Source: an uncultured Verrucomicrobiota bacterium (GTDB lineage Bacteria > Verrucomicrobiota > Verrucomicrobiia > Chthoniobacterales > JACTMZ01). Taken from it: 51,209 nucleotides of DNA. Positions 1-51,209 of this stretch are shown piece by piece. Under the pieces are notes generated by a model. That model was not told the origin of the DNA. It did no database searches and worked only from the letters and a program-made list of their open reading frames with translations. The stretch lies in assembly GCA_903953565.1 (NCBI GenBank), contig CAJBKE010000033.1:1-51209 (forward strand), read 5' to 3'. The translations under genes were made by a program, and so were the position numbers. Each line of letters starts with the position of its first letter. The first letter of the stretch is position 1.

Positions 1-14
1 ACGGCAAAAAACAA

Positions 15-55
15 TCTGGTTCTGTCATCCGTGTTAATCCTCTTTAATCTGTGGC
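15..55. repeat. Decanucleotide-type intergenic repeat, copy 1
   Basis: Read on the minus strand, this stretch is a run of about 10-base units of the form CCACAGATTA, AAGAGGATTA, ACACGGATGA. Related runs occur at 32459-32488 and 38027-38057. No reading frame or hairpin explains it. Function unknown; the unit length is close to one DNA helical turn. Confidence 0.6.
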
Positions 56-79
56 TCGCCTTTTTGTCGGCGGCTGTTT

Positions 80-143
80 GGTCGCCGCGGCGACCTATCT
101 CCACTGCGTTACGGTATCAGTTGATCGCCACGGCGACCTATCT
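80..143. repeat. Two direct copies of a GC-rich palindromic repeat
   Basis: A 21-base motif built on GGTCGCCRCGGCGACC and followed by TATCT occurs at 80-100 and again at 123-143 with two changes. Each copy is itself a near-perfect palindrome. A related palindrome lies at 34843-34868. This looks like a REP-type intergenic repeat; no associated transposase is in the window. Confidence 0.6.
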
Positions 144-424
144 CGCCAAGCCTCGGTTCGCTCCGCTCGGCTGTGGCCCCTCCGCCACCGGTTGCGTGGT
201 AAAGTTTCCTGATCTTTCAATCGCCGCTCACAAGCAACATCCGTCCCGCGAGGACCGGGTGTTTTGTTTTTCCGGGCTGCACTCGATGCTTCCGTCCGTT
301 AAGGACGGCTGGCTGCCTCTGAGCCTTATCCGTCCGGCGGATGCAGAAGGGCCTTGAGCAACTAGGCCGCTGCCCTGGGGGGCCGGGGACCAAAGCGCGT
401 TGGCGTGCAGATCATCCGATCATA
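144..424. other. Stretch with no convincing gene
   Basis: The region from the window start to the end of the first minus-strand gene (425) holds no frame with recognisable protein features. A 108-codon open frame (31-357) runs through the repeats at its start and has no family resemblance. A small perfect hairpin with 6-base arms lies at 292-308 (CCGTCC/GGACGG, 5-base loop) without a clear T-tract. The remainder shows nothing I can name. Confidence 0.5.
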
Positions 425-1027
425 TCAGGCCGTGCCGATGTCGGCGATGGCCGATGCCAACTGCTCCAGCCGCTGCTCGCGCGATCCGCAAAGCTCGATC
501 AGGCGGGGCGCGTTTTTTCCGGGCATCACGCCGAATCTGCCCTCGCGGTAGACCTGTTTGAAGATGGCGTCGACGGCGTCCCGGTAAGAGTGGTCGACCG
601 GACGGATGCCGTCCTCCTCCATGGCCACCGGCCACTGTTCCGAGCAAGGCACGAAGGCGAGGATATCGAGGTGATCGAGGGACTCGCGCACGGCGGGAAC
701 CATCGATTGCACGAAGGCATCATCGATGTCGGTCGTGCCGCAGTCCGCGGTGTATTGCGAATATGCGAGATAGTCGACCGGCGCGCGGTCGAAGATGACG
801 TCTTCCGCGCTCGAAGCGTAGCGGTGGAGCCGGCTGATGTTGTAGTAGAGCTGGATCCCGTTGTGCAGGCGCGTCGAGGCGTCGCGGAAAAGAATTTCGT
901 AGGGTCCGTGCAGACCCAAGGCACGGTAGGGCTCCTCCTCGCGCGTGTAGCCGGCGCGGGAGGCGACCCAGTCATTGACCACGGTCGATTTGCCGAGCGA
1001 ATGGGAACCGGAAATGGCGATGCGCAT
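425..1027 (-). CDS. AAA/NadR-like P-loop NTPase
   Basis: A 200-residue soluble protein that starts almost at once with a Walker A motif, GSHSLGKST (residues 7-15), preceded by a beta strand (MRIAIS). That layout is seen in small kinase-like AAA ATPases of the NadR/thymidylate-kinase type. A later FDRAPVDYL segment (about residues 80-88) resembles the Walker B/DRx region of nucleoside kinases. The substrate cannot be read from sequence. It is the last gene of a minus-strand series, separated from the upstream kinase gene by 134 bases that contain an inverted repeat (1099-1130), so it may have its own promoter. The ATG at 1027 directly precedes the P-loop strand, which supports it as the start. 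Confidence 0.8.
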   Translation of the reverse strand: MRIAISGSHSLGKSTVVNDWVASRAGYTREEEPYRALGLHGPYEILFRDASTRLHNGIQLYYNISRLHRYASSAEDVIFDRAPVDYLAYSQYTADCGTTDIDDAFVQSMVPAVRESLDHLDILAFVPCSEQWPVAMEEDGIRPVDHSYRDAVDAIFKQVYREGRFGVMPGKNAPRLIELCGSREQRLEQLASAIADIGTA

Positions 1028-1098
1028 GGATAGTTGTGCCGGCGAGGGGGAGGGAACCGCGGGTCCATCGCCGCCGTGGCTTTATTGTGTCAGGATAG

Positions 1099-1130
1099 CC
1101 CGGCCTGAGCAACGCGGAGGCAGGGCCGGG
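1099..1130. repeat. Inverted repeat between two minus-strand genes
   Basis: CCCGGCC at 1099-1105 pairs with GGCCGGG at 1124-1130 across an 18-base loop. It lies downstream of the kinase gene ending at 1162 and upstream of the NTPase gene starting at 1027. No T-tract follows, so a terminator role is possible but not shown. Confidence 0.35.
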
Positions 1131-1161
1131 ATTTCCACCGGTCTTCATCTCGCCGAGGCGC

Positions 1162-1875
1162 TTATAATCCGGTATCGCGCATGGCGGCGATGATCGTCTC
1201 GACCGATTCGGTCGTGGTTTGATCGTCGGTGCGCACGGTGACGTCGTAATCAAAATCGTGCTCGTGACACAGTTCGTCGCTGCGGCGGGCGAGGCCGCGC
1301 GGTCTCACTTCGCCGCCGGCACGCGAAGATTCGCGCCGCTCCAACTCCGCCACGGAACACAAAACCCCGACTTGGAAAATGCGGGCGCCGGATTCATGCA
1401 GCACCGCGAGAATCTCGTCCTTCCATTCTTTCTCCTGCAGGAAGTGGTCGATGATGAGATTCGTGCCGAGCGCGAGATGCTGACCCCAGCTCCGGTGCGA
1501 ACCGGCGAGCAGCCGGCGCGCATGCGGACTGAGGGACAAGCGAAGACGCGGACTTCCGCCGTGCCGGCCTTCCCGGTGACTCTCGTCGAGATATTCCCAG
1601 CCGGCGCGTCCGTCGTGCGGTTCGCGGGAAACCAGACGCGCGAGGTCACCGCCCTGCAGCTTGGCGAAACTGACGGGCGTCAATTTGTCCGACATCATGA
1701 CGCCGACATCATCGAAAGCGACGCGGGCGAAAGTGGCGTCGGGATCCCCAGCGGCCAAGTCGGCGAGACGGTCCTGCAAGGCGCGGCAGATGGTTGATTT
1801 GCCGGAGGAACTCGGTCCGTTGACCAGAATCGCCACGGGCGACGGGCGCGGAGCATTGGCGGAACCGGCGCTCAT
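1162..1875 (-). CDS. Chloramphenicol phosphotransferase-like P-loop kinase
   Basis: A 237-residue protein with a Walker A motif GPSSSGKST at about residues 20-28 after a short polar leader. The nearest family by layout is the chloramphenicol 3-O-phosphotransferase-like (CPT) group. These are small-molecule kinases with the P-loop at the N-terminus, an FDD(V/L) segment about 30 residues later (here AFDDVG) and an Arg-rich lid near the C-terminus (here ELERRESSR and RPRGLARR). Only the nucleotide-binding part is well supported; the phosphorylated substrate is unknown and resistance should not be assumed. It starts 20 bases after the STAS-kinase gene stops, so the two are very probably co-transcribed. 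Confidence 0.75.
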   Translation of the reverse strand: MSAGSANAPRPSPVAILVNGPSSSGKSTICRALQDRLADLAAGDPDATFARVAFDDVGVMMSDKLTPVSFAKLQGGDLARLVSREPHDGRAGWEYLDESHREGRHGGSPRLRLSLSPHARRLLAGSHRSWGQHLALGTNLIIDHFLQEKEWKDEILAVLHESGARIFQVGVLCSVAELERRESSRAGGEVRPRGLARRSDELCHEHDFDYDVTVRTDDQTTTESVETIIAAMRDTGL

Positions 1876-1895
1876 CTCGGCAACGGGGCTCCTGA

Positions 1896-3050
1896 TCAGG
1901 CCGCGCGGCGTGTTGCCATGATGCGCGGAAGCAGGATGTCTTTGATCCAGCGCTCGAGTTCGCTGCGGAGCCCGGGCAGGAAGGTGACCGCGTAGATGGT
2001 GCGCAGCGAGGCGAGAAAGTATTTGTTCTCCTCCCAGAACACGCGTTCTTCGGCGCTTTTGTCGGCGAAGTAATGCCCCGCGAAGTGGTTCCAGAATGCC
2101 AGGCCCTCCTCAGTCGGGATTTTCGTGGCGAGCATACTGAGCCCAAGCTCGGGAATACCGTAGATCATGTAGATCAGACCGAGATCGAACAAGTAGCTGC
2201 CGGTCGAGAAGTCGCCCATGTCGATGATGACCAGCTCGCCGTTCTGCATCATGATGTTGCTCGAGTGCAGGTCGAAATGGACGCAGGTGTCGGAGTCGGG
2301 CAAGGCCTCGAGCTTCTCCATGAGGTATTCGCTCTCCTCGGAGGTGAACAGGTAACCAGCGTCGCGGATGATGCCGCGTAAGCGGTGCTTCAGATCCGGC
2401 AGGATGGTTTTGTCGCCCTTGGCCGCGTGCAGGGTCTTGGCCGTGTCGGACAACATCTTCGCGTAGCGGTCCAGATTGCCGAGGTCTTTGCGGATCACCG
2501 CGCTGAAGAGTTCCGCGTCGAGCAGTTCGTAGACCACTCCCGAACGCGTGCCGCAGGAGACGACGTCGTAGGAAATGGCGGTGGGCACGCCCATGACGAA
2601 CGCGGCCTTGGAGTATTGCTTCTCCCGCTCGGCGATCTCGGGTTCGACGCCCTCGTTGTAGACTTTGACCACCGTTTCATGGTCGAGGCGGTAGCACTCG
2701 CCGCAGACACCGGCCGAGAGCAACTCGAGGCCCTCGATCGAAATCTCGCGCGTCTTTTTCCCGATGGTGATCATGTCGGACAAGCCGGTGAGATCGAAAA
2801 CCTCGCGCACGTGGGGCGAGACATTGGTCACCACCATCTTGCCCTGCGCTTTGGCCATGGCCTGGTGCGCCTTGAGCACGCTGCGGATCCCGGCGCTGGA
2901 AATGTAATGGCATTTCGCGAAGTCGAGGACGAGTTCGCGCACGCCGTCCAAGACGAGCTTGGCATCCAGCGACGGGGCTGCGACGCCGTCGAGGCGTCCG
3001 TCGAGTTTGACCGTCAACGTGTCGCCGGCTGTTTCGGTGGCGATGTTCAC
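1896..3050 (-). CDS. STAS domain fused to an aminoglycoside-phosphotransferase-type kinase
   Basis: A 384-residue two-domain protein. Residues 1 to about 100 form a STAS (anti-sigma-factor antagonist) domain with the YISSAGIR signature at about 49-56, which includes the serine that is phosphorylated in SpoIIAA-like proteins. Residues from about 105 form a kinase of the APH/choline-kinase fold: glycine-rich GVCGECYRL, lysine in VVKVY, catalytic HFDLHSSNIM (H-x-D-x4-N) and metal-binding IDMGDF. All catalytic positions are present, so it is likely active. The architecture resembles the TIGR02172-type paralogous family first described from Fibrobacter. Its neighbours are a secreted PAS protein upstream (26-base gap) and a second kinase downstream. 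Whether the kinase acts on its own STAS domain is untested. Confidence 0.82.
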   Translation of the reverse strand: MNIATETAGDTLTVKLDGRLDGVAAPSLDAKLVLDGVRELVLDFAKCHYISSAGIRSVLKAHQAMAKAQGKMVVTNVSPHVREVFDLTGLSDMITIGKKTREISIEGLELLSAGVCGECYRLDHETVVKVYNEGVEPEIAEREKQYSKAAFVMGVPTAISYDVVSCGTRSGVVYELLDAELFSAVIRKDLGNLDRYAKMLSDTAKTLHAAKGDKTILPDLKHRLRGIIRDAGYLFTSEESEYLMEKLEALPDSDTCVHFDLHSSNIMMQNGELVIIDMGDFSTGSYLFDLGLIYMIYGIPELGLSMLATKIPTEEGLAFWNHFAGHYFADKSAEERVFWEENKYFLASLRTIYAVTFLPGLRSELERWIKDILLPRIMATRRAA

Positions 3051-3076
3051 GGATTTCCTGGGACTTCAGATTTTTC

Positions 3077-3544
3077 CTACTTTTCCTGCGCGGGTTTTTC
3101 CCCGGCGGGTGCCGCCACCTCGCGGCAGATCCCAACCACGCCCAAGACCTTGCCGTCCTTGCCGATCCAGGGCGCCTTCAAGGTGTCGGCGTAAACTTTG
3201 CGGCCGTCGGGGTAGACCAGCCATTCCTGGAATTGCCGTGGCTTTCCGCCGTCAATCGTCTTCTGGTCATCGGCGCGGTAGGCTGCGGCGAGTTCGGCCG
3301 GGAAGAGGTCGGTGTCCGTTTTTCCGACCAGCTCGGCGAATGGGCGACCAACCAAAGCGGCCCACGCCGTATTGCCGCCGCGGTAAACGCCGTCCATGTC
3401 CTTGTAGAAAATAACGTCCGGGAGGGAATTCATCGCGGTGGTGACGATGGCGAGTTGGTCGGCCGGGCTGTCGGCGGCCGGTGACTGGTGCGTGGTGGTG
3501 GCGAGTGCCGCGGCAACTGCTGCGGCGAGGAGGGTGTTTTTCAT
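3077..3544 (-). CDS. Secreted stand-alone PAS-domain protein
   Basis: A 155-residue protein beginning with a clear signal peptide (positively charged MKN, then an Ala-rich hydrophobic stretch to about residue 24). It is followed by a single PAS domain (about 30-140) with the typical DVIFYKDMDGVYRGGN opening, LVGKTDTDLFP middle and VVGICREV end. The tail is Lys/Glu/Pro-rich. No output domain and no second membrane segment are present, so it would be a free periplasmic or outer-surface ligand sensor. The start at 3544 was chosen because it makes the signal peptide; longer in-frame extensions read through the neighbouring gene. It sits between the racemase-like enzyme and the STAS-kinase. Confidence 0.78.
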   Translation of the reverse strand: MKNTLLAAAVAAALATTTHQSPAADSPADQLAIVTTAMNSLPDVIFYKDMDGVYRGGNTAWAALVGRPFAELVGKTDTDLFPAELAAAYRADDQKTIDGGKPRQFQEWLVYPDGRKVYADTLKAPWIGKDGKVLGVVGICREVAAPAGEKPAQEK

Positions 3545-3618
3545 AGTTTTGTTTCCCGGGCGGGATTGAGCGCCTTTAGGTAGTCGATGATGTGGCGGGA
3601 GACTGCTGATGTCACCCG

Positions 3619-4575
3619 TCAAAATTCCCGCAGAAGGCGGCCGGCATGCTGGACCGGGGCGGAGAAGCCGTTTTCGCGCAGGGCATACCAGAGGATGGTC
3701 GCATTGATGCCCAAGATCGGGATGCCGAGTTGCGGCTCCAGTTTTTCGGTGACCGCGGTCATGCTCATATTCGTGCCGCACTGCACGACGGCATCGAGTT
3801 TGTTCTCTTTGGTGGCGAGAAGCTCGAGCACCGCCTTCTCCTTGGCTTCGTTCGGAATGTGCGCGATCTGCTGGACGTTGGCGCAGGACAGGCCGACGTT
3901 CGCGACGACCTCCACCCCCATGTCCTCGAACATGCGCACGCCGGACGCGTTGCCGACATTCTCCCACGGCGTGAGGATGCCGATCCGCTTCACTTTGTAG
4001 CGCTCGAAGGCGGCGGCGATGGCATCATGCCACGTGGCCCAAGACAGCGGGCTATAGGTCGCGAGTTCCGCCATCGTTTCCCGGATCGAATTCAGTCCGA
4101 CGACGATATGTTCCAGACTGAGGCCCATGATCAAATACTGCGGCTGAGCCAGCGATGCCGTACCCACGGCATTTTGCACGCCACTCAGAAAGTCGCGCTT
4201 GAACGCCTCAAGTCCCGCTTTGTCGGCCACGGCGGGCTTCGTCACCACAGTGCTGGTGTGCAGCCCGATGCCGTCGAGCCCGTTGTCGCGGTTTTTCACG
4301 AGGATGTTCCAAAGCTCGCTCTCCATTGTGGTGTTGGTCGCCGGGATGAGCAGGCCGAACCGCCGCCGGTAGCTGCACGCATCGGGATGGCCATCGGTCA
4401 GCTTAGCGATATCGAAGACCTTGGTCGGTCCGCCATTGTGGATCGGACCCGGCGGCGCGATCGATGGCATCGGAGGCACGTTCACATCCGGAATGAAGAT
4501 CGGTCGCCCGGAGAGCGTTCCGGTGATGCTTTGGCCCGCTATTGGTTTCACGGGCTTAGCGAAATTCGCGGACAT
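3619..4575 (-). CDS. Maleate isomerase/arylmalonate decarboxylase-like protein (Asp/Glu racemase superfamily)
   Basis: A 318-residue protein. After a Pro-rich 65-residue leader, the core begins with FGLLIPATNTTMESE (about residues 74-88), the hallmark opening of maleate cis-trans isomerases and arylmalonate decarboxylases. The second catalytic cysteine is present in VVQCGTNMSM (C about 264). At the position of the first cysteine the protein has MGLSLEHI with no Cys. Two-cysteine members isomerise or racemise, while arylmalonate decarboxylase keeps only the second, so a decarboxylase-like or altered activity is more likely than classic maleate isomerisation. The long N-terminal leader is unusual. 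It lies 39 bases after an 84-residue unknown gene, probably in one transcript. Confidence 0.75.
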   Translation of the reverse strand: MSANFAKPVKPIAGQSITGTLSGRPIFIPDVNVPPMPSIAPPGPIHNGGPTKVFDIAKLTDGHPDACSYRRRFGLLIPATNTTMESELWNILVKNRDNGLDGIGLHTSTVVTKPAVADKAGLEAFKRDFLSGVQNAVGTASLAQPQYLIMGLSLEHIVVGLNSIRETMAELATYSPLSWATWHDAIAAAFERYKVKRIGILTPWENVGNASGVRMFEDMGVEVVANVGLSCANVQQIAHIPNEAKEKAVLELLATKENKLDAVVQCGTNMSMTAVTEKLEPQLGIPILGINATILWYALRENGFSAPVQHAGRLLREF

Positions 4576-4614
4576 TTTGTCCGACGCCGCGCCGCCGATT
4601 GTGCGGGACGCCTT

Positions 4615-4869
4615 TCAGCGCCAGTAGTTGTTGGCCGCGGCGATGGTCGCGAATTCCTGCGCCACGGTTTGCCCAATGGCGATGAGCATGGCGGGATCTT
4701 CGGCGTAGACGGGGCGCAATCTTTCGCGCACTGCGGCATCGGGCTGGGTGGCTTTGATGATGAGGCGCGCCATCTTTATGGCGAGTTGGCGACCTTCTTC
4801 GGGAGTTTTGGTCAGCAGGGTGTTGCCGGGGACCAATTGGACGGGTTCGGGGGAGGTGGGAGCGCTCAT
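4615..4869 (-). CDS. Small protein of unknown function
   Basis: An 84-residue, mostly helical soluble protein with no recognised motif. The Pro/Thr-rich N-terminus is followed by two amphipathic stretches (EEGRQLAIKMARLIIKA and AMLIAIGQTVAQEFATIAAA). The ATG at 4869 was chosen because the frame further upstream is Arg-rich and runs into the leuA promoter region. It is the first gene of the minus-strand series and is divergent from leuA. Its position just ahead of the racemase-like gene suggests a shared role, but nothing more can be said. Confidence 0.6.
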   Translation of the reverse strand: MSAPTSPEPVQLVPGNTLLTKTPEEGRQLAIKMARLIIKATQPDAAVRERLRPVYAEDPAMLIAIGQTVAQEFATIAAANNYWR

Positions 4870-4990
4870 GTGTTTTACGGTTTTAAGAGCCTGCCTTCTC
4901 GTTCCCCAGCGTGCCCGAGTCAATGGCATTCGCCTGTTTTTGCGCGGCACTCGCCTAATCTGGGGAGATTATGATAGGCTTTCGTTTCAG

Positions 4991-6535
4991 ATGTCCGACA
5001 AAGTTATCATTTTCGACACCACGCTGCGCGACGGGGAACAATGCCCCGGTGCGTCGATGAATTTGCGTGAGAAAATGGAGGTCGCCCGCCAGCTCGAGCG
5101 GCTCAATGTCGATGTCATCGAGGCCGGGTTCCCCGTGATCAGTGAGGGCGACTTCGAGGCGGTGCAGCGCATCGCCACGGAGGTGAAGGGACCGACCATT
5201 GCCGGATTGGCCCGTTGTGTGAACAAGGACATCGAAGCGGCCGCGGCCGCGGTCAAACCGGCCGGCGAACGCGGACGCATCCACGTTTTCCTCGCCACCT
5301 CGAAAATCCACCGCGAGCACAAATTGAAAAAAGCGCACGAGGAAATCCTGCGCCTCGCCGCCGACGGCACAAGACTGGCCAAGTCGCATTGCAAGGATGT
5401 CGAGTTCTCGCCGGAGGACGCTTCGCGCACCGAGCCGGAATTTCTCGCGCAGGTTGTCGAAACGGTCATCGCTGCGGGCGCGACCACGGTCAACATTCCC
5501 GACACGGTCGGCTTCGCCGTGCCCGAGGAATACGCCGCGCTGATCAGATATTTGAAGGACAACGTCCGCAACATCGACGATGCCATCATCAGCGTGCATT
5601 GCCACAATGACCTAGGCTTGGCCGTGGCCAACTCGCTGGCCGCCGTGCAGGCCGGGGCGCGACAGGTGGAAGGCACAATCAACGGCATCGGCGAACGCGC
5701 CGGCAATGCCGCGCTGGAGGAAGTGGTCATGGCATTGAAAACGCGCGCCGACTTTTTCGGGAAGTTGCACTCCGAAGTGCACACGCGGGAAATTTTGAAA
5801 ACCTCGCGCATCGTCAGCCGCATGAGCGGACTGCACGTGCAGCGCAGCAAGGCCATCGTCGGCGAGAACGCCTTCGCCCACAGTTCCGGCATCCACCAGG
5901 ACGGCATGCTCAAGATGCGCGAGACCTACGAGATCATGGATCCGGTCGAGGTGGGTTGGGGCGGCACCGAGTTGCCCCTGACCAAGCACAGCGGACGCCA
6001 CGCCATGGCCGCGCGCCTCGAGCATCTCGGATTCAAATTGAGCGACGCTGAAATCGGCGCGGTCTTCGTCCGCTTCAAGGAAATTGGGGACAAAAAGAAA
6101 TTCGTCTACGACGACGATTTGTCGGCCTTGGTCGATGATTCGATGATGCCGCAGGACGAGGGCTGGCAATTGGAGAGCCTCGAGGTGTCCGTCGCTTCGG
6201 GCAAAAAGCCGCATGCCAAAGTTTCCCTCGTGCGCGAGGGATCGACCAAAGAGGCCGAAGCCGACGGCAATGGCGCGGTTGATGCCGCCATGCGCGCTAT
6301 CGACGCGGTGGCCGGACGCTCCGGCAATCTTCTCGAATACAATGTGCAGGCCGTCACGCAGGGCCACGATGCGCTGGGCGAAGTGACGCTCAAAGTCGAT
6401 TTCGGTGACGGACGCCTCATCACCGGTAAAGGTGCGAGCACCGACGTGATCGAAGCTAGCGCTCGCGCCTATTTAAACGCGATCAACCGGACTTTCATCC
6501 GGCGCGAGTTGGGGGAGAAGGCGGAAGGGATTTGA
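4991..6535 (+). CDS. leuA: 2-isopropylmalate synthase
   Basis: 514 residues, the normal length for bacterial LeuA. It condenses acetyl-CoA with 2-oxoisovalerate in the first committed step of leucine synthesis. The N-terminal HMGL-like TIM barrel carries DTTLRDGEQCPG (about 9-20), the metal-binding HCHNDLG motif and GTINGIGERAGN. The C-terminal part (from about 390) is the LeuA dimer/regulatory domain that binds leucine. The ATG at 4991 gives the conserved MSDKVIIFDTTLRDGEQ start; longer upstream extensions are not conserved in character. No other leu gene is nearby. The gene is convergent with the methyltransferase at 6610, with a palindromic repeat between them. Confidence 0.96.
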   Translation: MSDKVIIFDTTLRDGEQCPGASMNLREKMEVARQLERLNVDVIEAGFPVISEGDFEAVQRIATEVKGPTIAGLARCVNKDIEAAAAAVKPAGERGRIHVFLATSKIHREHKLKKAHEEILRLAADGTRLAKSHCKDVEFSPEDASRTEPEFLAQVVETVIAAGATTVNIPDTVGFAVPEEYAALIRYLKDNVRNIDDAIISVHCHNDLGLAVANSLAAVQAGARQVEGTINGIGERAGNAALEEVVMALKTRADFFGKLHSEVHTREILKTSRIVSRMSGLHVQRSKAIVGENAFAHSSGIHQDGMLKMRETYEIMDPVEVGWGGTELPLTKHSGRHAMAARLEHLGFKLSDAEIGAVFVRFKEIGDKKKFVYDDDLSALVDDSMMPQDEGWQLESLEVSVASGKKPHAKVSLVREGSTKEAEADGNGAVDAAMRAIDAVAGRSGNLLEYNVQAVTQGHDALGEVTLKVDFGDGRLITGKGASTDVIEASARAYLNAINRTFIRRELGEKAEGI

Positions 6536-6543
6536 GTTTTCTT

Positions 6544-6615
6544 TTGTAGCGGCGGTCTATGACCGCTGGAAACCTGAAGCAGAAAGGCACCGACGGTCAC
6601 AGACCGCCGCTACAA
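6544..6615. repeat. REP-like palindrome family A, copy 1
   Basis: Two 22-base arms (6544-6565 and 6594-6615) are inverted copies of each other with one mismatch, beginning TTGTAGCGGCGGTC. They are separated by 28 bases. Near-identical elements occur at 25790-25861 and 28666-28737. This copy lies between convergent leuA and the methyltransferase gene, whose TAG stop (6610-6612 on the minus strand) lies inside the right arm. A bidirectional terminator role is possible. Confidence 0.85.
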
Positions 6616-7575
6616 CCTCGCAAACGAGATGCAGTGAAATGCGTCTGCGCCCGGGGCATCCGGCGCGAACTCTGCGAGCGATTGGACCACGCTTGCTTCC
6701 CATCCAAACTCCCGCGCCGACATCGACAGATCGTCGAAGTTCACGTCGGCTGTGATGTCCTGGCGCCCGGGCAATTCGTAAATCTCGTTGCCGGTCAGTC
6801 GTTGTTGTCCGCGGTAAGCGCGCAAGGTTCCTTCCGGGCGACGGTGATAAATGTCCTCCGTTGCTCCGCCGTAATCCACAACCAGCATCGCCCCCGATGT
6901 CCATGACGCCGCCATGCCGCGCATCCAATTGCGGACCGACTCAAAGACTTCCACTCTCTGGCCCGTGGTCCATTCGCGCGCAAAAACGGTCGAAGCGGGT
7001 AGGGGACGCGTGCGCGGGAGAAAACTCTCCTGCAGTTTTCCCTCGCTCACTTCGAGATGCAGCTCGCTCCACCCGTCGGCCTCTTTTCGAAAGACGCGAC
7101 AGGGAAAGGCATCGAAGAATTCATTGTGGTAAACCAGCGCGCGGCCTTCGCCCGCAGCCAGCGCCTCTTCGATCGTCGAATGCCATGTGCCGCGCACGCG
7201 TTCCTGCTGCTCTGCGCGCAATGGCTCCGACGTCTCCACCAAATGCAGATCGACCTTCCGCTTCCCGAGCCACCCGAAGCTTTTCCTCACGGCCGAGGCC
7301 AAAGCGCCCGAACCCGGACCGCACTCGATCACGTTGAACCTCTTCCAACCGCGCCGCTCTGCTTCCCCTTGCAACCATTGACCGATCGCCTCGCCCAGCG
7401 CCGGGGTCAGTTGCGGAACCGTGGTGAAATCCCCCCGACTCCCGATCGTCCGGACATTCCGCGTGTAATAGCCATCCTGCGGGTGATGCAGCGCGATCGC
7501 CATGAACGTATCGAACGGAATCGCCCCGCCGTTTTCATCGAGGGCAGATTGCAAAGCTTGGCGGACGGCGGACAT
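6610..7575 (-). CDS. MidA/NDUFAF7-type SAM-dependent methyltransferase (DUF185)
   Basis: A 321-residue protein of the family that includes mitochondrial NDUFAF7, a protein-arginine methyltransferase needed for complex I assembly. Bacterial members are uncharacterised. The N-terminal PFDTFMAIALHHPQDGYYT and GDFTTVPQLTPALGEAIG segments (about 19-60) are family signatures. VIECGPGSGALA (about 80-91) is the SAM-binding motif I, and VYHNEFFDAFP is the conserved motif in the middle. The start at 7575 fits the family length; a longer frame runs back through the toxin-antitoxin promoter. Its stop codon is supplied by the REP-like element. It is divergent from the Phd/PIN pair. Confidence 0.88.
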   Translation of the reverse strand: MSAVRQALQSALDENGGAIPFDTFMAIALHHPQDGYYTRNVRTIGSRGDFTTVPQLTPALGEAIGQWLQGEAERRGWKRFNVIECGPGSGALASAVRKSFGWLGKRKVDLHLVETSEPLRAEQQERVRGTWHSTIEEALAAGEGRALVYHNEFFDAFPCRVFRKEADGWSELHLEVSEGKLQESFLPRTRPLPASTVFAREWTTGQRVEVFESVRNWMRGMAASWTSGAMLVVDYGGATEDIYHRRPEGTLRAYRGQQRLTGNEIYELPGRQDITADVNFDDLSMSAREFGWEASVVQSLAEFAPDAPGADAFHCISFARL

Positions 7576-7622
7576 CGGTGCGTGGACTATACCAAATCGT
7601 TCTTCATGGATCGGTATCCGAG

Positions 7623-7672
7623 TTGACAAGGGAGGGGCTGTAAACCTAATGTTGGTCAACAGGTCAGCATTA
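7623..7672 (+). promoter_or_regulatory. Promoter and palindromic operator of the phd/PIN pair
   Basis: TTGACA (7623-7628), an 18-base spacer and TAATGT (7647-7652) form a good sigma-70-type promoter. An imperfect palindrome, TAATGTTG (7647-7654) and CAGCATTA (7665-7672), 7 of 8 matched, overlaps the -10 box and ends on the A of the antitoxin ATG. That is the expected place for autorepression by the antitoxin. The role is inferred. Confidence 0.6.
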
Positions 7673-7896
7673 TGAAATCGGTCAGTGTCCACGAAGCCAA
7701 AGCCCGTTTTTCCGAACTGGTCGGAGCGGTGGAGAAGCATGGCACCTCTGTGGTGGTCAGCCGTTACGGGCATCCTGTCGTCGAGTTGCGGGCCTTGCGT
7801 GCGGCCAAGCGCACGGCGAAGCACCCGCTGCTGTCACGTCTCGTGATTCGCGGTGATCTGACCAAGCCGACCGAGGCCGAGTGGGGAGATGTCTGA
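7672..7896 (+). CDS. Phd/YefM-family antitoxin
   Basis: A 74-residue protein starting MKSVSVHEAKARFSELV, the typical Phd/YefM DNA-binding opening. It continues with VVVSRYGHPVVELR and a C-terminal tail (TKPTEAEWGDV) that would wrap the toxin. It should neutralise the PIN toxin encoded immediately downstream, whose start overlaps its stop by 8 bases. A promoter and a palindrome overlapping the -10 box lie just upstream, fitting autoregulation. The leader would be only about a dozen bases with no clear ribosome-binding site. Confidence 0.88.
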   Translation: MKSVSVHEAKARFSELVGAVEKHGTSVVVSRYGHPVVELRALRAAKRTAKHPLLSRLVIRGDLTKPTEAEWGDV

Positions 7897-8278
7897 TCCG
7901 CTCTTGTTGGACACGTGCGGGTTGCTGTGGCTGGCGGCGGGTCATCGCCGTTTGAGCGGTCCGGCGAGGAGGCGAATCGATTCCGCAACGCTGGTCGGGG
8001 TATCCGCCATCACCGCTTGGGAGGTCGGACTCAAAGCGGCTCGCGGCGAGCTGAAGCTGCCTATGGAGGCCGAGGAGTGGTTCGAGGGCGCTATCGAGCA
8101 CCATCGGCTGCAAGTGTTTGAGATTACGCCAAGAATCGCTTTCGAAGCCAACCGTCTCCCATGGCATCACCGAGATCCGGCGGACCGTTTCATTTTGGCC
8201 ACGGCAAGGTTGCATCATATGGCAGTGGTGACGGCAGATGACAATTTTGCGATCTACGGTGTGGAGACTTTCGTTTGA
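7889..8278 (+). CDS. VapC-like PIN-domain toxin
   Basis: A 129-residue PIN-domain ribonuclease. The conserved acidic residues are recognisable: D in LLLDTCGLLWL (near residue 8), E in ITAWEVGLK, D in DPADRFILATA and D in VVTADDNF. PIN toxins of this type cleave RNA and are held in check by a cognate antitoxin, here the upstream Phd-type protein (a common Phd-PIN pairing). It overlaps the antitoxin gene by 8 bases. Its own TGA stop overlaps the TTG start of hrpB, so translation of all three may be linked. Confidence 0.9.
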   Translation: MSDPLLLDTCGLLWLAAGHRRLSGPARRRIDSATLVGVSAITAWEVGLKAARGELKLPMEAEEWFEGAIEHHRLQVFEITPRIAFEANRLPWHHRDPADRFILATARLHHMAVVTADDNFAIYGVETFV

Positions 8279-10812
8279 GCAATTCCGGGTCAGCGCGGCA
8301 ACTGCCCATTTACGAGATTGAGGACCGCATCGTCGAGGCGGCGAAAGCCCAATCGCGTCTGATCCTTCGTGCCCCGACCGGTTCGGGCAAATCGACGCAG
8401 GTCCCGCAGATGCTCCTCGACCGCGTCGTGACGGGTCCGGGTCAGATCGTTGTGCTGCAACCTCGCCGCATGGCGGCCCGCATGCTTGCGGGCCGGGTGG
8501 CGCAGGAGAGGGGAGAACAGCTGGGCCAGACGGTCGGATACCAAGTCCGCATGGAGGGAAAATCGTCGGCCAAAACGCGCATCCTCTACGTGACCGAAGG
8601 AATCTTGCTCCGTCGCATGATCGGTGATCCGGAACTGCGCGGGGTATCAGCCATCGTCTTCGACGAGTTCCACGAGCGCCATCTTTACGGCGATATCACC
8701 CTGGCCCGCGCCCTCGATCTCCAGGAAACCTCGCGCCCTGATCTCAAGCTCGTCGTCATGTCGGCCACGCTAGAGGTGGGCGAGTTGGAAAAATATCTCG
8801 CGCCCTGTGAAGTCCTCGAATCGGCGGGCCGCACTTTTCCGGTCGAGGTCTGTCATCTCGAACGCTCACCCGGCGACACGCCACCATGGGAACTGGCCGC
8901 CGAAGCGCTTTCTGAACACGCGCCGACTTCCGGCCACGCGCTGGTCTTCATGCCCGGCGCTTATGAAATCCAGAGGACCATCTCGGAAATCCGCGCGACA
9001 TCGGCCCTGCGTGACTTTGCCGTTTTCGCCCTGCACGGAGAGATGCCGCCGCGAGAGCAGGACGAGGCCGTTTCGCCCAGTGGCAGACGCAAAATCATCG
9101 TTTCGACCAATGTGGCGGAAACATCGCTGACCATTGAAGGTGTGACTCTGGTGGTGGATAGCGGTCTGGCCCGCATCGCGTGCCATGATGCGCGTCGCGG
9201 GATCAACACCTTGCTTGTCGAAAAAATCAGCCGCGCCTCCGCCGACCAGCGCGCCGGCCGCGCCGGCCGCACCGCTCCCGGACGCTGCGTGCGGTTGTGG
9301 ATGAGCAAAGACCACGAGCAGCGCGCCGCGTCCGAATTGCCGGAAGTCAAACGCCTCGATCTGGCCGAGGTGGTCCTTTCGCTCAAAGCGGCCGGAGTTG
9401 GGGATCTTGAGAAATTCCGTTGGTTGGAACCGCCGGAACCTCGCGCACTGCAACGCGCGACGGAATTGCTCGAGGATCTTGGCGCTTTGGACCATGACGG
9501 CGTCATCACTGTGCTCGGACGGCAAATGTTAGCCTTTCCGGTGCATCCGCGTTATGCGCGGCTGCTCCTCGAGGCGGAGAAACTCGGATGTGTCAAAGCC
9601 GCCTGTTTGCTCGCCGCCCTGACCCAAGGACGCGGGTTGCTGGTCAAGAGCACTTCGCGTGACATGGACAAACGCCGCGACGAAATGCTGCGCGATGGGG
9701 CGGAGTCGGATGTCTTGGTCCAACTGCGCGCGTTTTCCGTGGCCCGCAAATCGAATTTCGATCCGGCGCGTGGTCGGGCTCTCGGCATTCACATGCAGTC
9801 GGCACGTCAGTCGGCGCAACTGGCCGAAAAATTCTCCGACATCGCGCATGGCGAGGGACTCAACCTCACCGACGAACCGCCCCCGGAGCATTCGATGGAA
9901 AAATGCATGCTCGCCGCATTTCCCGATCATCTGGCCAAACGCCTCGATCGCGGGACGCTGCGCTGCGATTTGGTCCATGGACGCCGAGGAACGCTGGCGC
10001 GCGAGAGCGTGGTGGCGAGCGAACTTCTCGTGGCGGGTGAAATCACCGAAATCGGCGGACGCGAGGGCGATGTGCAGACTTTACTCACGCTAGCCTCGCC
10101 GGTGCGCGAGAAATGGCTGCAGGAAATGTTTCCGGGGGAATTCTCCGACGCAACCGCGACCATGTTCGATCCGGTAACGCGCGGGGTAACGGCGCGGCGC
10201 GTGACCAAATTCCGTGACTTGATCTTGCGCTCGGGTCCGGGCGGAGAACCGGATCCTGCGGCCGCAGCCAAAATCTTTGCGGAAAAAATCGCGACCGGTG
10301 ATTTGTCCCTGCCGCTATGGAACGAAACGATCGACCAATGGATCGCGCGCTTGAATTGCCTCGCGGAATGGATGCCCGAATTGGAACTTCCGCGCATCGG
10401 GGCGGAAGAGAAACGCTTTCTCTTCGAACAATTGGCGCAAGGAGTGACGAATTACCGAGCATTGAAAGACAAAGATCCGTGGCCTGTGCTGCGCGGATGG
10501 CTCTCCGCCCCGCAACTCGCCGCGCTCGAGGCTTACGCGCCGGACAAAATCAAGTTGCCCGGCGGACGCAACGCGCGCGTGGTTTATGCCGAAGGACAAG
10601 CGCCTGTGATGTCCGCCCGCGTCCAGGATCTTTACGGGGTGGAAGCGCCGCTCACCTTGGCCGACGGACGCCAACGTGTGCGCGTCGAAGTTCTCGCCCC
10701 CAACCAGCGTCCCATCCAAGTAACCGATGACATGGGAAGTTTTTGGAAGAACACCTATCCGCAAATTCGCCCCGAATACGCGCGGCGTTATCCCAAACAC
10801 GAGTGGCGATGA
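8275..10812 (+). CDS. hrpB: ATP-dependent RNA helicase HrpB
   Basis: 845 residues, close to the usual 800-850 of HrpB, a DEAH/RHA-type helicase of uncertain cellular role. Motif I APTGSGKST (about 39-47), motif II DEFH (the HrpB variant of DEAH), motif III SATLE, STNVAETSLTI and the QRAGRAGR motif VI are all present, followed by the HA2-type helical region and the HrpB-specific C-terminal domain. The start is TTG, sharing bases with the toxin stop codon. No better ATG keeps the full N-terminus, so I accept it. No separate promoter is obvious, and the gene may depend on the toxin-antitoxin promoter. Confidence 0.95.
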   Translation: MSNSGSARQLPIYEIEDRIVEAAKAQSRLILRAPTGSGKSTQVPQMLLDRVVTGPGQIVVLQPRRMAARMLAGRVAQERGEQLGQTVGYQVRMEGKSSAKTRILYVTEGILLRRMIGDPELRGVSAIVFDEFHERHLYGDITLARALDLQETSRPDLKLVVMSATLEVGELEKYLAPCEVLESAGRTFPVEVCHLERSPGDTPPWELAAEALSEHAPTSGHALVFMPGAYEIQRTISEIRATSALRDFAVFALHGEMPPREQDEAVSPSGRRKIIVSTNVAETSLTIEGVTLVVDSGLARIACHDARRGINTLLVEKISRASADQRAGRAGRTAPGRCVRLWMSKDHEQRAASELPEVKRLDLAEVVLSLKAAGVGDLEKFRWLEPPEPRALQRATELLEDLGALDHDGVITVLGRQMLAFPVHPRYARLLLEAEKLGCVKAACLLAALTQGRGLLVKSTSRDMDKRRDEMLRDGAESDVLVQLRAFSVARKSNFDPARGRALGIHMQSARQSAQLAEKFSDIAHGEGLNLTDEPPPEHSMEKCMLAAFPDHLAKRLDRGTLRCDLVHGRRGTLARESVVASELLVAGEITEIGGREGDVQTLLTLASPVREKWLQEMFPGEFSDATATMFDPVTRGVTARRVTKFRDLILRSGPGGEPDPAAAAKIFAEKIATGDLSLPLWNETIDQWIARLNCLAEWMPELELPRIGAEEKRFLFEQLAQGVTNYRALKDKDPWPVLRGWLSAPQLAALEAYAPDKIKLPGGRNARVVYAEGQAPVMSARVQDLYGVEAPLTLADGRQRVRVEVLAPNQRPIQVTDDMGSFWKNTYPQIRPEYARRYPKHEWR

Positions 10813-10868
10813 GTGGGGTCTGAAACTACTCGCGCGGTGCGGTCGGGAGTGGCAAGTTTAAGTAGGCC

Positions 10869-12005
10869 ATGGCCACTGAAACCTCAGGGCAGTCAGTGCC
10901 TCTGCGCGTGGAGAGCAGCGGGGCGGAGACGCTTTTGATGCTGGCGGGGCGGTTGGATGATGCGGCGGTGGCAAGTTGTTGGAGCAAGGCGGTGGGGGCG
11001 GCGCGGACGGCGCAGGATGGGGTGCGGGTGGATTGTGCGAAGGTGGATTTTTGCGGCGGCGCGGGCTTTGCGTTGCTCATGGCGCTGGAGGAGACGCTGC
11101 ACGAACGGAGGAAGAGTTTCGCGGTGGAGGGCTTGCCGCAGCGTTTCCGTGCGATGTATGAGCAGATCGACCGCAAAAAGCTGGAGCAACCGGAGGTGCC
11201 GCAGCGGGAGGAGTTCGGGTTGGTGACTTCGGTCGGGGAGGCGGTGGTGGGGCGGGTGGACGAGTGGCGGGGAGAGGCGGAATTTGTCGGTGAAGTGACG
11301 GCGGGTCTGGCGCGTCTGGGGCACGAGCCGCGTCGGTTGCGTTTGCGCGAGTGGTGGGTCATCGTCGAAAAAGCCGGGACAAACGCTCTGCCGATCGTGG
11401 CGTTGATCAGTTTTCTGATGGGCATGATCATGGCATTCCAAGCGGCCATGCCGATGCGGCAATTCGGGGTGGATATCTTCGTGGTGAATCTCGTGGCGCT
11501 GGCCATCACGCGGGAGTTGGGTCCGTTGATGACGGCGATCGTGCTGGCCGGGCGTTCGGGATCGGCGTTTGCGGCGGAGATCGGGACGATGAAGGTCAAC
11601 GAGGAGGTGGCGGCGCTGACCACGATGGGTCTGAGCCCGGTGCGTTTTCTGGCCGTGCCGCGCGTGCTGGCGGGGATCGTGGTGACGCCGGTGCTGACGA
11701 TTTATTCGATGGTCATCGGGGTGGCGGGGGGGCTCTTTGTCATGATGATGCTGGGCTTCCCGCTGGCCACGCTACTGCATCAGCTGTCCGGCTCGCTGAA
11801 GATCGATGATGTCCTGGCGGGCTTGATCAAATCGTTTTTCTTCGGCGCCGTGGTGGCCGGGGTGGGTTGCATGCGCGGGCTGCAGACGGGCGCGGGAGCC
11901 GCGGCGGTGGGTGATTCGACGACGCGATCGGTGGTGACGGGCATTTTCCTCATCGTGCTGCTCGATGCGGTGTTCGCCGTGGTTTATTACCAGTTGAAAT
12001 TCTGA
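10869..12005 (+). CDS. mlaE: MlaE-family lipid ABC transporter permease with N-terminal STAS domain
   Basis: 378 residues. The first 100 or so residues form a STAS-like domain (CAKVDFCGGAGFALLMALEE in the phosphosite region). Residues from about 160 form the MlaE permease with five or so membrane segments and the conserved REXGP loop (ITRELGPLMTAIVLAGRSGSA) that contacts the ATPase. It is the membrane core of a Mla-type system that moves phospholipids between inner and outer membranes. The STAS domain is fused here, whereas in E. coli it is the separate protein MlaB. It is followed after 3 bases by the ATPase gene. Confidence 0.93.
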   Translation: MATETSGQSVPLRVESSGAETLLMLAGRLDDAAVASCWSKAVGAARTAQDGVRVDCAKVDFCGGAGFALLMALEETLHERRKSFAVEGLPQRFRAMYEQIDRKKLEQPEVPQREEFGLVTSVGEAVVGRVDEWRGEAEFVGEVTAGLARLGHEPRRLRLREWWVIVEKAGTNALPIVALISFLMGMIMAFQAAMPMRQFGVDIFVVNLVALAITRELGPLMTAIVLAGRSGSAFAAEIGTMKVNEEVAALTTMGLSPVRFLAVPRVLAGIVVTPVLTIYSMVIGVAGGLFVMMMLGFPLATLLHQLSGSLKIDDVLAGLIKSFFFGAVVAGVGCMRGLQTGAGAAAVGDSTTRSVVTGIFLIVLLDAVFAVVYYQLKF

Positions 12006-12008
12006 GCG

Positions 12009-12770
12009 ATGAACGACGAGAAAATCATCGGGGTGCGGGGACTGACCGCGGGTTACGCGGGCCGGGTGATCCTGCGCGATCTGTCTTTCGATGTGCGGCG
12101 CGGCGAGATTTTCATCATTCTCGGAGGATCGGGTTCGGGCAAAAGCACCTTGTTGAAGAACATGATCGGGCTTTACCCGGCGATGGTGGGCGAGGTTCTG
12201 ATTTGCGGGGAAGATATCGTGGGCGCCAGCGGGGAGAATCGGGAGCGGATCTTGCGTCAGTTCGGCGTGATGTATCAGGGCGGGGCGCTCTTTGGTTCGA
12301 TGACCCTGGCGGAGAATGTGGCCTTGCCGCTCGAGGAGTGCACGAGGTTGCCGCGGGAAGCGCGCGTCTTGCTGGCGCGGTTGAAATTGCAGCAGGTTGG
12401 GCTGGGGGAATTTGCCGATTATTTGCCGTCCGAGACGAGTGGCGGCATGGTCAAGCGGGCTGCGGTGGCGCGGGCCATGGCGCTGGATCCGGGAATACTT
12501 TTCCTCGACGAGCCGTCGGCGGGCCTCGATCCGATCACGTCGGCTGGTTTGGACGAGTTGATTCGTGTGTTGTCCCGCGACTATGGCATCACCTTTGTCA
12601 TCGCCAGCCACGAACTGGCCAGCGTTTATGCCATCGGGGATCGTGCGATCCTGCTGGAGGGCGGGTGCATTGCAGCCGAGGGTAAACCCATGCAACTTCG
12701 CGATGATCCGCCCAACGACTACGTGCGGGCCTTTTTCCGCCGTGAACCGGAAAGGGCGCACGCGACCTGA
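12009..12770 (+). CDS. mlaF: MlaF-type ABC ATPase
   Basis: 253 residues with a complete ABC ATPase motif set: Walker A GGSGSGKST (about 39-47), Q-loop (MYQGGALF), signature TSGGMVKRAA (the Mla variant of LSGGQ), Walker B ILFLDEPSAGLDP and switch His (IASHELA). It powers lipid transport together with the upstream permease and the downstream MCE protein. The gap is 3 bases to mlaE and 8 to mlaD, so this is one operon. Confidence 0.95.
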   Translation: MNDEKIIGVRGLTAGYAGRVILRDLSFDVRRGEIFIILGGSGSGKSTLLKNMIGLYPAMVGEVLICGEDIVGASGENRERILRQFGVMYQGGALFGSMTLAENVALPLEECTRLPREARVLLARLKLQQVGLGEFADYLPSETSGGMVKRAAVARAMALDPGILFLDEPSAGLDPITSAGLDELIRVLSRDYGITFVIASHELASVYAIGDRAILLEGGCIAAEGKPMQLRDDPPNDYVRAFFRREPERAHAT

Positions 12771-12778
12771 TTCAAACC

Positions 12779-13741
12779 ATGTCCACCCGAGCCAACTATT
12801 TCAAAATCGGCGTCTTTGTGCTGGCCGGATTTTTCCTCCTCGCCGGGGCACTGATTTATCTCGGGGCGGGCAACATGTTCCGTCCGCGCATTTACCTCGA
12901 GACCTATGTCGACGGCACGGTGCAGGGGATCGATCTCGGCTCCCCGGTGAAATTCCGCGGCGTCCAGATCGGGCGCATCTCAAAGGTGGATTTCTGCTTC
13001 AACATCTACGGTCCGCAACCGGACAACGAGCGACTCGATTACGTTTACCTCGAGATGGAGGTGGATGTGCAGGTTTTCCGCGGCATGTTCACGGAGGACA
13101 TTTCGCCCGTGGTGGCGCAGGCGGTGGAGCAGGGCCTGCGGGTCAAGCTGCAGCCGCAGGGGGTGACCGGACTGAATTTTGCCGAGCTCAACTACGTGTC
13201 CGATCCCGCGCAATTTCCCCCGCTGCGGATCTGGTGGACGCCGCGTCACCACTACATCCCTTCGGCGCCGGGCACGCTAACCAGCTTGGTTGATTCGCTG
13301 AACAAGATCATGGACACGGTGGGCGCGCTTGATGTCGGCCGCACGCTGCGGGATGCGGAGCAGGCCATGGAGGCCTTCACTTCGATGTCGCGCAAGCTCG
13401 AGGGGGAAGTCGGGGGACTGCAGCTGGCCCAGACCAGTGCCGAGTTGCGGGCCCTGCTTGCGGACATCAAAGCCAAGCTTGATGATTTTCCCGCCGAGCG
13501 ATTGGGTGCCGATGCCGGGGAGGTTCTTAAATCGCTCAACGAGATGTCCGCGCAGATGCGCGATGCGGCGGCGAAGATCGAGTCGAATCCGCTCCTGAGC
13601 AAGAAGGCTGCGCAGGGCATCATCAATGACGCGCAGGCCACGGCGGCAAACTTGCGGGAGTTGAGCGAAAGCCTGCGGGAGAATCCCGGTCAGCTCATCT
13701 TCGGGCGACCCAAAAAAGCGGCGCAGCAACCGAGGCGCTGA
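12779..13741 (+). CDS. mlaD: MlaD-family MCE protein
   Basis: 320 residues: one N-terminal membrane anchor (about 8-28, FKIGVFVLAGFFLLAGALIY), one MCE domain (about 38-135) with VDGTVQGIDLGSPVKFRGV, and a long helical C-terminal region (about 170-310) expected to form a coiled tube. MCE hexamers form a lipid-carrying channel in the periplasm. The protein is longer than E. coli MlaD (about 183 residues), consistent with a PqiB/Mce-like needle extension. The basic Gln/Arg tail ends 11 bases before the convergent outer-membrane gene. Confidence 0.92.
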   Translation: MSTRANYFKIGVFVLAGFFLLAGALIYLGAGNMFRPRIYLETYVDGTVQGIDLGSPVKFRGVQIGRISKVDFCFNIYGPQPDNERLDYVYLEMEVDVQVFRGMFTEDISPVVAQAVEQGLRVKLQPQGVTGLNFAELNYVSDPAQFPPLRIWWTPRHHYIPSAPGTLTSLVDSLNKIMDTVGALDVGRTLRDAEQAMEAFTSMSRKLEGEVGGLQLAQTSAELRALLADIKAKLDDFPAERLGADAGEVLKSLNEMSAQMRDAAAKIESNPLLSKKAAQGIINDAQATAANLRELSESLRENPGQLIFGRPKKAAQQPRR

Positions 13742-13752
13742 GCTGCACCAGA

Positions 13753-15306
13753 CTATTCGCGGCGGCGCCCGCCGAAGGTCGCCTGGACTCCGATGTAGGC
13801 GATGTTCTGGTTGTAGGGCCCGACTTGGGTTGAGTTGCCGGAAGTTTGTCCATTGTATTGGTAACCGGCGGTCAGACTGAGATTCCGATAGAGGCGATAG
13901 GCCAGACCCAAGCCCGCACTGTAGTAGTTGGAATAGAAGCTCCCTGGCTTGATATTCCCCGGCGTCGAATAACCGGCTTGGTTGTAGTAGTTGTTTTGGA
14001 AGCCGACGTTGGCGTTGGCCGAGAGGCGGCTGGTGATGTTCCGAGCCAGGGTCAAGCCGAGGAACAACTGCTGGGCTTGGTTGATGTTGTAGTATTGCGA
14101 AGGCGTCGATCCGTAGACGCCTTGGAATCCGATGGTCGTGTCTTTGCCCAACCGGTTGTTGAAGGCCAGCTGGACGTAGGGGTTGTAAGTCGTGTTCTCG
14201 CCCCCGCCGTAAATGGTCGGTATCTGATTGAAGTTCTGCTGCAGACCGCCGCGGAACACCAACTCGGATCCGGGGTTCAGCGTATGATTGAACCCGCCCA
14301 GGAAGTAGTTGCCCCAACTGTTGATGTCGGTGTTGGTGAAGTAATTCACCAAGCCGAGGCGATACTCCGCGACGAGACTTGTCGTGGGGCGCCAGAGGTA
14401 AAGAAACTGCTGGGCGAAGGTTTGCTGGATGCGCCCGAGTTGGTTCTGCTGGGTGTCGTTCGAGTAGATGAGAAAGAGCGGCTGGTACGATGTAATCGTG
14501 GAAAACTTCTCGGCCCACTGATACTCCACGTCGAAACCGGAGGTGCTAAAGAAATAGCCGTCATTGAAGGCCGATGTGGGCGCGCCGAAAATCCCGGGTG
14601 ATCCTTGCGTCAGGTAGGCTGTGGTGGTGTTGAATCCCAAGGTGAGGCGCGGAGTGGCGTTGTACTCGATGTCCAAGGTCCAGTAGACATTGGGCAGCCA
14701 ATTCTGGTTTTGCGCGGCGTAGTAATAGGCAATGTTGCCGTTGAGCCCGGTGGTCAGCGTCAATCGCGGTGAGCCGAACTCATAGTCGACTGCGAAGTAG
14801 AATCCCGTGAAGGCGCTCTGGGTGGGATCGTTTTGCGTGGCGTAGACGTTGCTGTTGTAGCCTTCTTGGATACCGACCGTGAACCGCAGCGGAAACCCCG
14901 TGAAACGGCCCTCGCCGATGTCGATTTCTTGGAGGGGCGGGTCGCCCGCTGTGCCCACCGCATCGAAGGCGGCCTCGTCGTTTTGCATGGCAGATGCGGT
15001 GCCGGCGGTCGTGCTCGGCGCCGGACCCGGATCCGGCATAGCAAGACCGGCAGCAATGTCGGCGTCGCTGACCGCAGTCGGAACGTCCTGCGCCGTGCTC
15101 GGTTTTTGTTCGGTGAAAGTCTGACCCGAGGATGCGTCCCGCACCGGGAAGGTCATGCGGAACTGCGGTGCAGATTGGCTGTTGCCGGCGGGAGCAGCCT
15201 CTTCGAATGAATCGATTTTTGCCGGCGAGTCCTGAGCTTCTGCATCGAGAAGCAACCCGGGCAGGATCACGGGCAGCACGAAAAGAATTTTGCGGGCGAA
15301 AGTCAC
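13753..15306 (-). CDS. Outer-membrane beta-barrel protein (putative porin)
   Basis: About 517 residues if the GTG at 15306 is used. That start gives a signal peptide (TFARKILFVLPVILPGLLLDAEAQ). A Pro/Ala/Thr-rich region follows to about residue 140, then roughly 370 residues of alternating aromatic and polar strands rich in Tyr, Asn and Gln, ending in YIGVQATFGG. This is the look of a beta-barrel of the BBP2/porin-like type. The strongest uncertainty is the start: an in-frame ATG at 15447 gives a longer, uncharacteristic N-terminus. A hairpin lies just upstream of 15306. It is convergent with mlaD, and a link to lipid transport is possible but unproven. Confidence 0.75.
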   Translation of the reverse strand: MTFARKILFVLPVILPGLLLDAEAQDSPAKIDSFEEAAPAGNSQSAPQFRMTFPVRDASSGQTFTEQKPSTAQDVPTAVSDADIAAGLAMPDPGPAPSTTAGTASAMQNDEAAFDAVGTAGDPPLQEIDIGEGRFTGFPLRFTVGIQEGYNSNVYATQNDPTQSAFTGFYFAVDYEFGSPRLTLTTGLNGNIAYYYAAQNQNWLPNVYWTLDIEYNATPRLTLGFNTTTAYLTQGSPGIFGAPTSAFNDGYFFSTSGFDVEYQWAEKFSTITSYQPLFLIYSNDTQQNQLGRIQQTFAQQFLYLWRPTTSLVAEYRLGLVNYFTNTDINSWGNYFLGGFNHTLNPGSELVFRGGLQQNFNQIPTIYGGGENTTYNPYVQLAFNNRLGKDTTIGFQGVYGSTPSQYYNINQAQQLFLGLTLARNITSRLSANANVGFQNNYYNQAGYSTPGNIKPGSFYSNYYSAGLGLAYRLYRNLSLTAGYQYNGQTSGNSTQVGPYNQNIAYIGVQATFGGRRRE

Positions 15307-15313
15307 AAACACA

Positions 15314-15330
15314 GTGGGGATGAACCCCAC
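15314..15330 (-). promoter_or_regulatory. Hairpin beside the outer-membrane protein start
   Basis: GTGGGG and CCCCAC (15314-15319 and 15325-15330) form a perfect 6-base stem with a 5-base loop. It ends 7 bases before the proposed GTG start, where a ribosome-binding site would be. It may influence translation, or it may argue that the true start lies upstream. Confidence 0.3.
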
Positions 15331-15498
15331 AATATGCCCAGATGCGCCACGCGGAGAACAGCCAAAACTCTCTCTGCGGCTGCGTTTTCCGGAGTCGCCC
15401 TGCTCCTGGATAGCGTGGATGCCTCGGTGCGGAATTTGTTCCCTCAAGGCGCCGAGGAATCAACTCAAACTGTTTTCAATGAGTACTTTGCGAGCTAA

Positions 15499-17088
15499 TT
15501 AAACTCGGCGCATAACCGTGTCTCGGATGAAAAGTTCGCCTGTTTCGGGATGATCGAGGGTGTAATGCAGGCCGCGGCTTTCTTTGCGGCTGAGGGCGCA
15601 GTCGACGATGAGGGCGGCGACGGTGACGAGGTTGCGCAGTTCGAGGAGATCGGTGGTGACTTTGAAGTTCCAGTAGAATTCCTGCACTTCCTTCTGGAGG
15701 TTGCGCAGACGGGCCGCGGCGCGCTGGAAGCGCTTGTCAGTGCGGACGATGCCGACGTAGTCCCACATGAGGCGGCGGATTTCGTCCCAGTTGTGGTAGA
15801 TGACCACCAACTCGTCGACGTCGGTCACGCTGCCGGGGCGCCATTCGGGGAGTTGGATGTCTTCGGAAGTTTTATGGTTTTTCGTCGCCTTGAGAAACGC
15901 ACGGTGGGCGAAGACGAGAGCTTCGAGGAGGGAATTGCTGGCCAATCGGTTGGCCCCGTGCAGGCCGGTGCAGGCGACTTCGCCGATGGCGAAGAGGCCG
16001 CGCAAGGAGGTCTCGCCTTGGTCGTTCGTTTTCACGCCTCCGCACTGGTAGTGGGCGGCGGGAACAACGGGGATCGGTTCTTTCGCGATGTCGATACCGA
16101 GCGAGGCGCAGGTTTCGTAGATTTTTGGGAAGCGTTCTTTGAGGAATTCGCGGGGTTGCTGCGTGATGTCGAGGTAAACGCATTTGGCGCCGGTGCGTTT
16201 CATTTCGGCGTCGATGGCGCGGGCCACGATGTCGCGCGGGGCGAGATCCTTCAAAGCATGGTAACGCGGCATGAACGGCTTGCCGTGTTCATCGACGAGG
16301 ATGCCGCCTTCGCCGCGCACCGCTTCGCTGATGAGGAAGGATTTGGCCTCGGGGTGGAATAGGCAGGTGGGATGGAATTGGACGAATTCCATGTTGCTCA
16401 CCGCCGCGCCCGCCCGCCAAGCCATGGCCACGCCGTCGCCGGAGGCGATGTCGGGATTCGTCGTGTAGAGGTAAACTTTGCCGCAGCCGCCGGTGGCGAG
16501 CACGATGCGGTCGCTGCGCAGGGTGAGGACGCGGCCGGATTTTTCGTCGAGCACGTAGACGCCGACCACACGATCCTCGGTGGCGTAACCGAGTTTGCCG
16601 GTGGTGATGAGGTCGATGGCCATGTGGTCTTCCATCACGGTGATCGACGGATGTTTTTCCACGGCGGCCACGAGGGTTTTTTCGATTTCGAGCCCGGTGA
16701 AATCATGCGCGTGGAGGATGCGGCGCTTGGAGTGTCCGCCTTCGCGCCCGAGGTCGAGTTCGGTGCCGCCGTCGGGCTTTTCGCGCAGGTCGAAGGACAT
16801 GCCGAGTTCGATCAGTTCGCGAATCCGCTCGGGGCCTTCGCGCACGACAAGATTGACGATATCCTCGTGGCAAAGCCCCGCGCCGGCTTCAAGCGTGTCT
16901 TTGCTGTGAAGTTCGAAGGAATCCTCCGGGCTGGTCACGCAGGCCACGCCGCCTTGGGCCCAGGCCGTGTTGGTCGCGGTCTTGGCGCGCTTGGTCACCA
17001 CGGCGACGGTGCCGTGCGCGGCCGCTTTGAGCGCGTAGGTCAGGCCGGCGATGCCGGATCCAAGGACGATGTGGTCAAACTTTTGCAT
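15499..17088 (-). CDS. nadB: L-aspartate oxidase
   Basis: 529 residues, the usual NadB length. It oxidises L-aspartate to iminoaspartate, the first step of de novo NAD synthesis. The FAD-binding GSGIAGLTYALKAA opening (about 10-23) and the family segments NTAWAQGGVA, GHSKRRILHAHDFTG and GEVACTGLHGANRLASNSLLEALVFA (start of the C-terminal FAD contact) are all present. The C-terminal helical domain carries the active-site Arg region ESRGLHYTLDHPE. nadA and nadC are not in the window. The ATG overlaps the end of panC by 14 bases, so both lie in one transcript with secG. Confidence 0.96.
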   Translation of the reverse strand: MQKFDHIVLGSGIAGLTYALKAAAHGTVAVVTKRAKTATNTAWAQGGVACVTSPEDSFELHSKDTLEAGAGLCHEDIVNLVVREGPERIRELIELGMSFDLREKPDGGTELDLGREGGHSKRRILHAHDFTGLEIEKTLVAAVEKHPSITVMEDHMAIDLITTGKLGYATEDRVVGVYVLDEKSGRVLTLRSDRIVLATGGCGKVYLYTTNPDIASGDGVAMAWRAGAAVSNMEFVQFHPTCLFHPEAKSFLISEAVRGEGGILVDEHGKPFMPRYHALKDLAPRDIVARAIDAEMKRTGAKCVYLDITQQPREFLKERFPKIYETCASLGIDIAKEPIPVVPAAHYQCGGVKTNDQGETSLRGLFAIGEVACTGLHGANRLASNSLLEALVFAHRAFLKATKNHKTSEDIQLPEWRPGSVTDVDELVVIYHNWDEIRRLMWDYVGIVRTDKRFQRAAARLRNLQKEVQEFYWNFKVTTDLLELRNLVTVAALIVDCALSRKESRGLHYTLDHPETGELFIRDTVMRRV

Positions 17089-17929
17089 GCCGCGGGGCGA
17101 GCCGCACGTTGTCGATGAGGCGTGTTTCGCCGATTTTCACCGCGGCGGCAAGCACGGCGGGACGTTCGAGGGCCGCGAGGGGCGCGAGGGGCGCGAGCGT
17201 CTCCGCATCGACCAGCTCGACATATTGCGGGGCGGAGCCGGTGCCGTTGGTGATGAGTGCCGTCGCTTTGGCCATAATTTGCCCGGGATCGTTTTCCTGC
17301 GCGGCAGTCGAGAGCGCGGCGGGAAAGGCGGCGGCACGTTTCCGTTCATCCGCGTCGAGGTAACGGTTGCGCGAACTCATGGCGAGTCCGTCCGCTTCGC
17401 GCACGGTCGGATGTCCGATGATTTCCAAGTTGAAGAACAAATCGCGGGCCATACGGCGAACGATGGCCAGCTGCTGGTAGTCTTTCTCGCCGAAGATGGC
17501 GGCATCGGGGCGGATGATGTTGAAGAGCTTGGCCACCACGGTGCAGACGCCGCGAAAATGACCGGGCCGTTGCGCGCCGCACAGTCCGCGCGAAAGCTTG
17601 GTCTCGTCCACGAAGGTCGAATCACCCGGAGGATACATTTCATCCGCAGTCGGCGCGAAAACCGCATCCGCACCATGCGTGGAGCACATTTCCAGATCGG
17701 CCTCCATGGTGCGCGGGTATTTTGCCAGATCTTCGTTGGGACCGAATTGGGTCGGGTTGACAAAAATACTCACGATCACCGTGCCGTTACGGCCGGCGCG
17801 GGCACGGGCGGCGTCGATCAGCGCGGCATGGCCGGCATGGAGTGCCCCCATGGTCGGGACGAGGATAACGGGCGAGGGGGCAGTGGCCTGAAAGGCTGCC
17901 GTTTCAGCCATTGTGCCGAGGGTGCGCAT
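17075..17929 (-). CDS. panC: Pantothenate synthetase
   Basis: 284 residues, as expected for PanC, which joins pantoate and beta-alanine using ATP. The nucleotidyltransferase signature PTMGALHAGHAAL (about 25-37) includes the HxGH motif. FVNPTQFGPNEDLAKYPR, GHFRGVCTVVAKLFN, GEKDYQQL and the KMSKS-like MSSRNRYL loop follow in normal order. The first ten residues before PVILVPTMG may be longer than needed, so a second in-frame start at the internal ATG (MAETAAFQ) is possible. It lies 18 bases after secG and overlaps nadB. Confidence 0.95.
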   Translation of the reverse strand: MRTLGTMAETAAFQATAPSPVILVPTMGALHAGHAALIDAARARAGRNGTVIVSIFVNPTQFGPNEDLAKYPRTMEADLEMCSTHGADAVFAPTADEMYPPGDSTFVDETKLSRGLCGAQRPGHFRGVCTVVAKLFNIIRPDAAIFGEKDYQQLAIVRRMARDLFFNLEIIGHPTVREADGLAMSSRNRYLDADERKRAAAFPAALSTAAQENDPGQIMAKATALITNGTGSAPQYVELVDAETLAPLAPLAALERPAVLAAAVKIGETRLIDNVRLAPRHAKV

Positions 17930-17947
17930 GGTTTGCGCGCGGCAGAA

Positions 17948-18415
17948 TCAGTTGCCCGCGGGCGCGGGCGCGGCGGCGGGTTCCGTCGAGGCATCGGGCG
18001 CTTCGGTGGCAGGGGCGGACGGCGTTTCGACAGCTTCCACCGCGACTGCCTCGACCGCCACAGGTTCGGTGGTGGCAACGATGGGTGTAGCCGCGGGTGC
18101 AGCCTGCGGGGCAGCAGCGGCAGCAGCAGGAACCGGTTGGCTCAAGAGCTCCTTTTGGATCGAGGTTTCACCCGTGCCGCGCTTGGCGTAGAGGATGGCC
18201 AGCAAAAGAGTAAGGGCGAAAAAGACGATACCGAGCCAGACGGTGAATTTTTGCAAAACGTGGGTCGTCTGCGCGCCGAAAATATTTTCCGTCATTCCCC
18301 CGCCGAAGGCGGCACCAAGGCCTTCGTTTTTCGGGCGCTGCATGAGGACAACCACCACCATGAGCAGACAGATGAGCACATGGAAGGCGATGAGGATGTT
18401 GATCAAAATCGACAT
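17948..18415 (-). CDS. secG: Preprotein translocase subunit SecG with long Ala/Pro tail
   Basis: 155 residues. The first 75 are canonical SecG: two membrane helices (about 3-22 and 52-72) around the conserved loop VLMQRPKNEGLGAAFGGG. SecG assists SecYE protein export. The remaining 80 residues are an Ala/Pro/Glu/Val-rich, low-complexity cytoplasmic or periplasmic tail that ordinary SecG (about 75-110 residues) lacks. The start at 18415 places the first helix directly at the N-terminus. Two more in-frame upstream starts would only add unrelated residues. It is the first gene of the secG-panC-nadB series. Confidence 0.9.
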   Translation of the reverse strand: MSILINILIAFHVLICLLMVVVVLMQRPKNEGLGAAFGGGMTENIFGAQTTHVLQKFTVWLGIVFFALTLLLAILYAKRGTGETSIQKELLSQPVPAAAAAAPQAAPAATPIVATTEPVAVEAVAVEAVETPSAPATEAPDASTEPAAAPAPAGN

Positions 18416-18474
18416 GAACCGCGCAGAATGACAGGGAAACGATGCCATGTAAAGGAGTGCGGTCCGCCCTCGAC

Positions 18475-18503
18475 TTGACCTCATTACGGCGCGTAATTAC
18501 TGT
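18475..18503 (+). promoter_or_regulatory. mazEF promoter with palindromic operator in the spacer
   Basis: TTGACC (18475-18480), a 17-base spacer and TACTGT (18498-18503) form a plausible promoter. The spacer contains a perfect palindrome, ATTACG/CGTAAT (18483-18488 and 18492-18497), well placed for repression by the antitoxin. Transcription would start about 18510, within a few bases of the antitoxin ATG at 18513. Confidence 0.55.
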
Positions 18504-18512
18504 AAGTCCCCC

Positions 18513-18848
18513 ATGAAAACGACGGAGCTGAAACTCGCGCGCATCGGCAACTCGCGCGGCATCCGCCTGCCGGCTGATCTCATCCGGCGCCACGGTTTGG
18601 ACGACGGCGTGCTGCTCGAGGACCGCGGCGACTCGCTCGTGCTGCGGCCGAAGGCGAAGCCGAAGAAGTTGTCGTGGGAAGAAACCGCCCGCGAGATGGC
18701 CGCTTCCGACGAGGATTGGTCGGAGTGGGATTGCACGTTGGCGGACGGCCTCGAAGAGATTCCATGGGAACCGGCGCCCGCGGGCGTCAACGAACCGGCG
18801 GCGACATACCGAGCGAAGCGCAAAGCGCGCGCCACAAAGTCGAAGTGA
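18513..18848 (+). CDS. mazE: AbrB/MazE-type antitoxin
   Basis: 111 residues. The N-terminal half is a SpoVT/AbrB swapped-hairpin DNA-binding domain with LARIGNSRGIRLPADLIRR (about 8-26) and VLLEDRGDSLVLRP. The C-terminal half is Glu/Trp-rich and basic at the end, as in toxin-wrapping tails. It should bind and neutralise the MazF-type toxin downstream and repress its own promoter, whose spacer contains a perfect palindrome. The expected transcript start nearly coincides with the ATG, so the message may be almost leaderless. Its stop overlaps the toxin start (GTGA). Confidence 0.88.
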   Translation: MKTTELKLARIGNSRGIRLPADLIRRHGLDDGVLLEDRGDSLVLRPKAKPKKLSWEETAREMAASDEDWSEWDCTLADGLEEIPWEPAPAGVNEPAATYRAKRKARATKSK

Positions 18849-19168
18849 GACGCGGAGACATCTATTGGTGCCGGCTGGACCCGGTCGAGGGCAGCGAGAT
18901 GGGTAAGACGCGCCCGTGTGTGGTCGTCAGTCTCGACTCGTTGAATCCGATCCTGCCCACAGTGGCCATTTGTCCGCTGACCTCGCGGCTCCGTCCGCAT
19001 TGGCGCACGCGTTTGCAGGTGTGTTCAGCCGGACAGGCGTCCGACGTCTGCGCCGACCAGATCCGCGTGGTCAGCAAGTCGCGGCTGGCCGGGCGCATCG
19101 GGCGGCTGTCGGCGGACGACGCGCGGGCGCTGCTGGAGTTGCTGACCGAGATGTATGGGGCGCGTTGA
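18845..19168 (+). CDS. mazF: MazF/PemK-type mRNA interferase toxin
   Basis: 107 residues from a GTG that shares bases with the antitoxin stop. It opens with RRGDIYWCRLDPVEGSEMGK and RPCVVVS, the MazF fold signature, and contains the conserved central SRLRP region and the QIRVVSKSRL segment that lines the active groove. MazF toxins cut single-stranded RNA at short sequences. A longer in-frame reading starting inside the antitoxin is not supported, because the RRGD motif normally lies at the N-terminus. Confidence 0.92.
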   Translation: MRRGDIYWCRLDPVEGSEMGKTRPCVVVSLDSLNPILPTVAICPLTSRLRPHWRTRLQVCSAGQASDVCADQIRVVSKSRLAGRIGRLSADDARALLELLTEMYGAR

Positions 19169-19217
19169 CCGGATTCCGCGTTGATCTTTCCCGGGGAAAA
19201 CTCCTAACTCTCCGGCT

Positions 19218-20498
19218 GTGAACGTCTCTGACCTGAGGGAAATCCTGCAATATGTGCCGCGGTTCCGCGAAAAAATCTTCGTGGTTTCCGTGGACGGGGA
19301 AATTGCGGCTTCGCCCAACTTTGCCAACATCCTGCTCGACCTCGCGGTCCTGCGGTCATTGAGCATCCGGGTCGTGCTCGTCCACGGCGCCAGCCACCAG
19401 GTGCAGGTCGCGGCGAAAAAAGCGGGCCTCAAGCCGAGCAACACGGACGGCACGGGCATCACCGACGAGGCGACGCTCGAAGTGAGCATCGATGCGGCCA
19501 TGCGGTTGACGCACGAAATTCTCGAGGGGCTGGCTTCCGTCGATTTGCGGGCGGTCTATGCCAACGCGGTCATCGCGCATCCGGCCGGCATCCTCGGCGG
19601 CATCGATCAAGGTCACACCGGACGGATCGAACGGGTCGACGTGAAATGCCTCCACATGTTGCTGCACGAGGGAATCATCCCGGTGGTGCCGCCGCTCGGT
19701 TTCGATGGCGAGGGGCACACCTACCGGGTCAATTCCGACCACGCCGCAGCCGAACTGGCCGAAGCTCTGCAAGCGGCCAAGGTGATCTATTTGTCCGCCG
19801 ACACGAAGTTGCCCGGCGGTGGTACGCTCCCGCGGCAACTCGGCATCGTCGAGGCCGAGGACCTGCTGAAAAAACGGAAGAACGGCGAGGCGCCGAATCT
19901 TTACTCGAAGGTCGACTACGGCGCCAAAGCCTGCCGGCAGGGCGTGCCGCGGATCCATATTCTCGACGGCACGGTCGACGAGGCCTTGCTCGACGAGGTT
20001 TTCAGCAACGAGGGGATCGGCACGATGATCTACTCGAACGAATACCAGCAGATCCGGAAAATTTTCAAAAAAGACGTGCGGGCCATCATGTCGCTCATCC
20101 GGCAGTCGATGGACAGCGAGGAACTGGTGCGGCGGACGCGCGCCGAGATTCTCGAGCAGATGCAGGATTACTGGGTGCTCGAGATCGACGGCAAGATGAT
20201 GGGGTGCGTCGCGCTGCATGTTTATCCGGAGAAGCAATGCGGCGAGTTGGCCTGCCTCTACGTGCACAAGGAACACGAGAACGAGGGGCACGGACGGAAG
20301 TTGATGGCCTTCGTCGAAACGTTGGCGCGGGAGAAGGGGATCAAGCAGCTCTTTGCCCTGAGCACGCAGGCCTACAAGTATCTGCAGATCAAGGGCGGTT
20401 ACCGCGAGTCCTCGCCGGAGGTTATGCCGGCCGCGCGGCGAAAAAAATACGATGCCGGCGGAAGGCAATCGAAAGTCCTCTTGAAAGATCTGGCCTGA
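19218..20498 (+). CDS. argA: N-acetylglutamate synthase (amino-acid kinase plus GNAT domains)
   Basis: 426 residues from a GTG. The N-terminal 290 residues are an amino-acid-kinase fold (VVLVHGASHQV, NSDHAAAELAEAL). The C-terminal 130 residues are a GNAT acetyltransferase with the acetyl-CoA loop HENEGHGRKLMAF (R/Q-x-x-G-x-G/A-like). This architecture is bacterial ArgA, which makes N-acetylglutamate for arginine synthesis and is normally arginine-inhibited. It lies 10 bases ahead of a sodium/solute symporter, so co-transcription is likely. The argCJB genes sit 21 kb away. Confidence 0.93.
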   Translation: MNVSDLREILQYVPRFREKIFVVSVDGEIAASPNFANILLDLAVLRSLSIRVVLVHGASHQVQVAAKKAGLKPSNTDGTGITDEATLEVSIDAAMRLTHEILEGLASVDLRAVYANAVIAHPAGILGGIDQGHTGRIERVDVKCLHMLLHEGIIPVVPPLGFDGEGHTYRVNSDHAAAELAEALQAAKVIYLSADTKLPGGGTLPRQLGIVEAEDLLKKRKNGEAPNLYSKVDYGAKACRQGVPRIHILDGTVDEALLDEVFSNEGIGTMIYSNEYQQIRKIFKKDVRAIMSLIRQSMDSEELVRRTRAEILEQMQDYWVLEIDGKMMGCVALHVYPEKQCGELACLYVHKEHENEGHGRKLMAFVETLAREKGIKQLFALSTQAYKYLQIKGGYRESSPEVMPAARRKKYDAGGRQSKVLLKDLA

Positions 20499-20508
20499 GG
20501 CGCCCGGC

Positions 20509-22053
20509 ATGGAAGGTGTCCACACCCATTTCCTGTGGATCGACTGGGCGGTCCTGGCCGCCTATTTGCTGCTCACCACGTGGATCGGCCACGCGCTGCG
20601 CGGCAAGCAGTCGACGATGCAGGATTTTTTCCTCGCGGGACGATCGCTGCCGTGGCCGGCGGTCAGCGGTTCCATCATCGCCACGGAAATCAGCGCGATC
20701 ACCTTTGTCGGTGTTCCCGGGATGGTTTTTGCCGCGGGCGGCGATTTCACCTACCTGCAGTGGGGGATCGGTTCGCTCATGGCGCGGTTCATTGTCGGGA
20801 TCTGGTTCGTCAAAGTTTTCTACGAACGCGGCATCTTCAGTCCCTACGACTACATGCAGTCCCGCCTCGGCGCGGGCGCGCGGGCTTTCACCACGGCGCT
20901 GTTCTTCATCGGATCAACCCTCGGCCAAAGCGTGCGCCTGCTCGTCACCGCGCTGATTTTGTGGACGGTGACCGGCCTCGCCTTTGAGTGGTGCATTGTC
21001 ATCATCGGTCTCTTTGCCATCGGGTGGACGTTGATGGGTGGCATGACCACGGTGATCTGGACCGACGTTATCCAATTTTTCGTCTTTATCGGCGGCGGTT
21101 TGCTCGCCTTGGCCGTGCTCATGTTCAACATCGACGGCGGTTTCGCTGCGTTCGTCGCGGAAGCCGGTGCGGCCGGCAAGTTGCGGGTGCTCGATCTTTC
21201 GACCAATCCCGATGTGCAATTCACCCTCTGGGTCGGCCTGCTCGCCATGCCTTTCCAAAATGTGGCCGCGTTCGGCACCGATCAAGTCATGGCCCAGCGC
21301 ATGTTTTGTTGTCGCAACGCGCGGGATGCCTCGAAGGCCGTCATCGCCAGCAGCATCTCGCTGCTCGTCACCGTGCTCATGCTCGCGGTCGGCGCGGCGC
21401 TCTTTGTCTACTACCAACAGCGCCCGCCAACGCCCGCGGAGGCTGCGCTTTTTGCGAAGGATACGGATTCGGTGTTCCCCGTGTGGATCACCACAGTCCT
21501 TCCTCCGGGGTTGAGCGGACTCATCCTTGCCGGAGCCTTCGCCGCGGCTATTTCGAGTTTGGATTCGGCGTTGGCCGCGTTGGCGCAGACGTCAATGGCG
21601 CTTTGGCATGGCAAGGACGGACTCGAGGCGGCCGACCAACGGCGACTGATCGTGCAATCGCGCTTCGCCGTGGTCGGGTGGGGGATCGCGCTTATTCTCA
21701 TGGCGGTGGGACTGCAGGCCGTGCGCGGGCAGATCAACCTGCTCTCGTTGGCTTTCGGCATGGTGGCCTACACCTACGGGCCGATGCTCGCCGCGTTTCT
21801 CCTCGCGCTCAGTCCGCTCCGTCGCGACATCCGCGGCATTGTCATCGGCACAATCATCTCCGTGTTGCTCGTGCTGTGGGCGCGTCCGGACCTTTACAAT
21901 ATCCTCGCCGCGCTCGGCGCGATCACCACGGAACAGGCCGCGGCTTGGCGTCCGAAAATCAACTTCGCGTGGCTTTATCCCGTCACGTGTTTGATCACAC
22001 TCGCGTGCGGCATCGCTCTGGGCCGGAAAACACAAACCCCGCGCGCGGCGTAG
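20509..22053 (+). CDS. Sodium:solute symporter (SSS family)
   Basis: 514 residues with about 13 predicted membrane segments. Family marks are the DFFLAGRSLPWPAVSGSIIATEISA region (segment 2, start of the LeuT-fold core), FNIDGGF in the middle and ISSLDSALAALAQTS (the SSS signature Ser-Ser-Leu-Asp-Ser that lines the sodium site). It should import a small organic solute with sodium. The substrate is not predictable, and the 10-base spacing to argA does not by itself imply an amino acid. Confidence 0.92.
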   Translation: MEGVHTHFLWIDWAVLAAYLLLTTWIGHALRGKQSTMQDFFLAGRSLPWPAVSGSIIATEISAITFVGVPGMVFAAGGDFTYLQWGIGSLMARFIVGIWFVKVFYERGIFSPYDYMQSRLGAGARAFTTALFFIGSTLGQSVRLLVTALILWTVTGLAFEWCIVIIGLFAIGWTLMGGMTTVIWTDVIQFFVFIGGGLLALAVLMFNIDGGFAAFVAEAGAAGKLRVLDLSTNPDVQFTLWVGLLAMPFQNVAAFGTDQVMAQRMFCCRNARDASKAVIASSISLLVTVLMLAVGAALFVYYQQRPPTPAEAALFAKDTDSVFPVWITTVLPPGLSGLILAGAFAAAISSLDSALAALAQTSMALWHGKDGLEAADQRRLIVQSRFAVVGWGIALILMAVGLQAVRGQINLLSLAFGMVAYTYGPMLAAFLLALSPLRRDIRGIVIGTIISVLLVLWARPDLYNILAALGAITTEQAAAWRPKINFAWLYPVTCLITLACGIALGRKTQTPRAA

Positions 22054-22321
22054 GTGGGTCAAGCGATTTTGACAAAAAGTTTACAATCGCCGCCAAAGTT
22101 CTTGAGCGCGTTTTTCCGGCCCGATACGCTTCGCGTTTGTGACGCCGAAAGAAAGTCAGGAGGCCTGTGAACAACTTGTGAATACGAGTTCCACAGAATC
22201 CGGCTCTCGGCCCGCGGCGACACATCCAAACAAGCGTCTTTCCCGGTTTCGTTTCGCGCTACCACAGTGCAATCGCGACGAGCGCCGTTACTTTCAGGGC
22301 CTCATTTAACAGAAGAATTAC
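22054..22321. other. dnaA upstream region, candidate origin or DnaA-control region
   Basis: 268 non-coding bases directly before dnaA. Three weak DnaA-box-like sites lie in phase: TGTGAACAA (22166-22174) and TGTGAATAC (22177-22185) match the inverted consensus TGTGGATAA at 7 of 9, and AGTTCCACA (22187-22195) matches TTATCCACA at 6 of 9. A TTGACA at 22069 has no good -10 partner. A purine-rich AGAAG lies shortly before the ATG. Origin function is plausible from position only. Confidence 0.4.
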
Positions 22322-23797
22322 ATGCCCCGTTCGATTTCCCCGCGTTCGAAAGGCCGTGCCTCCACGGCTCCCGAAAAGCGGTCCTCCCCGTCCATAGCCA
22401 AACCCCGCGCGGCCGCCCCGGCCCCGACGGTGAATAAGTCCGAGCCCGATGAGGGCCTCGACACCCTCTGGAACCAGATTTCATCGGCCTTGAGGGGCGA
22501 ATTGGGCGACGGCGTTTTCGACCGCTGGTTTTCCACATTGCGCCTGGCCGATGTCGATGCGCGCGAGGTGGCTCTGGTTATTCCCAACAGCATTTATCAG
22601 GTGTGGATCGAGAGCAATTACCTCTCCCAATTGCAGGCCGCCCTCATGACTGTCTTCGGAGCCAAACGCAAAGTGGTGTTTCGCGTGGAAAATGGTTCTG
22701 CCGCCGCACCGGCCATGGTTGGCGAGACGGTGGGAGCCCCTGAAGAACCGTCCGAACCGTCCGGAGCCACCGGCGCCAAAGGTCTGAATCCGCACTACGT
22801 CTTCGACACCTTCGTGGTCGGAGCGAACAGCGAGTTCGCACATGCCGCCTCTCTGGCTGTGGCCAAGTCCCCTGCGCGGACCTACAACCCGCTCTTCATT
22901 CATGGTGGCGTCGGTCTGGGTAAAACGCATCTTCTGCAAGCCATCGGCCATCATCTGGCCGCCTCCCGCCGCGGAACCAAGGTGGCCTACGTGCGCAGCG
23001 AGACCTTTACCAACGAGTTCATCAACGCCATCCAGACCAATTCCTTGGTTAAATTCCGCCGCCGTTACCGTCAGGCCGACATCCTTCTTATCGACGACAT
23101 CCAGTTTCTTGCCGGCAAGGAGCGCTCCCAAGAGGAATTTTTCCATACGTTCAATTCGCTCTTCGAAGGGCGCAAACAAATCGTCCTCTCCAGCGACCAG
23201 CCGCCCAGCGAGATCGCCCAACTCGAGCAGCGCCTTGTCTCCCGCTTCGAGTGGGGCCTGACGGCCGAGCTTCAGCCGCCGGACATGGAAACGCGTCTGG
23301 CCATCCTGCGTAAGAAAGCCGCCGGCCTGGACGTCAGTCTTCCCAACCACGTCCTCGAATACCTCGCCCATCGCATCAAATCGAACGTCCGCCGCCTCGA
23401 AGGTGCGCTCCTTCGTGTGGCATCCTTCTCCTCTCTGAGCGGTCGCCCTCTGACCGATGACTCCATCGAGCACGTCCTCCGCGACATCCTTCAAGAGGAA
23501 GCTCGTCGCGCCGTCTCGATCGACCAAGTGCAGCGCAAGGTCGCCGAGCATTACGATGTGCGTTTGGCTGATATGACGAGCAAACGCCGTCCGGCCAACA
23601 TCGCCTTCCCGCGCCAGATCGCCATGTTCATTTCCCGCCGCCTGACCAAGAACTCCCTGCAGGACATCGGCGAGGCCTTCGGCGGACGCGACCATGGCAC
23701 CGTGATCCACGCCTGCAAGACCGTGCAGGACCGCATGGATAAGCAGGAGAACCTGCGCCAGGTCATCCGTTTCCTCGAAACCGCGCTCCAACGGTGA
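22322..23797 (+). CDS. dnaA: Chromosomal replication initiator protein DnaA
   Basis: 491 residues. Domain I (from about residue 42, LDTLWNQISSALRGEL) is followed by a short linker. The AAA+ domain has Walker A GGVGLGKTHL (about 196-205), Walker B IDDIQFLAGKERSQEEFFHTFN, sensor and Box VII regions. Domain IV has the DNA-binding signature IAMFISRRLTKNSLQDIGEAFGGRDHGTVIHA near the C-terminus. The first 40 residues are a basic Ser/Pro/Ala-rich extension not typical of DnaA; a GTG near 22432 could be an alternative start. dnaN follows after 80 bases, the usual origin-proximal order. Confidence 0.96.
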   Translation: MPRSISPRSKGRASTAPEKRSSPSIAKPRAAAPAPTVNKSEPDEGLDTLWNQISSALRGELGDGVFDRWFSTLRLADVDAREVALVIPNSIYQVWIESNYLSQLQAALMTVFGAKRKVVFRVENGSAAAPAMVGETVGAPEEPSEPSGATGAKGLNPHYVFDTFVVGANSEFAHAASLAVAKSPARTYNPLFIHGGVGLGKTHLLQAIGHHLAASRRGTKVAYVRSETFTNEFINAIQTNSLVKFRRRYRQADILLIDDIQFLAGKERSQEEFFHTFNSLFEGRKQIVLSSDQPPSEIAQLEQRLVSRFEWGLTAELQPPDMETRLAILRKKAAGLDVSLPNHVLEYLAHRIKSNVRRLEGALLRVASFSSLSGRPLTDDSIEHVLRDILQEEARRAVSIDQVQRKVAEHYDVRLADMTSKRRPANIAFPRQIAMFISRRLTKNSLQDIGEAFGGRDHGTVIHACKTVQDRMDKQENLRQVIRFLETALQR

Positions 23798-23799
23798 AG

Positions 23800-23821
23800 A
23801 AGGCTTTGACACCCAAGCCTT
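23800..23821 (+). terminator. Possible weak terminator or attenuator between dnaA and dnaN
   Basis: AAGGCTT (23800-23806) and AAGCCTT (23815-23821) form a perfect 7-base stem with an 8-base loop, three bases after the dnaA stop. ATTTT follows. The A/T-rich stem and short T-run make this weak; a TTGACA inside the loop region could instead be part of a dnaN promoter. Confidence 0.35.
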
Positions 23822-23877
23822 ATTTTCGGACATAACACCCCTTGCCGCGTCCCGCGCGGCAGCCCACACGAGTCACC

Positions 23878-24978
23878 ATGAAATTCACCATCTCGCAGGA
23901 CGCCTTCGCCGAAGGACTCCAGAACGCTGTCAGCGCGGTCAATCCGCGCAGCACTCTGCCCATTCTTTCCAACGTCCTTCTCCAAGCCTCCAATGGTGAA
24001 CTGGTCCTCACCTCGACTGATCTCGATTTCACCGTCCGCACCAAAGTCGAAGCCAAAGTGGGCAAATCCGGCTCCACCACGCTCCCGGCCCGGCGCCTCA
24101 GCACCTTGGTCAAAGACCTTCCTAAAACCGAACTCGAAGTCGAAGTCGACGCCAAGAGCATGGCGACGCTCAAAAGCGGCGCCGGTGTTTACAAAATCTT
24201 CGGCATGCCCGAGGCCGAATTCCCCGGTCTCCCCGCCTTCGATAGCGCCGTCGAATTCAAGCTCAAGGCCTCCGACCTCAAAGACGGCCTGCGCAAAACC
24301 CACTACGCCATCTCCCTCGACGAGACGCGCTACGTTCTCAACGGTATCTTTTTCTCGTTCAAAGGCGACAAACTCACTCTCGTGGCCACGGACGGACGCC
24401 GCCTCGCGCTGGCCGAGGTCAATGACCTTGAAATCCCGCCCAGCCAGGAGCGCGAATTCATCGTTCGCACCAAAGCGATCACCGAACTGATGCGCGCCCT
24501 CAAGGATGACGGCGAGGTTGTCATCCGTCTCGCGCAGAACATGGTCCAATTCGACTGCGGTCCGACCACCCTCATTTCCAAACTCGTCGAAGGCAACTAC
24601 CCGAATTACGTCCAAGTCATCCCGACCAAGGTCAACGAGCGCGTCACCGTAGAGCGCGAGACCCTGCTCAATGCCGTCCGTCGTGTCTCCCTGCTCAACA
24701 CGGAGAAGACCGCCTCCGTCCGCCTCAATTTTGCCAAGGGCAAAATCGAAATTACCTCGAATACTCCCGAAGTCGGCGAGGCCCGCGAGGAAATGGCTGT
24801 CAGCTATAAAGGCAAAGACATCTCCATCGCCTTCAATCCCGAATTTCTCATGGCCCCGTTGCGTTACCTCAGCGAGGACGAAGTCCATTTCGAGCTTATC
24901 GACGACATCAGCCCCGGCGTGATCAAGATCAACGCCCCCTTCGTCTACGTGCTCATGCCCATGCGTGTCGGGGCCTGA
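23878..24978 (+). CDS. dnaN: DNA polymerase III beta sliding clamp
   Basis: 366 residues, the standard length of DnaN, the ring-shaped clamp that holds polymerases on DNA. It begins MKFTISQDAFAEGLQNAVSAV and has three repeated clamp domains; NPRSTLPILSNVLLQ in domain I, RYVLNGIFFSFKGD in domain II and the C-terminal INAPFVYVLMPMRVGA are typical. The ATG at 23878 gives the conserved start; a slightly longer frame upstream is not conserved. It is followed closely by a secreted lysozyme-like gene. Confidence 0.96.
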   Translation: MKFTISQDAFAEGLQNAVSAVNPRSTLPILSNVLLQASNGELVLTSTDLDFTVRTKVEAKVGKSGSTTLPARRLSTLVKDLPKTELEVEVDAKSMATLKSGAGVYKIFGMPEAEFPGLPAFDSAVEFKLKASDLKDGLRKTHYAISLDETRYVLNGIFFSFKGDKLTLVATDGRRLALAEVNDLEIPPSQEREFIVRTKAITELMRALKDDGEVVIRLAQNMVQFDCGPTTLISKLVEGNYPNYVQVIPTKVNERVTVERETLLNAVRRVSLLNTEKTASVRLNFAKGKIEITSNTPEVGEAREEMAVSYKGKDISIAFNPEFLMAPLRYLSEDEVHFELIDDISPGVIKINAPFVYVLMPMRVGA

Positions 24979-24991
24979 CGCTCGCCCGGCT

Positions 24992-25768
24992 GTGATCCTG
25001 CGTTTTCTCTCCGCCGCGTTTCTGGTCTTCGCTGCGGCCACGCTCGCCGCATCGGAGATCCGCGTCAGCGACGCCGAAGCCGACCGCATCGGGAAACAAA
25101 TCTGGCGCAACGAGTGCGCCGGCACCCGCGACGGTCTCACCGCGTGGAACAAAGGCGAAGACTTCCCGTCCCTCGGTATCGGCCATTTCATCTGGTATCC
25201 CGCGGGCCAGCGCGGGCCTTTCAAAGAAAGTTTCCCCAGCCTGAAGGACTATCTCCAGTCGCAGGGTGTCCGATTGCCCGGCTGGCTGGCCGCGGCCAAA
25301 GCCTGTCCCTGGCCCGACCGTGCGTCGTTCATGGCTGACTTCCGCTCGCCCCGCATGGAGGAACTCCGTTCGCTGCTCGCCTCGACCGTCGGACAACAGG
25401 CCCGCTTCGCCGCGCTGCGTCTCGAAGCCGCGCTGCCGCAAATGCTCGCCGCCGCCCCCGCCAACGAACGCGACAAAATCCGCCGCAATTTCTACCGCGT
25501 GGCCAACGCGCCCGGCGGACTCTATCCGCTCATGGACTACGTGAACTTCAAAGGCGAGGGGACCTCGCCCACCGAGCGCTACCAAGGCGAAGGCTGGGGC
25601 CTTGCGCAAGTCCTCGCCGGCATGTCCGACACCGGATCGCCCACCGCCGCCTTCGCCAAAAGCGCCGATCGCGTCCTGACCCGCCGCGTCGAACTCTCTC
25701 CTCCAGCCCGCGGCGAAAAACGCTGGCTCCCCGGTTGGCGCAATCGCCTCGCCACCTACGTGCCGTAG
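24992..25768 (+). CDS. Secreted protein with lysozyme-like motif arrangement
   Basis: 258 residues from a GTG, chosen because it puts a signal peptide (ILRFLSAAFLVFAAATLAAS) at the N-terminus. A GTG at 24965 overlapping dnaN is the alternative. After cleavage the mature part has an acidic residue in WRNECAG (about E41), then AWNKGEDFPSLGIGHFIWYP. This order (Glu, then Gly-Ile-Gly-His within about 20 residues) resembles the active-site loop of T4-type phage lysozymes. I am confident that it is secreted, but only moderately that it degrades peptidoglycan. The family is not one I can name. It lies 13 bases after dnaN. Confidence 0.65.
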   Translation: MILRFLSAAFLVFAAATLAASEIRVSDAEADRIGKQIWRNECAGTRDGLTAWNKGEDFPSLGIGHFIWYPAGQRGPFKESFPSLKDYLQSQGVRLPGWLAAAKACPWPDRASFMADFRSPRMEELRSLLASTVGQQARFAALRLEAALPQMLAAAPANERDKIRRNFYRVANAPGGLYPLMDYVNFKGEGTSPTERYQGEGWGLAQVLAGMSDTGSPTAAFAKSADRVLTRRVELSPPARGEKRWLPGWRNRLATYVP

Positions 25769-25789
25769 CCGGCGCCGTCCCCCAGGAAT

Positions 25790-25861
25790 TTGTAGCGGCG
25801 GTCTATGACCGCCGGACCCATTTCGGTCGTTAGGCACCGACGGTCATAGACCGCCGCTACA
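25790..25861. repeat. REP-like palindrome family A, copy 2
   Basis: Arms at 25791-25811 and 25841-25861 are perfect 21-base inverted copies beginning TGTAGCGGCGGTCTATG, with 29 bases between. It belongs with 6544-6615 and 28666-28737. This copy lies between two genes on the same strand, shortly after the lysozyme-like gene. Confidence 0.85.
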
Positions 25862-25930
25862 CCTCAGCAAAGCGCCCAAAGTCCTTCCCCTATCCGCAAT
25901 TCCTCGCGGTTCCGCGTCGTTTTTTCCCTC

Positions 25931-25949
25931 CGCGGCAGAGACTGCCGCG
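25931..25949. repeat. Second palindrome type ahead of polX
   Basis: CGCGGCAG (25931-25938) and CTGCCGCG (25942-25949) form a perfect 8-base stem with loop AGA, followed by TCTACAA. It ends 14 bases before the polX ATG. The flanking CTACAA is shared with the family A palindromes. It may be a half REP element or a translation-affecting hairpin. Confidence 0.5.
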
Positions 25950-25963
25950 TCTACAATTGCGCT

Positions 25964-27706
25964 ATGCCCTCCGTCACCCGCGACCAAATCGTCGACATCC
26001 TCGAGCGCATCGCCCTCCTGCTCGAACTCCAAGGTGAGAACCCTTTCAAAGTCCGCGCCTACCACAACGGCGCCCGCGCCCTCGAAATGCTCGAAGGCGA
26101 CCTCGGCACTCTCGTCCGCGAGGACCAATTGAAAGGCATTCCCGGCATCGGCGAGGCTCTGCGCGAAAAAATCTCAACCCTCGTCACCACGGGAAAGCTT
26201 CCTTATTACGACGAACTCGTTGCGCAGTTCCCGCCAAAACTCTTCGAGCTTTTCGACGTGCCCGGCCTCGGACCGAAAAAAATCAAAGCCCTCTACGAAA
26301 AGCTCAACATCGCCTCGCTGGCCGATTTGGAGAAAGCATGCCAAGACGACAAAGTTTCCGGCCTGGATGGCTTCGGGGCCAAGACGCAGGAAAAACTTCT
26401 CCACTCCCTGGCCACCCTCAAGCAAGGAGCGGGACGCCATCTCACGTCCGTCGCCGCCCACGCCTCGGCAACCTTGCTCGACGACCTGCGCTCCCACCCG
26501 GACACCATCCGCCTCTCTGCCGGAGGTAGCACGCGACGGCGCAATGAGACGGTCCACGACATCGACATCATTGTTTCGACGAAAAATCCGGCTGCTATTT
26601 CCCAAGCCTTCCGCGAGCACCCGCTGGTCGATCACGTGCTCGCCGCCGGCGACACGAAATCAAGTGTCATGCTCAAGAACGGACTGCAAGCCGACCTTCG
26701 CGTGGTCTCCGACGAGGAGTATCCCTTTGCCTTGATGTATTTCACCGGCAGCAAAGAGCACAACATCGTGCTCCGAGGTCTGGCGCAGGACCGCGGGTGG
26801 ACTCTCAACGAATATCGGCTTTGCCCGGTCAAAAAAGATGCGCCGAAGATTCCCAAGATCCGCGAAGAGCGCGATATCTACGAATTGTTCGGTTTCGATT
26901 ACATCGAGCCCGAGTTGCGCGAGAACCGCGGTGAGTTCGAGGCTGCGGCCAAGCACAAGCTGCCCGATCTGATCAAACTCGAGCACCTCAAAGGCACATT
27001 CCACAACCACACGCACGCCAGTGACGGACGCAGCTCGCTGGCAGAAATGGCCGCCGCCGCGCAGGAACTCGGCCTCGAATACCTCGGCATCGCCGACCAC
27101 AGCAAAGCGTCCTTCCAAGCCAACGGACTCGACCCCGCGCGCCTCAAAAAGCAGATCGCCGAAATCAAAGCCCTGAACAAAGACTTCGACGGCTTCCGCC
27201 TTTTCGCAGGAACCGAGTGCGACATCCTTAAGGACGGTGAACTCGACTTCAGCGACAGCGTCCTCGCCCAGCTCGACTACGCCGTGGCCAGTGTCCATTC
27301 GTCCTTCACCCTCGGCGAAGCCGAAATGACCAAGCGTCTCATCCGCGCAATGGAAAATCCTTATATCACCATGCTCGGACACCTGACCGGCCGCCTCTTG
27401 CTCCGACGCGAATCCTATGCGGTCAATGTGCCCGCTGTCCTCGAGGCCGCCGCAGAGACAGGCACGTTCATCGAACTCAATGCCGACCCGCATCGCCTCG
27501 ACATGGACTGGCGCTGGTGGCGCCTGGCCAAAGAAAAAGGGGTCAAATGCGTCATCAATCCCGATGCCCATTCCACGGAGGGTCTGCAGAATCTCTACTT
27601 CGGCATCGGCGCCGCGCGAAAAGGTTGGCTGACCAAAAACGACGTGGTCAATTGTTTGTCGCTGAAAAAAATCATTCCCGTCCTCGAAGCCAAACGCAAC
27701 CGATGA
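25964..27706 (+). CDS. polX: PolX family DNA polymerase/exonuclease
   Basis: 580 residues, the usual PolX length. The N-terminal part (1 to about 150) has two helix-hairpin-helix motifs (LKGIPGIGEALREKI and FDVPGLGPKKIKALYEKL). The nucleotidyltransferase domain follows, with GGSTRRRNETVHDIDII (catalytic D-x-D) and LQADLRVV (third Asp). The C-terminal PHP domain has FHNHTHASDGRSS, GIADHS, GTECDI, VASVHSS and NPDAHS, a full set of metal ligands. PolX proteins act in base-excision and gap repair. The stop overlaps the ispA start (ATGA), so the two are coupled. Confidence 0.95.
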   Translation: MPSVTRDQIVDILERIALLLELQGENPFKVRAYHNGARALEMLEGDLGTLVREDQLKGIPGIGEALREKISTLVTTGKLPYYDELVAQFPPKLFELFDVPGLGPKKIKALYEKLNIASLADLEKACQDDKVSGLDGFGAKTQEKLLHSLATLKQGAGRHLTSVAAHASATLLDDLRSHPDTIRLSAGGSTRRRNETVHDIDIIVSTKNPAAISQAFREHPLVDHVLAAGDTKSSVMLKNGLQADLRVVSDEEYPFALMYFTGSKEHNIVLRGLAQDRGWTLNEYRLCPVKKDAPKIPKIREERDIYELFGFDYIEPELRENRGEFEAAAKHKLPDLIKLEHLKGTFHNHTHASDGRSSLAEMAAAAQELGLEYLGIADHSKASFQANGLDPARLKKQIAEIKALNKDFDGFRLFAGTECDILKDGELDFSDSVLAQLDYAVASVHSSFTLGEAEMTKRLIRAMENPYITMLGHLTGRLLLRRESYAVNVPAVLEAAAETGTFIELNADPHRLDMDWRWWRLAKEKGVKCVINPDAHSTEGLQNLYFGIGAARKGWLTKNDVVNCLSLKKIIPVLEAKRNR

Positions 27707-28662
27707 AAAGGAACCTCTCTGGAGGGCGGCTGTCCCCGGCCGCCGCCTCAGCCCGCGGCTCGCGAGGACGCTCGCCTTCCAAAGCGCTCGACGCATGGAT
27801 CAAACGCACCTGCGCGCTGATCGAGAAATCCCTGCGCGGTTCAGTTCCTGCGACGAAGACGAAACCTGCGACCATCCATCGCGCCATGCGCTACAGCCTC
27901 CTCTCCGGCGGCAAGCGCCTCCGCCCGCTCCTTTGCTGCGCCGCGTCCGAAGCCTGCGGCGGCACTGCGCGCCTTGCATTGCCAGCGGCCTGCGCCGTCG
28001 AAATGGTCCACGCCTACTCGCTCATCCACGATGATCTTCCCTGCATGGACGACGACAAACTCCGCCGCGGCAAACCCACGTCGCACATCGTCTTCGGTGA
28101 GGGGATGGCTGTGCTTGCCGGCGATGCACTCCTCACCGAAGCATTTGCCGTCTTGGCCAAAATCAAACCCCGATCGCGTTACACGGCCGCCGAGCTCGTC
28201 ACCGAGTTGGCCCGCGCCGCCGGGTCACGTGGACTCATTGCCGGACAAGTCGCCGACCTCGAGGCCGAAGGACGCAAACCCACCGAGCCCGCGCTTTACT
28301 TCATCCACGCGGCCAAGACCGGCATGCTCCTGCGCGCCGCGCTCAAACTCGGCGGAATGTCCACCGACGCGACCGCCGCGCAGGTTGTCGCTCTCGACCG
28401 CTTCGGCTTTGCCCTCGGTTTGGCCTTCCAAATCCAAGACGACATCCTCGACGCCACGCAAAGCGCCAAGAAACTCGGCAAGACCGCCGGCAAAGACGCC
28501 GCCGCGGGCAAAATGACATTCCCCGCGCTCTTCGGATTGGAAAAATCCCGCGTCCTCGCGGAGCAATGGACCGAGGAAGCAATCGCCTCGCTCCATTCAT
28601 TCGGCCCCCGCAGCGCAACTTTACGCCATCTAGCTTTGCGTCTACTGCAGCGCGATTCCTGA
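27703..28662 (+). CDS. ispA: Polyprenyl diphosphate synthase (farnesyl/geranylgeranyl type)
   Basis: 319 residues. It extends isoprenoid chains for menaquinone, undecaprenyl or hopanoid precursors. The aspartate-rich motifs are intact: HDDLPCMDDDKLRRGKPTSH (first, DDxxxxD type as in short-chain synthases) and FQIQDDILDAT (second). GGKRLRPLL is the substrate Lys/Arg motif. The start ATG overlaps the polX stop. The first 27 residues (Gly/Ser/Arg-rich) are encoded by an imperfect inverted repeat (27717-27783) and look non-native, so the ancestral start may lie nearer residue 27. The exact product length is not predictable. Confidence 0.93.
   Translation: MKRNLSGGRLSPAAASARGSRGRSPSKALDAWIKRTCALIEKSLRGSVPATKTKPATIHRAMRYSLLSGGKRLRPLLCCAASEACGGTARLALPAACAVEMVHAYSLIHDDLPCMDDDKLRRGKPTSHIVFGEGMAVLAGDALLTEAFAVLAKIKPRSRYTAAELVTELARAAGSRGLIAGQVADLEAEGRKPTEPALYFIHAAKTGMLLRAALKLGGMSTDATAAQVVALDRFGFALGLAFQIQDDILDATQSAKKLGKTAGKDAAAGKMTFPALFGLEKSRVLAEQWTEEAIASLHSFGPRSATLRHLALRLLQRDS
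27717..27783. repeat. Imperfect inverted repeat inside the start of ispA
   Basis: The left arm, starting GGAGGGCGGCTGTCCCCGGC, matches the inverted right arm (ending in GCGAGGACGCTCGCCTTCC) at about 18 of 26 positions. It has the size and look of a REP element. It is read in frame and encodes roughly residues 5-27 of the prenyl synthase. Confidence 0.5.
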
Positions 28663-28665
28663 CAT

Positions 28666-28737
28666 TTGTAGCGGCGGTCTAGGACCGCCGGAACATGATG
28701 AGGGAAAGGCACCGACGGTCACAGACCGCCGCTACAA
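28666..28737. repeat. REP-like palindrome family A, copy 3
   Basis: Arms at 28666-28687 and 28716-28737 are near-perfect 22-base inverted copies beginning TTGTAGCGGCGGTCTA. The element starts 4 bases after the ispA stop and lies between ispA and a convergent small gene. A terminator role is plausible. Confidence 0.85.
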
Positions 28738-28763
28738 GCCGCACGAAGCGGTGCAACAATTTC

Positions 28764-29075
28764 TCACCAAAACCGGATCCCGAAAACGATGAAGCCCTTC
28801 GGCTTGCCTTCGTCATTCGGATCCCAAGACACCATGTAGCGACCGTCACCGTAGCCCTTGGCCGCCATCGGATTGACCAGCTGCCAGGGCTCCTTCATCT
28901 GGAACGCAGCGGCAACAACGCCTTCCACTGTGGAATCCGGATCAAGAGGGGACACCGCGCGCTGCGGCGCCGGTTCTTCCACTTCGCGGCGGGGTTCGAG
29001 CGGCGCAACGAAATCTTGCGCCAGACAAGCGTTTCCCGCGGCCATGAGAGCAATGGCGATCAGTGGTTTGCGCAT
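28764..29075 (-). CDS. Small secreted protein of unknown function
   Basis: 103 residues with a convincing signal peptide (MRKPLIAIALMAAGNACLAQ, cleavage probably after AQ). The Pro/Glu-rich middle is followed by a Trp-containing C-terminus (YMVSWDPNDEGKPKGFIVFGIRFW). No family recognised. Convergent with ispA over a REP-like element and divergent from kdsD, 86 bases away. Confidence 0.6.
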   Translation of the reverse strand: MRKPLIAIALMAAGNACLAQDFVAPLEPRREVEEPAPQRAVSPLDPDSTVEGVVAAAFQMKEPWQLVNPMAAKGYGDGRYMVSWDPNDEGKPKGFIVFGIRFW

Positions 29076-29161
29076 GGGGAATCATTAGGCTCGGAATCCC
29101 CGCCCGGCAACCCCGAAAATCACTCTCGCCTTGCCGCCCCGAGAGCGGAATCATTTCCTCC

Positions 29162-30136
29162 ATGGATTATCTGTCCAAAGCCCGCCGCGTCATCGGGATC
29201 GAAGCGGACGAATTGCGACGCCTCGCGGAGAATCTCGACGGGACGGCTTTTGCTCGCGCTGTCGATATTCTCAAGTCTTGCGCCGAGAGCCGCGGCAAAG
29301 TCGTGGTTTGCGGGGTCGGCAAGTCGGGTCACATCGGCGACAAAATTGCCGCGACCCTGACCAGCACCGGCTCTACCGCGGTGGTGCTCAATTCGCTCAA
29401 TGCCCTGCACGGCGACCTCGGGCTTGTCACCGACGGTGATGTCATCCTCGCCTTCAGCTACGGCGGCGAAACCGATGAACTGCTCAATATCCTTCCGCCG
29501 CTCGCACGCTTTGATGTGAAGCTGATCGCCGTGACCGGCCGTCCCGAATCTACCCTCGGCCAAGCGGCCGACGTCGTGCTCAACGTTGCCGTCAGTCAAG
29601 AAGCTTGCCCCCTCAATCTAGCCCCGACCTCCAGCACGACATCCATGCTCGCCCTCGGCGATGCCTTGGCCATGGTTCTGCTCGAGGCGCGCGGCTTCAA
29701 CCAAGAAGACTTCGCGCGTTTCCATCCGGGCGGCAGCCTCGGCCGGGTCTTGCTTACCCGCGTCAGTCAAATCATGCGCGAATCGACGCGCGTGGCGGTG
29801 GCCGATCCCGACACCAAAGTAATGGAGGTGCTCAAAAAAATGACCAAATGCCGCACCGGTGCCGCGGCTATCGTCGATGCCGATGGCAAATTGGCCGGAG
29901 TCTTCACCCACGGCGACCTCGCGCGTCATTACCAGACGCATGCCGACCTCGGCACATCACCGGTCGGCAACTTCATGACCAGGAACCCTGTGACTATCCG
30001 CGGCGACAAGCTTGCCGCCGAGGCTCTGCACGTGCTAAAGACCCACCGCATCGACGATCTCATCGTGGTGGACGAAGACAACCGCCCCGTCGGCATCATC
30101 GACTCGCAGGACCTCTCGCGCCTCCAAGGCGTCTGA
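29162..30136 (+). CDS. kdsD: Arabinose-5-phosphate isomerase (KpsF/GutQ family)
   Basis: 324 residues: an N-terminal SIS sugar-isomerase domain (VVVCGVGKSGHIGDKIAATLTSTG, and SYGGETDELLN) and two C-terminal CBS domains (about 205-320). It makes arabinose 5-phosphate for KDO, the lipopolysaccharide inner-core sugar. Length and architecture match KdsD/KpsF. The ATG at 29162 is preferred over a longer frame that overlaps the divergent gene. It is followed by efp after 35 bases. Confidence 0.94.
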   Translation: MDYLSKARRVIGIEADELRRLAENLDGTAFARAVDILKSCAESRGKVVVCGVGKSGHIGDKIAATLTSTGSTAVVLNSLNALHGDLGLVTDGDVILAFSYGGETDELLNILPPLARFDVKLIAVTGRPESTLGQAADVVLNVAVSQEACPLNLAPTSSTTSMLALGDALAMVLLEARGFNQEDFARFHPGGSLGRVLLTRVSQIMRESTRVAVADPDTKVMEVLKKMTKCRTGAAAIVDADGKLAGVFTHGDLARHYQTHADLGTSPVGNFMTRNPVTIRGDKLAAEALHVLKTHRIDDLIVVDEDNRPVGIIDSQDLSRLQGV

Positions 30137-30171
30137 TCCGCGCAACCGAAACCTTTCACGAATCCAACTCT

Positions 30172-30729
30172 ATGCCCGCTGCCAACGATCTCCGCAAAGG
30201 AATGGCCATCCGCTATAACACCGACACCTACGTTGTGTTGGAAGTCCATCACCGCACTCCCGGCAACCTCCGCGCCTTCGTGCAGGCCATCATCCGCAGT
30301 ATCAAGACCGGCAAATCGAGCGATGTCCGCTTCAGCTCGACCGAGAAAGTCGAACTCATCGACCTCCAGCGCCGTCCGCTCGAATTCAGCTACAAGGACC
30401 ATCAAGGTTATCACTTCATGGACCCTGAGAGCTACGAGACGGTCGAACTCGACGAGGTGCTTCTCGCCGGGGCCAAGGACTATCTGGTGGAAAATCTCAA
30501 AGTCGAAGTCCTCTACGCCGAAGGCAAAGCGGTTGAAGTGGAGGTGCCCGCTTCGGTCACGATGAAAGTCATCGAATCCCCCGAAGGTCTGCGCGGCGAT
30601 ACGGCGAGCAATGTGCAAAAGCCTGCCACGCTCGAGTCCGGTCTCATCGTCAACGTTCCGCTCTTCATCAAGGAAGGCGAGTTGGTGAAAATCGACACGC
30701 GCAACGGCACCTACATGGGGCGGGCCTGA
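30172..30729 (+). CDS. efp: Translation elongation factor P
   Basis: 185 residues, three beta-barrel domains as in EF-P, which relieves ribosome stalling at polyproline. The domain I loop reads HHRTPGNLRAFVQ (about 26-38). The tip residue that is a modified Lys (or Arg) in well-studied EF-Ps is here Asn32. The C-terminal signature ESGLIVNVPLFIKEGELVKIDTRNGTYMGRA is normal. No modifying enzyme (EpmA, EarP) is in the window. The ATG is the only sensible start. Confidence 0.95.
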   Translation: MPAANDLRKGMAIRYNTDTYVVLEVHHRTPGNLRAFVQAIIRSIKTGKSSDVRFSSTEKVELIDLQRRPLEFSYKDHQGYHFMDPESYETVELDEVLLAGAKDYLVENLKVEVLYAEGKAVEVEVPASVTMKVIESPEGLRGDTASNVQKPATLESGLIVNVPLFIKEGELVKIDTRNGTYMGRA

Positions 30730-30743
30730 CGCCTCTCCGTCCG

Positions 30744-31556
30744 ATGGCCAGACGCGCCCGCCGCCCGAAACCCGCGCGGGGCACGCGTCTCAACACGTCC
30801 TTTGCCGCGCCCGCCGACGCCACGGCCGGTGTCCCGGTCCGCTGGGTGAAGTTCATCGTCGGGCTCTTCCTCCTTCCGCTCTGCTACATTCTCACCGCGG
30901 CGTTTTTCAGCGCGCTGATCGACGCCTTCACCTCGCAGGCTGCGGGACGTCCGCATTTCTGGGCCACGCCGGAATTCTGGTTCTTCAACCTCGGACTGGT
31001 CTGCTGGCTCATCATTTACTTCGGCCTGCCCAAGTGGCTCACCGTTTACGTCTTTGGCCACGAACTGACCCACGCGCTCATGGTGAAGATCATGGGCGGG
31101 CGGGTTTCCGATTTCAGCGTGGGCTCGGATGGCGGATACATCGTCTCTTCCAAGATCAACACATGGATCGCGCTCGCCCCGTATTTCGTTCCGATCTACA
31201 GCGTCTTTGTCATCCTCCTTTACGGTATTGTCTCGTTTTTTGTCGACCTCCAGCCGCACGCCGAGTTGGCCACCGGAATTCTCTACGGTTTGCTCGGCGT
31301 GACCTGGTGCTTCCACGCGACCTTCACTCTTTCCATGATCCCCCGCGGGCAGACCGACCTCGCTTACGGGGGCAATTTCTTTTCGCTCACCGTCATCTAC
31401 CTGATGAATCTTCTGGTCCTTACGCTCCTCCTCATCCTGGCCACGCCTTATGTCAGTTTCTCCAGCTTCGGCCGGGAACTGTTCGCCCACACTGCCACCT
31501 TTGCCTCGGAAGCTGCTAAGTTCCTCGAGTTGCTCCTGCGCGCCCTAAACCTGTAG
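30744..31556 (+). CDS. Membrane protein with zinc-metallopeptidase-like HExxH motif
   Basis: 270 residues. A basic N-terminus is followed by about six membrane segments. GHELTHALM (H106-E107-x-x-H110) lies at the end of the second or third segment, as in M50-type intramembrane proteases, and a GGRVSDFSVGSDGGYI segment follows as in site-2-protease relatives. It may be an intramembrane peptidase, but no second Asp motif (LDG or NxxPxxxxDG) is clear. It starts 14 bases after efp and its stop TAG is followed by GCGCCGCCGCTCC. Substrate unknown. Confidence 0.6.
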   Translation: MARRARRPKPARGTRLNTSFAAPADATAGVPVRWVKFIVGLFLLPLCYILTAAFFSALIDAFTSQAAGRPHFWATPEFWFFNLGLVCWLIIYFGLPKWLTVYVFGHELTHALMVKIMGGRVSDFSVGSDGGYIVSSKINTWIALAPYFVPIYSVFVILLYGIVSFFVDLQPHAELATGILYGLLGVTWCFHATFTLSMIPRGQTDLAYGGNFFSLTVIYLMNLLVLTLLLILATPYVSFSSFGRELFAHTATFASEAAKFLELLLRALNL

Positions 31557-31625
31557 CGCCGCCGCTCCATCTGCGGAATGGTAGCGGTTCTGGATAAATA
31601 GCGCTTCTTCTGCTTTTCTCCCCTC

Positions 31626-32450
31626 ATGGCAAAGACGGCTTGGCACAAAATCAAGGACTACACCGACCTCAAGTTCGAGAAGACGGACGAGGGGATCGCC
31701 AAGATCACGATCAACCGTCCCGAGGTGCGCAACGCCTTCCGTCCGCAAACCGTCGAGGAAATGAAGGATGCCTTCGACTCTTGCCGCGACGACGCCTCGA
31801 TCGGCGTGGTTATTCTGACCGGCGAGGGCGACGAGGCTTTCTGCTCCGGCGGTGACCAAAAGGTGCGCGGCGATGGCGGCTATGTTGGAACCGATGGCGT
31901 CCCGCGGCTCAACATCCTCGATGTGCAAAAACAAATCCGCAGCCTTCCCAAGCCGGTCATTGCCATGGTCGCAGGCTACGCCATCGGCGGCGGACACGTT
32001 CTTCATGTGGTTTGCGATCTGACCGTTGCCGCGGACAATGCGCGTTTCGGGCAGACCGGTCCGCGGGTCGGTTCCTTCGACGGTGGGCTTGGTTCGAGCT
32101 ACCTCTCACGGGTGGTCGGACAAAAAAAAGCCCGCGAGATCTGGTTCCTCTGCCGTCAATACGATGCGCAACAGGCGCTCGACATGGGATTGGTCAATAC
32201 CGTTGTCCCGCTCGCGCAGTTGGAGGAGGAAACGCTCAAATGGTGTCGCGAAATTCTCGAGCTTTCGCCCATGGCCCTGCGCTGCCTCAAAGCCGCGCTC
32301 AATGCCGATTGCGACGGCCAGATGGGACTCCTCGACCTCGCCGGCAACGCGACCCTTCTCTACTACCTGAGCGAGGAAGCCAAAGAGGGTAAACAGGCCT
32401 TCATCGAAAAGCGGAAGCCGGACTTTTCGAAGTATCCGCGCTTTCCTTGA
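31626..32450 (+). CDS. menB: 1,4-dihydroxy-2-naphthoyl-CoA synthase
   Basis: 274 residues of the crotonase fold. It closes the second ring in menaquinone synthesis. [32 protein letters not shown] (oxyanion hole and loop), [20 protein letters not shown] and the MenB-specific [18 protein letters not shown] segment are all present; the last distinguishes MenB from other enoyl-CoA hydratases. No other men gene is in the window, so the gene is isolated from its pathway. It begins 69 bases after the membrane protein gene. Confidence 0.95.
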
Positions 32451-32458
32451 GAAAAAAT

Positions 32459-32488
32459 TATCCTCTGTAATCCTCTGCTATCCGTGGC
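32459..32488. repeat. Decanucleotide-type intergenic repeat, copy 2
   Basis: On the minus strand the units read GCCACGGATA, GCAGAGGATT, ACAGAGGATA, a clear 10-base period. It lies in the 63-base gap between menB and aroC. Related to 15-55 and 38027-38057. Confidence 0.65.
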
Positions 32489-32513
32489 CCTGTCTTTTCG
32501 TTAGTCTCAAACC

Positions 32514-33722
32514 ATGTCCAGCAGCACCGGCCAACTTTTCCGCATCGCCACGTGGGGGGAATCCCACGGCGGCGGCGTCGGTGTGGTCATCGACGGCTGC
32601 CTGCCGCAGCTCGACCTGACCGAAGCGGACATCCAAAAGGAGCTCGACCGCCGCCGCCCGGGCCAGAGCGATATCGTCACACCTCGCAAAGAGGCCGACC
32701 GCTGCGAAATTTTGTCCGGGGTTTTCCAGGGGAAAACGCTCGGAACGCCAATTGCCATCCTTGTCCGCAATGAAGATGCGCGGCCGGAAGCTTACAGCGA
32801 GATGGAGACCACATTTCGTCCTTCGCACGCTGACTTCACCTACCAAGCCAAATACGGCATCCGCAACTGGCAGGGCGGAGGCCGCGCCTCCGCGCGCGAA
32901 ACCATCGGACGTGTTGCCGCCGGCGTCGTGGCCCGCAAGGTCCTCGAGGCGCTTCATCCCGGTATCGACGCGCTCGCCTGGGTCAGTCGCGTGCATCAAA
33001 TCGAGGCACAAGTCGATGTCGCGTCCGTGACCCGCGAAGCGATCGAAGCCAATGCGGTCCGTTGTCCCGACGCAGCCACGGCGGAAAAGATGATCGTGCG
33101 CATCAAAGAAGCGCGCTCGAACGGCGACTCGGTCGGCGGCCTCATCGAATGCGTGGTGCGCAATTGTCCGCCGGGCCTCGGCGAACCCGCTTTCGACAAA
33201 CTCGAGGCTGATCTGGCCAAGGCCATGCTCAGTCTGCCGGCGACCAAGGGTTTCGAAATCGGCTCCGGTTTCGAGGGAACCAAACTCACCGGTCTCGAAC
33301 ACAATGACGCTTTCGAAATGCGCGAAGGTCGGACCCGCACGACGACCAACCGCTCCGGCGGAATCCAAGGCGGCATCAGCAATGGCGAGGACATCACTTT
33401 CCGCGTCGCCTTCAAGCCGACCGCCACCATCGCGAGCGCGCAGCAAACCGTCACCGCATCCGGCGAAAACACCGAACTCGCCGCGCGCGGGCGCCACGAT
33501 CCGTGTGTCATCCCCCGCGCCGTGCCCATCGTCGAAGCGATGGTCTGGCTCGTGCTGGCTGATCACGCCCTGCGCCAGCGCGCACAAAGTCGCTCTTCTC
33601 AAGCGAACTGCGCGATCCAGCGGCAGTCGGATGAAGGATTGCTTACTGCGGGGCGGGGAGGTGGAGGCGAGCAGGGGGCAGCATTTGGACTTGGCGATCG
33701 TGGCGGGGGAGGCGGAGCGTGA
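32514..33722 (+). CDS. aroC: Chorismate synthase
   Basis: 402 residues. The enzyme makes chorismate, the branch point for aromatic amino acids, menaquinone and folate. [23 protein letters not shown] at the start, [29 protein letters not shown] and [19 protein letters not shown] near the end are hallmark segments. Normal AroC ends about 360 residues in, near HALRQRAQ. The last 40 or so residues here are a Gly/Arg-rich low-complexity tail. The tail overlaps by 80 bases the end of a convergent histidine kinase gene, so it may be a read-through artefact of stop-codon loss. Confidence 0.94.
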
Positions 33723-34830
33723 GACGAAGACCTTTGCCGGGGTCGCTCTCCAAGACGACTTCGCCGCCGTGGGCGCGGATGATGCGCTGCGTGATCATAA
33801 GGCCTAGACCGCTGCCGCCTTTTTTTGTCGTGAAATAGGGCTCGAAGACGCGGGCCATGGTTTCCTGTGTCATACCGCCGCCGGTGTCGGCAAAGGTGAC
33901 GTTGATCCAGTCGGCGTCGGCGCCGGTGCGGATCTTGAGGAGTCCGCCCTGCTTCATGGCTTCGCTGGCGTTTTTGACAATGTTGTAAAAGGCCTGCTTG
34001 AGTTGGTCCTGGTCGACGTCGAGGACGGGGAGTCCGGGGGCGAGGTCGAGTTCGAGGAGGATGTTGCGGGATTTGAGTTCGGGCGCGAGGAACTCGGCGG
34101 CGTCGCGGACGAGCGAGTTGAGCTCGTGCGGAGCGCGTTGCAGGGGGGCGGGACGGATGGCGCGGAGGAATTGGGTGACGATGCTGTCGAGGCGTTTGAT
34201 TTCCTCCTGCGCAACTTCGAGGGGATGGAGGAGGGTTTCCTGCTCTCCTTCGGGGAGTTTGCGCAAGCGGCGTTCGAGAAGCTGGAGATGGATGGTCAGC
34301 GAATTGAGCGGGTTGCCGATTTCGTGGGCCACGCCGGCGGCGAGGAGTTGCAGGGCGGCGATGCGTTCGCTTTCGAGTGTTTCCTGCGCCTCGCGGTGAC
34401 GCTCGGTGAAATCGCGCATGATCAGCGCGTAACCGGCGTGCTGGCGGTGTCCGGGTTTGTCATCGTCCTCGGCGAGGAGGGGAACGACGTAGAAATTGAG
34501 GATGCGGTGGGCGGGGTGAAAAACCTCGATGTCGCGGGTGACGATATCGCGGCCTTGGGCCAGTTCTTTCCAGCGCAGCCCGCTGATGTTTTCGGCGAGC
34601 GGTCGTCCGAGGGCGGCGGCGGGATCGAGTCCGAAGAGCATGCCGGCGGCATCGTTCATGTAGATGACCGTTCCGGCGGTGTCGGTGACGATGACACCTT
34701 CGCGGATGGCGTTGAAGATGGTCTCGAGGAAGCGCTTGTCGCGGGCCAGTTCGACAAAGAAGGCTTCGACTTCCTCCGGTTGGATGCGACGGAGGCGGGC
34801 GAGGATTTTGTCGAGGAAGGCGCGTTTCAT
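33643..34830 (-). CDS. PAS-domain sensor histidine kinase (NtrB-like)
   Basis: 395 residues, apparently soluble. After a short helical start ([13 protein letters not shown]) comes one PAS domain (about 45-165), then the HisKA box [27 protein letters not shown] (His near residue 183). The HATPase domain has N-box [10 protein letters not shown]1 TFADTGGGM and G2 GGSGLGL. The architecture resembles NtrB and the kinases that pair with sigma-54-dependent response regulators, but no regulator gene lies in the window. The long upstream frame beyond 34830 is Arg/Pro-rich and not protein-like. It is convergent with aroC and preceded by a palindrome. Confidence 0.92.
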
Positions 34831-34842
34831 TGCGATGGCAGC

Positions 34843-34868
34843 GGTCCGGTCGCCACGGCGACTGGACC
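34843..34868. repeat. GC-rich palindrome between histidine kinase and pepF
   Basis: GGTCCGGTCGCC and GGCGACTGGACC (34843-34854 and 34857-34868) pair as a 12-base stem with one mismatch and a two-base loop. The GTCGCCACGGCGAC core is shared with 80-143. It ends 15 bases past the pepF stop, so it may act as a terminator or a processing site. Confidence 0.6.
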
Positions 34869-34883
34869 CTACCGGGTAGAAGG

Positions 34884-36719
34884 TTAGCGGGTGTCGTGGT
34901 TGATGTTGAGCAACCGCGCGAGCTCCTCGACGCGCTCGGCGAAGAGTTTCAGGGCGGACTCCACCGGTTGCGGGGAGCTCATGTCGACCCCCGCGGCCTT
35001 GAGGGTGTCGATGGGATATTGTTTGCCGCCGGACTGGAGGAAACCGAGGTAGCGGCTTGGGTCGCCGGTTTCGAGGACTTGGCGGGAGAGGGTGACGGCG
35101 GCGCTCATGCCGGTTGCGTATTGATAGACGTAGAACGCGCTGTAGAAATGCGGGATGCGCAGGCACTCGAGGTCGAGTTGCGGATCGAGGGTGAAGTCCG
35201 GACCGAAGTAGGCGACGAGGAGTTCGCGGTAGATCTTGGTCAGGGTGTCGAGGGTGAGGGCTTCGCCGGCTTCCTGCCGCTCGTGGATGATTTTTTCGAA
35301 CTCGGCGAACATGGTCTGCCGGTAAATCGTGCCGCGCAGGTCGTCGATCTGGCGGTTGAGCAAATACGCTTTCATTTGCGGATCCGTGGTCTGGCCGAGC
35401 AGATGGTGGGTGAGGAGTTCCTCGTTGAAGGTGGATGCCACCTCAGCGAGGAAGATCGGATAGTGGTGATCTTGGAAGGTCTGGTTCCGCTGCGCATACC
35501 ACGTGTGCATGGAGTGTCCGGCCTCGTGCGCGAGGGTGAACATGTCGGCGAAGACATCCGGTTTGTAATTCATCAGGATGTAGGGCGGCGAACCGTAGCA
35601 TCCGCTGGAGAAGGCACCGCTGCGTTTGCCTTTCGATTCGTAGCGGTCGCACCAGCGTCCACGGAGGCCGGCCTCCAATTCGCGTGTGTATTCCCCTCCG
35701 AGCGGGGCGGTGGCGGCGATGGTGCGGTCGATGGCTTCGTCGAAGGTCAGGTGCGTGGTGATCTGCGCAACGAGCGGGACGTAAGTGTCATAGTGGTGGA
35801 TGGCGTCGATCCCGAGGGCGCGGCGGCGCAGTTCGTAATAACGGTGGAGCGGCGCAAGGTTGGCGCGCACGGTGGATACGAGGTTGTCGTAGACCGCGGT
35901 GGGAATGTTGTTGCGGAAGAGGGCGGCGGAGAGGGCTGAAGGGTAATTGCGGGCCTTGGCTTGGAAGACATCGGTGCGGACCGAGCTGGCCAGAGTGCTG
36001 GCGAGCGTGAACTTGTGGTCGGAGAATTCCTCGTAGAATTGATGGAATGCACGGCGGCGCAGATCGCGGTCCGGTTTGACGAGGAACGAGCTGAAACTGC
36101 TTTGGCTGAGTTCGACCTGCTGGCCGGTGCTGTCGGTGATGATCCCGAACTTGAGGTCGACATTGGTCAGTTGGGAGAAGGTGTCCTCGTGTCCGGCCAG
36201 CGGTTGCGAACTCATGGCGAGGAGACGTTCCTCGTTTTCATTGAGTGTGTGCGGCTTGAAGCGGCGCAGGCGTTCGAGGACGGTGCGCCAGGGTTTGAGT
36301 TCGGGCGTGGCAGTGAGCGCGGCGAATTTTTCCTCGGGAATAGCCATCAGCTCGGGGCTGATGTAGGAGCATTTTTCCACGATATCGGTGTGGAGGTTTT
36401 GCAGACGCGCTTCGCGCTCGAGGAAGGCCGGGTCGGAAGCGTTCTCACTGACGCGCAGGCTGGCGTAGGTGCCGAGGCGCTCGAGGGGCTGGTCGATGCT
36501 TTTTTCGAATTCGAGGGCGGCGAGGAGGGACGCGGGAGATTCGGATAGCTTGCCGCGGAATTGCGTGATTTGCGGATAGCGTTGCTGGAGACCGGCGAAC
36601 TCGCGTTCCCATGCGGCATCGTCGGTGTAGAGATGCGCAAGGTCCCAGCGGTCGGACTCGGGGATTTCGTCGCGGGTGGGGACGCGTTTGACGGCGGATT
36701 CGGCGGTGCGGGATGACAT
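34884..36719 (-). CDS. pepF: Oligoendopeptidase F
   Basis: 611 residues, the standard PepF length (M3 family). This intracellular zinc metallopeptidase cuts peptides of roughly 7-17 residues. FTLAHEAGHSMHTWYAQRN carries HExxH, and the downstream glutamate ligand lies in FLAEVASTFNEELLTHHLL. The N-terminal helical part starts SDRWDLAHLYTDDAAWEREF, a family signature. The ATG at 36719 was chosen as the first Met giving the family-like start. It lies 20 bases after bioF on the same strand. Confidence 0.95.
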   Translation of the reverse strand: MSSRTAESAVKRVPTRDEIPESDRWDLAHLYTDDAAWEREFAGLQQRYPQITQFRGKLSESPASLLAALEFEKSIDQPLERLGTYASLRVSENASDPAFLEREARLQNLHTDIVEKCSYISPELMAIPEEKFAALTATPELKPWRTVLERLRRFKPHTLNENEERLLAMSSQPLAGHEDTFSQLTNVDLKFGIITDSTGQQVELSQSSFSSFLVKPDRDLRRRAFHQFYEEFSDHKFTLASTLASSVRTDVFQAKARNYPSALSAALFRNNIPTAVYDNLVSTVRANLAPLHRYYELRRRALGIDAIHHYDTYVPLVAQITTHLTFDEAIDRTIAATAPLGGEYTRELEAGLRGRWCDRYESKGKRSGAFSSGCYGSPPYILMNYKPDVFADMFTLAHEAGHSMHTWYAQRNQTFQDHHYPIFLAEVASTFNEELLTHHLLGQTTDPQMKAYLLNRQIDDLRGTIYRQTMFAEFEKIIHERQEAGEALTLDTLTKIYRELLVAYFGPDFTLDPQLDLECLRIPHFYSAFYVYQYATGMSAAVTLSRQVLETGDPSRYLGFLQSGGKQYPIDTLKAAGVDMSSPQPVESALKLFAERVEELARLLNINHDTR

Positions 36720-36739
36720 AAAGGTCGATTTTGGGCGGG

Positions 36740-38011
36740 TCAGAATTCCGAGCAATTGAAAACGATGCGGTAGCCGCACGTCGCACTGCGGCAAACGACT
36801 TTGCACTTCTCGGAAATCAATGCGGCTCCGCAGACGGGGCACACGGTGTCCGGATTGTCGGAGGCGGGCGCGTTTGTGATGGCGCGCAAGGCGGCGGCAA
36901 GGGTGCGGACGGTGTCCGGATCATGCGCGGCGGAGAGGCTGACGCGCAGGCGCGAGGTGCCCTGGGGCACGGTGGGCGGGCGAATGGCCGGGACGTGGAA
37001 GCCGAGTTGCGCCAACTGGTCGGAGGCGCGGAGGGTGTCTTCTTCCTTCCCGATGATGACGGGATGAATGGCGGCAGGCGGAACTTGGTCGAAGAGGGCC
37101 GCGAGTTCGCGGAGTCTGGCGCGCCGCCGGTCGCCTTCGGGTCCCGCGCAGATCTCAAGCGCGGCGGAAGCCGCGGCCGCCGTCGAGGCGGGCGCGGCGG
37201 TGGAGAAGATGAAGCCGCGGGCGCGATTGAGGAGGAAATCGATAAGCGCGCGAGAGCCAGCGATGTAGCCGCCGGAGCTGCCGAGGGCTTTGCCCAGCGT
37301 GCCCATCTGCACTTCGATGCGGTGGGAAAGGCCGAGTTGGTCGGCAAGTCCGCGCCCGCCGCCACCGAGGACGCCGGTGCCGTGGGCTTCATCGAGCATG
37401 AGGACGGCACCATGGCGGTCTTTGAGTTCGACGATGTCGCGCAGCGGGGCGGTGTCGCCGTCCATGCTGAAGACCGACTCCGTAACGATGAAGATGCGGG
37501 CTTGGGGATGCTTCTCGCGAGCCCAGCGCAGATGATGTTCGAGATGGTTCGTGTCGTTGTGATGGAAGGGACGCAGCGTGGCTCCGCTCAGGCGCGCGCC
37601 GTCGACGAGGCAGGCGTGCGACAATTTATCGAGAAGGACAACGTCATCCTTGCCAGCCAACGCCTGCAAGGCCCCGGTGCTGGCGGCGTAGCCATTGGCG
37701 AAGACGAGGGCGGCGGCGGTGTTTTTGAAGGAGGCGAGTTTTTCCTCGAGATCGTGATGCGGGGTTTGGGTTCCGGTGAGGAGGCGCGAGGCGCCGGTGC
37801 CGGCGCCGAATTGACGGGTGGCTTCGAGGGCGGCGGCGATGACTTCTGGGTGGGCGGCGAGTCCGAGGTAGTCGTTCGAGGCGAAGTTGTGCAGGGCCCT
37901 GTCCGCGAAGCGCACGAGCGGGCCGGTGGGCAGGCCGGACACGCGCAAGCTGCGACGGAGATGGCGCGCGTCGAGGTCGGCGAGGGATTTCTGCAGGTGG
38001 TCTTCGAACAT
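36740..38011 (-). CDS. bioF: 8-amino-7-oxononanoate synthase-like enzyme with C-terminal Cys-rich tail
   Basis: 423 residues. Residues 1 to about 380 are a PLP-dependent alpha-oxoamine synthase: NFASNDYLGLAAHPEV, GTGASRLLTGT, SHACLVDGARLSGA, LDEAHGTGVLGGGGRGLADQ and the PLP lysine in GTLGKALGSSGGY. It probably makes the biotin precursor KAPA (a KBL-type role is less likely). The last 38 residues hold six cysteines in CPVCGAAL, KCKVVC, CGYRIVFNCSEF, a zinc-ribbon-like tail not present in ordinary BioF. The frame is continuous and the spacing to pepF (20 bases) is normal, so the fusion looks real. Confidence 0.9.
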   Translation of the reverse strand: MFEDHLQKSLADLDARHLRRSLRVSGLPTGPLVRFADRALHNFASNDYLGLAAHPEVIAAALEATRQFGAGTGASRLLTGTQTPHHDLEEKLASFKNTAAALVFANGYAASTGALQALAGKDDVVLLDKLSHACLVDGARLSGATLRPFHHNDTNHLEHHLRWAREKHPQARIFIVTESVFSMDGDTAPLRDIVELKDRHGAVLMLDEAHGTGVLGGGGRGLADQLGLSHRIEVQMGTLGKALGSSGGYIAGSRALIDFLLNRARGFIFSTAAPASTAAAASAALEICAGPEGDRRRARLRELAALFDQVPPAAIHPVIIGKEEDTLRASDQLAQLGFHVPAIRPPTVPQGTSRLRVSLSAAHDPDTVRTLAAALRAITNAPASDNPDTVCPVCGAALISEKCKVVCRSATCGYRIVFNCSEF

Positions 38012-38026
38012 CGAGGGGGGAGTTTT

Positions 38027-38057
38027 AACCGCAGAGAGCGCAGAGTCCACAGAGGAG
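38027..38057. repeat. Decanucleotide-type intergenic repeat, copy 3
   Basis: The units ACCGCAGAG, AGCGCAGAG, TCCACAGAG repeat with a 9-base period. The repeat lies in the 87-base region between divergent bioF and the DUF2231 gene, where promoters for both should be. Related to 15-55 and 32459-32488. Confidence 0.6.
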
Positions 38058-38098
38058 AAAGTTTGCTCGCGGGAGGCGGGACGGGCAACTTGGCGGCC

Positions 38099-38599
38099 AT
38101 GCTTCATCTGCCTGATCCGGTCCATCCGTTCGCGGTGCATTTTCCGATGGCGTTTTTGCTGCTGGGAGCGGCGGCGATCGGGTTGTCGCTACTCTGGCCG
38201 AATCGCTACATCGTGCGGTTGGCTTTTCTTTGCATGTTGCTCGGAGCTTTGGGCGCGACGTGGGCGCACCGGACGGGCACGGAGGAGGCGGCGGCGATAC
38301 GCTACGTGGGTGAGTCGACAGCCGCGGCAGTGCAGGAACACAAAGGTGTGTCGGATTTGATGCTGGTGGCTTCTTGGATTGCCGCGGTGGCGGCCGCAGC
38401 GGTGTTTTTCAGTAATTTGATTCCCGGCGTGTCGTTGCTCGCGCGTCTGGTCGCGGTGGCCGCTTGCTTGTTCATGCTGTGGACCCTGCAGGCCGCGCAC
38501 CATACGGGGATGGTTCTGACGCACACGCATTTCTTCGGACCGAACGCGCCGAAGCCGGCACCGGGGACCGAAGAAGTGATCCGCCTGCGGGTGGATTAA
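38099..38599 (+). CDS. DUF2231-type membrane protein
   Basis: 166 residues with about four membrane segments. The opening HPFAVHFPMAFLLLGAAAIG and a His-rich end (AAHHTGMVLTHTHFFG) are typical of DUF2231, possible haem- or metal-associated membrane proteins of unknown role. It ends by overlapping the convergent MFS gene by 4 bases. It is divergent from bioF. Confidence 0.78.
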   Translation: MLHLPDPVHPFAVHFPMAFLLLGAAAIGLSLLWPNRYIVRLAFLCMLLGALGATWAHRTGTEEAAAIRYVGESTAAAVQEHKGVSDLMLVASWIAAVAAAAVFFSNLIPGVSLLARLVAVAACLFMLWTLQAAHHTGMVLTHTHFFGPNAPKPAPGTEEVIRLRVD

Positions 38600-39819
38600 G
38601 CCGCGGCCTTGTTCTCGGGGAGCGCGTGGCGGAAGGTAGCCAGCGCGACGAGGGCGAGTCCTCCGCCGAAGATCCACAACGCGGCGGGGATGCCGGTCCA
38701 TTTGGCGACCAGGCCGGCGGTCAGCGAGCCGAGGGCAAAGCTGCCCTGTAAGACGGTGAGATAGATGGCGATGATGCGTCCGCGGAATTCGGCGGGCACG
38801 GAGGTCTGCACGGCGACGTTGAGGTTGACCATGCTGGAAACCCAGGCAAAACCACCGAGAAGCAGCGCGGCGGCGGCCCACGGAAAACTTTGCGCGCTGC
38901 CGAGCAGGCCCAGTGCGATCCCCGCGACGAGGGCGGAGGCGCTGACCGTTTTCGACGGACCGGCCCGGCGCCGCAGCAGGGGCGAGGTCGCGCCGCCGAG
39001 CAGCGAACCGATGCCGAAGACGCCGAGCAGGCTGCCGTATTCGGCGGCGCTGAGTCCGAGATTTTCGCGGGCGAGCAAGGGCAACAGCGCGAGCGGGGCG
39101 CTGGCGCCGAAGGAAAAAGCGGCGAGGCGGAGAAAAGGCGAGTGCAAGTGCACGGCTCCGCGCGCGTGACGCAGTCCGTCGCCGATCGAACGCCAGAATC
39201 CACCCGCGTTCGGCGCGGGGGCGACACCGGACCAGAACGAGAGAACCAGCACGGTGCCGAGGAAAGACGAGGCGTTGATAAAAAACACCGGTGCGGCGCC
39301 GATCCATCCGACGAGAAGTCCGCCGGTCACGGGACCGAGGACGCGTCCGGTGTTGAAGCTGATCGAGTTGAGCGCCACCGCGGACGCCACGCGGTCGCGC
39401 GGCACGAGGTCCTGCACCAAGGATTGCCACGCGGGCAGATTGAGGGCGGCGCCGGTGCCAAGCGCGAAGGTCAGGGCGAGCAGTCCGGCTGGCGTGGCCT
39501 GTCCGGACCAGACCAGCACGCCCAGAGCCACCGCGCAAAGCATCATCCATAGCTGCGTGCCGATGAGAAAAATGCGCCGGTCGACGGTGTCGGCCAGTGT
39601 TCCGCCGGCCAGACCGAAGAGAAAGACGGGGGCAAGCGTGGCCACGGGGACCAGCGAGATAACCAGCGGCGAAACGGTCAGCGAGGTCATGACCCACGCC
39701 ACGGCCACGGCCTGCATGAGTGTGCCGAGGTTCGACACGACCGAGGCGATCCAAAGGAACCGGTAGACCGGGGATCGCAGCGGGGCCAACAACTCGCGCA
39801 TGATGAGAGCGCCCACCAT
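38596..39819 (-). CDS. MFS transporter (EntS-like, MFS_3)
   Basis: 407 residues with about 12 membrane segments. The start FLWIASVVSNLGTLMQAVAVAWVM, LADTVDRRIFLIGTQ (inter-helix 2-3 loop) and NSISFNTGRVLGPVTGGLLV belong to the EntS/MFS_3 exporter group. Substrate unknown; export of a small molecule is likely. A second ATG (MRELLAPL) at 39801 is an alternative start. It lies 21 bases after the DUF937 gene on the same strand. Confidence 0.88.
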   Translation of the reverse strand: MVGALIMRELLAPLRSPVYRFLWIASVVSNLGTLMQAVAVAWVMTSLTVSPLVISLVPVATLAPVFLFGLAGGTLADTVDRRIFLIGTQLWMMLCAVALGVLVWSGQATPAGLLALTFALGTGAALNLPAWQSLVQDLVPRDRVASAVALNSISFNTGRVLGPVTGGLLVGWIGAAPVFFINASSFLGTVLVLSFWSGVAPAPNAGGFWRSIGDGLRHARGAVHLHSPFLRLAAFSFGASAPLALLPLLARENLGLSAAEYGSLLGVFGIGSLLGGATSPLLRRRAGPSKTVSASALVAGIALGLLGSAQSFPWAAAALLLGGFAWVSSMVNLNVAVQTSVPAEFRGRIIAIYLTVLQGSFALGSLTAGLVAKWTGIPAALWIFGGGLALVALATFRHALPENKAAA

Positions 39820-39840
39820 GCGCCGTCCGTGAGGCGGGCG

Positions 39841-40431
39841 CTATTGCAAAAATTTCGAGCCGAGCCGGACAAGGTCCTGCATGTCGACATCGCCGTCGCC
39901 GTCGGAATCAAGGAAGCCCTTGAGCAGCGGGTTCGAGGCGAGCGCGGCGAAAGGATCATCGGCCGTGGCCGTGGCGCCGGTTCGCACGGACGGGGCGGAC
40001 GGCGCGGCGCCGGCGCGCGCGCCGGATTGGAGCAGACTGACCAGCGCGGGGATAATGACCGGCAGCATGCTCATGATGTCGCCGGTGGGGAGTCCGCTTT
40101 TTTGCTGCGCTTTGTTGACCATTTGCTCCATGCGGTCGTGACCGAGGGTGCGCTCGAGGGCTTGCGGGGAGTTGGCGTTTTGTTTGAGCGAACCGAGCAG
40201 GGCGTCGATTCCCTCGATACCGCCTTGTTGTCCTGCTTCACGCAGGGCAGGTTTGAGGGCGCTACCGACTGTGCCGGCGAGGCCTTCGGCGGCGCCGGCA
40301 GGAATTTCGCGGGCTTGGGCGGTTCCGGGTGCGCCTCCGAGCAGGGCGCCGAGGAGGCCTTCCAGATCGGATTTTTGCGTGGCAGATTGAGGGTCTTGGA
40401 TGGAAGAAACGAGGACGTCGAAGAAGTTCAT
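39841..40431 (-). CDS. DUF937 protein with a C-terminal EF-hand-like loop
   Basis: 196 residues. The main part is Ala/Gly/Leu-rich and helical in the YidB/DUF937 manner (LEGLLGALLGGAPG, GGIEGIDALLGSLKQ, LPTGDIMSMLPVIIPALVSLL). The end, DSDGDGDVDMQDLVRLG, is a complete EF-hand/dockerin-type calcium loop (D-x-D-x-D-G-x-V-x-x-x-D). No signal peptide is present. The role of the family is unknown. The loop may bind calcium, though cytoplasmic placement makes that uncertain. Confidence 0.75.
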   Translation of the reverse strand: MNFFDVLVSSIQDPQSATQKSDLEGLLGALLGGAPGTAQAREIPAGAAEGLAGTVGSALKPALREAGQQGGIEGIDALLGSLKQNANSPQALERTLGHDRMEQMVNKAQQKSGLPTGDIMSMLPVIIPALVSLLQSGARAGAAPSAPSVRTGATATADDPFAALASNPLLKGFLDSDGDGDVDMQDLVRLGSKFLQ

Positions 40432-40548
40432 GGGATTTGGATTTTGCGTAGGGCTTCGCACGGAGGGAAGTCCGCTTTAGTGTAAATATCCGATTTTTAT
40501 TCGCGTGCAGTCTTGCCGCGGATGAGGCTGGCGTTTATGCCGACAGCC

Positions 40549-41403
40549 ATGCGTTGGGAAGGCAGACGGCAGAGCGAGCACGTCGAGGATCGGCGGGGGA
40601 TGAGTCCGGCCGGGCGGACCATGGTCGGCGGAGGTCTCGGGCTGATCTTGGTCCTGGCTTTTGCTTTGTTTACCGGAGCAGATCCGTTGCGACTCATTCA
40701 GGACTTGGGCATGGACCAGCAGGTTTCTGCCCCGCAACAGCAGGGGAAGCCGGCTCCGGATGATAACATCCGCAAGTTCGTCGCCACGGTGTTGGCAGAC
40801 ACCGAGGATGTGTGGACGGAGGCCTTCGCCAAATCGGGCAAACGCTACGTCCCGCCGCGCTTGGTTCTTTATTCGGGGGTGACGCAGGTGCCGGGCGGGA
40901 TGGCGCAGGGAGCTTCGGGGCCGTTTTATTTGCCGGCTGACCAGACGGTTTATCTGGATTTCTCGTTCTTTGACCAGATGCGCCGTCAGTTCGGGATGCA
41001 CGGGGATTTTGCCGCAGCTTATGTCATTGCGCACGAGGTCGGTCACCATGTTCAGCATTTGCTCGGGCTGACCGACCTGGTGCACGGTCGGCGCATGTCC
41101 GAGGCTCAGCGCAACCAGATGTCGGTGCGCTTGGAGTTGCAGGCCGACTTTCTGGCCGGAGTCTGGGCGCACCATGCGCAGCAGCGTTACGACATGCTCG
41201 AGGAAGGGGATGTCGAGGAGGCGATCAATGCGGCGGAGACGGTGGGCGACGACCGTTTGCAGAAGGCGACACGCGGTTACGTGGTTCCCGATTCCTTCAC
41301 CCACGGGACGGCGGAGCAGCGGCGGCGGTGGTTCATGAAGGGGTTTCGTAGCGGGCGACTCTCGGACGGCAACGCTTTCGAGGTGCCTTACAGCCAGCTC
41401 TGA
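40549..41403 (+). CDS. YpfJ-type neutral zinc metallopeptidase
   Basis: 284 residues. It opens MRWEGRRQSEHVEDRRG, the family start, followed by one membrane anchor (GGGLGLILVLAFALF, about 27-42) and a periplasmic domain containing VIAHEVGHHVQHLLG (HExxH). The third ligand region is in RLELQADFLAGVWAHH, and SFTHGTAEQRRRWFMKGFRSG is the conserved end. The substrate is unknown. It is divergent from the DUF937 gene. Alternative starts at 40513 and 40537 add 12 and 4 residues. Confidence 0.9.
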   Translation: MRWEGRRQSEHVEDRRGMSPAGRTMVGGGLGLILVLAFALFTGADPLRLIQDLGMDQQVSAPQQQGKPAPDDNIRKFVATVLADTEDVWTEAFAKSGKRYVPPRLVLYSGVTQVPGGMAQGASGPFYLPADQTVYLDFSFFDQMRRQFGMHGDFAAAYVIAHEVGHHVQHLLGLTDLVHGRRMSEAQRNQMSVRLELQADFLAGVWAHHAQQRYDMLEEGDVEEAINAAETVGDDRLQKATRGYVVPDSFTHGTAEQRRRWFMKGFRSGRLSDGNAFEVPYSQL

Positions 41404-41449
41404 TTTTTTGCGCGTTTCCTTGCGGCGCAGGAACCGCTAGAACAACCGA

Positions 41450-42484
41450 ATGCACAAGGTGAAAGCGGCCATTGTCGGCGCGAGCGGTTACTCGGGAGAG
41501 GAACTGGTCGCGTTGCTCGCGCGGCATCCGCACGTCGAGATCGTTGCGGTAACGTCACGGCAATCGGCGGGTCAGACCGTGGCGGAGGTTTTTCCGCGGA
41601 TGAGTGCGTCGGCGATCGCGGGAATGAAATTTGTCCTGCCTTCGCTTGACGCGCTGACGAAATCCGGCGCGACAACGGTTTTTCTCGCGCTCCCGCACGG
41701 GCTCGCCGCGGAGTTTGCCTCACCCTTGCGAAAGGCGGGGGTGCAAGTTGTCGATCTGAGCGCCGACTTCCGGCTCAAGTCGGCGGAGGTGTTTGCAGAG
41801 TTTTACGGCGAGAAGCATCCGGCGCCGGCATTGTTGGCGGAGTCGGTTTATGCGCTGCCCGAGGTTTGCGGTGAAAAAGCGCTGAAAGGCGCCGCTTTGC
41901 TCGCGTGTCCCGGGTGTTATCCCACGAGCATCCTTGTTCCTCTCGTGCCGCTCCTGCGGAGGAAGCTCATTGATCCCGCTTCGGTCGTGATCAACAGCCT
42001 GAGCGGGGTAAGCGGGGCCGGACGGAAAGCGGACGTGGCCCTGCTTTTCGCCGAGTGCAACGAGAGTTTGCGGGCCTACGGCGCACCTAAGCACCGGCAT
42101 CTTTCCGAGATCGAACAGGAACTTTCCGCCGCGGCCGGGGAGCAGATATCCGTCAGCTTCACACCGCATCTGGTGCCAGTCACGCGGGGTATGATTTCCA
42201 CCATCGTGGTCCAACCGGCCAAGGGCGCGGATGCCAAGAAGGTGGAAAAAGCGTGGCGCGAGGATTACAAGGGACGGCCTTTTGTGCGGATCGTTCCGCA
42301 CTTGCCCGACTCGAAACATGTGACGAACACGAACTTCATCGATATCGCCGTGCGCGACGATGCACGGACCGGACGGCTCCTCCTTTTCAGTGCGATCGAC
42401 AATCTCGGCAAAGGCGCCGCCTGGCAAGCCGTGCAGGCCTTCAATGTCTCGCAGGGGTGGGGCGAAACAACGGGTTTGCTATGA
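41450..42484 (+). CDS. argC: N-acetyl-gamma-glutamyl-phosphate reductase
   Basis: 344 residues. The third step of arginine synthesis. IVGASGYSGEELVALLARHP (NADP-binding GxSGxxG), FLALPHGLA, the active-site cysteine in LLACPGCYPTSIL and the FTPHLVPVTRGM segment near residue 240 are all family marks. The stop overlaps the argJ start (ATGA), so argC, argJ and argB form one coupled transcript. No clear ARG operator was seen in the 46-base upstream gap. Confidence 0.96.
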   Translation: MHKVKAAIVGASGYSGEELVALLARHPHVEIVAVTSRQSAGQTVAEVFPRMSASAIAGMKFVLPSLDALTKSGATTVFLALPHGLAAEFASPLRKAGVQVVDLSADFRLKSAEVFAEFYGEKHPAPALLAESVYALPEVCGEKALKGAALLACPGCYPTSILVPLVPLLRRKLIDPASVVINSLSGVSGAGRKADVALLFAECNESLRAYGAPKHRHLSEIEQELSAAAGEQISVSFTPHLVPVTRGMISTIVVQPAKGADAKKVEKAWREDYKGRPFVRIVPHLPDSKHVTNTNFIDIAVRDDARTGRLLLFSAIDNLGKGAAWQAVQAFNVSQGWGETTGLL

Positions 42485-43692
42485 CCAAGTGGAAGCTGGT
42501 GAAGGGCGGGGTCACCGCCGCCAAAGGTTTTCGTGCCTCGGCGGTTTTCGTCGGGATCAAGGCGGCCAATAAAGACCGCGAGGATATGGCGTTGGTCGCC
42601 TCCGAAGTGCCGGCGGTCGGCGCCGGTGTCTTCACGACGAACCGCGTCAAAGCCGCTCCGGTCCGCGTCTCACGGGCCCACCTGCGCTCGCCGCACTCCT
42701 GCGCCGTGCTGCTCAACAGCGGCAACGCCAACGCCTGCACCGGACCATGCGGCATTGCCGCGGCCAAAGCGCTCGCCGCCTCCATGGCCGAAGTCCTGCA
42801 TTGTGGCGTGCGCCGCGTGATGGTCTGTTCGACCGGTCGGATCGGCGTGCCGCTTCCGCTCGAAAAAATGACGGACAAACTTCCCGAGTTGGCCGCGCGA
42901 CTCTCGACCTCCGGCGGCGCGGCCGCGGCCAAGGCGATCATGACCAGTGACACCTATGCCAAGGAATACGCCGTGGAAGTCAAGTTGCCGGGGGGCAGTT
43001 TACGTGTCGGCGGCATGGCCAAAGGCGCGGGCATGATCGATCCGAACATGGCGACGATGCTTTGCGTCATCACAACCGATGCGAAGCTTTCCAAAGGCAC
43101 GCTGCAGAACGCGCTCCACCACGCGGTGGAGCGCAGTTTCAACCGTATCACGATCGACGGCGACATGAGCACGAACGACACGGTGCTGGCTTTGGCCAAC
43201 GGCGCATCGGGTGGTGTATCGATCAAAAACGGATCCCCCGAATATGCGCTCTTCACGGACGCGCTGAACGAAGTGTGCACGCGCCTGGCTTTCATGATCG
43301 TGCGCGATGGGGAGGGTGTTTCGAAGTTCGTCACCGTGCAGGTGCGCGGCGCCTCGAGTCTGCAGGCCGCGCGAAAAGTCGCCGAGGCGGTGGCCAATTC
43401 GACCTTGGTCAAATGCGCCTGGGCGGGCAACGACCCGAACTGGGGTCGCATCCTCGACGCTGCCGGCTATTGCGGGGTGCGCATTCGCGAGGAGTTGGTC
43501 GATATCTACTATGATGGTGTGGCTGCCGTGCGTGGGGGAACGGCCGCGCCGACGCCGAAAGACAAGTTGGTCAAAGCGGTTTCGGGCGACAAATTCACCG
43601 TGACCATCGACCTGCACCAAGGCAAAGCGTTCTACACGGTTTACACGACGGACCTGACCGAGAAATACGTGGAACTCAACCTGAGCGAGTAG
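42481..43692 (+). CDS. argJ: Glutamate N-acetyltransferase/N-acetylglutamate synthase (ArgJ)
   Basis: 403 residues. ArgJ transfers the acetyl group from N-acetylornithine to glutamate, and in some bacteria also from acetyl-CoA. NSGNANACTG (about 80-89) and the autocleavage site GMIDPNMATMLCVI (cleaved before Thr) with GDMSTNDTVLALANG are typical. It starts on the ATGA overlap with argC and ends one base before argB. Since argA is also present, an ArgJ limited to the recycling reaction is possible. Confidence 0.95.
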   Translation: MTKWKLVKGGVTAAKGFRASAVFVGIKAANKDREDMALVASEVPAVGAGVFTTNRVKAAPVRVSRAHLRSPHSCAVLLNSGNANACTGPCGIAAAKALAASMAEVLHCGVRRVMVCSTGRIGVPLPLEKMTDKLPELAARLSTSGGAAAAKAIMTSDTYAKEYAVEVKLPGGSLRVGGMAKGAGMIDPNMATMLCVITTDAKLSKGTLQNALHHAVERSFNRITIDGDMSTNDTVLALANGASGGVSIKNGSPEYALFTDALNEVCTRLAFMIVRDGEGVSKFVTVQVRGASSLQAARKVAEAVANSTLVKCAWAGNDPNWGRILDAAGYCGVRIREELVDIYYDGVAAVRGGTAAPTPKDKLVKAVSGDKFTVTIDLHQGKAFYTVYTTDLTEKYVELNLSE

Positions 43693-43693
43693 C

Positions 43694-44572
43694 ATGAGTC
43701 TGACCGATGCCAGTCTCCGCGCGGGAACATTGATTGAGGCGTTGCCCTATTTGCAAAAATTCCGCGGACAGACTTTTGTCATCAAATACGGCGGCAGCGC
43801 GATGGAAAGCGACGAGGCGGTGGAGCGCCTCCTGCGCGATGTCGTCTTCCTCGAAGCGGTGGGAATCAATCCTGTGCTTGTCCACGGCGGCGGCAAAGCG
43901 ATCAGCGCACGCATGCGCGAAGCCGGACTCACCGCGCGCTTCCTCAACGGCCTGCGCGTGACCGACGAGGCGTCCATCCGTATCGTGGAGGAGGTCCTCG
44001 ATCGCAAGGTCAATCCGCGCCTGGTCCAAACCATCGGCGAATTCGGCGGGCGGGCGCGCGGATTTTCCGGACGCGATGTGCTGCGCGCGGAAAAGTTGCC
44101 GCCGGTCGATGACGGCAAGGGCGGCACGGAAGACATCGGTTTTGTCGGGCGGGTCACCGGCGTCGAGAAGACGGCATTGGAAGAAGTCCTGCAGGAGGAG
44201 CACGTGCCGGTCGTTTCGCCAGTGGCGCGGGGGGCGGATGGATGCAGCTACAACATCAACGCCGACGAAGCGGCCGCGGCCATCGCAGGCGCGTTGCGCG
44301 CGGCCAAATTGATTTTTCTCAGCGATGTGCCGGGCATCATGCGCGATCGTGAGGATCCCGACTCGCTCGTGCCCACCGTGCGGGCCGATCAAGTCGATGC
44401 GCTCATCCGGCAAAAAGTGCTCGAGGGCGGCATGATTCCCAAAGTGCAGGGTGCCGTCGCGGCCTTGCGCAACGGGGTGGGGAAGACGCATATGATTGAC
44501 GGACGCCTTCCGCATGCTTTGTTGTTGGAAATATTCACCAATGAAGGCGTCGGCACCGAAATTATTGCTTAG
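43694..44572 (+). CDS. argB: N-acetylglutamate kinase
   Basis: 292 residues. The second step of arginine synthesis. VIKYGGSAM (about 29-37), NPVLVHGGGKAIS, SPVARGADG, YNINADEAAAAIAGAL and GGMIPKVQGAVAAL are the expected substrate and ATP contact segments. The separation of one base from argJ shows tight coupling. The 3' end overlaps the next gene's likely ATG by 32 bases. Confidence 0.96.
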   Translation: MSLTDASLRAGTLIEALPYLQKFRGQTFVIKYGGSAMESDEAVERLLRDVVFLEAVGINPVLVHGGGKAISARMREAGLTARFLNGLRVTDEASIRIVEEVLDRKVNPRLVQTIGEFGGRARGFSGRDVLRAEKLPPVDDGKGGTEDIGFVGRVTGVEKTALEEVLQEEHVPVVSPVARGADGCSYNINADEAAAAIAGALRAAKLIFLSDVPGIMRDREDPDSLVPTVRADQVDALIRQKVLEGGMIPKVQGAVAALRNGVGKTHMIDGRLPHALLLEIFTNEGVGTEIIA

Positions 44573-45689
44573 TGTTTTCCTCCTCGCGCTGGCGCTGGCT
44601 GCGTCCGCGCAGGCCGAGTTCCGTGGCGCGTGGATTTCCTCGGTGCACAATCTCGATTGGCCGTCGAAAAAAGGACTGCCCGCCGCCCAGCAGAAAGCGG
44701 AACTCGTCCGAACGCTCGACGCGGCCAAGTCGCTCGGACTGACCGATGTTTTTTTCCAGGTCCGCCCGGAAGGCGATGCGCTTTACCGCTCGTCGCTCGA
44801 GCCATGGAGCCGTTTTCTCACCGGCACACAGGGCAAAGATCCCGGATACGATCCGCTCGCGTTCTGCATCAGCGAGGCCGGCAAGCGCGGTATCCGCGTG
44901 CACGCGTGGTTCAATCCGTATCGGGCTTCGGTCAAGGCGGGTAATCCGCTCGCGTCGAATCACATGGCGCGTCGCTACAGTCCGTATGCCTACAAAGTCG
45001 GTTCCGTCGTTTGCATGGATCCCGGGTCTAAGGAGGTGCAGGACCACGTGGTCAAAGTGGTGGCCGATGTCGCCCGGCGCTACGATGTGGCTGGAATTCA
45101 TTTCGACGATTATTTTTATCCCTATCCCTCGGTCGGAAAGTTGCCAGACGGCAAAACCTACGAGCGTTACCGCGCGGGTGGAGGAACGCTCTCGGTCGGT
45201 GATTGGCGCCGCGACAATGTGAATCGTTTGATTGCGCGGTCCTCTCAGGCCGCGAAAGAAGCGCGCCCCGGGATTGTTTTCGGCGTCAGTCCGTTCGGTA
45301 TCTACACGAAGGGGCAGCCTTCGACGGTCAAAGCCGGACTCGACCAACTCAACGAGATTTACGCCGACCCGCTCAAGTGGATGCGCAGCGGTTGGGTGGA
45401 CTACATTGCACCGCAGCTTTATTGGAAGGACCAGTCCGACCAGTGCTTCACCAAGTTGCTCGAGTGGTGGCGCAGTCCGTCGGTCAATCCGCGTCGCGTG
45501 CCGGTATATCCCGGCATCGCCGCCTACCGCATGAGCGAGCAAGGCTGGCCCGCGCAGGAAATCGTGCGCCAAGTCGCTCTGTCCCGCACGGTAGGCAGCG
45601 GTCCGTCCGGACACGTTTTTTTCCGCATGGCCAATATGGTCAACAATACCAAGGGTATTTCGACCATGCTGAAAAAAGCGGGTTATTGA
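44541..45689 (+). CDS. GHL10-type secreted glycoside hydrolase-like protein
   Basis: 382 residues from the ATG at 44541, which gives a signal peptide (LLLSVFLLALALAASAQA). The mature protein opens EFRGAWISSVHNLDWP, the mark of the GHL10/DUF187 family (TIM-barrel glycosidase relatives, for example YngK). DVFFQVRPEGDALY, RGIRVHAWFNPYR, GIHFDDYFYPYP and WVDYIAPQLYW supply the barrel's acidic and aromatic groove residues. Its substrate is not known; cell-wall or polysaccharide glycans are likely. It overlaps argB by 32 bases, so it could be expressed with the arg genes or by chance reading. Confidence 0.88.
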   Translation: MKASAPKLLLSVFLLALALAASAQAEFRGAWISSVHNLDWPSKKGLPAAQQKAELVRTLDAAKSLGLTDVFFQVRPEGDALYRSSLEPWSRFLTGTQGKDPGYDPLAFCISEAGKRGIRVHAWFNPYRASVKAGNPLASNHMARRYSPYAYKVGSVVCMDPGSKEVQDHVVKVVADVARRYDVAGIHFDDYFYPYPSVGKLPDGKTYERYRAGGGTLSVGDWRRDNVNRLIARSSQAAKEARPGIVFGVSPFGIYTKGQPSTVKAGLDQLNEIYADPLKWMRSGWVDYIAPQLYWKDQSDQCFTKLLEWWRSPSVNPRRVPVYPGIAAYRMSEQGWPAQEIVRQVALSRTVGSGPSGHVFFRMANMVNNTKGISTMLKKAGY

Positions 45690-45701
45690 GCTGCAGTGCT
45701 C

Positions 45702-45722
45702 TTTGTAGTGGCGACGCTGTAA
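45702..45722. repeat. Possible degenerate half of a family A palindrome
   Basis: The segment starting TTTGTAGTGGCGACGCTGTA resembles the left arm of the family A palindromes (TTTGTAGCGGCGGTC) but is cut short and diverged. It lies in the 34-base gap between convergent GHL10 and hpnD. Homology is not certain. Confidence 0.3.
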
Positions 45723-45723
45723 T

Positions 45724-46551
45724 TCAAGCGGGTCGCAGGTAGAGGGCGCGCGCGATGGCCAATAGTTTCTCCGGCGCGGATAGTCTATAGCGCTTCTCCG
45801 CCACGCGCAGTCCATCATGCCGCATTTTCCGGAGCAAAGACCGGTAGATTGATGCCATGATCCGTGCCGGACGCAGGGCGCGGACATCTTCACCCGGTGA
45901 CAAGGCGGCCGCCTCGTCGAATAGTGTGTCCGTCTTCTCCGCAAAAGACTGCAAGTGGTCCTGCGCGTCATGTGGGAAAGACTCGACCCCCGCGGCTGAC
46001 AATTCATCCAGCGGATAGTAGACGCGTCCGCGTGCCAGATCCGATTTCGTGTCGCGCAGAATATTGGTGTATTGCAGTGCCCGCCCGAGTGTTTCGGCGT
46101 AGGCGGCGGCGCGCTCCGGATCCGCGCCGAAAATCGGCAGGCAAAGCTGTCCGACCGTGCCGGCCACGCGATGGCAGTAAAGATCCAGATCGGCACGCGC
46201 GGCCATGCGCACCGGTGCTGCCAAGTCGGTCGCCGTTCCGTCGAGCAAATCGCGGAGCAAGCTGCGATCCAGTCCGCGCCGCAGGATCAGGTCACGCAAG
46301 TTGTCCGGTAAGCCCCGCAAACCGGGATCACGGAAGGCCGCGCGCCACGCTTCGAGCGCGGCGTAGCGGTCCGTTTGCTCATGGCCTTCCGCGTCGGCAA
46401 TGTCATCGGCGCGGCGGCAAAATGCGTAGAGCGTTTCAAGGTCCTTGCGACGATCTGCAGGCAATAACCAGAAGGCTGGCACAAAGCTCGAATTGCTCGC
46501 GCGGACAATCGCCGCGGCCTCGAGGTGCGCAGGCGGAAGCAGGGGATTCAT
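45724..46551 (-). CDS. hpnD: Squalene/phytoene synthase family protein (HpnC/HpnD-like)
   Basis: 275 residues, one of the squalene/phytoene synthase-type enzymes that join two farnesyl diphosphates. The first Asp motif is in FCRRADDIADAEG (near residue 46), and the second in QYTNILRDTKSDLARGRVYYP. A hopanoid presqualene-diphosphate synthase (HpnD) fits best, but HpnC or phytoene synthase cannot be excluded without hpn neighbours. Its ATG overlaps the stop of the upstream degenerate ABC gene (ATGA), so the pair is co-translated. Confidence 0.85.
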   Translation of the reverse strand: MNPLLPPAHLEAAAIVRASNSSFVPAFWLLPADRRKDLETLYAFCRRADDIADAEGHEQTDRYAALEAWRAAFRDPGLRGLPDNLRDLILRRGLDRSLLRDLLDGTATDLAAPVRMAARADLDLYCHRVAGTVGQLCLPIFGADPERAAAYAETLGRALQYTNILRDTKSDLARGRVYYPLDELSAAGVESFPHDAQDHLQSFAEKTDTLFDEAAALSPGEDVRALRPARIMASIYRSLLRKMRHDGLRVAEKRYRLSAPEKLLAIARALYLRPA

Positions 46552-47216
46552 GCCGCGTCTAGTCTGCCCCCGGACATGCGGAGCACGCGGTCCGATGCAC
46601 TGATTGCGGGTCCATCCTGCCGTGCGCCCCAGACCACGGTGAGTCCGAGTTCGTCAACCGCGCGGCGGGCGAGAGGAACGAGGATTTCCTCGGCTGCGGG
46701 CGACTCGGCCAGAAGGAGCGGTGGGCGGTGAATGATCGCCCTGGCGAATGTGGCGATGGCCTGACGTTCGGGCGGGAGGTTGCCCACCGGCTGTTCCGCC
46801 TCGCCTTCCAAGCCGCAGAATTGCAGCGCGGCGAGTGTTTGCTCCGCCTGCTCGGCTTCGGTCGTGCCGCCGGCTTTGAGCACGGGGAAGGCGATGTTTT
46901 CCAGGACGCTGAGCGAAGGGAGCAGCGCGCAGGCCGGGAAAAGAAAACCGAACGTCCGCAGTCGCAAGGCATCGCGTTCACCGGCCGGCAAGGCCGTGGC
47001 CTTGGTCCCGCCCAGCCAGACTTCCCCCGCATCGGGTTCTTCGAGCAGCCCGAGCACATGGAGCAAAAGGTTTTTTCCGCAGCCTTCGGAGCCGCTCACG
47101 GCATGGAATTCACCCGAAAGAAATTCCGTGCTGACCCCGCGCACATGCGAGGCACCCTCACGCCAGAGCGGACGCATGCAGTGCAGATCGCGGCAATGGA
47201 GCAGGGGAGCGGTCAT
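46548..47216 (-). CDS. ABC-type ATPase with degenerate catalytic motifs (LolD-like)
   Basis: 222 residues with the overall pattern of a LolD/MacB-type ABC ATPase, yet nearly every catalytic motif is altered. Walker A reads GSEGCGKN (final Ser/Thr replaced by Asn), the Q-loop FGFLFPACALLP has Pro for Gln, the signature region is NLPPERQ, Walker B is LLLAES (Asp replaced by Ala), and the switch His is missing (WGARQD). The frame is intact and codon usage is ordinary. The protein probably binds partners rather than hydrolysing ATP. No permease gene is nearby. It is translated with hpnD. The ATG at 47216 gives the standard ABC start. Confidence 0.75.
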   Translation of the reverse strand: MTAPLLHCRDLHCMRPLWREGASHVRGVSTEFLSGEFHAVSGSEGCGKNLLLHVLGLLEEPDAGEVWLGGTKATALPAGERDALRLRTFGFLFPACALLPSLSVLENIAFPVLKAGGTTEAEQAEQTLAALQFCGLEGEAEQPVGNLPPERQAIATFARAIIHRPPLLLAESPAAEEILVPLARRAVDELGLTVVWGARQDGPAISASDRVLRMSGGRLDAA

Positions 47217-47305
47217 TGCACAAAACGGCATCCTGACCCTCGCCACCGCAAAATGCAGGAAGAATCTGTTGCGTGCTGCCCGCGGGCTCGTCACCCTCGC
47301 TGCGC

Positions 47306-47875
47306 ATGACGCTGGCCAACCAAATCACCCTGGTGCGCATTCTCCTCATCCCGGTGTTTGTCGTGTTCGCGGTTTACTACGCGGACAGCGTGCGCGGGGG
47401 CGTGGCGCAAGACTGGCTGCGTTGGTGCGCGGTGGCGGCCTTTGTCGTCGCCGCGGCGAGCGACGGACTCGACGGCTGGATCGCCCGCCGTTTCAACCAG
47501 CGCAGCGCCCTCGGTGTTGTTCTTGATCCCATCGCGGACAAGGGCCTGCTCCTCACCGCGATCATCACTCTGAGCTTTTATCCCTGGCCGGTCAGTCTGC
47601 CGCTCTGGTTTCCGGTCATCGTTATCGCACGCGATGTGGTTATCCTTGTCGGCTGCGGACTGCTCAAATTTTTCACCGGCGACGTGGAAGTGCGACCGAG
47701 TTTCCTCGGCAAAATGGCCACCGCCCTGCAGATGGCGGCCGTAGCTTGGGTCCTGCTGCAGATTCCGGAACAAAAGTGGATCGTCTGGGCGGCCGGGCTT
47801 TTTACCCTGCTCAGCGGTATCGGTTATATTTGGCGCGGCATGCACGCCATGGGAGGGGCGGCCAAAGCAGAATGA
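47306..47875 (+). CDS. pgsA: CDP-diacylglycerol-glycerol-3-phosphate phosphatidyltransferase
   Basis: 189 residues with four or so membrane segments. It makes phosphatidylglycerol phosphate, the precursor of phosphatidylglycerol and cardiolipin. The CDP-alcohol motif DGLDGWIARRFNQRSALGVVLDPIADK (about 51-77) contains the D-G-x2-A-R-x8-G-x3-D-x3-D pattern. The ATG at 47306 opens MTLANQITLVRILLIP, the usual PgsA start. The stop overlaps the der ATG (ATGA). Confidence 0.94.
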   Translation: MTLANQITLVRILLIPVFVVFAVYYADSVRGGVAQDWLRWCAVAAFVVAAASDGLDGWIARRFNQRSALGVVLDPIADKGLLLTAIITLSFYPWPVSLPLWFPVIVIARDVVILVGCGLLKFFTGDVEVRPSFLGKMATALQMAAVAWVLLQIPEQKWIVWAAGLFTLLSGIGYIWRGMHAMGGAAKAE

Positions 47876-49284
47876 AAAAAGCCGTTCTCGTCGGGCGCCC
47901 GAATGTCGGGAAATCCGCCCTGTTCAACCGTCTGGCCGGACGCCGAATTTCCATCGTCCACGACCAACCGGGCGTGACGCGCGACCGTATCGAGGCTTTG
48001 TGCAGTTTGGGTCGGGTGCCTTTCGGCATCGTCGACACCGGCGGTATCGGCGCATCGCCTGATCCCGATTTTGCCGAGGCCACGCACCGCGCGGCGGATG
48101 ATGCTCTGGAGGGTGCTGATGCGGTGCTGTTTGTCGTCGATGGAAAAGACGGACTGCTCCCCCTCGACACCGAACTGGCCGCCAAGTTGCGACGCGCCTC
48201 GCGTCCGGTCGTGCTCGTCGTCAACAAGCTCGACGACCCGAAACACGACGATCTCGAGGGCGAGTTCCTGCAACTCGGTTTCGACCGTGTGGTCGGGATC
48301 AGTGCGGTCCACGGACGCGGAACGGACGACTTGCTCTCCGCCGTGGGCGAAGCTTTCGGCGCGCAGGAACCCGGGTCAGAGCTTCCCGAAACCAAGATCC
48401 CCCCGCGCATCGTCATCATTGGACGTCCCAATGTCGGAAAATCCTCCCTGACCAACGCCCTGCTCGGACGCGACCGCGCCATCGTCAGCGATATTGCCGG
48501 CACGACGCGCGATGCGGTCGAGGTGCCCTGCGAGTTCGGCGGACGTCCCTACCTTTTGCTCGACACCGCGGGCATCCGGCACCGTTCGAGGCACAATACT
48601 TCGGTGGAAGTTTTCAGCGTCATGCGCTCGGAAGAGGCCATCCGCATGGCCGACGTTTGTGTGTTGGTCATCGACGCGCAGTCCGGCGTGACCGAGCAGG
48701 ACAAGCGCATCGCCGGCCTCATCCAAAAATCGCGCAAGGCGGTGGTTATTGCGGTGAACAAAGCCGACCTTCTCGACGCGGACTCCACCCGTCGTGAAGG
48801 TCTGAAAGAGCAACTCGCCGCTTGGCAATCGCAGTTGTTTTTCCTGCCCTACGCGCCGCTTGTCCTGCTTTCGGCCAAGACCGGCGACAATTTGAAGCGT
48901 CTCGGCACAACCGTGGAAAAAATGCGGCAGCACGCCACGCGTCGCCTCGGCACGGGCGAGCTGAACCGCGTGTTCCGGGATGCCATGACCCTCCACCCGC
49001 CGCCGATGCGCGGCACCCGCCGCCTGAAGGTTTTCTATGCCACGCAGCTCGAGGAATCCGCGCCGCGTCCGTTTGCCCCGGTAAAATTCCTGCTCTTCGT
49101 CAACGCCCCGGGGCTTCTCACCCCGACCTACGAAACGTATCTCGCCGCGCAGGTGCGCCGCGTGCGCGAGTATCCCGGGCTCCCGCTCATTTTCGAGCTG
49201 CGCGCCCGCCCCGAGTCGGAAAAGCGCGTCCGCACCCGCGGCGGCAAACGCCCGGCCAAACGTCCCGCCACGAAGCGCCGCTGA
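47872..49284 (+). CDS. der: Ribosome biogenesis GTPase Der (EngA)
   Basis: 470 residues with two tandem GTPase domains, each with the P-loop GRPNVGKS (about 8-15 and 182-189), a DTGG or DTAG switch II, and NKxD specificity motifs (NKLD and NKAD). The C-terminal KH-like domain follows. Der is essential for 50S ribosome assembly. The basic tail (TRGGKRPAKRPATKRR) is typical. Translation is coupled to pgsA by the ATGA overlap. Confidence 0.97.
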   Translation: MKKAVLVGRPNVGKSALFNRLAGRRISIVHDQPGVTRDRIEALCSLGRVPFGIVDTGGIGASPDPDFAEATHRAADDALEGADAVLFVVDGKDGLLPLDTELAAKLRRASRPVVLVVNKLDDPKHDDLEGEFLQLGFDRVVGISAVHGRGTDDLLSAVGEAFGAQEPGSELPETKIPPRIVIIGRPNVGKSSLTNALLGRDRAIVSDIAGTTRDAVEVPCEFGGRPYLLLDTAGIRHRSRHNTSVEVFSVMRSEEAIRMADVCVLVIDAQSGVTEQDKRIAGLIQKSRKAVVIAVNKADLLDADSTRREGLKEQLAAWQSQLFFLPYAPLVLLSAKTGDNLKRLGTTVEKMRQHATRRLGTGELNRVFRDAMTLHPPPMRGTRRLKVFYATQLEESAPRPFAPVKFLLFVNAPGLLTPTYETYLAAQVRRVREYPGLPLIFELRARPESEKRVRTRGGKRPAKRPATKRR

Positions 49285-49301
49285 TCGGCGTCCGCCGGAC
49301 T

Positions 49302-49316
49302 TGGCACGGACGTTGC
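49302..49316 (+). promoter_or_regulatory. Sigma-54 (RpoN) promoter of gltB
   Basis: TGGCAC (49302-49307), a 5-base gap (GGACG) and TTGC (49313-49316), preceded by T and followed by TTTT, is a perfect match to the -24/-12 consensus TGGCAC-N5-TTGC. Transcription would begin about 49327, leaving a leader of roughly 75 bases. It is absolutely placed in the der-gltB gap. No activator site was identified. Confidence 0.8.
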
Positions 49317-49401
49317 TTTTTAAGGCGCCGGGAGGCCACTTTTTCTTTGCGCCCCACACCGAAATCCATACCCTAAACGATCCGTCCGGTTCCGACCGGC
49401 T

Positions 49402-51209
49402 ATGCCCATGAAAAGACCCGCACGCCAAGGACTTTACGACCCGCAATTCGAGCACGAATCCTGCGGGGTCGGCTTCGTTGCCAACATGAAGGGTGTGAAG
49501 TCGCACTCCATCGTCGAACAGGGCCTGCAAATTCTGGTCAATCTCGAGCACCGCGGCGCCTGCGGGTTCGAGGAAAACACGGGCGACGGCGCCGGCATCC
49601 TCATCCAGATGCCCGACAAATTCCTCCGTGCCGTAACCAAAGAGGATCACATCGAGCTGCCCCCCGCCGGACACTACGGCGTGGCCATGGTTTTCCTGCC
49701 GCCGGACAAACAACTCCGCCAGAAAATCGAAGAGCGTTTTGAGCAGGTGGTCCGGGCCGAGGGCCAGAAGTTCCTCGGTTGGCGCACTGTGCCGACGGAC
49801 AATTCGACCCTCGGAGAAACGGCCAAGTCGGAGGAACCGGAGGTCCGCATGGCTTTTGTCGGACGCAACCCGGCGATCAAGGACGAACTCGCGTTCGAGC
49901 GGAAGCTCTACGTCATCCGCCACCGCCTCTTCAATGAAGTCCGCTATGCCGGAGCCCCCGGCGGCAGCTTCTTCTACATCCCGAGTTTCTCGTCCCGCAC
50001 CATCGTCTTCAAAGGCATGTTGACCACTGCGCAAGTCGCGGAATTTTACCCCGACCTGTCCGACCCGCGCATGGAAAGCGCGCTCGCGCTGGTCCACTCT
50101 CGTTTCAGCACGAACACCTTCCCGAGTTGGGACCGTGCGCATCCTTACCGCTACGTAGCGCACAATGGCGAGATCAACACCCTGCGCGGCAACGTCAATT
50201 GGATGCACGCCCGCGAGTCGCAGTTCGCTTCGCCGCTGTTCGGCGAGGATATGGAACAGCTCAAGCCGGTCGTCCACCAGGATGGCAGCGACTCGGCCAT
50301 GTTCGACAACTGCTTCGAGTTCCTCGTTCTCTCCGGCCGTTCGCTGGCGCAGGCCGCGGTCATGATGATCCCCGAGCCGTGGGCCAACCACACCTCGATG
50401 CCGAAGGACCTCCGGGATTTCTACGAATACCACGCCTCGCTCATGGAGCCGTGGGACGGTCCTGCCGCCGTGGCTTTCACCGACGGCACGCAAATCGGCG
50501 CGGTTCTCGATCGCAATGGCCTGCGCCCCTGTCGCTACTACGTGACCAAAGACGACCTCGTTGTCATGGCCTCCGAAGTCGGTGTCCTCGATATCGAGCC
50601 CGAGCGAGTCGCGCACAAAGGCCGGCTGCAACCCGGCCGCATCTTCCTCGTCGACACGAAGGAAGGCCGCATCATCGCCGACGAGGAAATCAAAGCTTCC
50701 CTCGCTAAGGAGCAGCCCTACGGCGAATGGCTCAAGGACAACTTGGTCAAAATGGAGGACCTCCCCGCCGGCGCCGACCCCGCGCACCCGGATCACGACA
50801 CCGTGACCACGCGTCAGTTCGCCTTCGGTTACACCCAAGAGGACCTCAATCTCATCATCGCCCCGATGGCCAAGACCGCCGTCGAGCCGATCGGTTCGAT
50901 GGGTAATGACGCGCCGCTCGCCGCGCTCTCCGACAAGCCCAAGCTTCTCTACAACTACTTCAAGCAACTCTTCGCCCAGGTGACCAACCCGCCGATCGAT
51001 TCGATCCGCGAGGAAATCGTCACCTCGACCATCACCACACTCGGCTCCGAGGGCAACTTGCTCGAGCCGAAACCGGAAAGTTGCCGCCAGATCCAGCTGA
51101 CCTCGCCGGTCATCACCAACGAGGAACTGGAAAAACTCCGCGTCCTCGACCGTCCCGGGTTCAAATCCGTCACACTGCCCATCCTCTATGAGGTAGCCGA
51201 CGGCGGACC
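49402..51209 (+). CDS. gltB: Glutamate synthase large subunit, N-terminal part (cut by window end)
   Basis: 602 codons are present; the full protein is about 1500 residues. It makes glutamate from glutamine and 2-oxoglutarate. The start, [21 protein letters not shown], ends in the nucleophilic cysteine (residue 21) that becomes the N-terminus after cleavage of the propeptide. [36 protein letters not shown] and [16 protein letters not shown] are the class II amidotransferase marks. The central domain opens near [11 protein letters not shown] at the window end. A 14-base hairpin (CCGGT/ACCGG, 49386-49399) lies just before the ATG, and a sigma-54 promoter lies about 90 bases upstream, which suggests nitrogen control. 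Confidence 0.95.

Follow-up and report, generated by a model that had tools for sequence, protein, structure and literature searches.

The gap between der and gltB in this uncultured member of the Chthoniobacterales contains a close likeness of a sigma-54 promoter, which raises the question of whether glutamate synthase is transcribed by the RpoN holoenzyme in this lineage and, if so, which activator is involved. The window, that is, the whole stretch of 51,209 nt analysed here, was compared with the rest of its genome and with a set of 57 related genomes. An exact TGGCAC-N5-TTGC in the 117-base gap before glutamate synthase, as claimed in an earlier note on this DNA, was confirmed (der stop at 49284, first ATG of gltB at 49402). 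The second ATG of gltB, at 49408, is the sole start codon kept in relatives, so that the true der-gltB gap may be 123 bases. The -24 element begins 17 bases past the end of der, and the site carries the invariant GG and GC of the -24/-12 promoter class. The gltB gene extends beyond the window, codes for 1532 amino acids in the contig and is followed by gltD, with NCBIfam scores of 1759 bits for the large and 791 bits for the small subunit of glutamate synthase.

Table 1. Positions of the features discussed, in the window unless a contig is named (EBP, enhancer-binding protein).
Feature	Position	Strand	Remarks
PAS histidine kinase, AtoS-like, most likely cognate of EBP-B	33643..34830	-	profile scores; neighbours in relatives
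der (EngA GTPase), upstream neighbour of gltB	47872..49284	+	Pfam MMR_HSR1 and KH_dom-like
Sigma-54 -24/-12 core TGGCAC-N5-TTGC	49302..49316	+	TGGCACGGACGTTGC; exact, 10/10 positions, N5 spacing
Extended sigma-54 block	49301-49321	+	TTGGCACGGACGTTGCTTTTT; fits the longer consensus TTGGCACG-N4-TTGC-TTTTT
Second conserved element, candidate sigma-70-type promoter	49340..49374	+	starts with TTTTTCTTTGCGCC at 49340-49353
-35-like TTGCGC	49347-49352	+	within TTTTTCTTTGCGCC
-10-like TACCCT	49369-49374	+	16-base spacer after the -35-like element
gltB, glutamate synthase large subunit	49402..51209, start 49402 or conserved 49408	+	Pfam GATase_2, Glu_syn_central
EBP-A	own contig C15, about 48602-50026 (L043:6603-8027)		directly after uppS
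EBP-B	own contig C55, about 50399-51772		normal phospho-acceptor, TDLRLG

The number of motif copies was rejected as evidence, because the whole genome (2.86 Mb) shows no excess over the reversed pattern (6 exact copies versus 5); within the window, matches with at most one mismatch are even fewer than expected by chance (2 versus a mean of 4.4 in its shuffles). Exact matches no commoner than the reversed pattern are also what we would expect if the sequence before gltB were a chance match, or an unrelated conserved sequence, with no role in sigma-54 transcription. What raises the gltB site above chance is its location and its conservation rather than the bare match. Among the 57 genomes, gltB was detected in 45, and the motif recurs upstream of gltB in close relatives, as the earlier note had proposed to check. 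More specifically, the site is kept in all nine typical members of the genus, namely eight with full upstream sequence and G004, whose contig ends near the gltB start; six copies are exact, two read TGGCACGGAsGCTGC and one (G010) reads TGGCAGGGACGTTGC. In pairwise comparisons among three divergent members of the genus, a 20-base block was 90% identical in every pair, versus 48-66% in the flanks. In G010 (L017), where der before gltB is replaced by an apparent antitoxin/toxin pair, the site persists with one change in its -24 element (TGGCAG). This genus-wide conservation against diverged flanks, the persistence of the site beside a replaced upstream gene and the equivalent sites at amtB and glnA described below make a chance origin barely credible. 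Two divergent members assigned to the genus depart from the pattern, G007 being without the gltB site and G009 without a detected gltB. Outside the genus, families f7, f8, f10 and f13 have fair-to-weak sites (TGGAAY...TTGCT and similar) some 120-210 bases upstream of gltB, and no convincing sigma-54 site was seen before gltB in families f3, f4, f5 and f6. Judged from these comparisons, the sequence before gltB can almost certainly be taken as a genuine sigma-54 promoter.

A search of the genome for rpoN and NtrC-type regulators, also suggested in the earlier note, returned both. RpoN is complete, with its three Pfam domains and an NCBIfam TIGR02395 score of 412 bits versus a cut-off of 277, and two full EBPs are encoded, here named EBP-A and EBP-B, each with a receiver, an AAA+ domain and a Fis-type HTH and with intact sigma-54 contact loops (GSFTGA/GAFTGA). 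The same genome carries amtB with glnK behind it, another PII gene and a single large glutamine synthetase (~740-775 codons), which we took to be of type III. Eight of the nine typical genus members have a sigma-54 site before amtB-glnK (TTGGCAYGG..GTTGCT; unrecognised in G004) and all nine have one before glnA (TGGCAYG....rTGCT), and the amtB site is present across most of the order; no such site was found at glnB.

We then learned a palindrome by expectation-maximisation on eight amtB upstream regions of the genus, which yielded cTGGC-N-AAATTT-N-GCCAg with a log-likelihood of 83.6 versus 23-27 in shuffles. The palindrome is often paired, the distance between the copies being about 35 bases at amtB and 29 bases at glnA, and it occurs before glnA in 9/9 genus members (p <= 0.01 each), sequences that were outside the learning set. 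Of 32 amtB promoters from other families, 15 carried it (combined p = 1.5e-12), and of the 16 gltB promoters none did (combined p = 0.93). These combined p-values are too small, since the shuffles preserve nothing beyond base composition and the sequences, being related, do not count as independent. Given this absence from 16 gltB promoters, gltB appears to be without the enhancer of the amtB/glnA type. Likewise, no strong palindrome stands at a constant position within about 1.5 kb of gltB in the genus, and synonymous conservation, used to look for an enhancer inside der, shows no rise at the der 3' end. An enhancer is usual in sigma-54 activation and not strictly required, activation without one being known at high activator levels.

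A second conserved element, downstream of the sigma-54 site and still before gltB, resembles a sigma-70-type promoter and may act as one; its TTTCTTTGCSCC and TA---T columns are kept in nine genus members, the TA---T standing 16-17 bases downstream. The arrangement is like that of E. coli glnA, which has tandem sigma-70/sigma-54 promoters, glnAp1 and glnAp2 (PMC7045595), and by analogy with glnAp1 basal gltB expression could come from the downstream element. The sigma-54 site might be bound and yet non-productive, with occupancy by the holoenzyme modulating the sigma-70-like promoter a few tens of bases downstream. Conservation of the -35/-10-like element through the genus and the lack of a visible enhancer at gltB agree with such a role, which we consider improbable, since in this genome amtB and glnA have the same promoter class with palindromes in front, so that the class probably serves activation, and since the full -24/-12 consensus with its T-tract suggests a productive promoter. 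The claim that nitrogen assimilation in this lineage is switched by RpoN was therefore retained in part: RpoN and the nitrogen genes are present, and the sites at amtB-glnK and glnA widen the claim to a regulon, whereas "switched" goes beyond the evidence, given the conserved sigma-70-like promoter and the absence at gltB of a visible amtB/glnA-type enhancer.

In order to identify a candidate activator, we examined the two EBPs. EBP-A has the domain order of NtrC (receiver, sigma-54 activator, Fis-type HTH), and its best NCBIfam model is ntrC over the full length, at 477.7 bits, below the TIGR01818 equivalog cut-off of 558.6. It may work like NtrC, yet it lacks two formal marks of that protein, the phosphorylatable Asp and a score above the cut-off. 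Its phospho-acceptor position is Glu in 77 of 79 readable Chthoniobacterales loci, the other two having Asp; within the genome set, Glu stands there in 29 of the 30 orthologues. This Glu aligns opposite the phospho-Asp of a solved NtrC-family regulator. The receiver retains its first acidic residue and its active-site Lys, and has Gly at the Thr/Ser switch position in this genus, against mostly Ser elsewhere. Glu at the phosphosite of NtrC acts as a mimic of aspartyl phosphate (Klose et al. 1993, cited in PMC4395418). The D54E form of the NtrC-like NmpR is active in Myxococcus (PMC6211767). The change from Asp to Glu alone is often insufficient to activate a receiver, and among natural Asp-less receivers Glu is the commonest substitution, at 26% (PMC4395418). 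Because Glu replaces the phospho-acceptor Asp, we infer that EBP-A is probably phosphorylation-independent and outside control by a kinase. Asp-bearing orthologues occur in L359, L389 and G052, those of L359 and G052 being apparently one protein, and would be natural controls for the Glu form.

EBP-A was found in most of the 57 genomes. It was undetected in family f9, f13 genus g20, G007, G009, two 0.9-Mb genomes and the less complete genomes G031 (84% complete), G038 (86%) and G046. Among genomes with amtB, a strong amtB site was present in 34 of 39 with EBP-A versus 2 of 10 without it (Fisher p = 1e-4), and the reversed motif reached the threshold at amtB in none. Three lineages lack both EBP-A and the amtB site (f9, f13 genus g20, and G007 with G009), and f13 genus g20 and G007 are also without the gltB site; the exceptions are G031 and G038, which have the amtB site and no detected EBP-A. 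With the tree taken into account, the association was not significant (median p 0.625 in a sign test on 5 independent pairs, too few for this purpose), and on the kinase tree it comes to about three clean joint absences. The evidence that EBP-A tracks the nitrogen sites is suggestive, short of proof. In f9, neither a gltB match nor EBP-A was found in any of the six genomes (G018, G028, G036, G044, G051 and G056), and in each the glutamine synthetase is of the common short type, in place of the large form seen in the genus of the window. At 89-95 bases before EBP-A there is a stretch resembling the palindrome; it sits in the conserved WPDF codons of uppS, and for that reason we did not read it as evidence that EBP-A regulates itself.

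The window also encodes a histidine kinase, which had been described as NtrB-like and partnerless, and neither attribute was supported. It scores 102 bits with the NR(II) model, whose cut-off is 240, and 253.5 bits with the AtoS model, higher than with NR(II) and below the cut-off of 646. A linked ntrC, a mark of NtrB, is missing beside it, and the partner seen in relatives is EBP-B, which in the present genome lies on another contig. Indeed, in 11 genomes of other families, the kinase orthologue adjoins an EBP-B-like EBP in nine and stands within about 2 kb of one in two, and these EBPs are 60-68% identical to EBP-B versus 39-43% to EBP-A. As the orthologues are neighbours, the kinase is most likely that of EBP-B.

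This pair could itself drive the gltB sigma-54 promoter, as a conventional two-component system separate from EBP-A. Such an assignment would fit the missing EBP-A-type palindrome at gltB, the normal phospho-acceptor of EBP-B, the adjacency of kinase and EBP-B genes in relatives and the distance of 15 kb between the kinase gene and gltB in the window. The distribution of the pair points elsewhere: the kinase is present in 57/57 genomes, including lineages without gltB or nitrogen sites, every lineage examined that has no EBP-A, 0.9-Mb genomes without gltB among them, has an EBP-B orthologue, and f13 and G007 lose the gltB site where EBP-A is missing although EBP-B stays. The reduced 0.9-Mb genomes G017 and G027 keep the AtoS-like kinase and EBP-B without detected gltB, amtB, glnA or EBP-A, suggesting that the pair serves something else. 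We consider control of gltB by EBP-B unlikely, and the window kinase has no demonstrated place in the gltB circuit.

We favour, with a probability of roughly 0.6, the reading that the gltBD sigma-54 promoter is functional and belongs to a small regulon with amtB-glnK and glnA, whose activator is most likely EBP-A. RpoN holoenzyme would sit on the -24/-12 element, to be opened by an AAA+ activator, putatively EBP-A, a lone NtrC-like protein with predicted DNA binding. At amtB and glnA, EBP-A would act from the upstream TGGC-N-AAATTT-N-GCCA palindromes; gltB, where that enhancer is not seen, would be activated either by EBP-A in solution or by EBP-A at a site that escaped recognition. Nitrogen control might enter by another input, for example the amount of EBP-A or the binding of GlnB/GlnK. 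Tentatively, and with the balance slightly against it, nitrogen assimilation in the Chthoniobacterales may be run by an NtrC relative that has lost both its kinase and, by a natural Asp-to-Glu change, its phosphorylation switch, and that is controlled otherwise, gltB having joined through a sigma-54 promoter without the usual enhancer.

RpoN-dependent glnA and amtB are classic, and RpoN control of nitrogen is well known in Proteobacteria; to our knowledge, it has hardly been studied in Verrucomicrobia. Like the proteobacterial NtrC/RpoN regulon (glnAp2, glnK-amtB), the present system has RpoN, an NtrC-like AAA+ activator, -24/-12 sites at glnA and amtB-glnK, and palindromic enhancers about 50-100 bases upstream. 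It differs in its orphan activator with a Glu phosphosite, in the inclusion of gltB, in a candidate NtrB that is rather the AtoS-like kinase of another regulator, and in an enhancer unlike the NtrC site (TGCACC-N5-GGTGCA). Glu at the phospho-acceptor recalls the NtrC D54E mutant and ChxR of Chlamydia, a natural Asp-less receiver. Unlike in D54E, the Glu here is natural and nearly fixed over the order in a sigma-54 activator, and ChxR, unlike EBP-A, is an OmpR-type regulator without an AAA+ domain. The window kinase and EBP-B resemble AtoS-AtoC in their best NCBIfam matches and in the neighbouring position of their orthologues in relatives, and differ in scoring well below the equivalog cut-offs and in the separation of the two genes from each other in this genus.

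For the verrucomicrobial methanotroph Methylacidiphilum, ntrB and ntrC are listed, with no promoter mapped in the part of the source that treats them (PMC3404531). Our searches of the open-access literature met with neither a verrucomicrobial sigma-54 promoter at gltB nor an NtrC-like activator with a natural Glu across an order. A specialist would expect the promoter, and less so the Glu conserved in the probable activator of the nitrogen genes or a gltB promoter without the amtB/glnA-type enhancer. The wiring would be a natural counterpart of the laboratory NtrC D54E kept over an order and, if true, would pose the question by what route nitrogen status is relayed to the promoters in the absence of phosphorylation. 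For experimental tests, the regulon, its palindrome and the candidate for its activator are sufficiently well defined.

Finally, a sigma-54-like site recurs before the gene of a secreted barrel-like protein of about 326 amino acids (L054, 1501-2569, and also L050, L059 and L065), which has no Pfam or NCBIfam match. Three of these loci (L050, L054 and L065) also have, about 71 bases upstream, a palindrome of the EBP-A type, reading GTGGCGGAAATTGACCAC in two of them, and the protein is a possible outer-membrane member of the regulon.
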